Made by a program: the position numbers and the translations under genes
Shown here: positions 1-64,000 of the stretch, piece after piece
Position numbering within the stretch: position 1 is the stretch's first letter
Layout of the letters: each line of letters opens with the position of its first letter
Assembly (NCBI RefSeq): GCF_003385845.1
Contig: NZ_QRDJ01000006.1
Location: forward strand, 1,238,707-1,302,706
Source: Kushneria indalinina DSM 14324
GTDB taxonomy: Bacteria; Pseudomonadota; Gammaproteobacteria; Pseudomonadales; Halomonadaceae
Length of the DNA stretch: 64,000 bases
Reading direction: 5' to 3'
The notes under the pieces: generated by a model
Database searches by the model: none
What the model was told of the DNA's origin: nothing
What the model saw: the letters and a program-made list of their open reading frames with translations, nothing else

Positions 1-876
1 CAGTGACGTCTTGTCCTCACCGCTTTGCGGTACGTCCTGGTTGCCGATGATCAAAAAGCGCGTCGAATTGTCCGGCATGTCCTCGATCTTTTCCTCGAGG
101 CGCTCCAGGCCGTAAAGCCGCGCGGCCATGTCACCGGCGATGGCGGCGGTATGCCACTCGCTCTTGACCCGACGAGCCGCTTCGGCATTGGAAGAGACCG
201 CCACGCGCTCGGCGTGCGGATAATGCGCGTCCAGCCACTTGCGGCACTGCGCCAGCGACTGCGAATGGGAATAGATGCGCGACACCTTGTCCCGACGCGT
301 GTTGCTGCCGACCAGCAGGTGGTGATGAATGCGCAGTACCACCTCACCGCAGATACGCAGTGAGGTATCCATGAAGGAGTCCAGCGTATGGTTGACCACG
401 CCCTCGGTCGAGTTTTCTACCGGAACAACGCCATAGTTGGCAGCGCCCGCCTCGACCTCGCGAAAGACCTCATCGATGGCCGGCAGCGGCGTACAGACAG
501 CGCTGTCACCAAAGTGCTTGAGCGCGGCCTGCTGGGTAAAGGTTCCCTCCGGGCCGAGATAGGCCGCGCGCACCGGCTTTTCCAGCGCCAGACAGGCCGA
601 CATGATCTCACGGAAAAGACGCGCCATCTCCTCGCCGGGCAGCGGCCCCTTGTTGAGGGCCATGATGCGCTTGAGGACCTGGGCTTCGCGCTCGGGGCGA
701 TAAAACAGCGCCTGGGGGTCTTCGGCCAGCTTGACGTGCGCGACCTGCTGGGCACAGGCCGCCCGCTCACTGATCAGGTCAAGAATCTGCTGGTCCAGCG
801 TATCGATGCGGTCCCGCAGGGCGCCAAGATCCACGTCCTGACCGCTATTATCATGGGATGAAGGCTGATCCGTCAT
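1..876 (-). CDS. pheA: P-protein: chorismate mutase / prephenate dehydratase (partial)
   Basis: Bifunctional enzyme of phenylalanine synthesis, converting chorismate to prephenate and then to phenylpyruvate. The 292 visible codons give an N-terminal AroQ-type chorismate mutase helix region (about residues 15-100) and then a prephenate dehydratase domain beginning AYLGPEGTFTQ. The dehydratase carries the catalytic Thr in the DNSTRF motif near residue 275. The reading frame runs off the left edge, so most of the C-terminal ACT domain that binds phenylalanine is not seen. The ATG start lies 5 bp after the serC stop codon, so the two genes are probably co-transcribed in the order serC-pheA, as in Pseudomonas. 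Confidence 0.95.
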   Translation of the reverse strand, partial: MTDQPSSHDNSGQDVDLGALRDRIDTLDQQILDLISERAACAQQVAHVKLAEDPQALFYRPEREAQVLKRIMALNKGPLPGEEMARLFREIMSACLALEKPVRAAYLGPEGTFTQQAALKHFGDSAVCTPLPAIDEVFREVEAGAANYGVVPVENSTEGVVNHTLDSFMDTSLRICGEVVLRIHHHLLVGSNTRRDKVSRIYSHSQSLAQCRKWLDAHYPHAERVAVSSNAEAARRVKSEWHTAAIAGDMAARLYGLERLEEKIEDMPDNSTRFLIIGNQDVPQSGEDKTSL

Positions 877-881
877 GTGTT

Positions 882-1961
882 CTACCCGTAGCGACGCTCG
901 AAGTCCTGCATGAAGGACACCAGTCGATCAACGCCCTCTTCCGGCATGGCGTTATAAAGGCTGGCACGCATACCACCCACACTACGATGCCCCTTGAGCG
1001 TCAGCAGCCCTGCGGCCTCGGACTCGGCAAGGAACGTTTTGTTGAGCGACTCATCACCGAGCACGAAGGGCACATTGGTCAGCGAGCGATTGGCCGTAGC
1101 GATCGGATTGGAATAGAAGCCGCTGGTGTCGATGGCGTCATAGAGCTTTTGCGCCTTGCGACGGTTGACCTTCTCGATGGCATCTACCCCGCCCTGCGCC
1201 TTGAGCCATTCAAACACCAGACCCGACAGATACCAGGCATAGGTGGCCGGCGTATTGAGCATGGAGCCGTTATCGGCAAACGCCTTCCAGTTGAGCATGG
1301 AAGGTGTCTCCCGGCGAGCACGCCCCAGCAGATCGTTGCGCACGATGACAATCACGATACCGGCCGGGCCGATGTTCTTCTGCGCCCCGGCATAGATCAC
1401 GCCGAATTTCGACACATCCACCGAGCGCGACAGAATCGAGGAGGACATGTCACAGACCAGCGGTACATCGGCCTGCGGGACGTAATCCATCTGCAGCCCG
1501 CCGATGGTCTCGTTATCGCAGTAGTGCAGATAGGCGGCATCACTGGACAGCGCCAGTGCCTCCTGACCGGGCACGGCGGTATAGCCGTTGCCTTCGGCCG
1601 AGGCGACCAGATGGGCATCGCCCAGATGCCGACCTTCCTTCAGGGCCTTCTGCGACCAGATGCCGGTATCCAGGTAATTGCCACGACCGCCCTGCCCCAG
1701 CAGGTTAAACGGCACACACCCGAACTGCTGCGTGGCACCGCCCTGCATGAACAGCACGCTGTAGTTGTCCGGCACCTGCATCAGTTCACGCAGATTGGCC
1801 TCGGCACGTTCCGCGACGGCGATAAAGGCCTCACTGCGATGACTCATCTCCATGACGGAAAGGCCACGCCCTTCAAAATCGAGCATCTCATCGCGTGCGC
1901 GCTCAAGCACGGCGGTGGGCAGCGTGGCGGGGCCGGAACAGAAGTTGAAATGTCGGGTCAT
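882..1961 (-). CDS. serC: Phosphoserine aminotransferase
   Basis: PLP-dependent enzyme that makes 3-phosphoserine from 3-phosphohydroxypyruvate and glutamate in serine synthesis; it also serves pyridoxal phosphate synthesis. The 359-residue length is normal for the family. The N-terminus (FNFCSGPATLP) and the PLP-lysine context GAQKNIGPAG near residue 195 are typical of SerC. It sits between gyrA upstream and pheA downstream on the same strand, the gyrA-serC-pheA order known from Pseudomonas. A strong terminator separates it from gyrA, so it probably has its own promoter or depends on read-through. Confidence 0.97.
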   Translation of the reverse strand: MTRHFNFCSGPATLPTAVLERARDEMLDFEGRGLSVMEMSHRSEAFIAVAERAEANLRELMQVPDNYSVLFMQGGATQQFGCVPFNLLGQGGRGNYLDTGIWSQKALKEGRHLGDAHLVASAEGNGYTAVPGQEALALSSDAAYLHYCDNETIGGLQMDYVPQADVPLVCDMSSSILSRSVDVSKFGVIYAGAQKNIGPAGIVIVIVRNDLLGRARRETPSMLNWKAFADNGSMLNTPATYAWYLSGLVFEWLKAQGGVDAIEKVNRRKAQKLYDAIDTSGFYSNPIATANRSLTNVPFVLGDESLNKTFLAESEAAGLLTLKGHRSVGGMRASLYNAMPEEGVDRLVSFMQDFERRYG

Positions 1962-1982
1962 GTCAGGTCTCGACAGGCTTGA

Positions 1983-2015
1983 AAAAATAACGGCGCCTTT
2001 CCATGAAAGGCGCCG
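1983..2015 (-). terminator. Rho-independent terminator of gyrA
   Basis: Ten-base perfect stem (cggcgccttt / aaaggcgccg) with a 5-nt loop. On the minus strand it is followed by TTATTTTTTC. It lies just after the gyrA stop codon and before serC. Confidence 0.85.
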
Positions 2016-2021
2016 ATGGTT

Positions 2022-4724
<2,703 letters not shown>

Positions 4725-4871
4725 GGGTCGTCAAATCCTGGTCCTGTTCAAGAAGCCCTGCTGCCTGAACACCCCGGCCACAGGGGCCATGGGGCGTTCA
4801 GGCGCGAACACCCGTAATGCAATCACGACGCACACATGATCGCGCACGGATGATCCAATTGGTTGGCCCGG

Positions 4872-4880
4872 ATTGTACCA
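4872..4880 (-). promoter_or_regulatory. Candidate extended -10 promoter of gyrA
   Basis: The minus strand reads TGGTACAAT, an extended -10 element (TG, one base, then TACAAT). It would give a leader of about 140 nt. No convincing -35 hexamer is visible. Confidence 0.4.
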
Positions 4881-5010
4881 CAGCCCCACCGCTCTCCGGC
4901 AGACAGTGATGCAATCCGGCGGTGATTCGAACACCTGCGGACAATGGCGCTGTCATGCCCCGCATCGAGGGCCATCATTATCGGATAGTCCAGGAGTACG
5001 GGATCAGAAC

Positions 5011-5026
5011 GTGCCAGCGCTGGCAC
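5011..5026. repeat. Perfect 16-bp palindrome upstream of rdgC
   Basis: GTGCCAGC followed immediately by its reverse complement GCTGGCAC. The right half (TGGCAC) is where a -35 element would lie, 17 bp ahead of CATAAT at 5044-5049. It could be an operator; the binding protein is unknown. Confidence 0.5.
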
Positions 5027-5073
5027 CCGCGCCTGCCATTCGACATAATGTGCGCCTTCAAGGAAAGGACGCT

Positions 5074-6000
5074 ATGTGGTTCAAGCATTTACAACTTTAT
5101 CGCCTACACGATGAGCAGGACTGGTCACTGGATCAGCTCACCCAGGCTCTCGACACCTATCGTTTTGCGCCGGTCACCGAGACTCAGGCCCGCCGCGTGG
5201 GCTGGTCAGCGCCTGCCGGACGCCACGGCGACCAGCTGGTGCATGAAATTCAGGGCCACCGTCTGATGACGCTGCTGCGCCAGGAGCGGCTGTTACCGAG
5301 TGCCGTGGTCAAGGAAACGCTCGAGGAGCGTGTCGAGGCGCTGGCCGCCCAGCAGGGCTACCCGCCCAGCCGACGTGACAAGCTGGCGCTCAAGGAGCGC
5401 ATTGTCGAGGAACTGCTGCCACGCGCCTTTACCCGCACGACCCGCACGGATCTGTGGTGGGACACGAAACGCCGCCTGATCGGGATCAACGCCTCCAGCG
5501 CCAAACGCGCCGAGGAGATCCTCGACGTGCTGCGTGAATCGCTGGGCTCGCTCAAGGTGATTCCACTGGTGCCGCAGACGCCGGCCGGACGCACCATGAC
5601 GACCTGGCTGACCGACCCGACCACCCGCCCGGAAGGCGTGATTCTGGGCGATCAGATCGAGCTGCGCGCCAAGGGCGATGACGGCATTCTGCGCGCCCGC
5701 AGCATCGACCCGGACGGTGAAGAGGTACGCATGTCACTGGACGTTGGCCGTCAGGCCAGCAAGCTGGCACTGAATATCGAAGAGCAGATGACACTGGTGC
5801 TACAGGAAGACATGTCGATCAAGTCCATTCGCTTTGCCGATGCCGTGCTCAAGGAGATCGATGACACCGACAGCGATGACAACCCCGTCATGCAGATGGA
5901 GACCGAGTTTGCGCTCATGGCCCATGTGCTGGGCGATACTGCCGAGCGACTGATGCAGTGGCTGGGCGGCGAAGCGACCACGGCTCCTGCAGCACCATGA
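5074..6000 (+). CDS. rdgC: Recombination-associated protein RdgC
   Basis: Ring-shaped, non-specific double-stranded DNA-binding protein that restrains RecA and is linked to replication and recombination. The 308-residue protein begins MWFKHLQLYRL, the family signature; the ATG at 5074 follows AAGGA. An upstream in-frame ATG at 4873 would add 67 residues unlike RdgC and is rejected. Family features include the conserved phage-like central region (TRTDLWWDTKRRLIGINASS) and the usual total length near 300. Its stop overlaps the next start (ATGA), so the downstream acyltransferase is probably translated with it. Confidence 0.95.
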   Translation: MWFKHLQLYRLHDEQDWSLDQLTQALDTYRFAPVTETQARRVGWSAPAGRHGDQLVHEIQGHRLMTLLRQERLLPSAVVKETLEERVEALAAQQGYPPSRRDKLALKERIVEELLPRAFTRTTRTDLWWDTKRRLIGINASSAKRAEEILDVLRESLGSLKVIPLVPQTPAGRTMTTWLTDPTTRPEGVILGDQIELRAKGDDGILRARSIDPDGEEVRMSLDVGRQASKLALNIEEQMTLVLQEDMSIKSIRFADAVLKEIDDTDSDDNPVMQMETEFALMAHVLGDTAERLMQWLGGEATTAPAAP

Positions 6001-7199
6001 ATCAAACGTCTGACGACCCGCGAAACGAGATGACCTCCCCTGAAGCGCTGCCGAGCGTGGACGATTTCGAGGCCATACGCCCCTATAACGATAATGAAGT
6101 CGTGGCCACGCTGGCGCGCCTGGTGCGCAATGATGAATTCATCGACACCATTACGCGCTACCGGCTACCCCGGCTGGCCCGATATGCGCCGCGCGTGGCA
6201 CGCGCACTGGCGCGCCACGGGCTCAGGCGTGCCGTGCGCAATATCCATACGGTGGGGGATTTTCAAAATCACATCTCCCATTACATGGCGCGCATGATCC
6301 AGAACACGACCAACACCTTCAGCGTGGAGGGTCTGGAGCATCTGGATCATCAAAGGGCCTATCTTTTCATCGGCAACCACCGCGACATTGCCCTTGACCC
6401 GGCGTTTGTCAATTACGCGCTCTATCACAGCGGGCGCAGCACCGTGCGCATTGCCATTGGCGACAACCTGCTGCAAAAGCCCTACGTGACCGATCTCATG
6501 CGGCTCAACAAGAGCTTTATCGTGCCCCGTTCGGCGCGCGGCAAGCGGGCGATGCTGGCCGCCTATCAGCAGCTGTCCAACTACATTCGCCACTCCATTG
6601 TCGAGGACAATCATCCGATCTGGCTGGCCCAGCGCGAAGGCCGGGCCAAAAACGGCGTGGACCGCACCGACAGCGCGATCGTCAAGATGCTGGGCATGGC
6701 CCGGCGCATGAAGGACAAGGACGCCCCGGTCAGCGAGACCATTGCCGAGCTGCGTATCGTGCCGGTGTCCATCAGCTACGAATTTGATCCCTGCGATCAG
6801 CAAAAGGCGCGCGAGCTCAAGGCGCGCAACGACGGCGTGGCGTATGAAAAGATCGCCTATGAGGACATTCTCTCCATCGCCGCCGGCATTACCGGGGACA
6901 AGGGGCGTGTCAGGCTGGTGTTTGGTGCGCCGCTCGAAGGTGATCAGGACAGCTACGACAGCGCCGCCCAGGAGATTGACCGCCAGGTACTGGAAAACTA
7001 CACGCTCTTTCCCAGCCACTACCTGGCACTGGAAGCCACCGGCCACGCCCCGGAGCTTGTCGACACCCGCGATATTACACCGGCGGATCGACAGGCCTTC
7101 CAAAGGCGCCTTGAACAGGTGCCCGAAGAGCTTCGCCCCTGGTGGCTGAGTCAGTACGCCAACCCCGTGCTCAACCGGGCCGGCCGCGAGCCCCTCTAG
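5997..7199 (+). CDS. PlsC-type 1-acyl-glycerol-3-phosphate acyltransferase-like protein
   Basis: Putative glycerolipid acyltransferase of 400 residues. Block I is GNHRDIALDP (His and Asp of the HX4D catalytic pair, with an unusual Arg-Asp following the His). An EGR-containing block appears at LAQREGRAKNG and a VPVSISYE block follows, all in the order typical of PlsC enzymes. No strong transmembrane helix is seen, so membrane attachment is probably peripheral. The start ATG overlaps the rdgC stop by 4 nt, indicating translational coupling. The exact acyl acceptor and donor cannot be read from sequence; a role in phosphatidic acid or in an accessory lipid is possible. Confidence 0.8.
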   Translation: MNQTSDDPRNEMTSPEALPSVDDFEAIRPYNDNEVVATLARLVRNDEFIDTITRYRLPRLARYAPRVARALARHGLRRAVRNIHTVGDFQNHISHYMARMIQNTTNTFSVEGLEHLDHQRAYLFIGNHRDIALDPAFVNYALYHSGRSTVRIAIGDNLLQKPYVTDLMRLNKSFIVPRSARGKRAMLAAYQQLSNYIRHSIVEDNHPIWLAQREGRAKNGVDRTDSAIVKMLGMARRMKDKDAPVSETIAELRIVPVSISYEFDPCDQQKARELKARNDGVAYEKIAYEDILSIAAGITGDKGRVRLVFGAPLEGDQDSYDSAAQEIDRQVLENYTLFPSHYLALEATGHAPELVDTRDITPADRQAFQRRLEQVPEELRPWWLSQYANPVLNRAGREPL

Positions 7200-7210
7200 C
7201 ACCAGACTGG

Positions 7211-7247
7211 AGGGCGCCCGAGCCGGCAGGGTTCAGGGGGGCGCCCT
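7211..7247. repeat. Inverted repeat between convergent acyltransferase and trkH
   Basis: Nine-base perfect arms (agggcgccc / gggcgccct) separated by 19 nt, located between the ends of two convergent genes. No T-tract follows on either strand, so it is a weak terminator at best. Confidence 0.4.
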
Positions 7248-7273
7248 GCGTCGAGGGCACGAGACGGGATTGG

Positions 7274-8758
7274 CTACTTGCGCCAGAAGGTCGGTGTCAA
7301 AAGCACCAGCACGGTCAGGATTTCCAGACGTCCCATCAGCATACCGATACTCAGCATCCACTTGGCCGCATCCGGCAGCGGCGCAAAGTTGCCGGCAGGA
7401 CCGATCACGTCACCGACGCCCGGACCGACATTGGCCACTGCCGTGGCCGCGCCGGAAAGCGCCGTGATCAGATCCAGCCCCATCAGCGATAGCCCCAGCG
7501 CCAGCACCGCTACGGTAAAGAAGAAGAAGAAGGAAAAGGCGATAACCCCGCGTATCTGGTCCTCGGTCAGCACGCGCCCGTTATAACGCTGCACGAAGAC
7601 GCCATTGGCATGCACCAGATAGCGCAGCTGGTTGACCAGCATGATCAGCCCCACCTGAAACCGGAAGACCTTCATCCCGCCACTGGTCGACCCCGAACAG
7701 CCGCCCACAAAAATCAGATAGAAAAAGGCCGCCGCCGACAATGGTCCCCATGCCGTGTAGTCGTCCGTGGCATAGCCGGTCGTGGTCACCACGGACACCA
7801 CATTGAAGGCCACCTGGGTGAGCGCATCGAAAAACTCCATGCCACGCACTACCCGATACAGCGTCAATAGCGCGATAACCACCATCAGCAACGCCAGCAG
7901 CCCTCTCACCTGCTGATCCTTCCAGAGCACGCCCGAACGCTCACGCGCCATGCGAATATAGAGCACAAAGGGCAGCGCTCCGGTCAGCATGGAGAGAATG
8001 CTCAACCAGAGAATGATGGGATTGTCAGCGTATTGGCCGAAGGAGGCGTCGTAGTTGGCAAAGCCGCCGGTGGCCACGGACGTCATGCCGTGCACCACGG
8101 CGTCCAGCGGCAGCATGCCGGCCAGCCAGTAGCTGATGATCGAGACGATCGTGAAGCCGACATACACCAGCCCGATCGCCTTGGCGACCGTCCCGGCCCG
8201 GGGCAATACCTTGTCCGACCAGTCAGAGGATTCGGTCTGGAAAAGGCGCATGCCGCCCACACGCAGAAAGGGCAGCACGGCAATGGCCATGACGATAATC
8301 CCGACCCCGCCGACCCACTGCATCAGACCGCGCCAGAGCTTGAGCCCATCGGAGAGATGTTCGATGCCAACCAGTACGGTCGCCCCGGTCGTGGTGATGG
8401 CCGAGACCGATTCAAACACCGCATCGGCCATCGACAGACGCGGCGCCCCGAACTGCATGGGCAGGCTGGAAAAGGCCGACATCACCACCCAGCTGGAGGT
8501 GGTCAGGATGAACATCTGCCGGGGACGCAGCTCGATCTGCACACCCCAGGTCAGCAGGATCACCGCAACGGCCGTACCGAAGGTCACCGCAAAGGCCCAG
8601 AGAAAAGGCCACATCTGCCCGTCACGCTCCAGAACCAGAAGGCCCAGCGGAATCAGCATGAACAGCGACAGGACCAGCAGCAGCATGGCCAGAATACGCA
8701 GAATGGGGCCCATTCCGGCCGGATTACGGAAAAGCGGCAGACGCAGCATGCATTGCAT
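7274..8758 (-). CDS. trkH: TrkH-family potassium uptake channel
   Basis: Membrane subunit of the Trk potassium uptake system, which works with cytoplasmic TrkA; important for osmotic adjustment in halophiles. The 494-residue protein has about ten membrane helices and four pore-loop motifs in order: ITTTGATVL, MTSVATGGFAN, SVVTTTGYATDDY and NVGPGVGDVIG. It also has the conserved glycine-rich stretch GGCSGSTSGGMKVFR before the third gating helix. The first Met (8758) and the Met three residues later are both possible starts. trkA is not in the window, which is common because the subunits are often unlinked. Confidence 0.95.
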   Translation of the reverse strand: MQCMLRLPLFRNPAGMGPILRILAMLLLVLSLFMLIPLGLLVLERDGQMWPFLWAFAVTFGTAVAVILLTWGVQIELRPRQMFILTTSSWVVMSAFSSLPMQFGAPRLSMADAVFESVSAITTTGATVLVGIEHLSDGLKLWRGLMQWVGGVGIIVMAIAVLPFLRVGGMRLFQTESSDWSDKVLPRAGTVAKAIGLVYVGFTIVSIISYWLAGMLPLDAVVHGMTSVATGGFANYDASFGQYADNPIILWLSILSMLTGALPFVLYIRMARERSGVLWKDQQVRGLLALLMVVIALLTLYRVVRGMEFFDALTQVAFNVVSVVTTTGYATDDYTAWGPLSAAAFFYLIFVGGCSGSTSGGMKVFRFQVGLIMLVNQLRYLVHANGVFVQRYNGRVLTEDQIRGVIAFSFFFFFTVAVLALGLSLMGLDLITALSGAATAVANVGPGVGDVIGPAGNFAPLPDAAKWMLSIGMLMGRLEILTVLVLLTPTFWRK

Positions 8759-8825
8759 CCAGAGTGGTCAACAGGTGCGCGCTACTATAGCGGCTTAAGG
8801 AAAGTGACGCAGCCGGGAAAGCTTA

Positions 8826-8856
8826 TAAAAACAAAAGCCGGCGCGAGGCCGGCTTT
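8826..8856 (-). terminator. Rho-independent terminator downstream of pilA
   Basis: Nine-base stem (aaagccggc / gccggcttt) with a 5-nt loop. On the minus strand it is followed by TTTTGTTTTT. It lies about 45 bp beyond the pilA stop codon. Confidence 0.85.
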
Positions 8857-8899
8857 GAATATTCAGATTACTTTATTGTGTGACAGTGATGGGGTCGCC

Positions 8900-9340
8900 T
8901 CAGCCATTCTCACAACCACGCGGCTTATATTCGGGAGCAACATCAGTAGTACAGTTCCAGACACCATCCACTGTTCTTGAAAGTTTGATATGTTTGCTTC
9001 GCAAGGTCGAATTTGCTCCTGTGTCAAAATCTAACTGAACAGAAGCTACTCCAGTATTACCGGAATTAGTATCCGGGACAGTCAAGGTACCCAGTTTCAC
9101 CTGTTCATTGGTAAGACCGATAAAACCTTTAGTATCTGGCGTAATACTGATCGATTCTCCACGAAGCACAGCTTCCTCGATTGCTGTTTGCGTGCCTCGA
9201 ATTGAGGCCAGCCCTGAAGCCACTTCTGATCTTGCCACATAGTCCTGATATCGCGGCACGGCAATGGCCGCCAGTACACCGATGATGGCGACCACGATCA
9301 TCAGTTCGATCAACGTAAAACCACCCTGCCTGCCTGCCAT
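8900..9340 (-). CDS. pilA: Type IV major pilin (PilA-like prepilin)
   Basis: Structural subunit of a type IV pilus, 146 residues. It has a short class-IVa leader (MAGRQGG) ending in Gly, followed by [20 protein letters not shown]. This gives the PilD cleavage site, the Glu5 residue and the hydrophobic assembly helix. Two Cys near the C-terminus (in WNCTT and PRGCENG) can form the disulfide-bonded D-region loop. The ATG at 9340 follows AAGGG with 7-nt spacing; a longer frame upstream is not needed. The gene diverges from pilBCD. Its base composition is visibly AT-richer than its neighbours, as is common for variable pilins. Confidence 0.93.
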
Positions 9341-9529
9341 TGACGTGCCCTTCTTGATTGAATGCATAAGGTCCTGCACGAACAGGCAGGATAACGGTAT
9401 ATTTTGCGTTGGATACTTGATTGACGCAGAGCCCTTAACGACAAAAGCGCCGGGAACTTTAGAGAAATGAACGCCCGCCGATAACAGGGACAGGTCGCCA
9501 TTCCCCTCTGGCCATATGGACGCACGTGT

Positions 9530-11263
9530 ATGTCGGATGCCCTCACTCAGCTGTCTGCCAACCCCCTGCGCAGCCTCGCCCACCAGCTGGTCGAGGATGG
9601 CCTGCTGGAGGCCGAGCATGCGCTGGCACTCGAAGAGCAGGCGCACCGGGAAAAGCGCCCGCTCCTCAAGCTCATTACCGAAGAGACCGGCGTATCGCAG
9701 CGCGATGCCCTTCAAAGCGCCGGCTGGGCCTTCGGGCTCGGCTGTGTCGATCTGGAGGCCATTGCGGTGGCGCACCTGCCGCCGCTGCAGGGCCTGCCCG
9801 AATCCATGATTCGTCGGTTGGGCGTTTTGCCTCTAATGCGCCTGGAGCGCTGCCTGATCGTGGCGGTGGATGACCCTTCCCGCCTGCCCGTGCTGGATGA
9901 GCTTCAGTTCGTGATCGGCATGAGCGTGGAAGGCGTGCTGGCACCGGGCGATCAGCTCGCCTCAAGGCTTGAGCAGTATCTGGAAATTCACGGCGAAGGG
10001 GCACTGGCACTGCTGGAGGGTCAAAACGCCATCGAGACGCTGGCGCTTGAAGAGGGAGATATTGCGGAGCACGCAGAAGACGCCTCCTTCCAGTCCAGCG
10101 ATGATGCGCCGGTGGTACGCTTCGTCAAACAGATCCTGCTGGACGGCATTCGCCGTGGCGCCTCTGATATTCATTTCGAGCCGTTTGAGGAGAGCTTTCG
10201 CATCCGCTTTCGCATCGACGGCATTCTCATGGAGGCCTCGCGACCGCCGACCCAGCTCCGCCAGCGCATTGCAGCACGCATCAAGGTGATGGCAAAACTG
10301 GATATCTCCGAGCGGCGCCTGCCTCAGGACGGCAGCCTGCGCCTGAAGCTGTCGACAAAACGCCATGTCGAGTTTCGCGTCAACACCCTGCCAACGCTCT
10401 TTGGTGAGAAGATCGTGATGCGTCTGCTGGACCCGGACAGTGCCCGCATGGGCATCGATGCGCTGGGCTTCACACCGGAGCAGCGCAGCGTTTTTGAACA
10501 GGCCATTGCTCGACCGCAGGGCATGATTCTGGTCACCGGCCCCACCGGCAGCGGCAAGACCGTCACGCTGTATACCGCGCTCAACCTGCTCAACACCGAA
10601 GCGCGCAACATTGCCACGGCCGAAGACCCGGTCGAGATCAAGCTTGAAGGCATTAATCAGGTCAACGTACGCCCGGGGATCGGCTTTGACTTCGCCGCCG
10701 CCCTGCGCGCCTTTCTGCGTCAGGACCCTGACGTGGTGATGGTGGGTGAGATTCGCGATCTGGAAACGGCGGAAGTGGCCATCAAGGCTGCCCAGACCGG
10801 TCATCTGGTGCTGTCGACCCTGCACACCAATTCGGCTGCCGAGACCCTGACCCGACTGGGCAACATGGGCGTGGCCGGGTTTAACATTGCCACCTCCATC
10901 AGCCTGATCATCGCCCAGCGACTGGCACGCCGTCTGTGTGATCGTTGCCGCCAGCCGGTGGCCCTGCCCCGTGACGTGCTCAAGCATCAGGGGCTTGAAG
11001 ACGATGAAATCGACCGGGCCACGCTGTATCAGGCCGTGGGCTGTGAGCACTGTACCCATGGCTACCGGGGCCGTGTGGGCATCTATGAAATGGTGCCGGT
11101 TTCATCCGCCATGAGCCATCTGATCATGCAGGATGCCGGGGCCATGGCACTGGCAGAGCAGGCAAGGCGCGAAGGCCATCGTGACCTGCGTCGCAGCGGC
11201 CTTCAAAAGGTACTGGCAGGGCTGACCACGCTGGAAGAACTTAACCGGATCATTCAGGAGTAA
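9530..11263 (+). CDS. pilB: Type IV pilus extension ATPase PilB
   Basis: Hexameric cytoplasmic ATPase that drives pilin polymerisation. The 577-residue protein has an N-terminal MshE/GSPII-E-N type domain (about residues 1-160). The ATPase core carries Walker A GPTGSGKT, Walker B region [14 protein letters not shown] and the His box around [14 protein letters not shown]. The zinc tetracysteine pair CDRC and CEHC is in the C-terminal part. The start at 9530 has no strong ribosome-binding site. It is the first gene of pilB-pilC-pilD, and pilC begins 8 bp after its stop. Confidence 0.96.
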
Positions 11264-11271
11264 TCATTCCC

Positions 11272-12513
11272 ATGGCGTCTTCCGCCCTGCCAAAACGCTC
11301 GTCTGCCTCCCCGGGCGAGGCCATCACCTTTCGCTGGATGGGCAAAAACGCCCGTGGCGAGCGGGTCAGGGGGGAGATGCACGGCGTCAGCGAGCATGAC
11401 ATTCGCCGCCAGCTGTCCTCGCAGGGCATTATCGTGACCCGCCTGATTCGCAAGCGCTCCCTGCCTGGCACGGGGCATCGCATCAAGGGCCAGGATATCA
11501 CTCTGTTTGCCCGGCAGATGGCCACCATGATTCGTGCCGGCGTCCCCTTGCTGCAATCTCTGGAAGCGGTCGCCAATGGCACCAATCGCCCGGCGCTGCG
11601 CCATTTCATCGAGACACTCAAGCATGACGTCTCAAGTGGCATGAGCTTTTCCCAGGCCCTGGCGGCGCATCCACGCCATATCGATCAACTCTTCGTTCAT
11701 CTGGTCGAGGCCGGTGAACAGGCCGGCGCTCTTGATCGCATGCTTGACCGCGTGGCCACCAACAAGGAGCGCCTTGATACCCTCAGGGGTCGCGTTCGCA
11801 AGGCGCTGTATTATCCTGCCGCCGTCGTGGCGGTCGGTATCGGCGTGACCGCACTGCTGTTGATCAAGGTCGTGCCACAGTTTGAAAGCATGTTTGCAAG
11901 TTTTGGCGCTGAACTACCGGCCCCGACCCGGATCACCATTGCACTCTCGGAGGCCGCACAGCGCCTGTGGTGGCAGGTACTGCTGGCAACGATAGCCATC
12001 GGATTTTTCATCCGCCGCCTGCTGAAACGCTCACCGGCACTGGCATTTCAGGCCAGCCGCCTGGTGCTCAGGCTTCCGGTGATTGGCCCGGTCATCGAAA
12101 GGGCCGCCATCGCGCGCTTTTCACGCACTCTGGCCACCACCTTTGCCGCCGGGGTACCCCTGATGTCGGCGCTGGAAACGGCCGGCGGCGTCTGCGGCAA
12201 CCTGGTGTTCGAGCAGGCCATCGAACGTGTTCGTGAGGATGTCAGCGCCGGTCAGCAGCTGCATTTTGCCCTGCGCAACACGGGCCTTTTCACACCTATG
12301 GCCCTGCAGATGGTGGCGATCGGTGAAGAGTCCGGCTCACTGGAGGCCATGCTCAACCGGGTGGCCGATTTTTATGACGCCGAGGTCGAAAGCCGGGTCG
12401 ATACGCTCACGACCCTTCTGGAGCCCCTGATCATCGTGGTACTCGGCTCTCTGGTCGGTGGCGTGGTGGTCTCGATGTATCTGCCCGTGTTCGATCTTGG
12501 CAGCGCCATATAG
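11272..12513 (+). CDS. pilC: Type IV pilus inner-membrane platform protein PilC
   Basis: Polytopic platform protein of the GspF/PilC family that couples the PilB ATPase to the growing pilus. The 413 residues contain the two repeated GSPII-F domains (about 75-200 and 280-400), each starting with a variant of FxRQMATMIRAGVPLLQSL or FSRTLATTFAAGVPLMSAL. Three hydrophobic segments lie near 180, 225 and 385. An AGGAG is 10 nt before the ATG. It lies between pilB and pilD, with 7 bp to the pilD start. Confidence 0.96.
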   Translation: MASSALPKRSSASPGEAITFRWMGKNARGERVRGEMHGVSEHDIRRQLSSQGIIVTRLIRKRSLPGTGHRIKGQDITLFARQMATMIRAGVPLLQSLEAVANGTNRPALRHFIETLKHDVSSGMSFSQALAAHPRHIDQLFVHLVEAGEQAGALDRMLDRVATNKERLDTLRGRVRKALYYPAAVVAVGIGVTALLLIKVVPQFESMFASFGAELPAPTRITIALSEAAQRLWWQVLLATIAIGFFIRRLLKRSPALAFQASRLVLRLPVIGPVIERAAIARFSRTLATTFAAGVPLMSALETAGGVCGNLVFEQAIERVREDVSAGQQLHFALRNTGLFTPMALQMVAIGEESGSLEAMLNRVADFYDAEVESRVDTLTTLLEPLIIVVLGSLVGGVVVSMYLPVFDLGSAI

Positions 12514-12520
12514 GAATCTC

Positions 12521-13408
12521 ATGATGCTCCCGCTTACCGATCCCCTTCTGCTGGTTTTCGTGGCACTGCTGGCTCTGACCCTGGGCAGCTTTCTCAATGT
12601 CGTGATCGCCCGGCTGCCCGTCATGTTGTCCCGACAGTGGACGCTGGAGGCGCATCAGACACTGGCACTAACGTCATCGACACAGACGCAGACGCAGACA
12701 CAGACGCAGACAACCTACAATCTGCTGGTGCCACGCTCGCGCTGTCCGGAATGTGACACCACCATTGCCTGGCATGACAATATTCCCCTGGTGGGTTATC
12801 TGAAGCGTCGGGGGCGCTGTGCACAGTGCCAGGGTCACATCAGCGTGCAGTATCCGCTGGTCGAGGCGGCGAGCCTTGCGCTGGTGCTCTGGGTCGTGTG
12901 GCTCCATGGCCTGACATTCACCGGGCTTGCCTTCGCGCTCGCCGGCCTGACGCTGTTGACTCTGGCCGTGATTGATTTGCGCACCCTGCTGCTGCCGGAT
13001 GTGCTCACCCTGCCGCTGCTGTGGGGCGGGCTTTTGTATCAATCGACGGCGCATCCCGACAGGCTGGCCGAATCCGTTATCGGCGCGGCGGCCGGTTACA
13101 GCATCGCCTGGGGGTTTTACTGGCTCTTTCGGCTTGCCACCGGTAAAGAGGGTCTGGGCCGGGGAGATTTCAAGCTGCTGGCCGCACTGGGGGCCTGGTG
13201 TGGCTGGCAGAGTCTGCCGCTGATTCTGGTGCTCTCGGCGACCGCAGGTGCCGTGCTCGGTATCATTCTACAGCTGTTGCTGCCCCGACTGCGGGGGGCA
13301 CCCATGCCCTTTGGCCCCTTTCTAAGCGCGGCCGGCATGCTGGTACTGCTGGGAGGTGATAGGGTGATCGAGCTTTATTACACCGTCATCGGCCTCTCTT
13401 CGATCTAG
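12521..13408 (+). CDS. pilD: Prepilin peptidase / N-methyltransferase PilD
   Basis: Inner-membrane aspartyl protease that cleaves prepilin leaders and methylates the new N-terminus; it may also serve a type II secretion system. The 295-residue protein has the zinc-binding CPEC...CAQC pair in the first cytoplasmic loop. The two catalytic Asp contexts are AVIDLRTLLLPD and GRGDFKLLAALGAWCG. About seven hydrophobic helices follow. Just before the first CXXC there is a Thr-Gln repeat from a hexanucleotide tract at 12683-12712. The start is the first of two tandem ATGs, after TAGGAA. Confidence 0.95.
   Translation: MMLPLTDPLLLVFVALLALTLGSFLNVVIARLPVMLSRQWTLEAHQTLALTSSTQTQTQTQTQTTYNLLVPRSRCPECDTTIAWHDNIPLVGYLKRRGRCAQCQGHISVQYPLVEAASLALVLWVVWLHGLTFTGLAFALAGLTLLTLAVIDLRTLLLPDVLTLPLLWGGLLYQSTAHPDRLAESVIGAAAGYSIAWGFYWLFRLATGKEGLGRGDFKLLAALGAWCGWQSLPLILVLSATAGAVLGIILQLLLPRLRGAPMPFGPFLSAAGMLVLLGGDRVIELYYTVIGLSSI
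12683..12712 (+). repeat. Hexanucleotide tandem repeat inside pilD
   Basis: Five copies of CAGACG/CAGACA in frame, encoding five Gln-Thr pairs (residues about 55-64). Gain or loss of units would lengthen or shorten the loop without a frameshift. Confidence 0.85.
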
Positions 13409-13464
13409 ATCATGCATACATTTTTTGCCCCCGGGCATCACAACGGTTATCTGTGGGAGCTTTC

Positions 13465-14076
13465 ATGCTGATTATCGGCCTGACCGGGGGCATTGCCGCC
13501 GGCAAGACCACCATCGCCGAAGCCTTCGCGCGGCGCGGCGCAGACTGGGTGGATGTGGATCATCTGGCGCGCGAGGTGGTCATGCCGGGTGAGCCCGCGC
13601 TGGCAGAAATCCACGAACGCTTTGGCGACAGCGTCATGACCGAGGGGGGCGAACTGAACCGGGCCGCCCTGCGTCAGATCATTTTCGATGACGCCCGGGC
13701 ACGCCAGGATCTCGAGGCCATTACGCACCCGCGTATCCGGGAACGGCTGATGCAGCGCCTTGAAACGTTCTCGGGCCCCTACGCCCTGCTGGTGTCACCG
13801 CTGCTGCTGGAAACCGATCAGCACCAGCTGGTCAACCGGATTCTGGTCATTGATGTGCCCCCCGAGGAGCAGATCAGAAGGACCTGCGAGCGTGATGGTG
13901 TTTCAGAGACACAGGCGCGCGCCATCGTGGACGCCCAGATGTCACGCAATCGGCGACTTGCCAGCGCCGACGACGTTATCGACAATGTCGGCAGCTTTCA
14001 CGTCGTCGATGCCCGCATCGATCGGCTTGATCTTTTTTACCGCCAGCTTGCCAGTCAGTACAACGCCCATGAATGA
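13465..14076 (+). CDS. coaE: Dephospho-CoA kinase
   Basis: Last step of coenzyme A synthesis: phosphorylates the 3'-hydroxyl of dephospho-CoA with ATP. The 203-residue protein starts [16 protein letters not shown], giving the P-loop at residues 7-16, followed by the [10 protein letters not shown] substrate region. The ATG at 13465 has GGAG 6 nt upstream; an in-frame GTG four codons earlier is less likely. It overlaps yacG by 8 nt. In E. coli zapD lies between coaE and yacG; here there is no room for it. Confidence 0.96.
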
Positions 14077-14287
14077 TGAGAGCCAGACACCTGTAGTGCC
14101 CTGCCCCCAGTGCGGCAAGCGACTTTACTGGACCAGTGATAATCCCTGGCGCCCGTTTTGCTCCAAACGCTGCAAGATGATTGACCTGGGGGCCTGGGCG
14201 GACGAGTCACACCGCATTGCCGGTGAGCCCGCCATGGATGATGCCAGCCTTGATGAACTCATGAATCGCATCGAGCGGGGCGACTAG
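14069..14287 (+). CDS. yacG: DNA gyrase inhibitor / zinc-binding protein YacG
   Basis: Small zinc protein of 72 residues that, in E. coli, binds GyrB and inhibits gyrase. The four zinc Cys appear as CPQC (residues 12-15) and FCSKRC (30-35), the classic CX2C-X15-CX3C arrangement. It continues with DLGAWADES and an acidic helical tail. It starts inside the end of coaE (8-nt overlap), so the two are translated together. It is followed by a strong terminator. Confidence 0.94.
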
Positions 14288-14332
14288 CCGCCCGCCATGC
14301 TCAGGGTCATGACCTTGAACCGCCATGAAAGC

Positions 14333-14367
14333 AAAAGGGCCACCCCGACGGGGTGGCCCTTTTTTTG
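14333..14367 (+). terminator. Terminator after yacG (possibly bidirectional)
   Basis: GC-rich stem agggccacccc / ggggtggccct around a 3-nt loop, followed by TTTTTTT on plus. On minus it is followed by TTTTGC, so it may also end the Nudix/ThiE gene that converges on it. Confidence 0.85.
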
Positions 14368-14381
14368 CCCATGAGACCGGC

Positions 14382-15344
14382 TTAACGCCAGAATTCACGG
14401 ATCGAGGCAATGCCCTGGGCCCCCACGGCGCGGGCCCGGTCGCCATCATCACGCGTGGTGCCGCCCAGGGCATACACCGGCATGGTGACCTCCTCGACCA
14501 TCTGCTGCAGATCATGCCAGCCGATGGTGACAGCGCCCGGATGGCTGGGCGTTTCGCGCACCGGTGACAGCGTCACGAAATCACAGCCCAGCCGCTGGGC
14601 CTGGGCAAGCTGCTCCTCGTTGTGCGTGGAAGCGGCCAGCCACTGACCATCCTCCACGGGACGGTGCGTCAGTGCCATCAGCTCCCGACTGGGCAGATGC
14701 AGCCCGTCAGCCCCCACGGCCCTGAAGGTCTCCAGCGAGCAGTTGAGGATCAGCGATGCGCCATGCTCGCGGCACCTTGCCAGTGTGCGTTCGGCGCGGG
14801 CCTGGTAGGCCTTTTCGTCCAGATCATGGGCCCGCAGCTGCACCAGCTTGATGTCATCTTCCGCCAGCGCGCGCTCGAGCATGCGATCAAACGCTGCCTC
14901 ATCAGCGGCCTCACCCGTAATCAGATAGTCGTGGGGCAGAATCACGGCGCGAATGATGGGCCCGTTGGCTGCCGGGAAGGCGTAGCGGTGCAGGTCATCC
15001 GGGCTGACCCAGCGTACGGCCTGCCCTTCACGTCCCCAGGGCTCCCCCTCGAAATCATGCGTTTCCCAGACATCGAGCAGAATATGCTTGTCGGGATACT
15101 CATGATGCACGCGAATCAGCGGCTGAGCGCGCTGGATACTGATGCCAAGCTCTTCGCGCAGCTCACGACGCAGTGCTTCAAGCCCGGTTTCATAAGGGGC
15201 CAGCTTGCCACCGGGGAATTCCCACAGTCCGCCCTGATCGGCAATCGATGGCCGCCGTGCAATCAGCACCTGGCCCTGATCGTTGAAAATGGCCGCAGCG
15301 GCGACATGTACCCTTCTTTTCGGCATGCTGGCATGACCTTTCAT
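14382..15344 (-). CDS. Nudix hydrolase fused to a ThiE/TenI-like domain
   Basis: Two-domain protein of 320 residues. Residues 1-135 are a MutT-type Nudix hydrolase with the box GGKLAPYETG...REELGI, expected to cleanse 8-oxo-dGTP from the nucleotide pool. Residues about 140-320 form a TIM-barrel domain of the thiamine-phosphate synthase/TenI family (VQLRAHDL near the start, LGCDFVTLSPV and YALGGT towards the end). This fusion is known in many gammaproteobacteria and replaces the stand-alone mutT that follows secA in E. coli. Whether the C-terminal domain is catalytically active cannot be judged here. A second Met six residues in (MPKRRVHVA) is an alternative start. Confidence 0.9.
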   Translation of the reverse strand: MKGHASMPKRRVHVAAAAIFNDQGQVLIARRPSIADQGGLWEFPGGKLAPYETGLEALRRELREELGISIQRAQPLIRVHHEYPDKHILLDVWETHDFEGEPWGREGQAVRWVSPDDLHRYAFPAANGPIIRAVILPHDYLITGEAADEAAFDRMLERALAEDDIKLVQLRAHDLDEKAYQARAERTLARCREHGASLILNCSLETFRAVGADGLHLPSRELMALTHRPVEDGQWLAASTHNEEQLAQAQRLGCDFVTLSPVRETPSHPGAVTIGWHDLQQMVEEVTMPVYALGGTTRDDGDRARAVGAQGIASIREFWR

Positions 15345-15431
15345 GATGCGTGAATATCGATCGGTAAAGGGAGTGGCACAACCTGCTCGCCACCCCGGGA
15401 TTTAATAATGACAGCGCACAAACGGCGTGCG

Positions 15432-16640
15432 TTAGCTGCGGTAATCGGCATTGATGGAAACGTAATCGTGGGAGAGATCCGAGGTCCAGACCTGCTCCTG
15501 CGCCGTGCCACGTCCCAGATGGATGGTGATGTTGATCTCTTCCTCGGCCATGACGGCAGCACCCGCCTCTTCACGGTACTCCTGGGCGCGGCCGCCCTGT
15601 CTGGCGATGATGACCCCGTTGATATCGATGGCCACCTGGCTGACATCAAAATCACTGATGGGCACCTTGCCCACTGCCATCAGAAGGCGGCCCCAGTTGG
15701 CGTCGCTGGCATAGAGAGCCGTCTTGACCAGCGGCGAGTGCGCCACACTAAAGGCAACGGCCAGCGCTTCTTCGTCACTGGCGGCCTCTTCGATGGTGAC
15801 CGTGACAAACTTGGTCGCCCCTTCGCCGTCACGCACGATGGCCTGAGCCAGCGTCAGCAGCACATCATCAAGCGCCTCGGCAAACTGCGCCAGCGCCTCA
15901 TCGCTTTCAAGAGCAGCGCCACGGCCCGTCGCCACCAGCGTGCAGGCATCATTGGTAGACGTATCGGAGTCGATGGTGATGCGATTGAAACTGCGATTGA
16001 CACTATCACGCAACAGGGTCTGCAGCGTGTCATGTCTGATCGCAGCATCGGTGGCCACAAAGGCCAGCATGGTCGCCATGTTGGGGCAGATCATGCCGGC
16101 GCCCTTGGAGATGCCGTTAATGGTGACCGGCTGACCCTCGATCGTGATCGTGCGCGTCGCGCCCTTGGGCCGCGTATCGGTGGTCATGATGCCTTCAGCC
16201 GCGGCCTGCCACTGCCCGTCATCCAGCGAGCTCAGCGCCTCATCCAGACCGCCCCGAATCCGCTCGACCGGCAAGGGCTCGCCGATCACGCCGGTGGAAA
16301 AGGGCAACACCTGCTCGGGCAACTGTCCGGTCCGCTCGGCAAGCGCGGCGCAGCAGGCCAGCGCATCCTTCATGCCCTGCTCACCGGTACCGGCATTGGC
16401 ATTGCCGGTGTTGATCAGCAGATAGCGCGGCGCGCCGTCGGCAAGATGTCGCCGGGCCACATGTACCGGTGCCGCGCAAAAGGCGTTGCGGGTAAAGGTG
16501 GCTGCCACATGACTGCCTTCAGTCAGTTCAAAAATCACCAGATCACGTCGATCCGGCTTCTTGATGCCTGCCCGGGCAGTGCCCAGCCGCAGCCCTTCGA
16601 TGCGAGGCATATCCGGAAAATGCGCGTTACCTACGGCCAT
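15432..16640 (-). CDS. argJ: Bifunctional ornithine acetyltransferase / N-acetylglutamate synthase
   Basis: Recycles the acetyl group in arginine synthesis, moving it from N-acetylornithine to glutamate. The 402-residue precursor cleaves itself before the nucleophile Thr in the motif KGAGMICPNMATMLAF (Ala-Thr junction near residue 185). The oxyanion-hole Thr-Gly pair appears in FSTGVIG. The start MAVGNAHFP follows a GAGGG 8 nt upstream; a frame extension of 23 residues upstream lacks family similarity. It follows secA on the same strand, with a 75-bp gap. Confidence 0.94.
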   Translation of the reverse strand: MAVGNAHFPDMPRIEGLRLGTARAGIKKPDRRDLVIFELTEGSHVAATFTRNAFCAAPVHVARRHLADGAPRYLLINTGNANAGTGEQGMKDALACCAALAERTGQLPEQVLPFSTGVIGEPLPVERIRGGLDEALSSLDDGQWQAAAEGIMTTDTRPKGATRTITIEGQPVTINGISKGAGMICPNMATMLAFVATDAAIRHDTLQTLLRDSVNRSFNRITIDSDTSTNDACTLVATGRGAALESDEALAQFAEALDDVLLTLAQAIVRDGEGATKFVTVTIEEAASDEEALAVAFSVAHSPLVKTALYASDANWGRLLMAVGKVPISDFDVSQVAIDINGVIIARQGGRAQEYREEAGAAVMAEEEINITIHLGRGTAQEQVWTSDLSHDYVSINADYRS

Positions 16641-16715
16641 GACCACTGCCCTCTGCTGTCCATGTTGTCTGCCCGGTGCCGATAGGGCCGCCGGGCAACG
16701 TTGTGGCACCGATGA

Positions 16716-19463
16716 CTAATTGCTGAGACTGCCATGACAGTGCTTGTACTTTTTGCCTGAGCCGCACGGGCAGGGATCGTTACGCCCCACCTTCGGTTCA
16801 TCACGTCGTACGGTTGGATTCTGCACGGCCTCGGCAGCAGCCACGGCCTCTTCGCTCACCTCGGGCGCCGGCACATCTTCATGAGCGACATCGGTGCGCG
16901 TCATCTCGCTGGCCTGCTGCTCACGCTCCAGGTTTTCCCGACGCTCGCGTTCGAGCGTTTCGGGGTCCGCCTGCTGGCGCACCTGAACGTGACTGAGAAT
17001 GCGCACCACATCGGATTTAATGTTGTGCAAAAGCGTCTGAAACAGCTCGAAGGATTCGCGCTTGTATTCCTGCTTGGGATTTTTCTGCGCGTAGCCGCGA
17101 AGGTGAATGCCGCGACGCAGATGGTCCATCGACTGCAGATGTTCCTTCCAGCGGGTATCGAGCACCTGAAGCATGACCTGCTTTTCAAAGCGGCGCATGG
17201 TCTCATCACCCACGGCTGCTTCTTTCGCTACCCACGCCTGGCGAAGCTGCTCGTGCAGCCGTTCGCGCAGCATCTCTTCGTGGAAGCCTTCATCATCGCG
17301 CGCCCAGGCGGCGACCGGCGCCTCCAGATTGAACTCCTGGCGCAGGTGTTCTTCAAGCCCGACCAGATCCCACTGTTCGGCCAGACTTTGCGGTGGCACA
17401 TAGCTTGAGATGGCGTGATCCAGCATCTCGACGCGCAGGCCCTGAACGTTGTCGGAGACATTATCGGACGCCAGGATCTCGTCACGCTGTTCATAGACGA
17501 CGCGACGCTGATCGTTGGCCACGTCATCGTATTCCAGCAGCTGCTTGCGCATGTCGAAGTTGCGCCCTTCAACCTTGCGCTGGGCACGTTCCACTGCGTT
17601 GCTGACCATCTTGTGCTCGATGGCCTCGCCCTTTTCAAGACCCAGAACACCCATCATTTTCTGCACCCGTTCGGAGCCGAACAGACGCATCAGGTTATCT
17701 TCCAGCGACAGGAAAAAGCGGGTGGAACCCGGGTCGCCCTGACGGCCGGAACGCCCGCGCAACTGGTTATCGATACGGCGCGATTCATGGCGCTCGGTAC
17801 CAATCACGTGCAGACCGCCCGCCTCGATCACGGCATCATGGCGCTTTTTCCACTCGGCCTTGATGGCCTCAATGGCGGCCTCGCTCGGGTTATCGAGCGC
17901 AGCCACTTCGGACTCCCAGTTACCGCCCAGCATGATGTCGGTACCGCGACCGGCCATGTTGGTGGCGATGGTGACCGATGCCGGCCGGCCGGCCTGAGCG
18001 ATGATTTCCGCTTCACGATCGTGCTGCTTGGCATTGAGGACATTGTGGGCCAGCTGCTGCTTGCGCATCATCTCCGAGAGTACCTCGGAGCTTTCGATCG
18101 AGGCCGTGCCGACCAGGATCGGACGCCCCTCGGCCTGTTTCTCCTTGATGTCTTCAATGATGGCCTCGAACTTCTCCTGGGTCGTCATGAAGACCAGGTC
18201 GTTGAGGTCCTTGCGCGCGCGTGGCTTGTTGGTCGGAATGACCAGCACATCGAGATCATAGATCTCACGGAATTCGAAGGCCTCGGTATCCGCCGTGCCG
18301 GTCATGCCCGAGAGCTTGTCATAGAGACGGAAGTAATTCTGGAAGGTGGTGGACGCCAGCGTCTGGCTCTCCTTTTGAACTTCCACGTTCTCCTTGGCCT
18401 CGACCGCCTGGTGCAGGCCTTCGGACCAGCGACGCCCGTGCATGGTACGCCCGGTGTGCTCATCAACGATGATGACCTCACCCTTGGCCACCACATAGTC
18501 CACGTCGCGGTGGAAAAGATGCTTGGCCCTTAGCGCGGCCGCCACATGATGCAAAAGCCCAAGGTTATGAGCGGCATACAGGGAGTCTTCATCGGGGAGC
18601 AGATTGGCCTGGCGAAGAATGTTTTCGATCTCGTTGTGGCCGCGTTCGGTCAGCTCGATCTGCTTTTGTTTCTCATCGATGACGAAGTCGCCGGTCTCCG
18701 GATCCTCGGGATCCTCGCTGGGTACCAGCGGCGCGACCAGCTGATGGATGGTGCGATAGATATCGACATTTTCATCCACCGGGCCCGAAATGATCAGCGG
18801 CGTGCGCGCCTCGTCGATCAGAATCGAGTCCACTTCGTCGATGATGGCGTAGTTGAGCTTGCGCTGGACCTTTTCAGCCTGTGAAAAGGCCATGTTGTCG
18901 CGCAGATAGTCAAAGCCGTATTCGTTGTTGGTGCCGTAGGTAATATCGCAGGCATAGGCATTACGCTTGTCACGCGGCTGCTGACCGGCATAGATGACAC
19001 CCACGGACAGGCCCAGAAATTCATACAGCGGGCGCATCCAGTCAGCGTCACGACGCGCCAGGTAGTCATTGACCGTGACCACGTGCACGCCCAGCCCCGG
19101 CAACGCATTGAGATAAACGGCAAGCGTGGCTACCAGCGTCTTGCCCTCGCCGGTTTTCATCTCGGCAATGCGGCCTTCATTCAGCGCCATGCCACCGATC
19201 ATCTGGACATCAAACTGGCGCATGCCCATGACGCGCTGGGTCGCCTCACGCACGGTCGCAAAGGCCTCGGGCAACAGCTTGTCGAGCGTCTCACCATTGG
19301 CAAGACGCTCACGAAGTTTACTCGTCTGCTGTTGCAGTGCCTGGTCATCAAGGGCACTCAGGGACTCTTCCAGTGCATTGACCTTTGTGACGGCCTTGCG
19401 TATGCGTCTGACTTCACGGTCGTTCTTGCTGCCGACCATCTTGCGTAACAGCGTATTCAGCAT
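16716..19463 (-). CDS. secA: Preprotein translocase ATPase SecA
   Basis: Motor of the Sec general secretion pathway; it pushes unfolded preproteins through SecYEG. The 915-residue protein has Walker A MKTGEGKT near residue 105 and the DEAD-type [12 protein letters not shown]. It also has the second nucleotide-binding fold around NMAGRGTDI and the C-terminal zinc motif [14 protein letters not shown], which binds SecB and lipids. AGGA lies 7 nt before the ATG. It follows a small exported-protein ORF in the position of secM, and a hairpin sits just ahead of its ribosome-binding site. Confidence 0.98.
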
Positions 19464-19477
19464 CTCTTTATCCTGTG

Positions 19478-19517
19478 TCGTCGTGTCATGTCATTTACAA
19501 GGGCAATGACACGTCGA
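19478..19517 (-). promoter_or_regulatory. Candidate regulatory hairpin ahead of secA
   Basis: Twelve-base arms at 19506-19517 and 19478-19489, complementary except for one A:A mismatch, with a 16-nt loop holding the stop codon of the upstream ORF. The 3' arm ends 3 nt before the secA AGGA (19471-19474). The 5' arm lies immediately after the RRGPP codons. A ribosome paused there would be expected to melt it and expose the secA start, as in E. coli secM-secA. Confidence 0.55.
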
Positions 19518-19844
19518 AGGCGGGCCGCGGCGCGACAGCACATCATGGCCTGTCGGCATGCCAAGCCAGGGTCGCACAGGCAACACCGTGCGCACGACAC
19601 GAAGCAGAGCCACCGGCAGCCACCAGAAGCGTAATACCAGTCGCCTGAGGCGATAGCGACGACGGGACTCGGCACGAATATGCTCTGGCGAATGAAAGCA
19701 GATCCGGATCAGTTGGGCAGCCGTGCCATCAAGGCGAGCATCAGCCATGCCTATTGGCAAAAGACAGCCAATCAGGAGGCCGGCCAGCCACCATCGGGTC
19801 CTGAAGCCCCGAGGCAGACGGAATGTGCGAGCGGGATGGGTCAT
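19491..19844 (-). CDS. Small exported protein in the secM position (candidate SecM-like arrest peptide)
   Basis: Unrecognised 117-residue protein. Residues 1-36 form a good Sec signal peptide: basic n-region with four Arg, hydrophobic core WWLAGLLIGCLLPIGM, and ADA before the cleavage site. The mature part is very basic and Arg-rich (ESRRRYRLRRL). It ends with SRRGPPSTCHCPCK: an Arg-x-Gly-Pro core like the end of SecM, then a Cys-rich tail. It lies directly upstream of secA on the same strand (27-bp gap), exactly where E. coli has secM. The E. coli arrest residues Phe, Trp-Ile and Gly-Ile are not conserved at the right spacing, so SecM function is inference from position, signal peptide, RxGP and hairpin. 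Confidence 0.6.
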   Translation of the reverse strand: MTHPARTFRLPRGFRTRWWLAGLLIGCLLPIGMADARLDGTAAQLIRICFHSPEHIRAESRRRYRLRRLVLRFWWLPVALLRVVRTVLPVRPWLGMPTGHDVLSRRGPPSTCHCPCK

Positions 19845-19908
19845 GCTGTCAATCTGAGGATCAGCCGTGATAAATTGGCGCCATCCTTAATGATCGCGCG
19901 GCAGGGCC

Positions 19909-20373
19909 ATGAGTATAAAGGGTAAAGGAGTACGCGCCCAGCCCGTGGGGCAATTGTTACGCACCCGCGGCTCTCTGGCACCGCTGATTCATACGGCAGG
20001 TGTTCTCCTTGAGGCACAGGAACACCTTCTCAAGACGCTGCCCGATGAGCTCAGTGATCATGTTCGCGTCGGTGGCTATCACGATGGCAATCTGACGCTG
20101 ATGACCGATCGCGCTGTCTGGCTGACGTGGCTGCGCTTTGAACGCCAGCGCCTGTTGACTCTGCTGCGACAGCTTCCCGCCTTTCACGATCTTTCGGGCC
20201 TGACCTTCAAGGTACGCCCCATCAAACCTGTCTATACCCCGCATCCACGGACTCGCGAGCTTCCAGAAACGGCAGCCTCCCAGCTTCGTGAATGCGCTCG
20301 CGATACAACAAGCCCTCGTCTTAGAAAATCGCTTGAGCGGCTGGCCTCTCATGCGGGTCAGGACAGCGAATAA
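19909..20373 (+). CDS. dciA: DUF721 protein, DciA-type helicase loader
   Basis: DciA is the replicative helicase (DnaB) operator in most bacteria that lack DnaC/DnaI-type loaders. The 154-residue protein has the DUF721/KH-like core (about residues 10-105): a helix around LIHTAGVLLEAQEHLLKTLP, then strands with GNLTLMTDRAVWLTWLRFERQRLL and FKVRP. The tail is charged. It is transcribed divergently from the secM-like ORF and converges on lpxC. In Pseudomonas a DUF721 gene also lies between lpxC and secA. The presence of this gene suggests DciA-type rather than DnaC-type helicase loading. Confidence 0.85.
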   Translation: MSIKGKGVRAQPVGQLLRTRGSLAPLIHTAGVLLEAQEHLLKTLPDELSDHVRVGGYHDGNLTLMTDRAVWLTWLRFERQRLLTLLRQLPAFHDLSGLTFKVRPIKPVYTPHPRTRELPETAASQLRECARDTTSPRLRKSLERLASHAGQDSE

Positions 20374-20390
20374 CCACGGTTACTGCTGAT

Positions 20391-20422
20391 AAAAAAAGGG
20401 CACCGATCAATGATCGGTGCCC
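20391..20422 (-). terminator. Rho-independent terminator of lpxC
   Basis: Eleven-base perfect stem gggcaccgatc / gatcggtgccc with a 3-nt loop. On minus it is followed by TTTTTTTATC. On plus (after dciA) there is no T-tract. Confidence 0.9.
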
Positions 20423-20462
20423 TCGCAGACTGTTGGATATCCTGCTGGCGTAACCCGTTGGA

Positions 20463-21374
20463 TTACATGGCCATGGCCGGTTCGGAGTAGGAAATCGGTG
20501 AGGTTTCACGATCCTCGAAGGTCACGATTTCAAAGGCTTCCTGATGCTGAAGCAGAGCCCGGACCAGCTGATTGTTGAGCCCGTGACCGGACTTGTACCC
20601 TCGGAACTCGCCAATCAGGCTATAGCCCAGCTGGTAAAGATCGCCGATGGCATCAAGTACCTTGTGGCGCACAAATTCATCTTCGTAGCGAAGACCATCT
20701 TCATTGAGGATACGGTACTCGTCGACAACGATGGCATTGTCCAGACTTCCCCCCAACGCCAGGTTCTGGGAGCGAAGGAATTCGATATCACGCATGAAGC
20801 CAAAGGTACGTGCGCGACTGACTTCCTTCACAAACGAGGTCGTCGAGAAATCAACGCTTGTCGTCTGCTTCTGGCTGGCAAAGACAGGATGATCGAAGTC
20901 AATGGCAAAGCTGACCTTGAAACCATCGTGCGGCAGGAAGGTAGCGTACTTGTCGCCATCCTTGACCGTCAGCTCCTGCTTGATGCGGATAAACTTCTTG
21001 GCCGCCTCCTGTTCGGCAATACCTGCCGACTGAATCAGAAAGACGAACGGGCCGGCGCTACCATCCATGATGGGCACTTCGGGTTCACTGAGATCGACAA
21101 AGGCATTGTCGATGCCCAGGCCCGCAAAGGCCGACATCAGATGTTCAACGGTGGACACACGCACATCGCCCACGGCAACGGCGGTACACATGGTCGTAAA
21201 ATGGACGTTTTCCGGGTGTGCCGGGATGCGAACGACCGGGTCCAGGTCGGTACGGACAAACACGATTCCGGTATTGGCCGGCGCTGGGCGCAGTGTCAGG
21301 TAAACCTTTTTACCTGAATGCAGGCCAACGCCTGTCGCACGAATGGTGTTCTGTAATGTTCTTTGACGGATCAT
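20463..21374 (-). CDS. lpxC: UDP-3-O-acyl-N-acetylglucosamine deacetylase
   Basis: Zinc hydrolase making the committed step of lipid A synthesis. The 303-residue protein begins [21 protein letters not shown] like E. coli LpxC (305 residues), so the upstream in-frame codons from 21404 are left out. Zinc ligands are visible: His in STVEHLMSA, and His and Asp in [14 protein letters not shown]. The catalytic His is in YKSGHGLNN. It follows ftsZ at the end of the dcw cluster, but a terminator and a separate TATAAT suggest independent transcription. Confidence 0.97.
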
Positions 21375-21445
21375 AGTCTGAGCTACCAGGCAGGAAACAT
21401 TCAAACAGTTGTTTATATGGTAACAGTTCCCTTGGATTTCGACAA

Positions 21446-21458
21446 CGAACAGTGTTCG
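21446..21458. repeat. 13-bp inverted repeat in the lpxC leader
   Basis: CGAAC-AGT-GTTCG lies between the TATAAT at 21470-21475 and the lpxC start. It could be an operator or a small leader hairpin. Confidence 0.4.
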
Positions 21459-21469
21459 ATTAGTCGATT

Positions 21470-21475
21470 ATTATA
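21470..21475 (-). promoter_or_regulatory. Candidate -10 of an lpxC promoter
   Basis: The minus strand reads TATAAT, a consensus -10. The matching -35 region falls in the T-tract of the ftsZ terminator and is a poor match. It would give a leader of about 90 nt. Confidence 0.5.
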
Positions 21476-21489
21476 CTTTTATTACCACC

Positions 21490-21518
21490 ACAAAAGTTGG
21501 CGACCCCGAAGGGCCGCC
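21490..21518 (-). terminator. Terminator of the dcw operon after ftsZ
   Basis: On minus: stem GGCGGCCC / GGGTCGCC with a TTCG tetraloop (one G:U pair), followed by AACTTTTG. It begins 8 bp after the ftsZ stop codon. Confidence 0.75.
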
Positions 21519-21526
21519 CAATCACA

Positions 21527-22717
21527 TCAGTCTGCCTGGCGACGCAGGAAGGCTGGAATATCGAGATAGTCATCCATTTCCTGCGACTTCTGACGTCGTT
21601 CACGGGAAGCCTTCTGCTGCTCCTTTTCCTTCTCCTTTTCGCGCGCATCGCGTGAGGCGGCCTGCTGGCGGGAAACTGCCGGCTGACGTGCCATGCGGCG
21701 ATAGTCAGATTGATCACTGCGAGACGTCTGGGTCTGTCGCGGCGTGGCCTTCTCTACGCGACCATCAAGGCCTGCGGCCACAACGGTAACGCGCAGATCG
21801 TCGGTCATCTCCATATCGATGGCAGTACCCACCACGATGGTGGCGTCCTGGGAAGCGAATTCCTGGACCGTGGCGCCCACATCGTTGAATTCACCGATGG
21901 AGAGGTCCGGACCCGCCGTAATGTTGACCAGAATGCCGCGCGCGCCGTTGAGATCGATATCTTCCAGAAGCGGACTGCGAATGGCCTTCTCGGCAGCTTC
22001 ACGAGCGCGATTTTCGCCCATGGCCGTGCCGGTACCCATCATGGCCATGCCCATCTCGGACATCACCGTGCGAACGTCAGCAAAGTCGACGTTGATGATA
22101 CCCGGACTGGTAATCAGCTCCGCGATACCCTGGACCGCACCCAGCAGTACGTCATTGGCAGCACTGAACGCCGTCAGCAGGCTGGCATTCTTGCCCAGCA
22201 CCGTCAGAAGCTTTTCATTGGGAATGGTAATCAGGGAATCAACATGCTCGGAGAGCTCCTTCATGCCCTCCTCGGCAGCACGCTGACGCTTGGGACCTTC
22301 AAAGGGGAAGGGGCGCGTGACAACAGCCACGGTCAGAATGCCCAGCTCCTTGGCCACCTGCGCCACGACAGGCGCACCGCCGGTACCGGTACCGCCACCC
22401 ATACCGGCGGTAATGAAGACCATGTCAGCACCCTGCAGGAGCTCGGCAATGCGTTCGCGGTCTTCCATGGCAGCCTGACGGCCGACTTCCGGGTTTGCCC
22501 CGGCACCCAGTCCCTTGGTAATTTCACTGCCCAGCTGCAAAACGGTCTTGGCAGCAACTCTCTTGAGCGCCTGCGCATCGGTATTCGCGCAGATGAATTC
22601 AACGCCTTCGATATTGCTTTCGACCATGTGGTTGACAGCGTTGCCGCCGCCACCACCTACGCCGATTACCTTGATTACCGCGCTGCTGGATGGCGCATTG
22701 TCTACAAGCTCAAACAT
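21527..22717 (-). CDS. ftsZ: Cell division GTPase FtsZ
   Basis: Tubulin homologue that forms the Z-ring. The 396-residue protein has the GTP-binding signature [10 protein letters not shown] near residue 105, the synergy-loop region around NVDFADVR and a Gln/Arg/Lys-rich linker (about 320-378). It ends with the C-terminal peptide [13 protein letters not shown] that binds FtsA and ZipA. It follows ftsA by 33 bp on the same strand and ends the dcw cluster. Confidence 0.98.
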
Positions 22718-22750
22718 AACCCCGTCTCCTGGACCGCCAAGGCAGTCCTG

Positions 22751-24034
22751 TCAGAAATTTCCTTTTAACCAGCCCTTGATCCGCGTAATGGTTGAGGAGA
22801 GCCGCTCGTTGTCCTGGCGCTCGGACTGGTAACGTCTTGGCTGCTCTTCCCGGCGGGGTTGGGCCGTAGAACGCGAGTAGCGAGAATATTTCATGCCGTA
22901 GAGTAACAAACCAACGCCGGTCGAATAAATTGGATTGCGCACGACATCTGCCAGCCCTCGCACGTTCTGCGGACAGGCAATGCGCACCGGCATATGGAAT
23001 ATCTCTTCTGCCAGCTCCCCCACCCCTTCCATTCTTGAGGTGCCACCTGTCAACACGATACCGGCAGCCACCAGATCTTCATACCCGCTGCGCCGAAGTT
23101 CCTCGCGCACCAGCGTAAAAAGTTCTTCATAGCGAGGCTCGACCACCTCGGCCAGATGCTGCCTGGAAAGATCCCGCGCCGGACGATCGCCAACGCTTGG
23201 TACCTTGATCATTTCATCACTGGACGCCAGCTGTGTCAGCGCACAGGCATATTTGACCTTGATGTCTTCTGCATACTGGGTCGGCGTACGCAGTGCCATG
23301 GCGATATCGTTGGTGACCTGATCACCGGCAATGGGAATGACCGCGGTGTGTCGAATGGCGCCTTCGGTAAAGACGGCAATATCGGTAGTGCCGCCCCCGA
23401 TATCCACCATGCACACACCCAGTTCGCGCTCATCCTCGGTCAATACGGCATAGCTTGAGGCCAGTTGTTCGAGAATGATGTCATCCACTTCCAGACCACA
23501 GCGACGTACGCATTTTTCAATGTTCTGGACCGCATTGAGCGCCGCTGTCACCAGATGTACCCGCGCCTCAAGACGCACTCCCGACATGCCCAGCGGCTCA
23601 CGAATCCCTTCCTGGGTATCAATGGCATACTCCTGCGGCAACACATGCAGAATTCGCTGACCTTCGGAAATGGCACGTGCCCGGGCGGAATCTATGACAC
23701 GATCGATATCGGACGGCGCTACTTCACGTTCCTTGATGGCCACAACACCATCGGAATTCATGGAACTGATATGGCTGCCTGCAATACCGACATAGACAGA
23801 ATGAATGTCACATCCTGCCATCAGCTCGGCTTCTTCAACGGCGCGCTGAATGGACTGCACCGTGGATTCGATATTGATGACCACCCCTTTTTTCATGCCA
23901 TGCGAGGGGTGGGAACCGATGCCGGCAATTTCTATACCGCCGTCATCGGTGGGTTGTCCAACAATGGCCACAACCTTGGATGTTCCGATATCCAGCCCGA
24001 CTACCATATTGGAAGCGTTGGTTTCTCCTGCCAT
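22751..24034 (-). CDS. ftsA: Cell division protein FtsA
   Basis: Actin-like protein that tethers FtsZ to the membrane and recruits later division proteins. The 427 residues begin with VVGLDIGTSKVVAIVG (phosphate 1 motif). The phosphate 2 loop appears as MVDIGGGTTDIAVF and an adenosine-binding stretch as GIVLTGGTSRMEG. The last residues (ITRIKGWLKGNF) form the amphipathic membrane-targeting helix. The first Met is used here; MVVGLDIG, nine residues later, is an alternative. A 197-bp AT-rich gap separates it from ftsQ, unlike the tight coupling in E. coli. Confidence 0.97.
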   Translation of the reverse strand: MAGETNASNMVVGLDIGTSKVVAIVGQPTDDGGIEIAGIGSHPSHGMKKGVVINIESTVQSIQRAVEEAELMAGCDIHSVYVGIAGSHISSMNSDGVVAIKEREVAPSDIDRVIDSARARAISEGQRILHVLPQEYAIDTQEGIREPLGMSGVRLEARVHLVTAALNAVQNIEKCVRRCGLEVDDIILEQLASSYAVLTEDERELGVCMVDIGGGTTDIAVFTEGAIRHTAVIPIAGDQVTNDIAMALRTPTQYAEDIKVKYACALTQLASSDEMIKVPSVGDRPARDLSRQHLAEVVEPRYEELFTLVREELRRSGYEDLVAAGIVLTGGTSRMEGVGELAEEIFHMPVRIACPQNVRGLADVVRNPIYSTGVGLLLYGMKYSRYSRSTAQPRREEQPRRYQSERQDNERLSSTITRIKGWLKGNF

Positions 24035-24231
24035 AGGTCGGGCCTACTCCCTGATCAACCTGTTAATACGCACAATTATCTCAATCGCATCCAATTAAAA
24101 AAGTAACTGGCGTAATTACGCGTTAATAATAATGAAAAGCCTCACCGAGAATACGGTGATTTTAAAGCGAAAGAAATACCCATTACCTTTCATGGCCCGT
24201 GTTTTTACGCAACTTAACGAGAACGTTCCAT
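24035..24231 (-). other. AT-rich ftsQ-ftsA spacer
   Basis: Noncoding 197 bp, unusually AT-rich for this cluster. It contains a 12-bp palindrome GCGTAATTACGC (24110-24121) and a small hairpin TCACCG/CGGTGA, which is followed by GGCTTTTC on minus and TTTTAAA on plus. It probably holds an ftsA-ftsZ promoter and perhaps a weak attenuator. No single -35/-10 pair stands out. Confidence 0.45.
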
Positions 24232-24978
24232 TTATCCATCTGAATTATCATTTTCGGGCTCGTTTTCGCCATGCCACGCCACCGAGACCCCGTTGGGATA
24301 ACGCAAATCGATATAGCGGATATCGTCTCTACTCGCTGAAAGCCCACGCTGCCATGCCGTAATAAAACGCTCAAGGCGCATATCCAGATCCGTTCTCCCA
24401 AGCATGATCCAGAAGGCATTATCGAGCTGTACCCGCCAGGCACCGCGTGGTTCGAGTCGAAGTTGCGTAATGGTCATGTCCAGCCGCGCAAACTGCGTTT
24501 TCAGCGCATCATAATAGGCAAGCACTTCCGCACCGCTACCTCCAGGACCGGCCAGCCATGGTTTTTCACCCACATTGCTGATGGGGCCGGCCGCAAAGGG
24601 TTCGCCCTGTGCGTTGAGCAGCGAGTCATCGTTCCACCAGGCCACGGGGCGCTGTTCATAGAGCTCAAACGTCAGCGCATCCGGCCAGCGCCTTGAAAGA
24701 CGCACATCCTTGAGCCATGGCACCTCAAGCGCTGCATTGCGCAGCTGGCCGATATCGACGGACAGCCAGCTCTGCCCGGCAATCAGGGGCGACAGCTGAT
24801 CCTGCAGGTAGGCGGCATTGACATACTCCAGATCACCTCGAATGGACACATGCTCAATGGGCTTGTCCAGCCATATCCAGAGCGTGCGACCACCTGCCAC
24901 CAGCAGCGCCACAATAAGAATCAGCCCCAGCAGGCGATTGGAGGTTGCCGTTGTCATTGAACGCCCTGCACCGGACAA
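24232..24978 (-). CDS. ftsQ: Cell division protein FtsQ
   Basis: Bitopic divisome protein linking FtsBL to FtsA and FtsW. The 248 residues comprise a short cytoplasmic part and one membrane helix (LLGLILIVALLVAGGRTLWIWL). A POTRA domain begins at PIEHVSIRGDLEYVN, with the family stretch PWLKDVRLSRRWPDALTFELYEQRPVAWW near residues 90-120. Either M1 or M8 could be the start. It follows murC directly (22 bp); no ddl gene lies between them. Confidence 0.94.
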   Translation of the reverse strand: MSGAGRSMTTATSNRLLGLILIVALLVAGGRTLWIWLDKPIEHVSIRGDLEYVNAAYLQDQLSPLIAGQSWLSVDIGQLRNAALEVPWLKDVRLSRRWPDALTFELYEQRPVAWWNDDSLLNAQGEPFAAGPISNVGEKPWLAGPGGSGAEVLAYYDALKTQFARLDMTITQLRLEPRGAWRVQLDNAFWIMLGRTDLDMRLERFITAWQRGLSASRDDIRYIDLRYPNGVSVAWHGENEPENDNSDG

Positions 24979-25000
24979 AAGCTTTTAAGGACCCCACTCA

Positions 25001-26422
25001 TTACAGGGCGACCTCCTTGAGCCTGAGTTCACATTGGGCCAGCGCAGTGCTGATACCACCGATATCCCCGGCCCCCTGCGTGATCAGAATATCGTTGTCA
25101 TCCAGTACGTTGCCCAATATGTCTGCCAGCGCTTCGCGACTTTCGACAAACAGTGGCGATGTCTGCCCACGCTGACGAATGGACCCTGCCAGGGCGCGCG
25201 AGTCAGCGCCGGTAATGGGTGTTTCGCCGGCGCTGTAAACGTCCAGCAGCAGGAGCTGATCCACGCCCGAGAGCACCCGTACGAAATCCTCATAAAGATC
25301 GTGGGTTCTGGAGTAGCGATGCGGCTGATAGATCATGACCAGCCTCCGATCCGGCCAGCCCTCGCGAACAGCACGAATGACCATTTCCACTTCGCGAGGA
25401 TGATGCCCGTAGTCATCCACCAGCATCACCGGCAGGTTGTTGTCGCTGCTGTCAGGTAGATGGTAATGCCCCTGTACCTGAAAGCGTCGCCCAACGCCGG
25501 CAAATCCCGCCAGGGCCTGAACGATCGATGCATCGCTGACACCGGCGTCCGTGGCCACCGCAATCGCCGCCATGGCGTTAAGCGCGTTATGGCGCCCGGG
25601 CATGGCCAGGCGGATGGCAATCGGCGCATGGGGGGCAGGCCGACAGGCCGTAAACGAGACGGTATCGCCCTGCTGAGAGAAGTCGGTGATGCGGTAATCA
25701 GCGCCTTCGTCAAAGCCATAGGTGACAAAGTGGCGCTGAATTCTCGGCAGCAGCTCGCGCACGATGGGATCATCAAGACAGACAATGGCCAGCCCATAGA
25801 ACGGCAGGTTATGCAGAAACTCGATGAAGGTATCCTGCAGGCGCCCAAAGTCACCTTCATAGGTCGCCATGTGATCGGCATCGATATTGGTCACGATGGC
25901 CGTCATCGGCTGAAGATGCAGAAACGAGGCGTCGGACTCATCGGCCTCGGCGACCAGATAGTCGCCCTGCCCCAGCTGAGCATTGCTACCGGCACTGGTG
26001 AGTCGTCCGCCGATTACAAAGGTCGGATCCAACCCACCCTCGGCCAGAAGCGTTGCCGTCAGACTGGTCGTCGTCGTCTTGCCGTGGGTGCCCGCCACGG
26101 CGATACCGTGACGAAATCGCATCAGCTCGGCGAGCATTTCCGCGCGACGCACGACCGGCACCCGATGTTCACGCGCTGTCATGACTTCAGGATTGGCCGG
26201 GTCCACCGCACTCGATACCACCACGACATCGGCATCTCGCACATTGTCGCCGTGATGACCGATGGCCACACGAATGCCGCACTGGCGCAAATGGGCCACG
26301 ACCGAAGATTCACGCAGGTCACTACCGCTGACGCAAAATCCCTGATTGGCCAGCACCTCGGCAATACCGCACATGCCGGAACCGCCAATGCCCACAAAAT
26401 GAATACAGCGTATACGACGCAT
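25001..26422 (-). CDS. murC: UDP-N-acetylmuramate-L-alanine ligase
   Basis: Adds L-Ala to UDP-MurNAc, the first amino-acid step of peptidoglycan stem synthesis. From the ATG at 26422 the protein has 473 residues. It has the Rossmann start [18 protein letters not shown], the ATP loop [12 protein letters not shown] near residue 110, and the Mur ligase signatures [13 protein letters not shown] and [12 protein letters not shown]. The ATG lacks a clear ribosome-binding site. A TTG ten codons upstream (26452) has GGAG 7 nt before it and overlaps the murG stop, so it may be the true start. Confidence 0.95.
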
Positions 26423-26444
26423 ACCGCTACGTGCCTGCACCTGA

Positions 26445-27533
26445 TTACTCAAAACCTGTCTCCATACAGCCCCGGGCCATGATGTCGGTCGCCTCCAGCT
26501 GCGCCACGCTTCTGGCACGCTGTCCCATTTCCAGCAGACGATGAGCATCCAGCAACTCGGCCAGCGTGTCACTCAATGTCTGCACGCTCATCCGGGTCTG
26601 GGGAATCAACTGCGCCGCACCGGCCCTTACCAGATAGTTTGCATTGATGGTCTGATGATCATCCACCGCGTGCGGAAATGGCACTAGAAGCGATGCCCTG
26701 CCCGCCGCTGCCAGCTCGGTGACGGTCAGCGCACCGCTGCGACAGACCACCAGATCGGCCCACTCATAGGCCTGTGCCATGTCGCCAATAAAATCGGAAA
26801 CACTCGCCTCGACGCCCGCCTCCTGATAGGCCGCAATGGTTGCGGCCTCCTTGTCCCGACCGGCCTGGTGTCGAACCTCGGGCCGGACGTCGGCGGCCAT
26901 TAAACCAAGTGCCGCAGGTACACGCTCATTGAGCACCTGCGCCCCCAGCGACCCGCCTACCACCAGCAGTCTCAGCGGCCGCCCCATCAGGGTATCGATC
27001 TCTCGGGAAATCTCACCGATAGCGGCAATCTCCTGACGCACCGGATTGCCGATCACCACCGGATGGCGAGCCTCATCGAAGGCACCCGGGAAGGCGGCGT
27101 AGACACGCCTGGCCAGCCGCGCCAGCGCCTTGTTGGTCATTCCCGGCAGTGCATTCTGCTCGTGAATGATCAGGGGTCTTTTCATCAGCCAGGCGGCCAG
27201 CCCGCCAGGGCCGCTGGCAAACCCGCCCAGCCCGACCACCAGAGACACATCCAGTGATTTGATAATCCGACGCGCCTGACGTACGGCCTTCCACAACCGC
27301 CAGGGCGCCTTGAGCCAGCCCAGTGCCCCATTACCGCGCAGACCGACAATTGAGACATGATGAAGGGGAATGCCGGCCTCGGGCACCAGGGTGTTTTCAA
27401 TACCGCGCGGCGTACCCAGCCAGTGTATTTCGACACCTTTTGCCTGCAGCGCGCGCGCCAGCGACAGGGCAGGAACCACGTGGCCGCCGGTGCCCCCGGC
27501 CATGATCAGGGCCCTTTTGGGTTGCATGCTCAT
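26445..27533 (-). CDS. murG: Lipid II synthase (UDP-GlcNAc transferase) MurG
   Basis: Peripheral membrane GT-B glycosyltransferase that adds GlcNAc to lipid I. The 362 residues include the glycine loops [13 protein letters not shown] and [12 protein letters not shown], the [12 protein letters not shown] stretch, and the C-terminal donor site [18 protein letters not shown]. Its start overlaps the ftsW stop by 4 nt (ATGA), and a second Met two codons later is possible. Confidence 0.97.
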
Positions 27534-28708
27534 GCCGGCACCTCGGAGGCCGTACTGCGAGAGCGCTTGCGCGCGGCGCGGCGGCGGCCTCTTGTTTCCC
27601 CATCCACGCGCAATAGCACGCCTACCATGGCACCGCTGACCATCAGACTCGACCCGCCATAGCTTAAAAGCGGTAGCGTCAGCCCCTTGGTCGGTAACAG
27701 CCCGGCATTAACCGCCACATTGATAAAGGACTGCGAGGCAAAAATGATGCCGATGCCATAGCAAACATAGGCCGCAAAGAGATGACCGCTCTCCTCGGCA
27801 TTGCGTCCGATGCGAAAGCAGCGATATACCAGAATGGCAAAGAGCGCGACCGCACCTACGGCGCCCAGCATGCCAAGCTCTTCCGCCAGCACTGAAAACA
27901 CAAAGTCGGTATGCGCCTCGGGCAGATAAAAGAGCTTCTGCACGCTGTTGCCAAGCCCCAGACCGCTCCAGCCACCGCGCCCGAAGGCAATCAGCGCCTG
28001 GGTCAGCTGATATCCTGAGCCGTACTGGTTGGCCCACGGATCAAGAAAACTGGCAATACGGGCCAGGCGATAGGGTTCTGATATCGCGACAAAGGCGCCG
28101 AGTGTCACCACGCCCCCGGTCAGCAGCACAAAGCGCCACAGGGAGGCCCCCGCCAGCAGCAGCACGCCCATGGTGGCGGCCAGCATCACGACCGCAGCGC
28201 CATAGTCCGGCTCCAGAATCAGCAGAATCCCCAACGCAAAGGTCAGCATCAGGGGGGCCATGAAGCCCCACCAGCTACGACGAAGCCGCGTCAGATGACG
28301 CTCGGTATAACCGGCGATATAGATAATCAGACAGAACTTGGCGACTTCGGAGGCCTGGATATTGATCGGGCCAAGATGAATCCAGCGCCGGCTGCCGTTG
28401 ACCTCTCTTCCCACGATCAGCACGGCGGCCAGCAAAATGGCGGCAATGAGCAATAGCGTTGGTCCGTTGGCCCGCCACCACACCGACGGAACGCGCATGA
28501 CCAGCAGCGCGATGGAGATGGAAGCCAGCACGAAAATGCCGTGTCGAGTGCTGTAATACCACGGATTGCCGGTCTGGCTGTTGGCCACTTCCGTTGAGGC
28601 TGACGTCACCATGATCCAGCCGATGACCATCAGGGTAATGGCCGAAAGCACCAGCCAGCCGTCGATGACATGGCGTTCGGTGGAAAAACGTTCTGCCAGA
28701 GGTTTCAT
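27530..28708 (-). CDS. ftsW: Septal peptidoglycan polymerase FtsW (SEDS family)
   Basis: Lipid II glycosyltransferase of the divisome, partner of FtsI. From the ATG that overlaps the murD stop (ATGA) it has 392 residues with about ten membrane helices. The SEDS signatures NGSRRWIHLGPINIQASEVAK, EPDYGAAVVM and LPLLSYGGSSL are present. An in-frame GTG nine codons upstream is possible but would lie further inside murD. The C-terminal tail is Arg-rich. It lies between murD and murG. Confidence 0.96.
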   Translation of the reverse strand: MKPLAERFSTERHVIDGWLVLSAITLMVIGWIMVTSASTEVANSQTGNPWYYSTRHGIFVLASISIALLVMRVPSVWWRANGPTLLLIAAILLAAVLIVGREVNGSRRWIHLGPINIQASEVAKFCLIIYIAGYTERHLTRLRRSWWGFMAPLMLTFALGILLILEPDYGAAVVMLAATMGVLLLAGASLWRFVLLTGGVVTLGAFVAISEPYRLARIASFLDPWANQYGSGYQLTQALIAFGRGGWSGLGLGNSVQKLFYLPEAHTDFVFSVLAEELGMLGAVGAVALFAILVYRCFRIGRNAEESGHLFAAYVCYGIGIIFASQSFINVAVNAGLLPTKGLTLPLLSYGGSSLMVSGAMVGVLLRVDGETRGRRRAARKRSRSTASEVPA

Positions 28709-30087
28709 GAATGAGGCTGCCACTGTTGGAGCCACGCGCAGAAGGCCTCTCCGCGTGCTTCGAAGTTATCGAACTGATCAAGACTGGCGCAGGCAGGAGA
28801 CAACAATACGGCGTCGCGCGGTTGCGCCACGCCCATCGCATGTTGCATGGCCTGCTCGAGCGTGTCCACGATCACCACCGTTACCGCCGCACGCAGGGCG
28901 CGGGCCAGCAGTTCACGGTCACGCCCGTAGACCACCACGGCTCGGGCATGACGGGCAAGCGGTGCGGCCAGTGGCGTAAAGTCGGCGCCCTTGCCTACCC
29001 CGCCTGCCAGCAGAATCAACCGACCGGTCAGGGTTACCCCGATGCCTTCGATGGCAGCAAGCGTCGCCCCCACGTTGGTGCCCTTGGAGTCGTTGATCCA
29101 GGTGACGCCGTTGATGTCGGCCACCCGCTGCGCCCGATGCGGCAGTCCGGCAAAGTGCGTCACGGTATGAAGCATGTCATCCAATGACCAGCCGGCCTCA
29201 TGACCGACCGCCAGTGCCGCCAGCACGTTAAGCAGATTGTGCTGCCCCGGCATCATGACGTCGCGCGCGGCCATGACTGACTGCCCTCCCCTCATGAGCC
29301 AGACACCGGCGTCGCGCGCGACAAGCCCCCAGTCCCCATCGCTGCCGGGCCTGTCACTGCCAAAGGAAAGAGTACGCGCCACCTGCGCTGTCTCGCACGG
29401 CGTCGTAGCGGGATCATCGCGATTGATGATGCCAACGCCGGCACCGTTGAAAATCTGCTGCTTGGCATGGGCGTAGCCGGCCATACCATCATGCCGATCC
29501 AGATGATCGCCGCTGAGATTGAGATACACGGCAATATCGGCGCCCAGCTGCGGCGTTGTTTCCAGTTGAAAGGAGGAAAGCTCCAGCACAAAACACTCAG
29601 CCGTCGGCTGCTGCTTCAATAGTGTCAGCGCCGGCGTGCCCAGGTTGCCCCCGACCGCCACATCAATGCCGCAGGCGCGAGCCATGTCACCTACCAGGGT
29701 GGTGACCGTCGACTTGGCGTTGGAGCCGGTAATGGCGATCAACATCGGGCGCTGCGACCGCTCGCTCAGCGCTTCTACAAACAGCGCCGTCTCACCCACC
29801 ACCTCAAGACCGGACTGTTCCAGTCCCGGCGTACGGGTATCCACACCCGGGCTTAGAATGACCCTGCCGGCCCTTTGAAGATCCAGCTCGCGCAGATCGC
29901 CGCAGTGCACCGGAGCGTCCGGATAAAGGCGCTGAAATTCTTCAAACCCGGGCGGCCTGGGCCGAGTGTCCGCCATGACAAAGGCCTCACCCCGGCGACT
30001 CAGGTGCTCGGCAATGGCCAGACCCGAACGGCCCAGCCCGACAACAACGTTGTGATGTGGCTCGATCAGCATGTCAGCCGCTGCCAT
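28705..30087 (-). CDS. murD: UDP-N-acetylmuramoylalanine-D-glutamate ligase
   Basis: Adds D-Glu to UDP-MurNAc-L-Ala. The 460-residue protein starts with a Rossmann-like domain (VVVGLGRSGLAIAEHL). The ATP loop is ITGSNAKSTVTTLV, and Mur ligase motifs NLSGDHLDRH and INDSKGTNVGAT follow. The start lies 1 bp after the mraY stop with no ribosome-binding site of its own, suggesting translational coupling; MLIEPHHN five codons later is an alternative start. Confidence 0.96.
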   Translation of the reverse strand: MAAADMLIEPHHNVVVGLGRSGLAIAEHLSRRGEAFVMADTRPRPPGFEEFQRLYPDAPVHCGDLRELDLQRAGRVILSPGVDTRTPGLEQSGLEVVGETALFVEALSERSQRPMLIAITGSNAKSTVTTLVGDMARACGIDVAVGGNLGTPALTLLKQQPTAECFVLELSSFQLETTPQLGADIAVYLNLSGDHLDRHDGMAGYAHAKQQIFNGAGVGIINRDDPATTPCETAQVARTLSFGSDRPGSDGDWGLVARDAGVWLMRGGQSVMAARDVMMPGQHNLLNVLAALAVGHEAGWSLDDMLHTVTHFAGLPHRAQRVADINGVTWINDSKGTNVGATLAAIEGIGVTLTGRLILLAGGVGKGADFTPLAAPLARHARAVVVYGRDRELLARALRAAVTVVIVDTLEQAMQHAMGVAQPRDAVLLSPACASLDQFDNFEARGEAFCAWLQQWQPHS

Positions 30088-30088
30088 G

Positions 30089-31171
30089 TCAGCGAATTTT
30101 CAGGGTGGCCAGACCCAACAGCACCAGCACCACCGTAATGATCCAGAAACGGATAATGACGCGCGGCTCGGGCCATCCCTTCAATTCAAAGTGGTGATGT
30201 AGCGGCGCCATGCGAAAGATGCGACGTCCGGTCAGCTTGAACGAGGCGACCTGCAAAATGACCGACACGGTCTCCATGACAAAGACGCCGCCCATGATGA
30301 AAAGCACGATTTCCTGTCGTACGGCCACGGCCACCACGCCCAGCGCCGCGCCCAGTGCCAGCGCACCGACATCGCCCATGAACACCTGAGCGGGGTAGGT
30401 ATTGAACCAGAGAAAGCCCAGCCCCGCGCCGATGATGGTGCCACAGAACACGGCCATTTCACCGGCCCCGGGGACCGAGGGAATGTGAAGATACTCGGCA
30501 AACATGGCATTGCCGCTGGCATAGGCAAAAACACCCAGCCCCATGGCGACCAGCACGGTCGGCATGATCGCCAGCCCGTCAAGGCCATCCGTCAGGTTAA
30601 CGGCATTGGAGCTGCCCACGATGACCAGATAGGTGAGCAAAATGAAAAAGGGACCGAGCTGAATCACGATGCTTTTGAAAAACGGTACGATCAGGCTGGT
30701 CTCCACGGGAGACGCCGCCGTGAAATAGAGTGCCACGGCCACGGTCAGACCGATGACCGACTGCCACAGATACTTCCATTTGGCCGGCAACCCACGCGGA
30801 TTCTTCTCGACCACCTTGCGATAGTCGTCAACCCAGCCGATGGCACCGAATCCCAGTGTGACCAGCAGCACCAGCCAGACATAGTGGTTGCCCAGATCCG
30901 CCCATAACAGGGTGGAAATCGCGATCGACATCAGAATCATCACGCCCCCCATGGTGGGCGTGCCGGCCTTGGACAGATGCGACTGCGGGCCGTCGTCACG
31001 AATGGCCTGACCAATCTGACCGGCCACCAGCCGACGAATGACCCAGGGGCCGATCATCAGCGAGATCAAAAGCGCGGTCAGGGTGGCCAGAATCATTCGC
31101 AGGGTCAGATACCCGAAAACGCTGAAGCTGGTTTGAAAGGAAGCGAGCAGTTCGGCAAGAAAGAGCAACAT
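30089..31171 (-). CDS. mraY: Phospho-MurNAc-pentapeptide transferase MraY
   Basis: Integral membrane enzyme making lipid I from UDP-MurNAc-pentapeptide and undecaprenyl phosphate. The 360-residue, ten-helix protein has the conserved acidic motifs WVDDYRKV and [10 protein letters not shown], with the Asp residues that bind Mg. The cytoplasmic His motif [14 protein letters not shown] is near residue 325. Its ATG overlaps the murF stop codon by 1 nt. Confidence 0.98.
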
Positions 31172-32568
31172 TATGAGTCATCACCTGAAGATTCTGATCG
31201 AAGTGCGTTGACCAGACGGTCCATCCCCGCATCAAGGGATCCCTTGATCAGCACGCTGGCCTGTGACGGCAGGGAGTGACGGGCAAAATCGATCATGGCT
31301 GCCCAGTCATCGAAATGACGCCCGCGCGCACCGGCCGCCGTTGAAATCGCCCGGGCAGGCTCGCCGATCGTCACCACCTGATCAATATCAAGGTCACGGG
31401 CGTAGTGCCCCAGCGCCTCATGCGCCTGGACGCTGTAATGCCCCAGCTCGCCCATGGCGCCGAGAAAGCACCAGCGAGGCCCCGGCCGCTGCACCAGGGT
31501 ATCCAGTGACGCGCGCATGGCGCCAGGGTTGGCGTTATAGCTGTCATCAATCAGCGTGGTGCCGCGAATGCCTTCGATCATTATCATTCGCCGCGCCACG
31601 CCCTCGGCCTCGTTCAGCCCGGCCAGTACATGCACTGGCGCGCAGCCCATGGCATGAGCCGCGGCCGCTGCCCCCAGCGCGTTCATGACGTTATGGCGCC
31701 CCATCAGGGGCAGCGCCACCCGACCGATTTCCTCACCGTCGATGGCAAGGGTAAAGCGATAAAAGCCCTCGTCGCTGACCATATCGACGGCCTGAACACG
31801 TGCAGGCACGTCAATGCCGAAATCCAGCACCTCATGGCCTGACGCCAGCGCTGCCCAGACAGGGTAAAAGCGATCGTTGCGATTGAGTATCGCCACACCA
31901 TCGGGTGACAGTCCCGAGAGGATCTCTGCCTTGGCCTGGGCAATATGGCCGGCACTGCCGAACTCGCCGATATGGGCATCGGTAACATTGTTGATCAGCA
32001 CCACATCCGGCCGGGCCAGCGACGTCGTCCAGGCAATCTCGCCCGTGTGGTTGGCACCGGCCTCGATGACAGCCTGTGCACAGCTGTCATCCAGCTGCAA
32101 AAGCGTCAGCGGCACACCGATATCGTTGTTGAGATTGCCTCGTGTGGCATGGGTTGGCCCACTGCGTGACAAAATCGCCTCGCACAGGGCGCGCACGGTG
32201 GTCTTGCCGCTATTGCCGGTAATGGCGGCCAGCCGTCCCTGCCAGTGCAGGCGGTGATAACGGGCCAGAAGCCCCAGCGCCAGGCGCGTATCGGCCACGA
32301 TCAGCTGCGCAATGCCCGCCTCGACCGGCGCCTCGACCGGCGCCTCGACAATGGCGGCAACAGCGCCCCTGTCCCGGGCCGTTTCAAGAAAGTCATGACC
32401 ATCAAAGCGCTCACCGCGAAGGGCCAGAAACACATCCCCCGGGGCAAGGCTTCGTGTATCGGTCACCACGCGACAGGCAGCGGCTCGCCTGAAATCGCCT
32501 TTAGGGTCGATGATGGCATCATCTGTCAGACCCAGTGCTTCAATGAGCCGTTCCGGCGTATTACTCAT
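31171..32568 (-). CDS. murF: UDP-MurNAc-tripeptide-D-alanyl-D-alanine ligase
   Basis: Attaches D-Ala-D-Ala to complete the UDP-MurNAc-pentapeptide. From MSNTPERL (start overlapping murE by 8 nt) it has 465 residues. The ATP loop is [13 protein letters not shown], followed by [12 protein letters not shown] and [11 protein letters not shown] signatures. The N-terminal domain carries a small duplication, Glu-Ala-Pro-Val twice, from a 12-bp tandem repeat. Its substrate D-Ala-D-Ala must come from a ddl gene elsewhere, because none is in this cluster. Confidence 0.96.
32318..32349 (-). repeat. 12-bp tandem repeat inside murF
   Basis: GCCTCGACCGGC on plus occurs 2.7 times head to tail, in frame on minus. 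It encodes a repeated Pro-Val-Glu-Ala unit near residues 75-86 of MurF. Confidence 0.8.
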
Positions 32569-34033
32569 GCCAGTGTGCCTCCAGCGCCTGCAACGCCACA
32601 TCAACGTCGCTGAAGGGATAGCGTACGCCCTGAATCTCCTGGTAATCCTCGTGCCCCTTGCCTGCCAGCAGGATCACGTCTTCCGGCTGCGCACCGGCCA
32701 CGACCTCGTCGATGGCCCGCGCACGACCGGCAACGTTCCTGACGTGCGTGCCGTCAGGCATTTCAGCCATGATCATGCGACGGATATCGTCGGGTGACTC
32801 GCCCCTGGGGTTATCGTCGGTTACCACCACTTCATCGGCCAGAAGCGCCGCCACACCGCCCATCAGTGGCCGCTTGCCACTGTCGCGCTCGCCGCCGCAG
32901 CCCAGCACGCACCAGAGCCTGCCCGGCACATGCTCGCGCAGGGCCAGCAGCGCATTGCGAAGCGCATCCGGGGTATGGGCGTAATCCACGACCACCGCAG
33001 GGCCCCCTGAGCGTGTCAGCAGCTGCATTCTGCCCGGTACCGCCGTCAGACGGCCAGCGGCCTCCAGCAGTGCGTCAAGCGGGCTGCCCAGCCCATACAG
33101 GGTGGCGATGGCCAGCACAACGTTGTCCAGATTGAAGCGCCCCATCAGCGGCAGCCGCAGGCTGCGCTCGCCTTCCGGCGTCATGAGGGTGGCTTCAAGG
33201 CCAAGGCGCTCTACCTGCCAGCGGCGCACCTGAAAATCATGGGTGTCCTCACTGCCCACTTTCAGCACCCGCGCCTCTCTGGGTACACCCGCCAGCATCA
33301 GGCGAGCAAGCCCGTCATCGGCGTTGACGACGGCCAGCTCAAGCTCGGGACGCTGAAAGAGTCTGGCCTTGGCGGCGGCGTAGGCCGCCATGCTGGGGTG
33401 ATAGTCCAGATGATCACGGCTCAGATTGGTAAAGACCGCGGCGCGAATTTGGCAGCCGCTCAGACGCTGCTGATCCAGTGCGTGTGACGAGGCTTCAAGC
33501 GCCACACACCTGGCGCCTGCCATTGCCAGCTCACGCAGGCGCTGCTGCAGTGAAATGGCATCCGGCGTGGTCAGCCCGGCGTGGTCGAGCGCCCCGGGGC
33601 GGCCACTGCCCAGTGTGCCGATCATCCCGGCAGGCATGGCCAGCGCCTCGCTAAGGGCCGCGATGTAATGAGTGACCGAGCTCTTGCCGTTGGTACCGGT
33701 CACGGCAATCTGCTCAAGCGAACCCGGCACACCCATCACCAGTGCCGCAAGCTGACCCAGACGGTTCGATAACCCGTCAAGCACCAGAAGGTCATCGGCA
33801 TCTTCCTGCCATGGCGGGGCCACCAGCGACAGCACGGCACCTTTTTCACGGGCCTGGTCGATGTACTGACGACCGTCGACTTTTGTGCCGGGCAGGGCCA
33901 CGAAAACATCGCCGGGTTGAATCTGGCGTGAATCCAGCACCAGCCGCGCATCCTCCGGCAGTAATAACATCCCGGCTTCGGGCCAGAGCCGTGTAATGGC
34001 ATCGGCCAGCGTGCCGGTCGGCAAATCAGGCAC
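32561..34033 (-). CDS. murE: UDP-MurNAc-Ala-Glu:meso-diaminopimelate ligase
   Basis: Adds the third stem residue of peptidoglycan. The motif DNPRGESP near residue 400 marks the meso-diaminopimelate-specific form. Other signatures are the ATP loop VTGTNGKSSVTHY and EASSHALDQQR. The chosen start is the GTG at 34033, which has AGGAGG 6 nt upstream and overlaps the ftsI stop by 8 nt, giving 490 residues. The longer ATG-initiated frame from 34087 would lie deep inside ftsI and is unlikely. Confidence 0.95.
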   Translation of the reverse strand: MPDLPTGTLADAITRLWPEAGMLLLPEDARLVLDSRQIQPGDVFVALPGTKVDGRQYIDQAREKGAVLSLVAPPWQEDADDLLVLDGLSNRLGQLAALVMGVPGSLEQIAVTGTNGKSSVTHYIAALSEALAMPAGMIGTLGSGRPGALDHAGLTTPDAISLQQRLRELAMAGARCVALEASSHALDQQRLSGCQIRAAVFTNLSRDHLDYHPSMAAYAAAKARLFQRPELELAVVNADDGLARLMLAGVPREARVLKVGSEDTHDFQVRRWQVERLGLEATLMTPEGERSLRLPLMGRFNLDNVVLAIATLYGLGSPLDALLEAAGRLTAVPGRMQLLTRSGGPAVVVDYAHTPDALRNALLALREHVPGRLWCVLGCGGERDSGKRPLMGGVAALLADEVVVTDDNPRGESPDDIRRMIMAEMPDGTHVRNVAGRARAIDEVVAGAQPEDVILLAGKGHEDYQEIQGVRYPFSDVDVALQALEAHWHE

Positions 34034-35771
34034 CAGGCGCCTCCTTGCTCTGATCGTCGGGGGGAATGTCAAGAAGGCGCAGCGCATTGCCGGCCACTCT
34101 GGAAAAGATCGGGGCAGCCACCAGGCCGCCGTAATACTCTTTGCCCTTGGGATTATCGATCGAGATCACGGTCACGATCCGTGGGTTGCTCGCCGGCGCA
34201 ATGCCCACAAAATTGGAGCGATAAGCCTCTTTCTGATAACCGGTATTGCCCACCTTGCGGACGGTACCGGTCTTGCCGGCTACCCGATAACCCTCCAGGG
34301 CTGCACGCGTACCGCCACCGCCCGGCTCCACAACCGTCTCCATCATGCGGATCAGCTCATGAGACGTTTTGGGGGACATCACCCGATGTCCCTCGGGAGG
34401 CTTGTTCAGCTTGAGCAGTGAAGGCGGCAGCTGCTTGCCATCGTTGGTAACCGCCGTATAGGCGCTGGCCAACTGCACCGCATTGACCGACAGGCCGTAG
34501 CCATAGGAGAGCGTGGCGCGCTTGGCCTTGGACCAGCTAAAGGGCGATGGCAGGCTGCCGGTGGCTTCGCCAGGGAAACCGAGCCCTGTGGGGTGCCCCA
34601 GCTTCATCGAGTCATAGACATTCCAGATCGCATCGTCCGGCAGGGCCAGCGCCATGTGGGTCATGCCGATATTGGAAGAGTGGGTAATGACCCCGGTCAT
34701 GTCCAGCTTGCCGAAATTGCGGGTATCCTTGATGGTGTAGCCATCCACCATCATCCAGCCAGGGCTGGTATCCATGGGCGTATCGGGGGTGAACTTGCCG
34801 GACTCGAGGCCCGCACTCATCGCCAGCGGCTTCATGACCGAGCCGGGCTCGAAGGCATCGGTCAGCGACCGATTGCGCAGCCCTGCCGGATCCACGCTGG
34901 TGCGATTATTGGGGTTATAGGAGGGCAGACTGACCATGGCCAGCACCTCACCGGAGTGGGCGTCCATCATGACCATGGTGCCACTGTCGGCGTTGTGTTC
35001 GTTAACTGCCGCCTTGAGCTCGCGATAGGCCAGATACTGCAGACGCAGATTGATCGAGAGCGTCACGTCCCCGCCCGGATGAGCCTCGCGAATCATGTGC
35101 AGATCGCGTACCAGCTGACCCTTGCGGTCCTGCAGCACACGACGCTGACCCGGGCGACCGGAGAGGTAGCGGTCAAAGGCAAGCTCGAGCCCTTCCTGAC
35201 CGTGGTCATCGATGTTGGTCATGCCCACCAGCTGCGAGGTCACCTCACCGGCCGGATAGTAGCGCTTGTATTCGTGACGACCATGCACGCCGGGGATATC
35301 GAGCGCCAGCACACGATCGGCAGGCTCGGGCGTCACCCGGCGCTTGAGATACATGAACTCCTTGTCACGATAGTTCTGCACCCGCGCCATGAGATCAGAG
35401 GGTCGCTCACCCAGCGCATCAGCCAGGCGCGTCAGCTGCACCGGATCTTCGGGAAGATCGCCGGGGTTGGCCCACAGGGTGACCACCGGTGTGGAGACCG
35501 CCAGCGGTTCGCCGTCGCGGTCGGTAATCATGCCGCGGTGGGCATCAATGTTCTGCACCCGAATGGTTCTGGAATCCCCCTGCCCCTGCAGGAACTGATG
35601 GTCGACCACCTGCAGATAAACAATACGACCCACCAGCACCGCCATGGCCATGAAGATGATGGCCAGCACGAATCGATAGCGCCAGATCGGCATGGCGGCC
35701 ACATGGCTTGATGCCGTCTCGCCACCATACATGCGTGCATTGCGCCCGACACGGCGGTCCTGTTCGCTCAT
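34026..35771 (-). CDS. ftsI: Septal transpeptidase FtsI (PBP3)
   Basis: Class B penicillin-binding protein that crosslinks septal peptidoglycan with FtsW. The 581 residues include an N-terminal membrane helix (FVLAIIFMAMAVLVGRIVYL) and the PBP dimer domain. The transpeptidase domain has the active-site SVMK in EPGSVMKPLAM, SSN in THSSNIGM and KTG in VAGKTGTVRK. Its ATG overlaps the ftsL stop by 4 nt. Confidence 0.97.
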   Translation of the reverse strand: MSEQDRRVGRNARMYGGETASSHVAAMPIWRYRFVLAIIFMAMAVLVGRIVYLQVVDHQFLQGQGDSRTIRVQNIDAHRGMITDRDGEPLAVSTPVVTLWANPGDLPEDPVQLTRLADALGERPSDLMARVQNYRDKEFMYLKRRVTPEPADRVLALDIPGVHGRHEYKRYYPAGEVTSQLVGMTNIDDHGQEGLELAFDRYLSGRPGQRRVLQDRKGQLVRDLHMIREAHPGGDVTLSINLRLQYLAYRELKAAVNEHNADSGTMVMMDAHSGEVLAMVSLPSYNPNNRTSVDPAGLRNRSLTDAFEPGSVMKPLAMSAGLESGKFTPDTPMDTSPGWMMVDGYTIKDTRNFGKLDMTGVITHSSNIGMTHMALALPDDAIWNVYDSMKLGHPTGLGFPGEATGSLPSPFSWSKAKRATLSYGYGLSVNAVQLASAYTAVTNDGKQLPPSLLKLNKPPEGHRVMSPKTSHELIRMMETVVEPGGGGTRAALEGYRVAGKTGTVRKVGNTGYQKEAYRSNFVGIAPASNPRIVTVISIDNPKGKEYYGGLVAAPIFSRVAGNALRLLDIPPDDQSKEAPGA

Positions 35772-36100
35772 GGCCGCATGACTCTGGTGTGATGAACATC
35801 CGGCACATGCATCTCGAGACGATCACGGGCCAGATTTTCAATACGTGACGGGGTCGACCAGGTACTTTCTTCAAGCAGCAGACGGCTCCAGACCGTCTGG
35901 AGCTGGTCATGTTCACGCTCCATGGTCTGCAGTCGCGCATACTGGGAGCGCGTGTGATAGGCCGTGCTGATAACGCCAAGCGCTGAAAGGATGACCAGTA
36001 CCAGCAGCACCAGTACAACGCCGTGCATGAAGGTCAGACGGAGTCGGAAGGGCCACTGCCATTGTCCGCCCGAAGGGGGACCCTGAGTGCGTTCAACCAT
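35768..36100 (-). CDS. ftsL: Cell division protein FtsL
   Basis: Small bitopic divisome protein that forms a coiled coil with FtsB. Its 110 residues contain one membrane helix (GVVLVLLVLVILSALGVI, about 27-44) and then a periplasmic coiled-coil heptad region (LQTMEREHDQLQTVWSRLLLEE). Position between rsmH (5-bp gap) and ftsI (4-nt overlap) matches FtsL in other dcw clusters; sequence conservation in this family is low. Confidence 0.9.
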   Translation of the reverse strand: MVERTQGPPSGGQWQWPFRLRLTFMHGVVLVLLVLVILSALGVISTAYHTRSQYARLQTMEREHDQLQTVWSRLLLEESTWSTPSRIENLARDRLEMHVPDVHHTRVMRP

Positions 36101-36105
36101 GGTGA

Positions 36106-37065
36106 CTAGACCTCCTGCCCCAGCTTGCGAGCCACACGCATGACCGCACTGCGGGCGCGGACATTGAGCCCGGTTTCCTGCTCATCCGGGCGTATGGCCT
36201 TGCCTACCGGGGCCATGTCACGCTGGATCTGGTCTTCGCGCAGCGGCATGTGACGCGGCAGATGCTGATCGCCCCGGGACTTGTCACGGATAAAGCGCTT
36301 GACCAGACGGTCTTCAAGCGAGTGAAAGCTGATCACCACCAGACGACCACCGGGCGCCAGCGCTTCAAGCGCGGCACTCAATGCGCGCTCAAGCTGGCCC
36401 AGCTCATCGTTGAGGTGAATACGAATGGCCTGAAAGGCACGCGTGGCGGGATGGCGCCCCTTCTCCCATGCCGGATGGGCCGTCTTCAAAAGCTCGGCAA
36501 GCTCTACGGTACGGGTAATGGGGGTTTCCCTGCGCCGTTCTACCACGGCACGTGCCAGCCGTTTGGCGAAGCGCTCCTCGCCCAGACGCTTGAAGACGTC
36601 GGCGATATCGCGCTCGGGCGTCTCGGCAATCCATTGAGCGGCACTGATACCGGAATCGGGATCCATGCGCATGTCCAGCGGGCCATCACGCATGAAGCTG
36701 AAGCCGCGACCGGCGTCATCCAGCTGAGGAGAGGAAACGCCGACATCCAGCAAGATGCCGGAAAGCCTGCCATGCACCCCTTGCTGGCGTGCCACTTCGT
36801 CCAGATCGGCGAAGGTGGCGCGAACCATGTTGAATCGCGAATCATTGATGTCCGCCGCAGCGGCAAGCGCATCGGGGTCCCGGTCGATGGCGACAAGACG
36901 CCCCTGGTCGTTCAGGCGCTCCAGAATGGCGCGGGAGTGCCCGCCACGCCCGAATGTGCCGTCCAGATAGAGGCCATCCGGGCGTTGAACGAGGGCATCG
37001 ACGGCACCCTCAAGCAGGACGCTTTCATGCTTGTGGTCTTGCCGGATACCTGGGGTCTGATTCAT
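36106..37065 (-). CDS. rsmH: 16S rRNA (cytosine-1402-N4)-methyltransferase RsmH
   Basis: Methylates C1402 of 16S rRNA; RsmI, encoded nearby, adds the 2'-O-methyl to the same base. The 319 residues begin with [13 protein letters not shown]. The SAM-binding motif is [15 protein letters not shown], with [14 protein letters not shown] and a late [14 protein letters not shown]. In most dcw clusters mraZ precedes it. Here the upstream neighbour is the RNase P RNA gene, 35 bp away on the same strand. Confidence 0.96.
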
Positions 37066-37099
37066 GAGGGCTCAAGGGATGTTTCAAGGGAAAACAGGT

Positions 37100-37463
<364 letters not shown>

Positions 37464-37472
37464 AAGCGCGCA

Positions 37473-37501
37473 AGAATATCAGTGCCGAACCCCGGCTCCA
37501 A
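37473..37501 (-). promoter_or_regulatory. Candidate rnpB promoter
   Basis: On minus: TTGGAG, a 17-bp spacer, then TATTCT, ending about 9 bp before the RNase P RNA 5' end. The spacing is ideal; the -35 match is only partial. Confidence 0.5.
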
Positions 37502-37573
37502 GCGCGTTAACCATTTTTATCCTTGTGCACGGGCATTTGTGACGCCCTGGCAACAATTATTTACGCAGTTCGT

Positions 37574-38440
37574 CTACTGAGACGGCTTGCCATCCTTGAG
37601 CGTCTGGGCACGCTGGTACCAGTCACTTTTGCGCCCGCCCAGTACTCGTGTCGCCACACTTGCCGACTGCTTGACCCCCACGCCCTCTTCAAGCAGCGAT
37701 GAGAGCAGCTGATCGGCATCGATCTGGCTGCTGTCCGTATGCTCTCTTTCCGGCGCCGGCGCCATCATGACCACGAACTCGCCGCGCACCTGGTCAGCAT
37801 CTTCTGCCATGCGTTCAAGCAGCTCGCGCGCCGTTCCCTGCAGGAAGGTTTCAAAGGTCTTGGTCAGCTCGCGCGCGATCACCACGGGGCGCTCACCACA
37901 AACGATCTCGATATCCTCCAGAAGCTGGCGAATACGATGGGGCGATTCATAAAGCACCAGCGTCACCGGCAACTCGACGACATCGCCCAAACGCTGGCGT
38001 CGCCCTGAGCTTTTGGCTGGTAGAAAGCCTTCGAACAGGAAACGCTCCGTCGGTAACCCGGCAGCACTGAGTGCCGTGATCAGCGCACTGGGACCGGGAA
38101 TGGGGATGATGGTGTAATCCGCCGCCCGCAGCGCCTGCACCAGACGATAGCCCGGATCGGAAATCAGCGGTGTACCGGCATCGCTGATCAGAGCGACGCG
38201 CTGGCCCTCATCAAGGGCCTGTCTGATACGCTCGATTCGCGAGGTTTCGTTGTGCTCGTGAAGGGACACCAGAGGTACACGCACCCCGATATGATCGAGC
38301 AGACGCACGCTGTGGCGGGTGTCTTCAGCGGCGATCAGATCGGCCTGTGCCAGGGTATCCATGGCCCGTCTGGAGAGGTCATCAAGGTTACCAATCGGGG
38401 TGGCAACCACGTACAATGCGCCCTTGCTAAAACTATTCAT
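37574..38440 (-). CDS. rsmI: 16S rRNA (cytidine-1402-2'-O)-methyltransferase RsmI
   Basis: SAM-dependent tetrapyrrole-methylase-fold enzyme that 2'-O-methylates C1402 of 16S rRNA. Its 288 residues show GALYVVATPIGNLDDLSRRA at the start, then AEDTRHSVRLL, SDAGTPLISDPGYRLV and PGPSALITALSAAGLP. The C-terminal domain contains GVGVKQSASVATRVLGGRKSDWY. It is divergent from lpoA, as in E. coli and Pseudomonas, and upstream of rnpB. Confidence 0.96.
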   Translation of the reverse strand: MNSFSKGALYVVATPIGNLDDLSRRAMDTLAQADLIAAEDTRHSVRLLDHIGVRVPLVSLHEHNETSRIERIRQALDEGQRVALISDAGTPLISDPGYRLVQALRAADYTIIPIPGPSALITALSAAGLPTERFLFEGFLPAKSSGRRQRLGDVVELPVTLVLYESPHRIRQLLEDIEIVCGERPVVIARELTKTFETFLQGTARELLERMAEDADQVRGEFVVMMAPAPEREHTDSSQIDADQLLSSLLEEGVGVKQSASVATRVLGGRKSDWYQRAQTLKDGKPSQ

Positions 38441-38606
38441 GTCATCACACTACGCTGGTTCGGACGCGTTATTGCCTTCGGATTCGCCTGTGTCATGACA
38501 AACAACATTACAGGCTCGACTGGAGCTGCATGGTACGCCGTGCAGTTCGCGGACGCCACGCTGTGGCGCCATCACGGAGACCGGCAAGAAAAGGAAATGC
38601 TCAGGC

Positions 38607-40337
38607 ATGCGAACATCATTTACCAGACTGGCCGGCGCGGCCATGGTGGCACTGACACTGGCAGGCTGTGCCGGCACATCGGGCATTGTTGATCGCTTTG
38701 GCGGCCAGTCCTCCGATGACCTTCTGCGTCAGGCCCAGCAACAACAGGGCGGCGAGGCGGCAACAACCCGTCTTCAGGCCGCCGAAATACTGCAGCGTCA
38801 GGGCAACAATACGCGCGCTCTGGAAGTGGCCAACGACCTTGACCGCTCGGTACTTCCCGCTGATCAACAACTTCGCTGGGCACTATTGACGTCACGTGCC
38901 GCGCTGGACCTGCAGGAGCCGCAGGCCGTGCTGGAGGCCACCGCCATTCTCGACAGCAACGTGGCGATGCCGGACAACGAAAGAAACACGCTGCTTGAGC
39001 GCCGCGGCCTGGCCCAGGCCATGAATAATCAGCCCATGGAGGCTGCACTTACCCTGACCGCCCTGCAGCAGCGCACGGGGGATACGCAGCTTAATGACAC
39101 CATCTGGCGCCAGCTCAATCGCCTTGACCCGGGTCAGCTCGACCAGCTGGCCGGTCAGGGCAGCGTGGCAGCCGGCTGGGTCGAGCTGGCACGACTGCAG
39201 CGCCAGCAGGGTGCCAACATCAGCACCCTGACTGACGCCATCAGCCGCTGGCAGTCCAATAATTCGCGCCACCCGGCGTCTCGTCGCCTGCCCACGGATC
39301 TGAGTACCCTGGATGAAATCCGCGACCAGGAGATTCGCAAGATCGCCGTATTCCTGCCGCAGAGCGGATCACTCGAGTCCATCGCGACCGCTATCCGTGA
39401 AGGCATCCAGACCCGCGCCGACGACGTGCGCAGCCAGGGCGAGCAGGTACCGGAACTGGTCTTCTACGACACCACCGGCCAGGACCTAGAAAGCCTTTAT
39501 GCGCGCGCTACCATGGAGGGCGCCCAGGCCGTCATTGGCCCACTCAGCAAGGAACAGGTCTCGCAGCTGGAGACCCGTGACGGTGTAGCCCTGCCGACGC
39601 TGGCCCTCAATTACGGCACGCACGATCACAACAGCGCCCGCAACCTGTTTCAGTACGGTCTGTCTGCCGAGGACGAAGCACGCCAGGCGGCGCAGCGTGC
39701 TCAGCTCGACGGTCACCACAGGGCCGGTGTCATGGTGCCTGACAACGAATGGGGCAGCCGCGTCCTGAGCGCCTTCCAAAAGAGCTGGCAGCAGGATGGC
39801 GGTGACCTGGTCAGCGTCCAGAGCTACGACCCGTCAGCATCCGCCACCTCCTCGGTGAAATCGGTCGTCAATGGCGGCCGCGGCCGGCCCGACATGCTTT
39901 TCCTGCTGGCCCTGCCCGGCTATGCCCGCCAGGTGCCGCCCACGCTTGATTATTATGACGCGGCAGACCTGCCGATCTATGCGACCTCGCATGTCTATGA
40001 AGGCTCGCCCCAGCCGAGAATGGATCACGATCTCAATGATGTGATGTTCGTGGACATCCCCTGGCTGATCCCCGAAGCAGCGGCCGGCGGCAGCGATGCC
40101 CTGCCCTTTGAATCCACCCGTGAGCGCCTGATCCAGGACGATCAGCCGGCATTGATCAAACTTCACGCCATGGGGGTAGATGCCTTTGAACTGGCACGTC
40201 GCCTGCCAGTCATGAGCGCCATTGGCGGGTTCGAACTTTATGGCGCGACCGGTCGTCTGGCGCCCGGACAGGATGGCCGGATCGTGCGCACCCTGCCCTG
40301 GGCAGTGTTTCGCAACGGCCAGCCGACGCTGCCCTGA
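38607..40337 (+). CDS. lpoA: Penicillin-binding protein activator LpoA (LppC family)
   Basis: Outer-membrane lipoprotein that stimulates PBP1A from the outside of the sacculus. The 576-residue precursor has a lipoprotein signal with lipobox LAGC (Cys about residue 21). A TPR-like N-terminal region (about 30-240) is followed by a periplasmic-binding-protein-like domain starting near KIAVFLPQSGSLESIATAIREG. It heads the plus-strand run lpoA-yraN-diaA-dolP. Confidence 0.92.
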   Translation: MRTSFTRLAGAAMVALTLAGCAGTSGIVDRFGGQSSDDLLRQAQQQQGGEAATTRLQAAEILQRQGNNTRALEVANDLDRSVLPADQQLRWALLTSRAALDLQEPQAVLEATAILDSNVAMPDNERNTLLERRGLAQAMNNQPMEAALTLTALQQRTGDTQLNDTIWRQLNRLDPGQLDQLAGQGSVAAGWVELARLQRQQGANISTLTDAISRWQSNNSRHPASRRLPTDLSTLDEIRDQEIRKIAVFLPQSGSLESIATAIREGIQTRADDVRSQGEQVPELVFYDTTGQDLESLYARATMEGAQAVIGPLSKEQVSQLETRDGVALPTLALNYGTHDHNSARNLFQYGLSAEDEARQAAQRAQLDGHHRAGVMVPDNEWGSRVLSAFQKSWQQDGGDLVSVQSYDPSASATSSVKSVVNGGRGRPDMLFLLALPGYARQVPPTLDYYDAADLPIYATSHVYEGSPQPRMDHDLNDVMFVDIPWLIPEAAAGGSDALPFESTRERLIQDDQPALIKLHAMGVDAFELARRLPVMSAIGGFELYGATGRLAPGQDGRIVRTLPWAVFRNGQPTLP

Positions 40338-40343
40338 TCCGCC

Positions 40344-41948
<1,605 letters not shown>

Positions 41949-41987
41949 CGTTTTCAGGCCACCCTGCCCGTGATCGCATCAGAGCAC

Positions 41988-42020
41988 AAAAAACGGACCC
42001 GCTTTTGTAGCGGGTCCGTT
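41988..42020 (-). terminator. Terminator of sspAB
   Basis: Ten-base perfect stem acggacccgc / gcgggtccgt with a 7-nt loop, followed on minus by TTTTTGTGC. It lies between the convergent dolP and sspB ends; the plus side lacks a T-tract. Confidence 0.85.
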
Positions 42021-42060
42021 GGCATTGCAGCATCAGATCAAGCGGCATCAAACCAAATTG

Positions 42061-42549
42061 CTACTTGATGACCTTCAGAGACGGACGACCTTTGCGAGGA
42101 CGCGAGCTTTCGTCATCGTCATCATCGTTACTCTCGCCACTTTCCTCGTCCGTTTTGGCCACTGCGCCCAGATGTGAGTCACGCTCATCGAGGTCATCAC
42201 TGTCCGGCTCGGCAACGCCCGACGCGTCATCCGGCATGACAGGCTCCTGGCCAAAGACCATGCCCACACCATTTTCACGCGCATAGATGGCAATGATGGC
42301 ATCGATGGGCAGCTCGACAGTCATCGGCTGGCCGCCAAAACGGGCATTGAAAGCCACCATATCGTTTTCCATGAAAAGCTCTCGAACGGCACCCGGACCG
42401 ATATTGAGAACAATCTGGCCGTTCTGAACGAACTGTTCCGGTACTACCACACCCGTACGTTCGGCATCGACAACGACATAAGGCGTACAGTCGTTGTCCA
42501 GCAGCCACTGATACAACGCACGAATCAGATAGGGACGGCTGGAATGCAT
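42061..42549 (-). CDS. sspB: ClpXP specificity-enhancing factor SspB
   Basis: Adaptor that delivers ssrA-tagged proteins to ClpXP. The 162 residues include the substrate-binding domain (about 1-105, RPYLIRALYQWLLDNDCTPYVVV at the start). A long acidic linker containing NDDDDD follows. The protein ends with RKGRPSLKVIK, the XB tail that docks on ClpX. It follows sspA by 96 bp on the same strand. Confidence 0.95.
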   Translation of the reverse strand: MHSSRPYLIRALYQWLLDNDCTPYVVVDAERTGVVVPEQFVQNGQIVLNIGPGAVRELFMENDMVAFNARFGGQPMTVELPIDAIIAIYARENGVGMVFGQEPVMPDDASGVAEPDSDDLDERDSHLGAVAKTDEESGESNDDDDDESSRPRKGRPSLKVIK

Positions 42550-42645
42550 GTTTTCACCTCACTGAAGAATGCATCAAAATGTAGACCCTGCGCATCAATC
42601 AGCATGTCTGCTGCAAAGCACCCGGTGCCTGCAGCGATGATCCGA

Positions 42646-43275
42646 TCAGGTGCGAAGCTCACGCTCCGACTCAAGAAGCGATGCTCTGAAAGCGTCCCGC
42701 GCAAACAGCCTTTCCATATAGCTCATCAGCGGCTTGACCTGCTGTTCGGGCAGCTCGACACCCAGTGCCGGCAAACGCCAGAGGATGGGAGCCAGACAGC
42801 AGTCCACCAGCGAAAATTCTTCGCTCATGAAAAACGGGATATCTTCAAAAATCGGGCTGATGCCTATCAGGCTCTCACGCAATTCCTTGCGTGCCTGCTC
42901 GACTTCCTTTTTGGAACCCGGCGACAGGATGCGCTCCACCATAGGGCACCATTCACGCTCGATACGGTGCATCCACAGACGGCTCTGAGCACGCGCTACG
43001 GGATATACCGGCAACAGAGGCGGATGCGGAAAACGTTCATCCAGGTACTCCATCATGACCTTTGATTCATAAAGAACCAGATCACGATCGATCAGTGTCG
43101 GCACACTATTGTAGGGGTTAAGATCAGCCAGCTCCGCCGGACGATGCTCATCGTTGACCTCGATGATGTCAACGGAAATCCCCTTTTCGGCCAGCACGAT
43201 CCTGACGCGATGGCTGTAATGGTCGTCACTGCCTGTATAGAACGTCATCGACGATCGTTTGGCCACAACACCCAT
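42646..43275 (-). CDS. sspA: Stringent starvation protein A
   Basis: GST-fold protein that binds RNA polymerase and acts as a transcription regulator in stress, without GST activity. The 209 residues have an N-terminal thioredoxin-like domain ([23 protein letters not shown]) and the conserved [34 protein letters not shown] region. A helical C-terminal domain follows. The start has GAGGA upstream. It is separated from rpsI by a terminator. Confidence 0.95.
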
Positions 43276-43386
43276 AGAAAGTCCTCACTTTAATGACGAG
43301 CTGGATGATAACACGAGAGCACACGTCTCGGGTTGCCGGATTGGCAACCACAGCGTTTCAACAGGGATGGAAAACAGCTTCTCAGA

Positions 43387-43417
43387 CACAAAAACGCCCG
43401 GGAAAACACCCGGGCGT
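43387..43417 (-). terminator. Terminator of rplM-rpsI
   Basis: Nine-base perfect stem acgcccggg / cccgggcgt with a 6-nt loop. On minus it is followed by TTTTGTG. It lies 22 bp after the rpsI stop codon. Confidence 0.85.
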
Positions 43418-43438
43418 CCTGAGACATGACGTCGAAGC

Positions 43439-43831
43439 TTAACGCTTGGAGAACTGGGGACGACGACGTGCCTTGCGCAGACCCACTTTCTTACGCTCGA
43501 CCATACGCGCATCGCGCGTGACATAGCCGGCGCTACGTAGCGGTGTGCGCAGCTCTTCATTGTAATCCATCAGGGCACGAGTAATGCCGTGACGAATGGC
43601 GCCTGCCTGTGCAGAACCGCCGCCACCCTGAACGGTGACATAAATGTCGAACTGGTTGGTCAGCTCGGTCAGCTCGAGCGGCTGGCGCACAACCATCTGG
43701 GCTGTAACGCGGCCGAAGTATTCATTGAGCTCACGCTTGTTGACCGTGATCTTGCCATTGCCCGGACGCAGGAAAACGCGTGCGGTAGAGGTCTTGCGGC
43801 GGCCTGTGCCGTAGTACTGCTGCTGTGCCAT
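43439..43831 (-). CDS. rpsI: 30S ribosomal protein S9
   Basis: Small-subunit protein whose C-terminal tail reaches the P-site tRNA. The 130 residues start with [21 protein letters not shown], contain the [20 protein letters not shown] signature and end in the basic tail PQFSKR. It is 12 bp downstream of rplM and co-transcribed with it. Confidence 0.98.
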
Positions 43832-43843
43832 GAAAATGTTCCT

Positions 43844-44272
43844 TTAGAGATTCAGTGCCTGAGGTTGCTGCGCCGCGTGAGGATGCTCACCACCGGCATA
43901 AACCTTGAGCTTGGAATACATGGCGCGACCCAGCGGGCCCTTGGGCAGCATTCCCTTGACAGCGATTTCGATGACACGCTCCGGCGCATGATCGATCATC
44001 TGCTCGAAGTTCATCGAACGCAGGCCACCGGGGTAACCGGTATGGCGATAATACTGCTTGGCAAAGGACTTCTTGCCGGTCACACGGACCTTCTCGGCGT
44101 TGACGATGACGATGTAATCGCCGGTATCAACGTGAGGGGTATATTCGGGCTTGTGCTTGCCGCGCAGACGGCGAGCAACCTCGGTAGCCAGTCGACCCAG
44201 AGTCTTGTCTGCAGCGTCGATGACATACCAGTCGCGCTGCACGGACTGCGGTTTGGCGCTGAACGTCTTCAT
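43844..44272 (-). CDS. rplM: 50S ribosomal protein L13
   Basis: Early-assembly large-subunit protein. The 142-residue length matches E. coli when translation starts at MKTFSAKPQ (44272). Signatures are [25 protein letters not shown] and [20 protein letters not shown]. It has a strong promoter about 110 bp upstream and is transcribed with rpsI. In E. coli, L13 regulates this operon through its leader; the leader here was not seen to match a known structure. Confidence 0.98.
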
Positions 44273-44379
44273 GTATGAATCACCATGGTTGTGGCGAGAG
44301 CACTGCTTCCGCTCTGCCAATCCCTATTTTTCTTGGTTGTTGCCCTGCAGGCAGAAACAACAACGATAAGCGAGCGCGC

Positions 44380-44408
44380 ATTGTACAGAGCCAGCCCCCC
44401 GCGAACAA
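44380..44408 (-). promoter_or_regulatory. Sigma-70 promoter of rplM-rpsI
   Basis: On minus: TTGTTC, a 17-bp spacer, then TACAAT. The spacing is ideal and the -10 matches 5 of 6. Transcription would begin about 100 bp before the rplM ATG and just after the zapE stop codon. Confidence 0.7.
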
Positions 44409-44421
44409 GGGTTAATCACAG

Positions 44422-45576
44422 TCAGGGCTTGTGCGTCAACGCCAGATAGTCGCTTGATTGCATCTCCTGCAGCCGCGATACCGTGCGTTCGAACTCGAAC
44501 GCCAGCTCTCCGCCGCTGTACAGTGACTCGGGCTCGGCATCGGCCGACATCACCAGCTTGACGGCGCGATCGTAAAATTCGTCCACAAGGTTGATAAAGC
44601 GGCGCGCCTGATCCTCGATCGCGGCACCCATGACCGGCACGTTGGAAATCAGCACGCTGTGATACTGCCGCGAGAGCTCGATATAGTCATTCTGGCTGCG
44701 CGGCCCGTCACAAAGCGTTTTGAAATCAAACCAGACCACCCCGTCATGACAGCGACGCGCCGGCAGGGCACGGCCGTTGATGCGCAGCGTGTCTTCGTCG
44801 CCGGGCTCGCCGGCCAGATGAACAAAGCTTTCCTGCAGGGCCTCGTCGGCACTGTCGCCGGCCGGCGTATGGAAGACCTCTTCCCGAGTCAGCGTACGCA
44901 TTCGATAATCGATGCCCGCATCGACATTGACCACCTCACAGTGACGATTGAGCAGATCAATGGCGGGCAGAAAGCGGTCACGCTGCAGGCCGTTTTTATA
45001 CAACTCGTCCGGCACGATATTGGAGGTGGTCACCAGCACCACACCCTGCGCGAAAAGCGCATCAAGCAGGTTGCCCAGAATCATGGCATCGGTAATGTCC
45101 TTGACGAAAAATTCGTCGAGACAGATGACTCTGGCTTCTTCGGCAAGCTTCGCCGCTACCAGGGTCAGAGGGTTTTTCTGACCCTTATAAACTTCCATTT
45201 CCTTGTGCACACGCTGCATGAAACGATGAAAGTGTGTACGCATCTTGTCATCGAAGGGCAGACTGTCGTGAAAGGTATCGACCAGCCATGTCTTGCCGCG
45301 GCCCACGCCTCCCCAGAAATAGAGCCCCTTGATCTCCGGTTCGGCAGGGGCCGTGGGCGCTGATGACGTGTCCTTCCTGCCAAAAAAGCCCGACATTTTT
45401 GACTTGAGCCCGCTCTCTGACGCGGTGGTCGTCGAAGGTTTGGGACGCGGTCTGCTCGTCAGGGCGTCATAAAGACGCTGCAAATGCTCGACGGCCTTTT
45501 CCTGGGAGCTGTCATGCTGGAAGCCTTCACGTTCAAGATCCTGCCGGTACTGTTCTCGCGGGGAAAGTCTGGACAT
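44422..45576 (-). CDS. zapE: Cell division AAA-like ATPase ZapE
   Basis: AFG1-family ATPase associated with the Z-ring under stress. From MSRLSPREQYR the protein has 384 residues. It has Walker A GGVGRGKTWLVD, Walker B region VICLDEFFVKDITDA, and the following LVTTSNIVPDELYKNGLQR. Between the N-terminal helix and Walker A is an extra hydrophilic stretch rich in Ser, Thr, Pro and Ala (about residues 42-80). The long frame from 45675 is rejected because its first 33 residues are not family-like. Confidence 0.94.
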   Translation of the reverse strand: MSRLSPREQYRQDLEREGFQHDSSQEKAVEHLQRLYDALTSRPRPKPSTTTASESGLKSKMSGFFGRKDTSSAPTAPAEPEIKGLYFWGGVGRGKTWLVDTFHDSLPFDDKMRTHFHRFMQRVHKEMEVYKGQKNPLTLVAAKLAEEARVICLDEFFVKDITDAMILGNLLDALFAQGVVLVTTSNIVPDELYKNGLQRDRFLPAIDLLNRHCEVVNVDAGIDYRMRTLTREEVFHTPAGDSADEALQESFVHLAGEPGDEDTLRINGRALPARRCHDGVVWFDFKTLCDGPRSQNDYIELSRQYHSVLISNVPVMGAAIEDQARRFINLVDEFYDRAVKLVMSADAEPESLYSGGELAFEFERTVSRLQEMQSSDYLALTHKP

Positions 45577-45693
45577 GTTATCTGGTGCCTTGCAGAAGAT
45601 CGGGTACCCATGATTGTACAGCGTGACACATGCTGGTTCGCCCCTGGGCGATGAGTCATCATCGCTGATAAGCATGATTATGTCGTGAGTGAA

Positions 45694-45724
45694 TTGACCC
45701 GAACAACAGGACGCCTTCTATAAT
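45694..45724 (+). promoter_or_regulatory. Candidate promoter of yhcB
   Basis: TTGACC and TATAAT on plus with a 19-bp spacer. Both hexamers are good; the spacer is longer than ideal. It lies about 60 bp upstream of the yhcB start. Confidence 0.5.
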
Positions 45725-45783
45725 GGCTCATCGCATGGTCACGCCGGTCGTGCGGGCAATCAGCATCGAAGAGGGGAATATTG

Positions 45784-46233
45784 GTGAACGAAGGCAATAT
45801 TGATTGGATAGTCGCCATTGTGGCACTGCTGGCAGGCATCGTGATCGGCGTACTGATCCGCCATTTTTCTGGAAGCCAGAGAGCCGCCAGCCAGAAACTC
45901 AAGCAGAGACTCGCCGAAACCGAGCTTGAGCTCAAGGCGCTGCGCGAGAACGTGAATACGCATTTTGCTGACATCACGACGCTCGCCCGTAACATCACCC
46001 GTCAGAGTGAAGAGCTTCAGTCTCGACTCGACAGGGATGCCGACACCATGACCAGCGACCCGGCCCTTAAGCGCCACCGCCAGGTCGAATCTCCGGAGGA
46101 CAGCGAAGCCGATACAACCTCCCTTCATGTTCCTCGCGACTACGCCGACAGCAATGGCACGCTTGATGAGAGTTATGGACTGCGCCAGAAACAGGAAGAC
46201 GACAGCACCAACCCACAACCGCCCCGATACTGA
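45784..46233 (+). CDS. yhcB: DUF1043 inner-membrane protein YhcB (ZapG)
   Basis: Small bitopic protein linked to cell division and envelope growth. The 149 residues have one N-terminal membrane helix (WIVAIVALLAGIVIGVLI). A coiled coil follows (SQKLKQRLAETELELKALRENVNTHF and on to about 95), then a disordered acidic tail. The GTG at 45784 has AGGGG 7 nt upstream; the TTG three bases earlier is less likely. It is divergent from zapE, as in E. coli. Confidence 0.9.
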   Translation: MNEGNIDWIVAIVALLAGIVIGVLIRHFSGSQRAASQKLKQRLAETELELKALRENVNTHFADITTLARNITRQSEELQSRLDRDADTMTSDPALKRHRQVESPEDSEADTTSLHVPRDYADSNGTLDESYGLRQKQEDDSTNPQPPRY

Positions 46234-46244
46234 TTCGACAATGG

Positions 46245-46262
46245 CTGCCGGCGCGTCGGCAG
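46245..46262. repeat. Small inverted repeat between yhcB and the NIF3 gene
   Basis: CTGCCG / CGGCAG with a 6-nt loop between two convergent genes, without a T-tract. It is at best a weak bidirectional terminator. Confidence 0.3.
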
Positions 46263-46265
46263 TCG

Positions 46266-47021
46266 TTACACCGGATTATCGATATCGACGAAGCGATGCT
46301 CGACATCATGCTGCTGTGCCAGCCGTACGCCCAGGGCACGAATGCCGTCACGCTCGGTGGCGTGATGGCCGGCCGCATAGTAGGTAATGCCCATCTCGCG
46401 GGCCAGATGTGTCGTTCGCTCTGATACCTCACCGGAAACAAAGGCGTCCACGCCGGCTTCCGCAGCCTCGATGATCATGTCCTGGGCGCCGCCCGTACAC
46501 CATGCAATACGCCTGATGGGTCGATCATGCCCTGAAATCATCAGCGGCTTGTGGTCAAGACGCTGCTGAAACTGCTGGGCCAGTGTTTGCTGTGAGCACT
46601 CCGTCATCTCGCCGTGATACAAAAGCCCCTGCCCCATCTCGCCGTCAAGCACGCCCTTCACCTGCCAGCCCATACGGTCGGCCAGCAGCACGTTATTGCC
46701 AAGCGTTGCGTGGGCATCCAGCGGCAGATGCCAGGCCACCAGATTGATATCGTGCGCCAGCAGCGTGGCAATACGGCGCTGCTTCATGCCCGTAATGGCC
46801 ACCGGCTCGTTTTTCCAGAAGTAGCCGTGGTGAACCAGCACCATATCGGCCTGCCATGCCACCGCCTCATCGAGCAGCGCCTGACTGGCCGTCACACCGC
46901 TCATGATCCGTGTCACTCGATCACTGCCCTCGACCTGCAGACCGTTGACGGTAAAGTCCTTGAAACGCTCTGGAGCAAGCAGCGCATGCATGTCATCCAG
47001 CAATACCTTGCGTGCGGTCAT
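46266..47021 (-). CDS. NIF3-family dinuclear-metal protein (YbgI type)
   Basis: GTP cyclohydrolase 1 type 2/NIF3 family protein of uncertain function, related to E. coli YbgI. From MTARKVLLDDM it has 251 residues. Metal-binding features are LVHHGYFW, HLPLDAHATLGNN and the C-terminal YYAAGHHATERDGI. Two earlier in-frame Met codons are possible; the one at MAERNH has AGGA 4 nt upstream. It converges with yhcB and diverges from the DegS-like gene. Confidence 0.88.
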   Translation of the reverse strand: MTARKVLLDDMHALLAPERFKDFTVNGLQVEGSDRVTRIMSGVTASQALLDEAVAWQADMVLVHHGYFWKNEPVAITGMKQRRIATLLAHDINLVAWHLPLDAHATLGNNVLLADRMGWQVKGVLDGEMGQGLLYHGEMTECSQQTLAQQFQQRLDHKPLMISGHDRPIRRIAWCTGGAQDMIIEAAEAGVDAFVSGEVSERTTHLAREMGITYYAAGHHATERDGIRALGVRLAQQHDVEHRFVDIDNPV

Positions 47022-47219
47022 ATGGTTTCTCTCGGCCATCAATTCCTGAAAGTGTAACGCCTGCATCGGACATTGCTGACGCCTCGGTGATAAACTCGCT
47101 CAACTCTTACGCAACATTGTGATCGGCATTTGAGAAGGCAACGCCTTCACTCCGGATGCCGGGTCCCGATAATCTGCAAGTCTGCAGCCCAGGGCTGTCT
47201 GTTTCAAAAGGATGTTGTC

Positions 47220-48458
47220 ATGCGCCGATTTCTGGTGCCCCTGATCTGGCCTGTCGTCTGCGGCGTACTGCTGGCGCTGGTACTGCTGGATCATATGCCG
47301 CAGATCATTGACAGCGGCGACCGCCTGGCCGGTAGCAGCCAGCAGGACCAGAGTGTTGCCGCCCCACCTGCCATGCAGGTCGCCACGCCACCCGTGCAGC
47401 GCACACCGCCGGTGACGCGGGACGCCACACCGCTGCAGCGTGGCCCGGGTACAGCCAGCTACTCCGATGCCGTTCAAAAGGCAGCGCCGGCCGTGGTCAA
47501 TGTCTATTCATCGCGCCTGGTCGAGCGCGACCATCATCCACTGATGTCCGACCCCTTCTTTGAGCAGTTCTTTGGCAACAGCCGGTCCGGCCGGCGACGC
47601 ATGCTCTCGAGTCTGGGCTCGGGCGTCATCGTCAGCGATGAAGGCTACATCCTGACCAACAACCACGTGATCAGCGGTGCCGATGAAGTCCAGATTGCCC
47701 TGCGTGACGGCCGCGAGACGCTGGCGACCGTCATCGGCACCGACCCGGAAACGGATCTGGCCGTTCTCAAGATCGATCTCGACAACCTGCCGGTCATCGA
47801 CCTTGCCGATGCTACCAATACCCGTGTCGGCGACATTGCCCTGGCCATCGGCAACCCCTTCGGCGTCGGACAGACCGTGACCATGGGCATTATCAGCGCC
47901 ACCGGCCGCAATCATCTGGGGCTCAACGCCTACGAGGATTTCATTCAAACGGATGCCGCCATCAATCCGGGCAATTCAGGCGGCGCGCTGGTCAATGCCG
48001 AAGGCGCGCTTGTTGGGATCAATACGGCCATCTTTTCACGTACCGGTGGATCACAGGGCATCGGGTTTGCCATCCCTACCAACCTGGCACACGGCATTCT
48101 CAATGATCTGGTCACCCGTGGGCGGGTGGTCAGGGGCTGGCTGGGCATCGAGGCCAGAGAGGTCAGTTCAAGCCTTGCCTCGTCGCTGGATATCAACGCC
48201 CCACGCGGGGTCGTGGTATCGGATGTGGTGGAGGGTGGCCCGGCGGCACAGGCCGGCATCCGGGTGGGCGATCTGATTTTGTCGATCGATGGCAAGCCGC
48301 TGCTGGATGCCCAGACCGCCATGGTGGATATCGCCGAGATCGAGCCTGGCAAACAGCTGCCGGTCGAGCTTTATCGCAGCGGCAAGCGGTTTGGCGTCAA
48401 CGTGAGTGTGGGCGAGCGCCCCAGCCGACCGGTGTCGCCGGCACAGCCCGAAAGCTGA
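47220..48458 (+). CDS. degS: DegS/AlgW-type periplasmic serine protease
   Basis: Inner-membrane-anchored HtrA protease that senses misfolded outer-membrane proteins and starts RseA/MucA cleavage to release the extracytoplasmic sigma factor. The 412 residues have an N-terminal membrane anchor (FLVPLIWPVVCGVLLALVLL), then a Gln/Pro-rich linker (about 35-80). The protease domain has the catalytic His in TNNHVISG, Asp in ETDLAVLKID and Ser in NPGNSGGALVN, and one PDZ domain follows. The single PDZ and the anchor favour DegS/AlgW over DegP. AGGA precedes the ATG. Pseudomonas algW is likewise next to the his/murA genes. Confidence 0.93.
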   Translation: MRRFLVPLIWPVVCGVLLALVLLDHMPQIIDSGDRLAGSSQQDQSVAAPPAMQVATPPVQRTPPVTRDATPLQRGPGTASYSDAVQKAAPAVVNVYSSRLVERDHHPLMSDPFFEQFFGNSRSGRRRMLSSLGSGVIVSDEGYILTNNHVISGADEVQIALRDGRETLATVIGTDPETDLAVLKIDLDNLPVIDLADATNTRVGDIALAIGNPFGVGQTVTMGIISATGRNHLGLNAYEDFIQTDAAINPGNSGGALVNAEGALVGINTAIFSRTGGSQGIGFAIPTNLAHGILNDLVTRGRVVRGWLGIEAREVSSSLASSLDINAPRGVVVSDVVEGGPAAQAGIRVGDLILSIDGKPLLDAQTAMVDIAEIEPGKQLPVELYRSGKRFGVNVSVGERPSRPVSPAQPES

Positions 48459-48489
48459 CCGGCGGCTAATGGCTGAAAGTGTCCGGATA

Positions 48490-49806
48490 TCAGCCCTTGT
48501 CGCTATCGATCCGGTTTTCGGCCGAACGGGCGTGCGCCGTCAGCGACTCGCCTCTTGCCAGTACGGACGCCGTTTTTCCAAGCGTTGACGCCCCCTGCGG
48601 TGAGCACTGAATCAGCGACGAGCGTTTTTGGAAGTCATAAACCCCCAGTGGCGAGGAAAAACGCGCCGTGCCAGAGGTGGGCAGCACGTGGTTGGGCCCG
48701 GCACAGTAATCACCCAGCGCCTCGGCCGTATAGCGACCCATGAAAATGGCACCGGCATGACGCACCTGCTCTGCCAGCCGCTGTGGCTCGGCCACCGAAA
48801 GCTCCAGGTGTTCCGGCGCGATGCGATTGGCAAGCGTTATGGCCTGCGCCTCGTCATCGACCTGAATCAGGGCGCCACGGCGCGACAGCGATTCGCGGAT
48901 GATGTCGGCACGCTCAAGCGTGGGCAGCAACCGCTCGATGCTCTGTGCTACCGCCTCCAGATGCTGCGCGTCCCAGCTGATCAAAATCGCCTGAGCGTCT
49001 TCATCGTGCTCGGCCTGCGAGAATAGATCCATCGCCAGCCAGTCCGGATCGGTGCCGCCATCAGAGACCACCAGGATTTCCGACGGTCCGGCAATCATGT
49101 CGATGCCGACCTGTCCGAACACCGCGCGCTTGGCCGTGGCCACAAAGATATTGCCCGGCCCCACAATCTTGTCGACCCTTGGGATCGTTTCGGTCCCAAA
49201 CGCCAGTGCCGCCACGGCCTGCGCCCCACCAATGGTGAAAACCCGGGCCACGCCGGCCACATGAGCCGCGGCCAGCACCAGCTCATTGAGCACGCCGTCC
49301 GGCGTGGGTACGACCATGACGATGTCTTCCACGCCGGCCACGTGGGCTGGAATGACGTTCATCAGCACCGATGACGGATAGGCGGCCTTGCCACCGGGCA
49401 CATAGACGCCGGCCCTGTCCAGGGGCGTCACCTTCTGGCCCAGCATGGTGCCGTCGGCTTCCTCGTAGGACCAGGATTCGGGCTTCTGGCGTTCGTGGTA
49501 GGCGCGAATGCGATCACCCGCCACCGCCAGTGCCTGGCGCTGCGCTTCCGGCAGCCCATGCCATGCCTGTTCCAGTCGCTCGGCGCTCAATGTCAGTGCC
49601 GACATATCCTGAACGTCAAGACGATCGAACTGACGGGTGAGATCCATGACGGCGGCATCGCCGCGGCGACGAACATCGGCAATGATGGCGTCCACGCTGC
49701 GCTGGACCTCGGCGCTTGAAACGCTTTCCCAGTCCAGCAGTGCTTCCAGCCGGGTATCGAAATCCGGCTGCTGTGTAGAAAGTCGATGTATGCTCTGCTT
49801 GTCCAT
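48490..49806 (-). CDS. hisD: Histidinol dehydrogenase
   Basis: Zinc enzyme for the last two steps of histidine synthesis, oxidising histidinol to histidine with NAD. From MDKQSIHRL it has 438 residues. Signatures are [37 protein letters not shown], the EHLELSV catalytic Glu-His and [14 protein letters not shown]. It follows hisG on the same strand. In Pseudomonas hisC1 comes next; here the downstream neighbour is the convergent degS gene. Confidence 0.96.
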
Positions 49807-49906
49807 CACGCCTGAATGACTCCTTGCATTCCGGCCTGTGCCGGAAAGTATCATGCGACACCGATAGAGCAGCGTCCTGCGCCGGCCGGTCAGTACCCGG
49901 TCGGAC

Positions 49907-50563
49907 TCAGGACGACATGTCGCTGTAACGGCGCGCTTCCACGGCCTGTCCCATGCGCTCGATCAACGGCCCCAGTCGCGCGTGCTCCACGGTCATGGAG
50001 GCCTTGTTGACCACCAGACGCGTGCTGATATCAGCGATCAGCTCGCGCGGTGCCATACCGTTGGCACGCAGGGTATTGCCGGTATCCACGATATCGACGA
50101 TCTCATCGGCGAGATTCATCAGCGGTGCCAGCTCCATGGCGCCGTACAGCTTGATGACCTCGGCCTGAATACCCAGTCCCGAGTAGTAGCGCCGGGCGAT
50201 ATTGACGAACTTGGTCGCCACACGACGCCGGGCACGCCCGGGGGTAACGCCCTCGATACCCGCCGTCATCAGGCGACAGCGTGAAATATCCAGATCCAGC
50301 GGCTCATAGAGCCCCTGGGCGCCATGTTCGAGCAGAACATCCTTGCCGGCCACACCCACGTCGGCGGCGCCCATCTGCACATAGGTCGGCACATCAACAG
50401 CACGCAAAATGACCAGCTTGACGTTTTCAAGCGTGGTGTCGAACAAGAGTTTTCGGCTCTTGTCTAGCGGCTCCAGCGGCTCAATGCCGGCAGCAGCCAG
50501 CAACGGCAGCGTCTCCTTGAGAATTCGACCCTTGGAGAGCGCCAGTATCAGCGGTTTACTCAT
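49907..50563 (-). CDS. hisG: ATP phosphoribosyltransferase, short form (HisG-S)
   Basis: First enzyme of histidine synthesis. The 218-residue length shows the short form that lacks the C-terminal regulatory domain and needs HisZ as partner; hisZ is not in this window. Motifs are [16 protein letters not shown] at the start, [13 protein letters not shown], and [14 protein letters not shown] near the PRPP-binding region. It follows murA by 54 bp. Confidence 0.95.
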
Positions 50564-50617
50564 GTGATCTTCAATGGCTGCAAAAATGAATCGGCGTGGC
50601 GTGTACCCGTGCGGCCC

Positions 50618-51877
<1,260 letters not shown>

Positions 51878-51897
51878 TCATCAGGCTTCCACGGCAA

Positions 51898-52155
51898 TCA
51901 GGCACGATCTGAATCAGGTGACGCACTGGCCCACTGAGCCGGCGTCCTGGCCTTGATGGTAATGGCATGCAGCGCGCCGCTGGCAATCTCTTCGGAAAGC
52001 GCCGAATAGATCAGCTGCTGACGCTTGACGGGGCTCATGCCTTCAAAAACGTCACCGATGGCGGTGACCTGAAAATTGCACCCTTCTCCCTGAATATGAA
52101 ATTCACATCCATCGATTCGGGCCTGGAGCAGGTGCTTGACCTCTTCGGGTTGCAT
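51898..52155 (-). CDS. ibaG: BolA-family protein IbaG
   Basis: Small BolA/IbaG protein (E. coli YrbA), 85 residues from MQPEEVKHLL. The family works with monothiol glutaredoxins in iron-sulphur handling and is acid-responsive in E. coli. The Ile-Gly-Asp-x-Phe and SPVKRQQLIYSALSEEIASGALHAITIKA regions are typical. The reading frame extends upstream to 52224 but that part lacks similarity. It is separated from mlaB by a terminator and is followed by murA. Confidence 0.92.
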   Translation of the reverse strand: MQPEEVKHLLQARIDGCEFHIQGEGCNFQVTAIGDVFEGMSPVKRQQLIYSALSEEIASGALHAITIKARTPAQWASASPDSDRA

Positions 52156-52224
52156 GATGACTCCTGTACTGGTGTGTTGGGTGCCAATGGTAAATGAAAA
52201 GCATGACCCGGCGCGAATGGACAT

Positions 52225-52253
52225 AAAAAAAAGGCGGCGTCAGTGACGCCGCC
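52225..52253 (-). terminator. Terminator of the mla operon
   Basis: Ten-base stem ggcggcgtca / tgacgccgcc with a single loop base in the strict pairing. On minus it is followed by TTTTTTTTATG. It lies 30 bp after the mlaB stop codon. Confidence 0.88.
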
Positions 52254-52282
52254 CTTCAATCATGAATTATCAACTCAGAGGT

Positions 52283-52636
52283 TCACGACTCGCCGGCTGT
52301 CGCAAACGAGGTTTCATGCGCCGGAAACACATCGCTCAACTCTGCCATCTCGATCAGCTCACGCATGCTGTCCGAAAGCGTGATGCGATCCACTTCCAGC
52401 GTTTTTTTCTGTGTCATGCGCAGCCATTCAAGCAGCACCGAGATGGTGGCGCTGCTGGTACGGTTAACGCCGCACAGATTAAAGGAGACCTGTGCCCCCT
52501 GATATTTCTCGAGCCAGTTGATACCGGCCCTGGCCAGCTCTGGCGCGTTGTCAAAGCCAGGTGCGCCCTTCAGGTAAAGGGCAGCATCGCGAGCCTCGAG
52601 GGTAACGGCATCATCGCTGTAGAGCGTATCGCTCAT
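52283..52636 (-). CDS. mlaB: MlaB, STAS-domain subunit of the lipid-asymmetry transporter
   Basis: Cytoplasmic STAS protein that stabilises the MlaFE ABC transporter. The 117 residues include the STAS core with VSFNLCGVNRTSSATISVLLEWLR, where Thr/Ser at the helix start take the place of the regulatory residue. It is the last gene of mlaFEDCB, and its ATG overlaps the mlaC stop by 1 nt. Confidence 0.9.
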   Translation of the reverse strand: MSDTLYSDDAVTLEARDAALYLKGAPGFDNAPELARAGINWLEKYQGAQVSFNLCGVNRTSSATISVLLEWLRMTQKKTLEVDRITLSDSMRELIEMAELSDVFPAHETSFATAGES

Positions 52637-53292
52637 CAGCCCTGGGCCTTCTGGTTGTCCCCATCGCCCTCTTCAAGGTCAACATCGGGCGACCAGCCGT
52701 TGATGACCGCATCAAAGTCGCGGTTATTGGAGCGCATGGCCTGGTCAAACTGGTTGCGGAAAGTCAGCCCCAGATTGATGCCGTTGACCACCACGTTGAT
52801 CACTTTCCACTCGCCGCTGCGCTCACGCATCGTGTAGGAGACCGGATAGCGCTGGCCATTGGCCGCCACGACCTCCATATCAACGCTGGCCTGATCTTCG
52901 TAGCGCGTGTTCTGATTGTTATCGAGTACACGCACGTCCTGGTAGTCAAACGTCACCAGCCCCTGGGCATAGGTATCAATCAGGGTCTGCTTGAACACGC
53001 GCGCAAACCGGCTGCGCTGCTCAGGGCTTGCCGCCTGAAAGTACTTGCCCATGACGCTTGCCGAGGCATAGCGCCAGTCAACGATGGGGTCGATGTTCTG
53101 CTCAACCACACTTTTGAGCTCATCGGGATGATTGCGATAGCGGTCCTGATTGTTGTCGAGCCTTGACATCAGTTGCTCAACGCTCTGGTTGACCACCTCG
53201 TGCGGAGACTGATTGGCCGCCTGAGCAGACATCACGCCCATGCCAATCATGGCCGCTACCAGCACACCCACATAACGGGAGACTTTTTTCAT
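52636..53292 (-). CDS. mlaC: MlaC, periplasmic phospholipid shuttle
   Basis: Periplasmic carrier that moves phospholipids between the outer-membrane MlaA complex and the inner-membrane MlaFEDB complex. The 218-residue precursor has a Sec signal peptide ending MSAQA before ANQSP. The Tol-Tol-Ttg2 domain follows, with DPIVDWRYASASVMGKYF, QTLIDTYAQGL and VINVVVNGINLGLTFRNQF. The C-terminus is acidic. It lies between mlaD and mlaB. Confidence 0.95.
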   Translation of the reverse strand: MKKVSRYVGVLVAAMIGMGVMSAQAANQSPHEVVNQSVEQLMSRLDNNQDRYRNHPDELKSVVEQNIDPIVDWRYASASVMGKYFQAASPEQRSRFARVFKQTLIDTYAQGLVTFDYQDVRVLDNNQNTRYEDQASVDMEVVAANGQRYPVSYTMRERSGEWKVINVVVNGINLGLTFRNQFDQAMRSNNRDFDAVINGWSPDVDLEEGDGDNQKAQG

Positions 53293-53359
53293 CTACATCA
53301 CCTCCTGGCGATACATATTGCGAGAGCGCCGAATAACGTCGCGGCGCTCGTCGTTGAGG

Positions 53360-53821
53360 TTACTTGGACATGTTCGAGACAAACTGTTGAATCAGCTCTT
53401 CGAGCACCAGCGCCGACTGCGTATCGCGAATGGTGCCGCCATCCTTGATCATCTCGGGCGCCCCACCGGTTGAAAGGCCGATGTATTTCTCGCCCAGAAG
53501 CCCTGCCGTCAGAATAGACGCCGTGGAGTCTTCCGACAGCTTTTCACCCACATCGCTGTCGATCTTCATCGTTATACGTCCTTCAAGCCACTGCGGGTCC
53601 AGCTCGATGTCCGTGATACGGCCCACGGTGACACCCGCCATGGTGACTCTTGAACGCTCCTTGAGACCACCGATGTTGCTGAAGTTCGCATGCACCGTAA
53701 AATTCTGCTCAGCCTGCCCGGGAGCGAGACCACTTACCTGTAGACCCAGAAAAACGAGTCCCAGAAATCCGGCCAGTACAAAGGCACCCACACCGGTTTC
53801 AAGCCACTTAGAGCGCTTCAT
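53360..53821 (-). CDS. mlaD: MlaD, MCE-domain lipid-binding subunit
   Basis: Inner-membrane-anchored MCE protein that forms a hexameric ring on MlaFE. The 153 residues have one membrane helix (GVGAFVLAGFLGLVFLGLQV), then an MCE domain with FSNIGGLKERSRVTMAGVTVGRI and the hydrophobic pore helix at the C-terminus (ALVLEELIQQFVS). The start at [10 protein letters not shown] overlaps the mlaE stop by 1 nt. It lacks the long C-terminal extension of E. coli MlaD. Confidence 0.95.
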   Translation of the reverse strand: MKRSKWLETGVGAFVLAGFLGLVFLGLQVSGLAPGQAEQNFTVHANFSNIGGLKERSRVTMAGVTVGRITDIELDPQWLEGRITMKIDSDVGEKLSEDSTASILTAGLLGEKYIGLSTGGAPEMIKDGGTIRDTQSALVLEELIQQFVSNMSK

Positions 53822-54600
53822 CAGAATTCTCCAAACATCAGCGCGGTCAAAATGAAATCCAGCCCCAGCACGGCCAGCGAACCAAAGACAACGGTTCGAG
53901 TCGTGGCGCGCGAAATTCCCTCGGAGGTCGGTACGAGATCGTAACCCTGAAAGACGGCGATCCATGTCACGACGACACCAAAGACCACGCTTTTCAGCAT
54001 GCCGTTCATGACATCATCCATGAAGACAACGCTGCTTTGCATGTTGCCCCAGAACGAGCCCTGATCGACGCCCAGCCAGTCCACGCCGACAAGATAGCCG
54101 CCTGCGATACCGATCACGCTGAAAAACACGGTCAGTATCGGCATGGACACAAAGCCTGCCCAGAGCCGTGGCGAGATGACCCGGCGCAACGGATCAACGC
54201 CGATCATCTCCATGCTGGAGAGCTGCTCGGTTGCCTTCATGAGTCCGATCTCGGCGGTCAACGCCGAACCGGCACGACCGGCAAACAACAGCGCCGTCAC
54301 GACAGGGGCCAGCTCCCGCAGCAGCGACAGCGCCACCATCTGGCCCAGCGCCTCATCGGCGCCGAATCCGGACAGCACCAGATAGCCCTGAAGTGCGATG
54401 ACCATACCGATGAAAAGCCCCGAGACAGCAACGATGGGCAGTGACATGACGCCCACGAAATACATCTGTCGCAGCCACAGTCTGACGCCTTCAGCGCGGG
54501 GCAGATGGCAAAGGGCCTGTGCCAGAAAGATGGCACTGCGCCCGAGCGATTCGAGCGCATCCAGCGTTTTTTGCCCCAGAGACGTCAACGGTGACATCAC
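53821..54600 (-). CDS. mlaE: MlaE, permease of the lipid-asymmetry ABC transporter
   Basis: Membrane subunit of the MlaFEDB phospholipid transporter, 259 residues with about five to six helices. The family stretch [27 protein letters not shown] is clear, as is [21 protein letters not shown]. The N-terminus begins with MMSPL, so either Met may be used. Its start overlaps the mlaF stop by 4 nt. Confidence 0.96.
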
Positions 54601-55409
54601 GACACCTCCGATGGCGCAAGAATATCTTCGTAGAAATTCTTAGAGGGATAATGAAAGGGCACCGGTCCATCGGGCTCGCCCCGAATAAACTGACTGACCC
54701 GGGGATCCTGCGCTTCACGCAGTGACGCCGGCGACCCGCTGGCCATCACGCGGCCGTCGGCGATCACATAGACATGATCGGCAATCGACAGCGTCTCCTT
54801 GATATCGTGAGACACCACAATGGCCGTCATGTTAAAGGCGCTATTGAGTCGGCGAATCAGCGTGACCAGCACACCCATGGAGATCGGGTCCTGACCGACA
54901 AAGGGCTCGTCATACATGATCAGGTCCGGATCCAGCGCAATGGCACGCGCCAGCGCCACACGTCGGGTCATGCCCCCCGAGAGCTCGGCGGGCATAAGAT
55001 CACGGGCGCCGCGAAGGCCGACTGCCTGCAGTTTGATCAGTACCAGATCACGGATCATGTGCTCGGGCAGATCGGTATGAACGCGTAGCGGAAAGGCCAC
55101 GTTCTCGAAAACACTCAGATCCGAAAACAGCGCCCCGCTTTGAAACAGCATGCCCATGCGACGTCGCATTCGAAACAGCGCCTGACGGGACAATCGATGC
55201 ACGTTGTCCTGACCGACATGCACACTGCCCGAATCAGGCGTGAGCTGTCCGGCGATCAGCTTGAGCAGGGTTGTCTTGCCGGTGCCACTGGGTCCCATGA
55301 TGGCCGTAATGCGCCCTTTTGGAATTTCCAGATCAACGCCCGAAAAAATGGGTCTGCCAGCTCGCGAGAAATGTAGATTCTCGACGCTGACCAGTGTTGA
55401 GTCGGACAT
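54597..55409 (-). CDS. mlaF: MlaF, ATPase of the lipid-asymmetry ABC transporter
   Basis: ABC ATPase powering phospholipid transport. From [12 protein letters not shown] it has 270 residues, with Walker [12 protein letters not shown], signature [14 protein letters not shown] and Walker [17 protein letters not shown]-terminal extension ([15 protein letters not shown]) contacts MlaB in characterised homologues. It is the first gene of mlaFEDCB and is divergent from kdsD. Confidence 0.96.
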
Positions 55410-55462
55410 ACAACTCCTGAGTAAACACAAAAGGATATGGAGTTAGCGAACATCGTATCCGA

Positions 55463-55468
55463 ATTATA
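55463..55468 (-). promoter_or_regulatory. Candidate -10 of the mla operon
   Basis: The minus strand reads TATAAT, about 55 bp before the mlaF start, in the mlaF/kdsD divergent region. No good -35 is visible; the upstream sequence is G-rich. Confidence 0.45.
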
Positions 55469-55629
55469 CCCGCCCCCACCAGTGCCCGTTGCCGCCAACT
55501 GCCATAAAGGCATAAAAATCACGTGTTCGATGATCGACAAGTACCCTGCCACCGGCGCAGAAATGGTTCCGTTATCGTCCACACGGTTGCGCTTGTGCCC
55601 GGGGGCATCCGGCGTCAGAATTCACTGCC

Positions 55630-56613
55630 ATGACGACACCTGATACCAATCACGATTTTCTGGCCAGCGCACGACGCACGCTTTTGCTTGAGCAGAACGC
55701 ACTGCAGGATTTGTGCGAACGCCTCGATGAGCCCTTCACTCGCGCGTGCCAGCACATTCTTCAGTGCAGCGGGCGCGTGGTGGTCATTGGCGTTGGGAAA
55801 TCGGGCCATGTAGGGCGAAAAACGGCAGCCACCCTGGCCAGCACTGGCACCCCTTCGTTTTTTGTACATGCCGGTGAAGCCAGCCACGGCGACCTGGGCA
55901 TGGTGGTACGCAACGACCTCGTTCTGGCAATGTCCAACTCCGGTGAGACGGCTGAACTGACGGCCCTTCTGCCCCTTTTCAAGCGTCTGGGAACCACCAT
56001 GATTGCAATGACCGGCAATCCGTCATCAAGTCTTGCCAGACATGCTGACGTGCATCTTGATGCCAGCGTGGCACAGGAAGCCTGTCCGCTGAACCTGGCG
56101 CCGACCTCCTCCACCACGGCGGCTCTGGCGCTGGGCGATGCGCTGGCGATCGCCCTGCTTGAAGCGCGACGCTTCAGTCCGGAAGATTTTGCCCTGTCTC
56201 ATCCGGGCGGCACGCTAGGCAAACGCCTGCTGCTACGAGTGGAAGACCTGATGCATACCGGTGACGAACTGCCGGTCATCCGACAGGAGGCACTGCTCAG
56301 CGAAGCGCTGGTAGAAATGACCCGCAAGGGCCACGGCTTTACCTGCATCACCGATGATGCCGGTCGTCTCGTGGGCATCTATACCGATGGTGACCTGCGC
56401 CGGACGATCGATCGCCACGGCGATGTTCGACAGTTGATCATCAAAGATGTCATGACGCCGGGCGGGCGCACCATCGAGGCACAAACGCTCGCGGCAGAAG
56501 CCGTCAGGGTCATGGAGGATCATCGTATTACGGCGCTGGTGGTAGTCAACGATCAGCATCATCCCACTGGGCTTCTCAAGATGCACGACCTGCTCAGAAG
56601 CGGCATTGTCTAG
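55630..56613 (+). CDS. kdsD: Arabinose-5-phosphate isomerase KdsD
   Basis: Converts ribulose 5-phosphate to arabinose 5-phosphate for KDO synthesis. The 327 residues comprise an N-terminal SIS domain (GRVVVIGVGKSGHVGRKTAATLASTGTPSFFVHAGEASHGDLG) and two CBS domains from about residue 205. It starts the kdsD-kdsC-lptC-lptA-lptB run. The yrbG exchanger gene that precedes kdsD in E. coli is absent. Confidence 0.95.
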   Translation: MTTPDTNHDFLASARRTLLLEQNALQDLCERLDEPFTRACQHILQCSGRVVVIGVGKSGHVGRKTAATLASTGTPSFFVHAGEASHGDLGMVVRNDLVLAMSNSGETAELTALLPLFKRLGTTMIAMTGNPSSSLARHADVHLDASVAQEACPLNLAPTSSTTAALALGDALAIALLEARRFSPEDFALSHPGGTLGKRLLLRVEDLMHTGDELPVIRQEALLSEALVEMTRKGHGFTCITDDAGRLVGIYTDGDLRRTIDRHGDVRQLIIKDVMTPGGRTIEAQTLAAEAVRVMEDHRITALVVVNDQHHPTGLLKMHDLLRSGIV

Positions 56614-56700
56614 CATCATTTTGATCCATTCGAACGCAAAAGCGCCTGTTGCCGACCACAAACGGTCGATCAGCCTGCTCAATATTTGAAGGCATACATC

Positions 56701-57255
56701 ATGACACACCTGGATGAGACGACCGCTTCACTGACGGCGCGCGCCCGCCCCATTCGTCTGCTGGCGCTGGACGTTGACGGCGTGCTGACCGATGGTCGCC
56801 TCCGCTACGCCTCGCAGGCAGAGCATGATGGCGACAAGGTATTTCATGTCCGTGACGGCCTTGGTCTGAAACTGATCATGCAGGCCGATATAGAGGTTGC
56901 CCTGATTACCGGACGAATCTCCCCGGCCGTCGATCGACGGGCGCAGGAGCTGGGCATTCGCCATGTCATTCAAGGGCGTGACGACAAGCGCGTAGTGCTG
57001 GAAGCCCTGATGGCAGCGCATGGCCTGGAACCCCGAGACGTCTGCTACTGCGGGGACGATCTGCCGGATCTGGGCGCTATCATGCATGCGGGCCTGGGAG
57101 TGACGGTGGCCGATGCGCCGGACTATATTCGTCAGCGCGCCGATATGGTGACCCGGGCCCCCGGCGGACACGGTGCCGTCCGTGAACTCTGTGAATGGTT
57201 ATTGAACGCGCGTGGCGTCTGGCAGGATATCATTGGTGCGCACGAGCGGCCCTGA
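56701..57255 (+). CDS. kdsC: KDO-8-phosphate phosphatase KdsC
   Basis: HAD-superfamily phosphatase producing KDO. The 184 residues show the HAD motif LALDVDGVLTDGRL, the second motif ALITGRISPAVD and the late GDDLPDLGAI. From MTHLDE there is GAAGG 8 nt upstream; five extra codons upstream are possible. It lies 87 bp after kdsD and 31 bp before lptC. Confidence 0.95.
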   Translation: MTHLDETTASLTARARPIRLLALDVDGVLTDGRLRYASQAEHDGDKVFHVRDGLGLKLIMQADIEVALITGRISPAVDRRAQELGIRHVIQGRDDKRVVLEALMAAHGLEPRDVCYCGDDLPDLGAIMHAGLGVTVADAPDYIRQRADMVTRAPGGHGAVRELCEWLLNARGVWQDIIGAHERP

Positions 57256-57286
57256 GGCTGCATCGCTTACCCGACAGGAAGTGCAT

Positions 57287-57877
57287 ATGGCGTTTCGAGA
57301 CAGACTCCCAACCGGGCGAGCCCGGGCACGCCTTGGCATTCTGGTGCTGATACTGGCACTGGGCGGGGTACTGACGCTGATCGACCAGCGAAACACCCTG
57401 ATGACGCCGGGGCCGGCGCCGGACAGCGACGCCGGCGTGCCGGATTACTATCTTGAAGGCGTGTCCTATACCCGCTTCGATGACCAGGGTCACATGTCGC
57501 AGACCATGGAGAGTCCGCGGATATCCCACACGCCCGAAGATGACGTGACCCGTGCCACCACGCCGCATTTCACGTTGCTCGGCAGTGATGGCAATCGCTG
57601 GACAGCCGATGGCGAGCGCGCCACGCTCGGCCCGGATGCCAATACGTTCGAACTGTCCGGCAACGCTGTACTGCGCCAACCCGCGGACGGGTGGCAACTT
57701 GAAACGGATGTGCTGCATTATGACGTACCATCGCAACATGCATGGAGCGATAGCGACGCCATTTTTACCCAGAACGAGCAGCGTACCCGTGGCGACCGCT
57801 TTGACGGCTGGGTCAATGAGGATCGCATGACGCTTGAAGGCAATGTGCAGGGCTTTCACCCACCCATTCGCCAGTAA
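57287..57877 (+). CDS. lptC: LPS export protein LptC
   Basis: Bitopic protein passing LPS from LptBFG to LptA. The 196 residues have one N-terminal membrane helix (LGILVLILALGGVLTLI) and a periplasmic beta-jellyroll with YYLEGVSYTRFDDQG and ATLGPDANTFELSGNAVL. The start at 57287 follows AGGAAG. It is in the order kdsC-lptC-lptA-lptB. Confidence 0.93.
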   Translation: MAFRDRLPTGRARARLGILVLILALGGVLTLIDQRNTLMTPGPAPDSDAGVPDYYLEGVSYTRFDDQGHMSQTMESPRISHTPEDDVTRATTPHFTLLGSDGNRWTADGERATLGPDANTFELSGNAVLRQPADGWQLETDVLHYDVPSQHAWSDSDAIFTQNEQRTRGDRFDGWVNEDRMTLEGNVQGFHPPIRQ

Positions 57878-57918
57878 TCGCCGCCCTTTACAAACATGAA
57901 TGATGACAAGGATTCCCC

Positions 57919-58476
57919 ATGACGCGCCCTGTGCTGCTGTGTACCTCTGCCCTGCTGCTGGCACTGTTCGGTCAGCAGGCCATGGCCCTGGAAAGCGATC
58001 GCCAGAAGCCCATCGATATCGGTGCCGATGAGCTTAATATCGACAACCGTGCCGGAACCGCCGTCTACACCGGCACCGTCGAAGTCGATCAGGGCACCAT
58101 GAAGCTGCGCTCCAGCCGGGTTGAGCTGCAGCGGGCTCAAAGCGGCGGGCTCTCCAGTCTGACGGCCAGGGGCGGCAGCGGTGGACGCGCCTACATCGAG
58201 CAGCAGCCGGCGCCCAACGACCCGCTGGCCAAGGGCTGGGGCAATACCATCATCTATCACGCCGGTGAGCGACGCGTCGAGCTGATCGGCAACGCTGAAC
58301 TGCATCAAAGCGGCGACACCTTCAACGGCGGCTACGTGGAGTATTTCCTCGACTCCCGCCAGGTCAATGCCCGCGGCAATCAGAGCGCTCAGGGCAACAG
58401 CAGCGCCGACGGCAGTTCAGGCGGTCGCGTTCGCATGCAGCTTACCCCCGAAGACCAACAGGGGAGCAGCAATTGA
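57919..58476 (+). CDS. lptA: LPS transport periplasmic bridge protein LptA
   Basis: Periplasmic component of the LPS bridge. The 185-residue precursor has a signal peptide ending QAMA before [23 protein letters not shown]. Beta-jellyroll repeats ([24 protein letters not shown]) follow, then a Gly/Ser/Asn-rich C-terminus. Its stop overlaps the lptB ATG by 1 nt. Confidence 0.94.
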
Positions 58477-59201
58477 TGAAAACCCTTCACGCAGCCCATC
58501 TGGCCAAAAGCTTCAAGGGGCGCCGTGTCGTTCAGGACATCAGCCTGTCGATCCAACAGGGAGAGATCGTCGGGCTGCTCGGCCCCAACGGGGCAGGCAA
58601 AACCACCTCGTTTTACATGATCGTGGGACTGATTCAGGCCGATGCCGGCCGTGTCGCCATTGATAATCTCGATTTGAGCCGTAGCCCGATGCACAAGCGC
58701 GCCCACGCCGGCATCAGCTATCTGCCCCAGGAAGCCTCCATCTTTCGCAAGCTCTCGGTGGCCGACAACATCATGGCCATCCTTGAAACGCGCAAGGACC
58801 TTGATCGCCATCAGCGTCGCGAACGTCTTGATCAGTTGCTTGAAGAGTTCAGCATTACCCATATTCGCGACAACATGGGCATGAGCCTGTCCGGTGGTGA
58901 GCGTCGTCGTGTCGAGATCGCACGAGCCCTTGCCATCGAACCGGCCTTTATCCTCCTCGATGAGCCCTTTGCCGGCGTGGACCCCATCTCGGTCGGCGAG
59001 ATCAAGGGCATCATCCGCCAGCTTCGCACGCGTGGCATCGGCGTTTTGATCACCGACCACAACGTGCGTGAAACACTCGATATCTGTGACAACGCCTATA
59101 TCGTCGGCAGCGGCCTGATCATCGCTGAAGGTGACGCCAACGCCGTCCTGAATAACCAGCACGTGCGCGATGTCTACCTGGGCCACGAGTTTCGCCTTTG
59201 A
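58476..59201 (+). CDS. lptB: LPS export ATPase LptB
   Basis: ABC ATPase for LPS extraction with LptFG. The 241 residues have Walker [15 protein letters not shown]-loop [13 protein letters not shown], signature [15 protein letters not shown] and Walker [15 protein letters not shown]. The ATG at 58476 overlaps the lptA stop; a TTG one codon earlier is also in frame. rpoN follows after 119 bp containing a sigma-54 promoter. Confidence 0.97.
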
Positions 59202-59222
59202 CCCCACAGGGTTATCGACCAA

Positions 59223-59238
59223 TGGCACGGTATTTGCA
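59223..59238 (+). promoter_or_regulatory. Sigma-54 (-24/-12) promoter upstream of rpoN
   Basis: TGGCACGGTATTTGCA matches the sigma-54 consensus TGGCACG-N4-TTGCA at every defined position, with GG and GC exactly 10 nt apart. It lies in the lptB-rpoN gap, on the coding strand, about 80 bp before the rpoN start. Confidence 0.75.
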
Positions 59239-59320
59239 GTTCACGACGCCTTCAGCACTTGCAAGGTCGCCGCGGACTGGATAGCGTGGCATCAAACGTT
59301 GGCGACCGGGCGTTACCCCC

Positions 59321-60736
59321 ATGATGAAACCCGCCTTACAGCTTCGTACCGGCACTCAGCTCACCATGACGCCACAGCTGCAGCAGGCCATTCACCTGCT
59401 GCAGCTCTCCACGCTGGATCTGCAGCAGGAACTGCAGATGGCGCTGGAAAGCAATCCGCTGCTGGATATCGAAGAAGAGCAGACCATCGAACAGCCGGAA
59501 ACGCCGCTGTCTCAGGATGAATGGTCCGACACCATCCCGGAGGAGCTGCCGCTGGATGTCCGCTGGGAGGATGTGTACACCAACGGCAACAGCACCCTCG
59601 GCACGGCAGATGACAGCTGGAATATCGAGCACAACGCTCAGGCCACTGACCTGGCGTCACACGTGCGCGATCAGATCATGCTGATGGACATGGACCCGCG
59701 CGAACAGCTGATGACCGACACGCTGCTGGATGCCCTTGAACCCAGCGGTTATCTCGGCATGAGTCTGGAAGATCTTGCCAAAGGGCTTCGTCAACAGGGC
59801 CTGAATGATCTCAGGCAGGCCGAGATGGAGCGCATGCTGGCGCGACTTCAACAGTGTGAGCCCACCGGCGTCTTTGCGCGCGATCTACGCGAATGCCTGC
59901 TGTTGCAACTCGATCAGTTACCGAACGATACCCCCTGGTTTGCCCAGACCCGACGCATGATTCGCCAGTTCCTGGAGCCACTGGGACAAAATGATCGCCG
60001 CCTTTTAAAGCGCCGCCTGAGCCTTGACGATGAGGCACTCGATAAGGTGATCCACACCATTCGCTCGCTCAATCCGCGCCCGGGGCAGGCGTTCGAAGCA
60101 GTTGATCAGCACCTTGTCATTCCAGATCTGATCCTGCGATACCAGGCGCGCCACGGCTGGCAGGTCGAGCTCAATGAAGAGGCCCTACCAAGGCTTCGCA
60201 TCCAGCCCGATTATGCCGCGCTGGTGCGCCGCGCCGATAAAAGCGATGACAACACCTTTCTCAGGCAGCACCTTCAGGAAGCACGCTGGCTGCTCAAGAG
60301 CCTCTCAAGTCGCAACGACACCCTGCTGCGGGTGGGCCGTGAAATCATGACGCGCCAGTCAGGCTTTATCGAGCACGGGGACGAGGCGCTCAAGCCCATG
60401 ATCCTGGCCGATATTGCCCAGGCCGTGGACATGCATGAATCCACCATTTCCCGGGTGACCACGCGCAAGTACATCCACACGCCCCGCGGGGTCATGGAGC
60501 TCAAGTACTTCTTCTCGAGCCACGTCGGTCAGGAAGGTGACGCCCATGCCAGTACGGCCATTCGCGCCCGGATACGCAAGTTCATCGGCGATGAAGCGCC
60601 GCGACGTCCGCTCTCCGATGCCCGTCTGGTACAGCTTCTGGCCGACAACGGCATCATGGTCGCCAGGCGCACCGTGGCCAAGTATCGCGAGGCCATGGGC
60701 ATCCCCTCCTCCAGTGAGCGCAAGCGTCTGGCCTGA
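59321..60736 (+). CDS. rpoN: RNA polymerase sigma-54 factor RpoN
   Basis: Alternative sigma factor that needs enhancer-binding ATPases. The 471 residues have the Gln/Leu-rich region I (LQLRTGTQLTMTPQLQQAIHLLQLS), an acidic region II, the core-binding and -12-binding region III (HESTISRVTTRKYIHTPRG), and the RpoN box ARRTVAKYREAMGIPSS. The first two codons are both Met. A sigma-54 promoter precedes it. hpf, ptsN, rapZ and npr follow. Confidence 0.97.
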   Translation: MMKPALQLRTGTQLTMTPQLQQAIHLLQLSTLDLQQELQMALESNPLLDIEEEQTIEQPETPLSQDEWSDTIPEELPLDVRWEDVYTNGNSTLGTADDSWNIEHNAQATDLASHVRDQIMLMDMDPREQLMTDTLLDALEPSGYLGMSLEDLAKGLRQQGLNDLRQAEMERMLARLQQCEPTGVFARDLRECLLLQLDQLPNDTPWFAQTRRMIRQFLEPLGQNDRRLLKRRLSLDDEALDKVIHTIRSLNPRPGQAFEAVDQHLVIPDLILRYQARHGWQVELNEEALPRLRIQPDYAALVRRADKSDDNTFLRQHLQEARWLLKSLSSRNDTLLRVGREIMTRQSGFIEHGDEALKPMILADIAQAVDMHESTISRVTTRKYIHTPRGVMELKYFFSSHVGQEGDAHASTAIRARIRKFIGDEAPRRPLSDARLVQLLADNGIMVARRTVAKYREAMGIPSSSERKRLA

Positions 60737-60917
60737 AGTGCGTCATGACATAATGCAGCTCGAAACAGGCCCTGAAAGGTTTCCCGAAACATAACGACAT
60801 GATTCAGGGTTTGCGCCGACGGGAAAAGCGTTACAATCTGAGAGTAGCCGGAGAGGCTTGCAGGTCCGGCAGTCCACACGGGCTGCCGGTTATCCGTTTC
60901 GATTCAGGGAGCATGCC

Positions 60918-61229
60918 ATGCAGGTAAATATTACCGGGCACCACGTCGAACTGACCGATGCACTGCGCGAGCACGTCAACCAGAAGCTTGCCAAGCTGGA
61001 ACGCCACTATGACAACATCACCAATGTTCAGGTGACGCTGTCTGTCGAGAAGGAACGCCAGCAGGCCGCGGCCACGCTTCACGCCGCCGGTGCCGAGCTT
61101 CATGCTCAGGCCGAGCAGGAAGACCTCTATGTTGCCATCGACGCCTTGACCGAGAAGCTTGATCGACAGCTGCTCAAGCACAAGGAGAAAACACAGGCCC
61201 GCTCCCAGGGCAACGGCAAATACCTGTAA
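60918..61229 (+). CDS. hpf: Ribosome hibernation promoting factor (short HPF)
   Basis: Binds the 30S decoding region and promotes 100S ribosome dimers in stationary phase. The 103-residue length is the short form. Family motifs are MQVNITGHHVELTDALREHVNQKLAKLERHY and the AAATLHAAGAELHAQAEQEDLYVAIDALTEKL strand-helix. The frame extends upstream to 60858 without similarity. It is 3 bp before ptsN. Confidence 0.95.
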   Translation: MQVNITGHHVELTDALREHVNQKLAKLERHYDNITNVQVTLSVEKERQQAAATLHAAGAELHAQAEQEDLYVAIDALTEKLDRQLLKHKEKTQARSQGNGKYL

Positions 61230-61232
61230 CCC

Positions 61233-61706
61233 ATGACACTTGACCAGATACTCCCCTCCGACCGAATCCTGTTTGATGTGGAAGGAGGCAGCAAGAAGCG
61301 CGTGCTGGAGTTTTTCAGCGGGTTCATCTCACAAAACATTCCCAGTCTCGACAGTCAGGAAGTCTTTTCCCGTCTGATCAGCAGGGAGCGTCTGGGGAGT
61401 ACCGGTGTGGGGAATGGCGTGGCCATTCCCCATGCACGCAACTCACACTGCCGCCAGCCACTGGCCGGATTCATGCGTCTTCAACAGGCCGTGGATTTCG
61501 ATGCCATCGATGGTGAACCCGTCGATCTGCTGTTTGTCCTGCTGGTTCCTGAAGCCGCCGAAGATACGCATCTCTCCCTGCTGGCACAGATCGCTGAAGT
61601 CATGAACGCCGCCGAAACCCGGCAGGCCCTGCGCAATGCCCAGGATGAGCATGAACTCCATGACATCCTGATGCAGGCCATCAGCCAACTTTCCACGCGA
61701 GTATAA
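61233..61706 (+). CDS. ptsN: Nitrogen-PTS enzyme IIA (EIIA-Ntr)
   Basis: Phosphorylatable regulator of the nitrogen phosphotransferase system; in E. coli it controls potassium transport among other targets. The 157 residues contain the active-site His67 in VAIPHARNSHC. The EIIA type 2 fold is complete, with GLLFVLLVPE-like strand DLLFVLLVPEAAEDTHLSLL. It follows hpf by 3 bp and precedes rapZ by 5 bp. Confidence 0.95.
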   Translation: MTLDQILPSDRILFDVEGGSKKRVLEFFSGFISQNIPSLDSQEVFSRLISRERLGSTGVGNGVAIPHARNSHCRQPLAGFMRLQQAVDFDAIDGEPVDLLFVLLVPEAAEDTHLSLLAQIAEVMNAAETRQALRNAQDEHELHDILMQAISQLSTRV

Positions 61707-61711
61707 GCAGC

Positions 61712-62614
61712 ATGGCCATGGAACTTGTTATCGTCAGTGGACGCTCCGGTTCCGGTAAATCCATTGCGCTGCAGGCACTGGAAGATCAGGGCTTTTATGC
61801 CATCGACAATCTTCCGGCAATGCTTTTGTCTGCCCTGATCGACGAACTCGAGGCCGGCAGCCCACACCGCAACCGCGTTGCGGTCAGCATTGATGCCCGC
61901 AATCTGCCCAGCGAGCTGGAGCGTTTTCCGGAGCATCTGGAAGCGCTCTCCACACGCGGCATTCACTGCCGGGTGGTCTATCTGACAGCGGACTCCAGGG
62001 TCCTGCTGGAGCGCTACGCGGCCACGCGACGGCGGCACCCGCTGACGCGAGAAACCCAGATGACGCTGGCCGAGGCGATCGAGGCGGAGCATCAGTTCCT
62101 CTCGCCCCTTCGCTATACGGCCGATCTGATCATCGATACCTCCGGTCAGTCGGTGCACGATCTGAGACGCCGTGTGTCCGAACAGGTCGCACGGCACGAC
62201 ATCAACGACCTGACGCTGACCTTTGAATCCTTTGGCTTCAAGCGCGGCGTGCCGCTGGATGCCGACATGGTATTTGATGTGCGCTGTCTGCCCAATCCCT
62301 ACTGGGACCCGCGCTATCGCACCCAGACCGGCCAGGACGATGACGTGATCGCCTTTCTTGAAGCTCACGATGAGGTCAGGGCGATGTTCGGTGACATCTG
62401 TCAGTGGCTCGAGCGCTGGCTGCCCTCCTACCTGGCCAGCCATCGCAGCTATCTGACCGTCGCCATCGGCTGTACCGGTGGCCAGCATCGCTCGGTCTAT
62501 CTGGCCGAACAGCTCGGCGAGCATTTTGCCGGTCAGTTCCCGGCCGTGCGCATTCGCCATCGTGAACTGACCATCCAGCGCGCTGTCAGCGAGGCGGGTG
62601 ATGCTTCAGCGTGA
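61712..62614 (+). CDS. rapZ: RNase adapter protein RapZ
   Basis: Nucleotide- and RNA-binding adapter; in E. coli it guides RNase E to the GlmZ small RNA and so controls amino-sugar supply. The 300 residues have Walker A SGRSGSGKSIALQALED and IDNLPAMLL. The C-terminal half carries FGFKRGVPLDADMVFDVRCLPNPYW and IGCTGGQHRSVYL. The second Met (MELVIVSG) aligns better with E. coli and may be the true start. It overlaps npr by 14 nt. Confidence 0.94.
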   Translation: MAMELVIVSGRSGSGKSIALQALEDQGFYAIDNLPAMLLSALIDELEAGSPHRNRVAVSIDARNLPSELERFPEHLEALSTRGIHCRVVYLTADSRVLLERYAATRRRHPLTRETQMTLAEAIEAEHQFLSPLRYTADLIIDTSGQSVHDLRRRVSEQVARHDINDLTLTFESFGFKRGVPLDADMVFDVRCLPNPYWDPRYRTQTGQDDDVIAFLEAHDEVRAMFGDICQWLERWLPSYLASHRSYLTVAIGCTGGQHRSVYLAEQLGEHFAGQFPAVRIRHRELTIQRAVSEAGDASA

Positions 62615-62870
62615 ACTGACCCTGACCAATCGTCGCGGGCTGCACGCACGAGCTGCGACGCGTCTTGTGCAGTGCTGTCAGCCCTTTGCCTCACGGGTCA
62701 CCATATACCATGGTGACAGAAGTGCCGACGCGGCCAATATCATGTCCCTGCTGATGCTGGCCGCCCCCTGCACCAGCGTGGTTCAGGTCCATGTTGAAGG
62801 CGAGGATGCCGAAGAGGCGATGGCCGCCATCGTGGCGCTGTTTGAGGCGCGCTTTGACGAAGATCAGTAG
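62601..62870 (+). CDS. npr: Nitrogen-PTS phosphocarrier protein NPr
   Basis: HPr-like carrier that passes phosphate from EI-Ntr to PtsN. The 89 residues hold the active-site His15 in NRRGLHARAATRLVQ and a Ser in the ANIMSLLML region. The ATG at 62601 has GAGG 6 nt upstream; the GTG one codon before is possible. It starts inside rapZ, indicating coupling. The EI-Ntr gene (ptsP) is not in the window. Confidence 0.94.
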   Translation: MLQRELTLTNRRGLHARAATRLVQCCQPFASRVTIYHGDRSADAANIMSLLMLAAPCTSVVQVHVEGEDAEEAMAAIVALFEARFDEDQ

Positions 62871-62952
62871 TCCCTGCGGGCATTCACGAACATTGTTCGA
62901 CGCTCTGCTAGAATACGGCTCTCACATGGGCTGACACAGGGATGTCACGGCA

Positions 62953-64000
62953 ATGAGCAACAATCAAAAAAGACGTCAGCCTCGTCTGGAACGCCTCGAA
63001 AATGCCCTGGCACAGCGGGAAATGGAGCAGGTGCGACGACTGCTCCGCCGTGGCCTGCCACCGGCCGACATTGCCCAGCTGCTGGAGTCCACGCCGCCGC
63101 GTGAGCGTGATATTCTCTGGGAGCAGGTCGACAGTCACGCCAAGGGCGAGATCCTTCAGTACCTCAATGACGACATCCAGACCGAGTTTCTGACCCGGAT
63201 GGATGCCTCGCAGCTGCTGATCGCCACCCAGCAGCTCGACAATGACGATGCGGCCGACCTGCTGCAGCGTCTGCCTCATACCACGCTTGAAGACATCCTT
63301 TCGATGATGACGCCTCTCCGGCGGGCGCGCATCGAAGCGGTCCTCTCCTATCCCGAGGACACGGCCGGCGGTCTGATGGATACCAACACCGTCACGATTC
63401 GCCCGGAGGTCACCCTGGATGTGGTGCTGCGCTATCTGCGCCGCCACACGCGTCTGCCCGAATCCACGGACAACCTGCTGGTCGTGACGCGCCACAACGA
63501 ACTGATCGGTGCCCTGCCCATCAACCGCATTCTGGTCAGCGACCCCGGGATCAGCGTGCGGGAAATCATGGATACCGACGTCGTCACGCTGACTGCGCTG
63601 ATGCATGAAGATGAGGTGGCCAGCATCTTCGAGCGCAGGGATTTAATCTCGGCGCCGGTGATCAGCGCCGACAACCGACTACTGGGGCGTATCACCATCG
63701 ATGATGTGGTCGATGTCATCCGCGAAAACTCGGCGCGCACCATGATGAGCATGGCGGGTCTCGAAGATGAGGAGGACACCTTCGCCCCGGTACTGCGCAC
63801 CAGCCGCCGCCGCGCCGTCTGGCTGGGCATCAACCTGGTGGCAGCCACGATCGTCTCGATTGCCATCGGCTTTTTCGAGGACACCATTCAACAGATTGCC
63901 GCGCTGGCCGTTTTAATGCCGATCGTCTCCAGCATGGGCGGGATAGCCGGGTCGCAGACCCTGACCGTACTGATTCGCGGCATTGCGCTGGGGCACGTGT
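62953..64000 (+). CDS. mgtE: MgtE-family magnesium transporter (partial)
   Basis: Magnesium channel/transporter cut by the right edge after 349 codons. The visible part has the N-terminal superhelical domain (LLRRGLPPADIAQLLES onward). A CBS pair follows around YPEDTAGGLMDTNTVTIRPEVTL and VREIMDTDVVTL, with the plug helix after it. The first membrane helix begins at LGINLVAATIVSIAIGFF. The start MSNNQKRRQ has a weak GG-rich site upstream. It is separated from npr by 82 bp. Confidence 0.94.
   Translation, partial: MSNNQKRRQPRLERLENALAQREMEQVRRLLRRGLPPADIAQLLESTPPRERDILWEQVDSHAKGEILQYLNDDIQTEFLTRMDASQLLIATQQLDNDDAADLLQRLPHTTLEDILSMMTPLRRARIEAVLSYPEDTAGGLMDTNTVTIRPEVTLDVVLRYLRRHTRLPESTDNLLVVTRHNELIGALPINRILVSDPGISVREIMDTDVVTLTALMHEDEVASIFERRDLISAPVISADNRLLGRITIDDVVDVIRENSARTMMSMAGLEDEEDTFAPVLRTSRRRAVWLGINLVAATIVSIAIGFFEDTIQQIAALAVLMPIVSSMGGIAGSQTLTVLIRGIALGHV

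Follow-up and report, generated by a model that had tools for sequence, protein, structure and literature searches.

A probable Sec-monitoring arrest peptide encoded upstream of secA in Kushneria and its relatives in Halomonadaceae

Directly upstream of secA, Kushneria indalinina DSM 14324 carries a small open reading frame (ORF) with a signal sequence and an Arg-Gly-Pro-Pro tetrapeptide near its C-terminus. Does this ORF encode a peptide that arrests the ribosome to monitor protein export and thereby control secA, and, if so, is it a form of Escherichia coli SecM or a monitor of separate descent? The locus was examined in a window, that is, the whole 64,000-nucleotide stretch of contig NZ_QRDJ01000006.1 that was analysed, and positions below refer to it. 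The gene, its position, conservation, motif, spacing, and predicted mRNA structure are established here, and the ORF very likely encodes a RAPP-like (RQH) Sec-monitoring ribosome-arrest peptide controlling secA.

The ORF, its neighborhood, and its arrest motif

The initial annotation placed a 117-codon ORF on the secA strand, 27 bp before secA, and the coordinates confirm this (Table 1): the ORF begins with ATG, and 27 bp separate its stop codon from the secA ATG. The order on the minus strand is lpxC, the ORF, secA, and an argJ-like gene, with dciA divergent between lpxC and the ORF. By eye and hydropathy, the N-terminus has Arg residues followed by WWLAGLLIGCLLPIG and a small-x-small site (ADA), and the body downstream of the signal is Arg-rich, as anticipated from the first inspection, which had described a signal peptide and a basic mature part. 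The C-terminal SRRGPP described at the same time is present as residues 104–109, close to the C-terminus rather than at it, with eight residues remaining.

Table 1. Features of the secA upstream region (window positions).
Feature	Position	Strand	Basis
Arrest-peptide ORF, 117 aa (uA_RQH-type secretion monitor)	19491..19844	-	ORF translation, relatives, profile matches
Signal h-region codons, residues 18-33 (WWLAGLLIGCLLPIGM)	19746..19793	-	Conservation in 106 relatives
Conserved mid-block codons, residues 47-62 (RICFHSPEHIRAESRR)	19659..19706	-	Conservation in 106 relatives
Arrest motif codons D-V-L-S-R-R-G-P-P, residues 101-109	19518..19544	-	Conservation; stall position by analogy with PMC10987492
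Putative P site, Pro108	19521-19523	-	Analogy with PMC10987492
Putative A site, Pro109	19518-19520	-	Analogy with PMC10987492
Predicted mRNA hairpin	19472..19520	-	Fold vs shuffles; consensus of Kushneria genomes
secA Shine-Dalgarno core AGGA	19471..19474	-	Sequence
secA	16716..19463	-	Pfam SecA domains
dciA, divergent neighbor	19909..20373	+	Pfam PF05258 DciA
Terminator-like hairpin 3' of lpxC	20396..20424	-	Consensus match only
lpxC	20463-21404	-	

No Pfam or NCBIfam family matched the ORF up to E 1, and the single match among solved structures (E 0.93) is not meaningful. Neither an Rfam element (18900–20500, up to E 1) nor a sigma-70 promoter (19300–20500) was found around it. The terminator-like hairpin 3' of lpxC makes it probable that the ORF and secA are transcribed together from a separate promoter. 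In the interval 19845–19908, the ORF start lacks a clear Shine-Dalgarno (SD) sequence (no GGAG) in Kushneria loci L001–L008, and of the 13 other-genus loci compared with them, 8 have GGAG ahead of the start; translation of the Kushneria ORF itself may thus be weak.

Relatives of the ORF were found in 23 of 38 related genomes; in all 23, secA follows the ORF immediately and dciA flanks it on the opposite side. A profile of 18 sequences, namely the window ORF and 17 of its relatives (profile A1), matched 186 of 201 sampled family genomes, and the places inspected are among the matches listed; at one of these (G045, E 8.4e-4), no such ORF stands before secA, and an M23 peptidase is found there instead. 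In an order-wide sample, the profile matched 28 of 390 genomes, 18 of them in Halomonadaceae and 10 weakly (E 0.001–0.008) outside the family, none of these 10 with secA in the locus, and in a class-wide sample it matched 3 of 369, all in Halomonadaceae. Relatives outside Halomonadaceae were dropped on these grounds.

The profile was also cut before residue 100, so that it no longer contained the motif, and run on secA-upstream frames. Adjacency to secA is built into this comparison, and most of its loci had been obtained with the motif-containing profile, with 14 obtained through SecA from 30 genomes. It returned 130 loci, 106 of them distinct, in which the last RAPP-like motif is RGPP in 102 cases and RAPP in 4, with no distinct relative lacking both; these 106 are related sequences, so that counts among them are not independent. 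A second set, sharing species with the first, came from named genomes scanned with the signal pattern WLA[GS][LI]L[VIF][GS]CL and confirmed by tblastn; here, the best 80 of 170 relatives all have RGPP and secA downstream, and the nearest named ones among them are those of Kushneria phyllosphaerae (94% identity), an uncultured Kushneria (93%), and K. pakistanensis (88%). The search for the ORF and its motif upstream of secA in relatives, proposed at the outset, thus yielded both. In the window, neither RGPP nor RAPP occurs in 55 largely non-overlapping ORFs of at least 120 codons (19239 residues), a limit below which the 117-codon ORF itself falls and a count that describes the window rather than the genome. 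The ORF is a real, selected gene, and its motif is not due to chance.

Within the motif, the Arg and both Pro residues are without exception in the 106 relatives. Upstream of it, Asp is found at −5 in 98, Val at −4 in 87, Leu at −3 in 85, Ser or Thr at −2 in 92, and Arg at −1 in 82, with Gln, Pro, and Cys among the other residues at −1; no conservation was seen among the residues immediately after it. Amino-acid identity is 0.98 over RGPP vs 0.20 over the spacer at residues 66–97, and the expectation that the C-terminal motif would be more conserved than the middle was therefore borne out. The third-base difference at fourfold sites of RGPP is 0.67, and because the motif codons vary synonymously while the amino acids are kept, the sequence comparison identifies the peptide, rather than the nucleotides of the motif, as the unit of selection.

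Some loci depart from the common pattern. In L023, L081, L082, and L084, all of genus g7, RAPP replaces RGPP and the preceding D-V-L is absent, a natural switch of motif. In L085, unlike in the other 105 relatives, the ORF continues for 44 residues past RGPP and shares 4 nt with the start of secA. As for codon usage, the putative A-site Pro codon is CCT in 44 of 106 relatives, and among the remaining 1072 Pro codons of the open frames 206 are CCT; at the P-site Pro, CCG is favored (54/106). Such preferences could stem from base pairing of the RNA with the secA site or from the choice of tRNA.

Conserved signal core, mid-block, and spacing

Four residues of the signal core—L24, C27, L28, and P30—are identical in 106/106 relatives, and W18 and W19 nearly so, with codons varying synonymously. 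Signal sequences are normally expected to be much less conserved, and measured against that general expectation the core of this signal is far more conserved. A second block, with the consensus I-C-x-x-A-P-x-x-I-R-A-x-S-R-R, shows an identity of 0.51 and a fourfold third-base difference of 0.58. In the 69 of 106 loci with the IRAxSR pattern, the end of that pattern lies 43–50 residues before the P-site Pro. The ribosome exit tunnel spans 30–40 residues, so the IRAxSR part would sit just outside it.

The distance from Cys27 to the P-site Pro is 77–84 residues in all 106 relatives (sd 1.9), which would place the signal outside the ribosome at arrest, and it is held to this range while the C-tail runs from 2 to 44 residues and the N-terminal part, by chosen start, from 20 to 42. 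Since wide variation of the spacer has been described for most secA and secDF arrest peptides by Fujiwara et al. (2024; PMC10987492), the narrow range is notable, though common descent explains part of it.

These features bear on whether export is sensed at all. A leader that stalls ribosomes and raises secA translation constitutively, by coupling or by SD unmasking, with its signal serving only to dispose of the peptide, would produce the same evidence for stalling and the same mRNA evidence, and RGPP is described as generally the most robust of the RAPP-like arrests (PMC12992588), which speaks for such a leader. However, a signal that keeps both its residues and its spacing from the stall site would be predicted where export acts on the stall, and would not where the signal is dispensable, and a constitutive leader is accordingly considered unlikely.

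The invariant Cys27 (codon at 19764–19766) lies in a lipobox-like L-V-G-C, yet a signal peptidase I-like site follows it. Were the LVGC a lipobox cut by signal peptidase II, the ORF would monitor lipoprotein export rather than general secretion, and the residues from −3 to 0 do fit, being Leu, Val/Ile/Phe/Leu, Gly/Ser (one Thr), and Cys in 106/106. But Arg is usually found at −10 (82/106), leaving only nine residues before the Cys; the hydrophobic LLP comes after Cys27; and a small-x-small site at 36/37 is followed by Asp or Glu (50 Asp and 29 Glu of 106), so that specialization for lipoproteins appears very unlikely. The reading as a monitor of general Sec function is retained in what follows.

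Relation to known arrest peptides and probable origin in Halomonadaceae

RQH uORFs upstream of secA and secDF have been described by Fujiwara et al. (2024; PMC10987492), those of secA in a subset of GTDB Pseudomonadales. RQH members are grouped there by motif and order, overall similarity lacking; in their arrested state, the P site holds the third residue of the motif; and the tested uA_RQH_Pseudomonadales member (R109GPP) arrests E. coli and Bacillus subtilis ribosomes in vitro with a fraction of >0.9. Of 23 RAPP-like sequences taken from proteins of E. coli and B. subtilis, most did not give efficient arrest, and a RAPP-like motif alone is therefore insufficient (PMC10987492). Averaged over ten major bacterial groups, RGPP is also reported to be the rarest of all tetrapeptides (PMC12992588).

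The ORF shows the features of this group: it is a small uORF of secA on the same strand with no annotated function, has an N-terminal secretion signal by sequence and hydropathy, keeps a C-terminal RAPP-like motif among its homologues (106/106), and has a spacer of more than 30 residues between signal and motif end (77–84 residues from Cys27 to the P-site Pro). It likewise belongs to GTDB Pseudomonadales, carries RGPP near its C-terminus, and is not a homologue of SecM, ApcA, ApdA, or ApdP, and by chosen start Arg falls at position 109 in 8 of 106 relatives, as in the tested member. Unlike the grouping by motif and order, the present set is one family of homologues that share three conserved blocks. 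In GTDB, Halomonadaceae belong to Pseudomonadales, and the published group is therefore very probably this family; the order grouping used here presumably also contains SecA starts known from Pseudomonas. On the published description, with which the comparison was made, the ORF very probably belongs to uA_RQH_Pseudomonadales. Its designation as new in the initial annotation consequently does not hold at the level of kind, secA uORFs of the RQH type, one of which carries R109GPP and was shown to arrest, being already described in PMC10987492. By analogy with these RGPP/RAPP relatives, the ORF would stall the ribosome, and at the corresponding site; the claim that it is an arrest peptide in the SecM position monitoring Sec function is strongly supported by its conservation and, by analogy, by the published RGPP work.

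Among other known systems, ApdP and ApdA (RAPP; PMC10951233 and PMC10987492) share the RAPP-like motif, with four of the present relatives carrying RAPP itself, and also the expected state of peptidyl-R-x-P-tRNA in the P site and Pro-tRNA in the A site. ApdA and ApdP are secDF uORFs, unlike the ORF studied here, which lies upstream of secA in the window, in the 23/23 genomes, and in the best 80 of 170 relatives. uDF_RQH_Enterobacterales has RGPP but belongs to another lineage and has secDF rather than secA as its target (PMC10987492). In the searched passages of PMC7897499, Halomonas, Oceanospirillales, RGPP, and Pseudomonas did not appear. The literature matches listed contain no arrest-peptide-related report with Halomonas, no paper with both Halomonadaceae and an arrest peptide, and no other report of the group.

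With E. coli SecM (PF06558), the ORF has in common an export signal and an Arg-containing arrest motif ending in Pro, as well as the lpxC–secA interval directly upstream of secA, where E. coli secM also lies. In E. coli SecM, RAGP is preceded by F..W-I..G-I at fixed positions. These positions are not kept in the 106 relatives, which have RGPP or RAPP and no conserved aromatic at −8 or −13, as had been remarked from the single sequence. Because RGPP replaces RAGP, the P site should, by analogy, hold Pro and not Gly as in SecM. In none of 29 related genomes did PF06558 exceed its cut-off, and an E. coli control was positive; weak matches below the cut-off occurred in 8 of the 29, none at the ORF. 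Membership of the ORF in the SecM family was rejected on this basis.

The neighborhood of secA and a SecA tree bear on the origin of the ORF. Thirty family genomes were obtained by SecA, 15 without a profile match and 15 chosen others. In 14 of these, secA is accompanied by the ORF and by no M23 peptidase; in the remaining 16, an M23 peptidase lies upstream of secA and the ORF is missing. At L092–L094 and L096–L108, the M23 peptidase preceding secA has an N-terminal hydrophobic segment, and the arrest ORF is absent. No M23 match was found in the stretch covered of the 106 arrest loci, a stretch that in 48 of them (L211–L258) comprises only about 150 bases before the match. Among the 38 relatives, a full-length M23 relative is encoded in 0 of 23 genomes with the arrest ORF and 13 of 15 others, the 23 yielding at E 1e-20 partial matches to the C-terminal part of the M23 protein only, or none. 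Of 97 genomes sampled from other families of the order, 68 have an M23 match beside secA and 29 do not, the latter including 2 with the locus on a cut contig. No signal-bearing secA uORF ending in a RAPP-like motif was found among the 97, which also bears on the identity of the published group; two loose pattern matches there, HGGG and RAGG, are not RAPP-like motifs. In a SecA tree of 59 rows, which leaves aside L108 (cut contig), the 19 rows that carry the arrest ORF cluster as a single clade (support 100/100). The simplest reading of this distribution and of the single clade is that the ORF arose once in Halomonadaceae, on the branch where M23 was apparently lost from the place adjacent to secA.

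A true SecM, inherited from an ancestor common to Enterobacterales and since diverged, would account for the shared lpxC–secA interval, but the PF06558 result, the lack of such a uORF in the 97 sampled other-family genomes, the single SecA clade, and the absence of the E. coli arrest positions all oppose it, and it is very unlikely. Of the two alternatives named initially, diverged or independent, the second is thus supported, and the ORF is regarded as an arrest peptide of apparently separate origin. An ordinary small exported protein with an incidental RGPP, to which the signal sequence and Cys residues would be suited, is scarcely credible given a motif kept in 106/106 beside an unconserved spacer, the lack of any Pfam or NCBIfam family up to E 1, and placement directly before secA in 23/23 genomes and in 80/80 of the best 80 of 170 loci.

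Predicted mRNA structure and a model for secA control

For uDF_RQH_Enterobacterales, the SD of the sec gene that follows is partly hidden in a stem-loop, and the substitution P127A lowers reporter activity 5.6-fold (PMC10987492). In the window, the putative P-site codon lies 60 nt from the secA start, as in six close relatives, and a hairpin is predicted that pairs CCU of Pro109 with AGG of the secA SD, UCG with CGA, and CGUGUCAU with AUGACACG. Its folding energy is −14.3 kcal/mol (z −2.38), with 3 of 200 shuffles as stable. The hairpin recurs in 8 of 10 Kushneria genomes, L009 and L010 being omitted from the consensus because the stretch differs there; 96.4% of cells are paired, and two pairs are changed on both sides, both in L008. 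As controls, values this high are attained by 15 of 500 shuffles, and pairing in slid controls does not exceed 49.1%.

A ribosome stalled on RGPP would, according to this fold, cover the 5′ arm of the hairpin. With the RNA removed as far as the leading edge of the stalled ribosome, predicted SD accessibility rose by >0.2 in 25 of 106 loci and fell by >0.2 in 2, with rises in 5–12 of 106 across 12 shuffled control sets. The effect is strong in 6 of the 8 loci of genus g32 examined, and the predicted value for the window is hardly altered (0.33 to 0.38). Consensus folds of chosen locus subsets within genera, with few covarying pairs, pair GAUGUCCUGAA with UUCAGGAUAUC in genus g32 and GAGGUCC with GGAUCUC in genus g2.

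Synonymous resampling gave a mean percentile of 0.382 for the motif window vs 0.448–0.584 in five control windows; of the 106 loci, 13 fell below 0.05 and 44 below 0.2, and 12 lay above 0.8. The result was negative for the window and for 8 of the 9 other Kushneria loci (percentiles 0.60–0.75), L008 being the sole Kushneria locus with a low percentile (0.04). In several genera, though not in the window, the resampling suggests that pairing of the motif codons with the secA site has been selected. Complementarity of the arrest codons to the secA site as a universal rule is unsupported, nine of ten Kushneria loci lying at 0.60–0.75. There are partial signs, from folding, that the motif codons may help to mask the secA ribosome-binding site, and the mRNA data taken together lend moderate support, at the level of prediction, to the known SecM-like logic of SD unmasking.

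A working model can be outlined for an arrest peptide of this kind. At the stall, the signal sequence of the nascent chain would already be outside the tunnel, and if SecA/SecYEG engaged and pulled the chain, the stall would be released quickly. Under slow export, the stall would persist, with the ribosome sitting on the hairpin just before secA, and the secA SD would then be freed and more SecA made. Release by export and the induction of secA in K. indalinina are what we infer from the features above. More tentatively, and with a chance that we would put well short of even, the arrest motif may be double-coded, its codons being antisense to the secA ribosome-binding site, and the peptide may be a three-part device. 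In such an arrangement, the stalled ribosome, just by standing on its stall codons, would free the secA site; the nearly constant spacing between the invariant signal core and the stall site would put the mid-block just outside the tunnel; and the IRAxSR mid-block would be a further element that SecA, the translocon, or the ribosome surface reads at release.

The kind of switch is already known, having been described and tested in 2024 (PMC10987492). What the present analysis adds is the constancy of the motif across the family, the likely single origin beside loss of M23, the conservation of signal core, mid-block, and spacing, and a candidate second role of the arrest codons as a mask of the secA site. 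The conserved core, mid-block, and spacing provide concrete residues for probing how export pulls the ribosome free. Halomonadaceae include strains used in biotechnology, for which arrest-based control of secA is therefore of practical relevance. Overall, these results indicate that a secretion monitor in the SecM position arose in Halomonadaceae apart from E. coli SecM, and that R-G/A-P-P has been kept in 106/106 relatives since.
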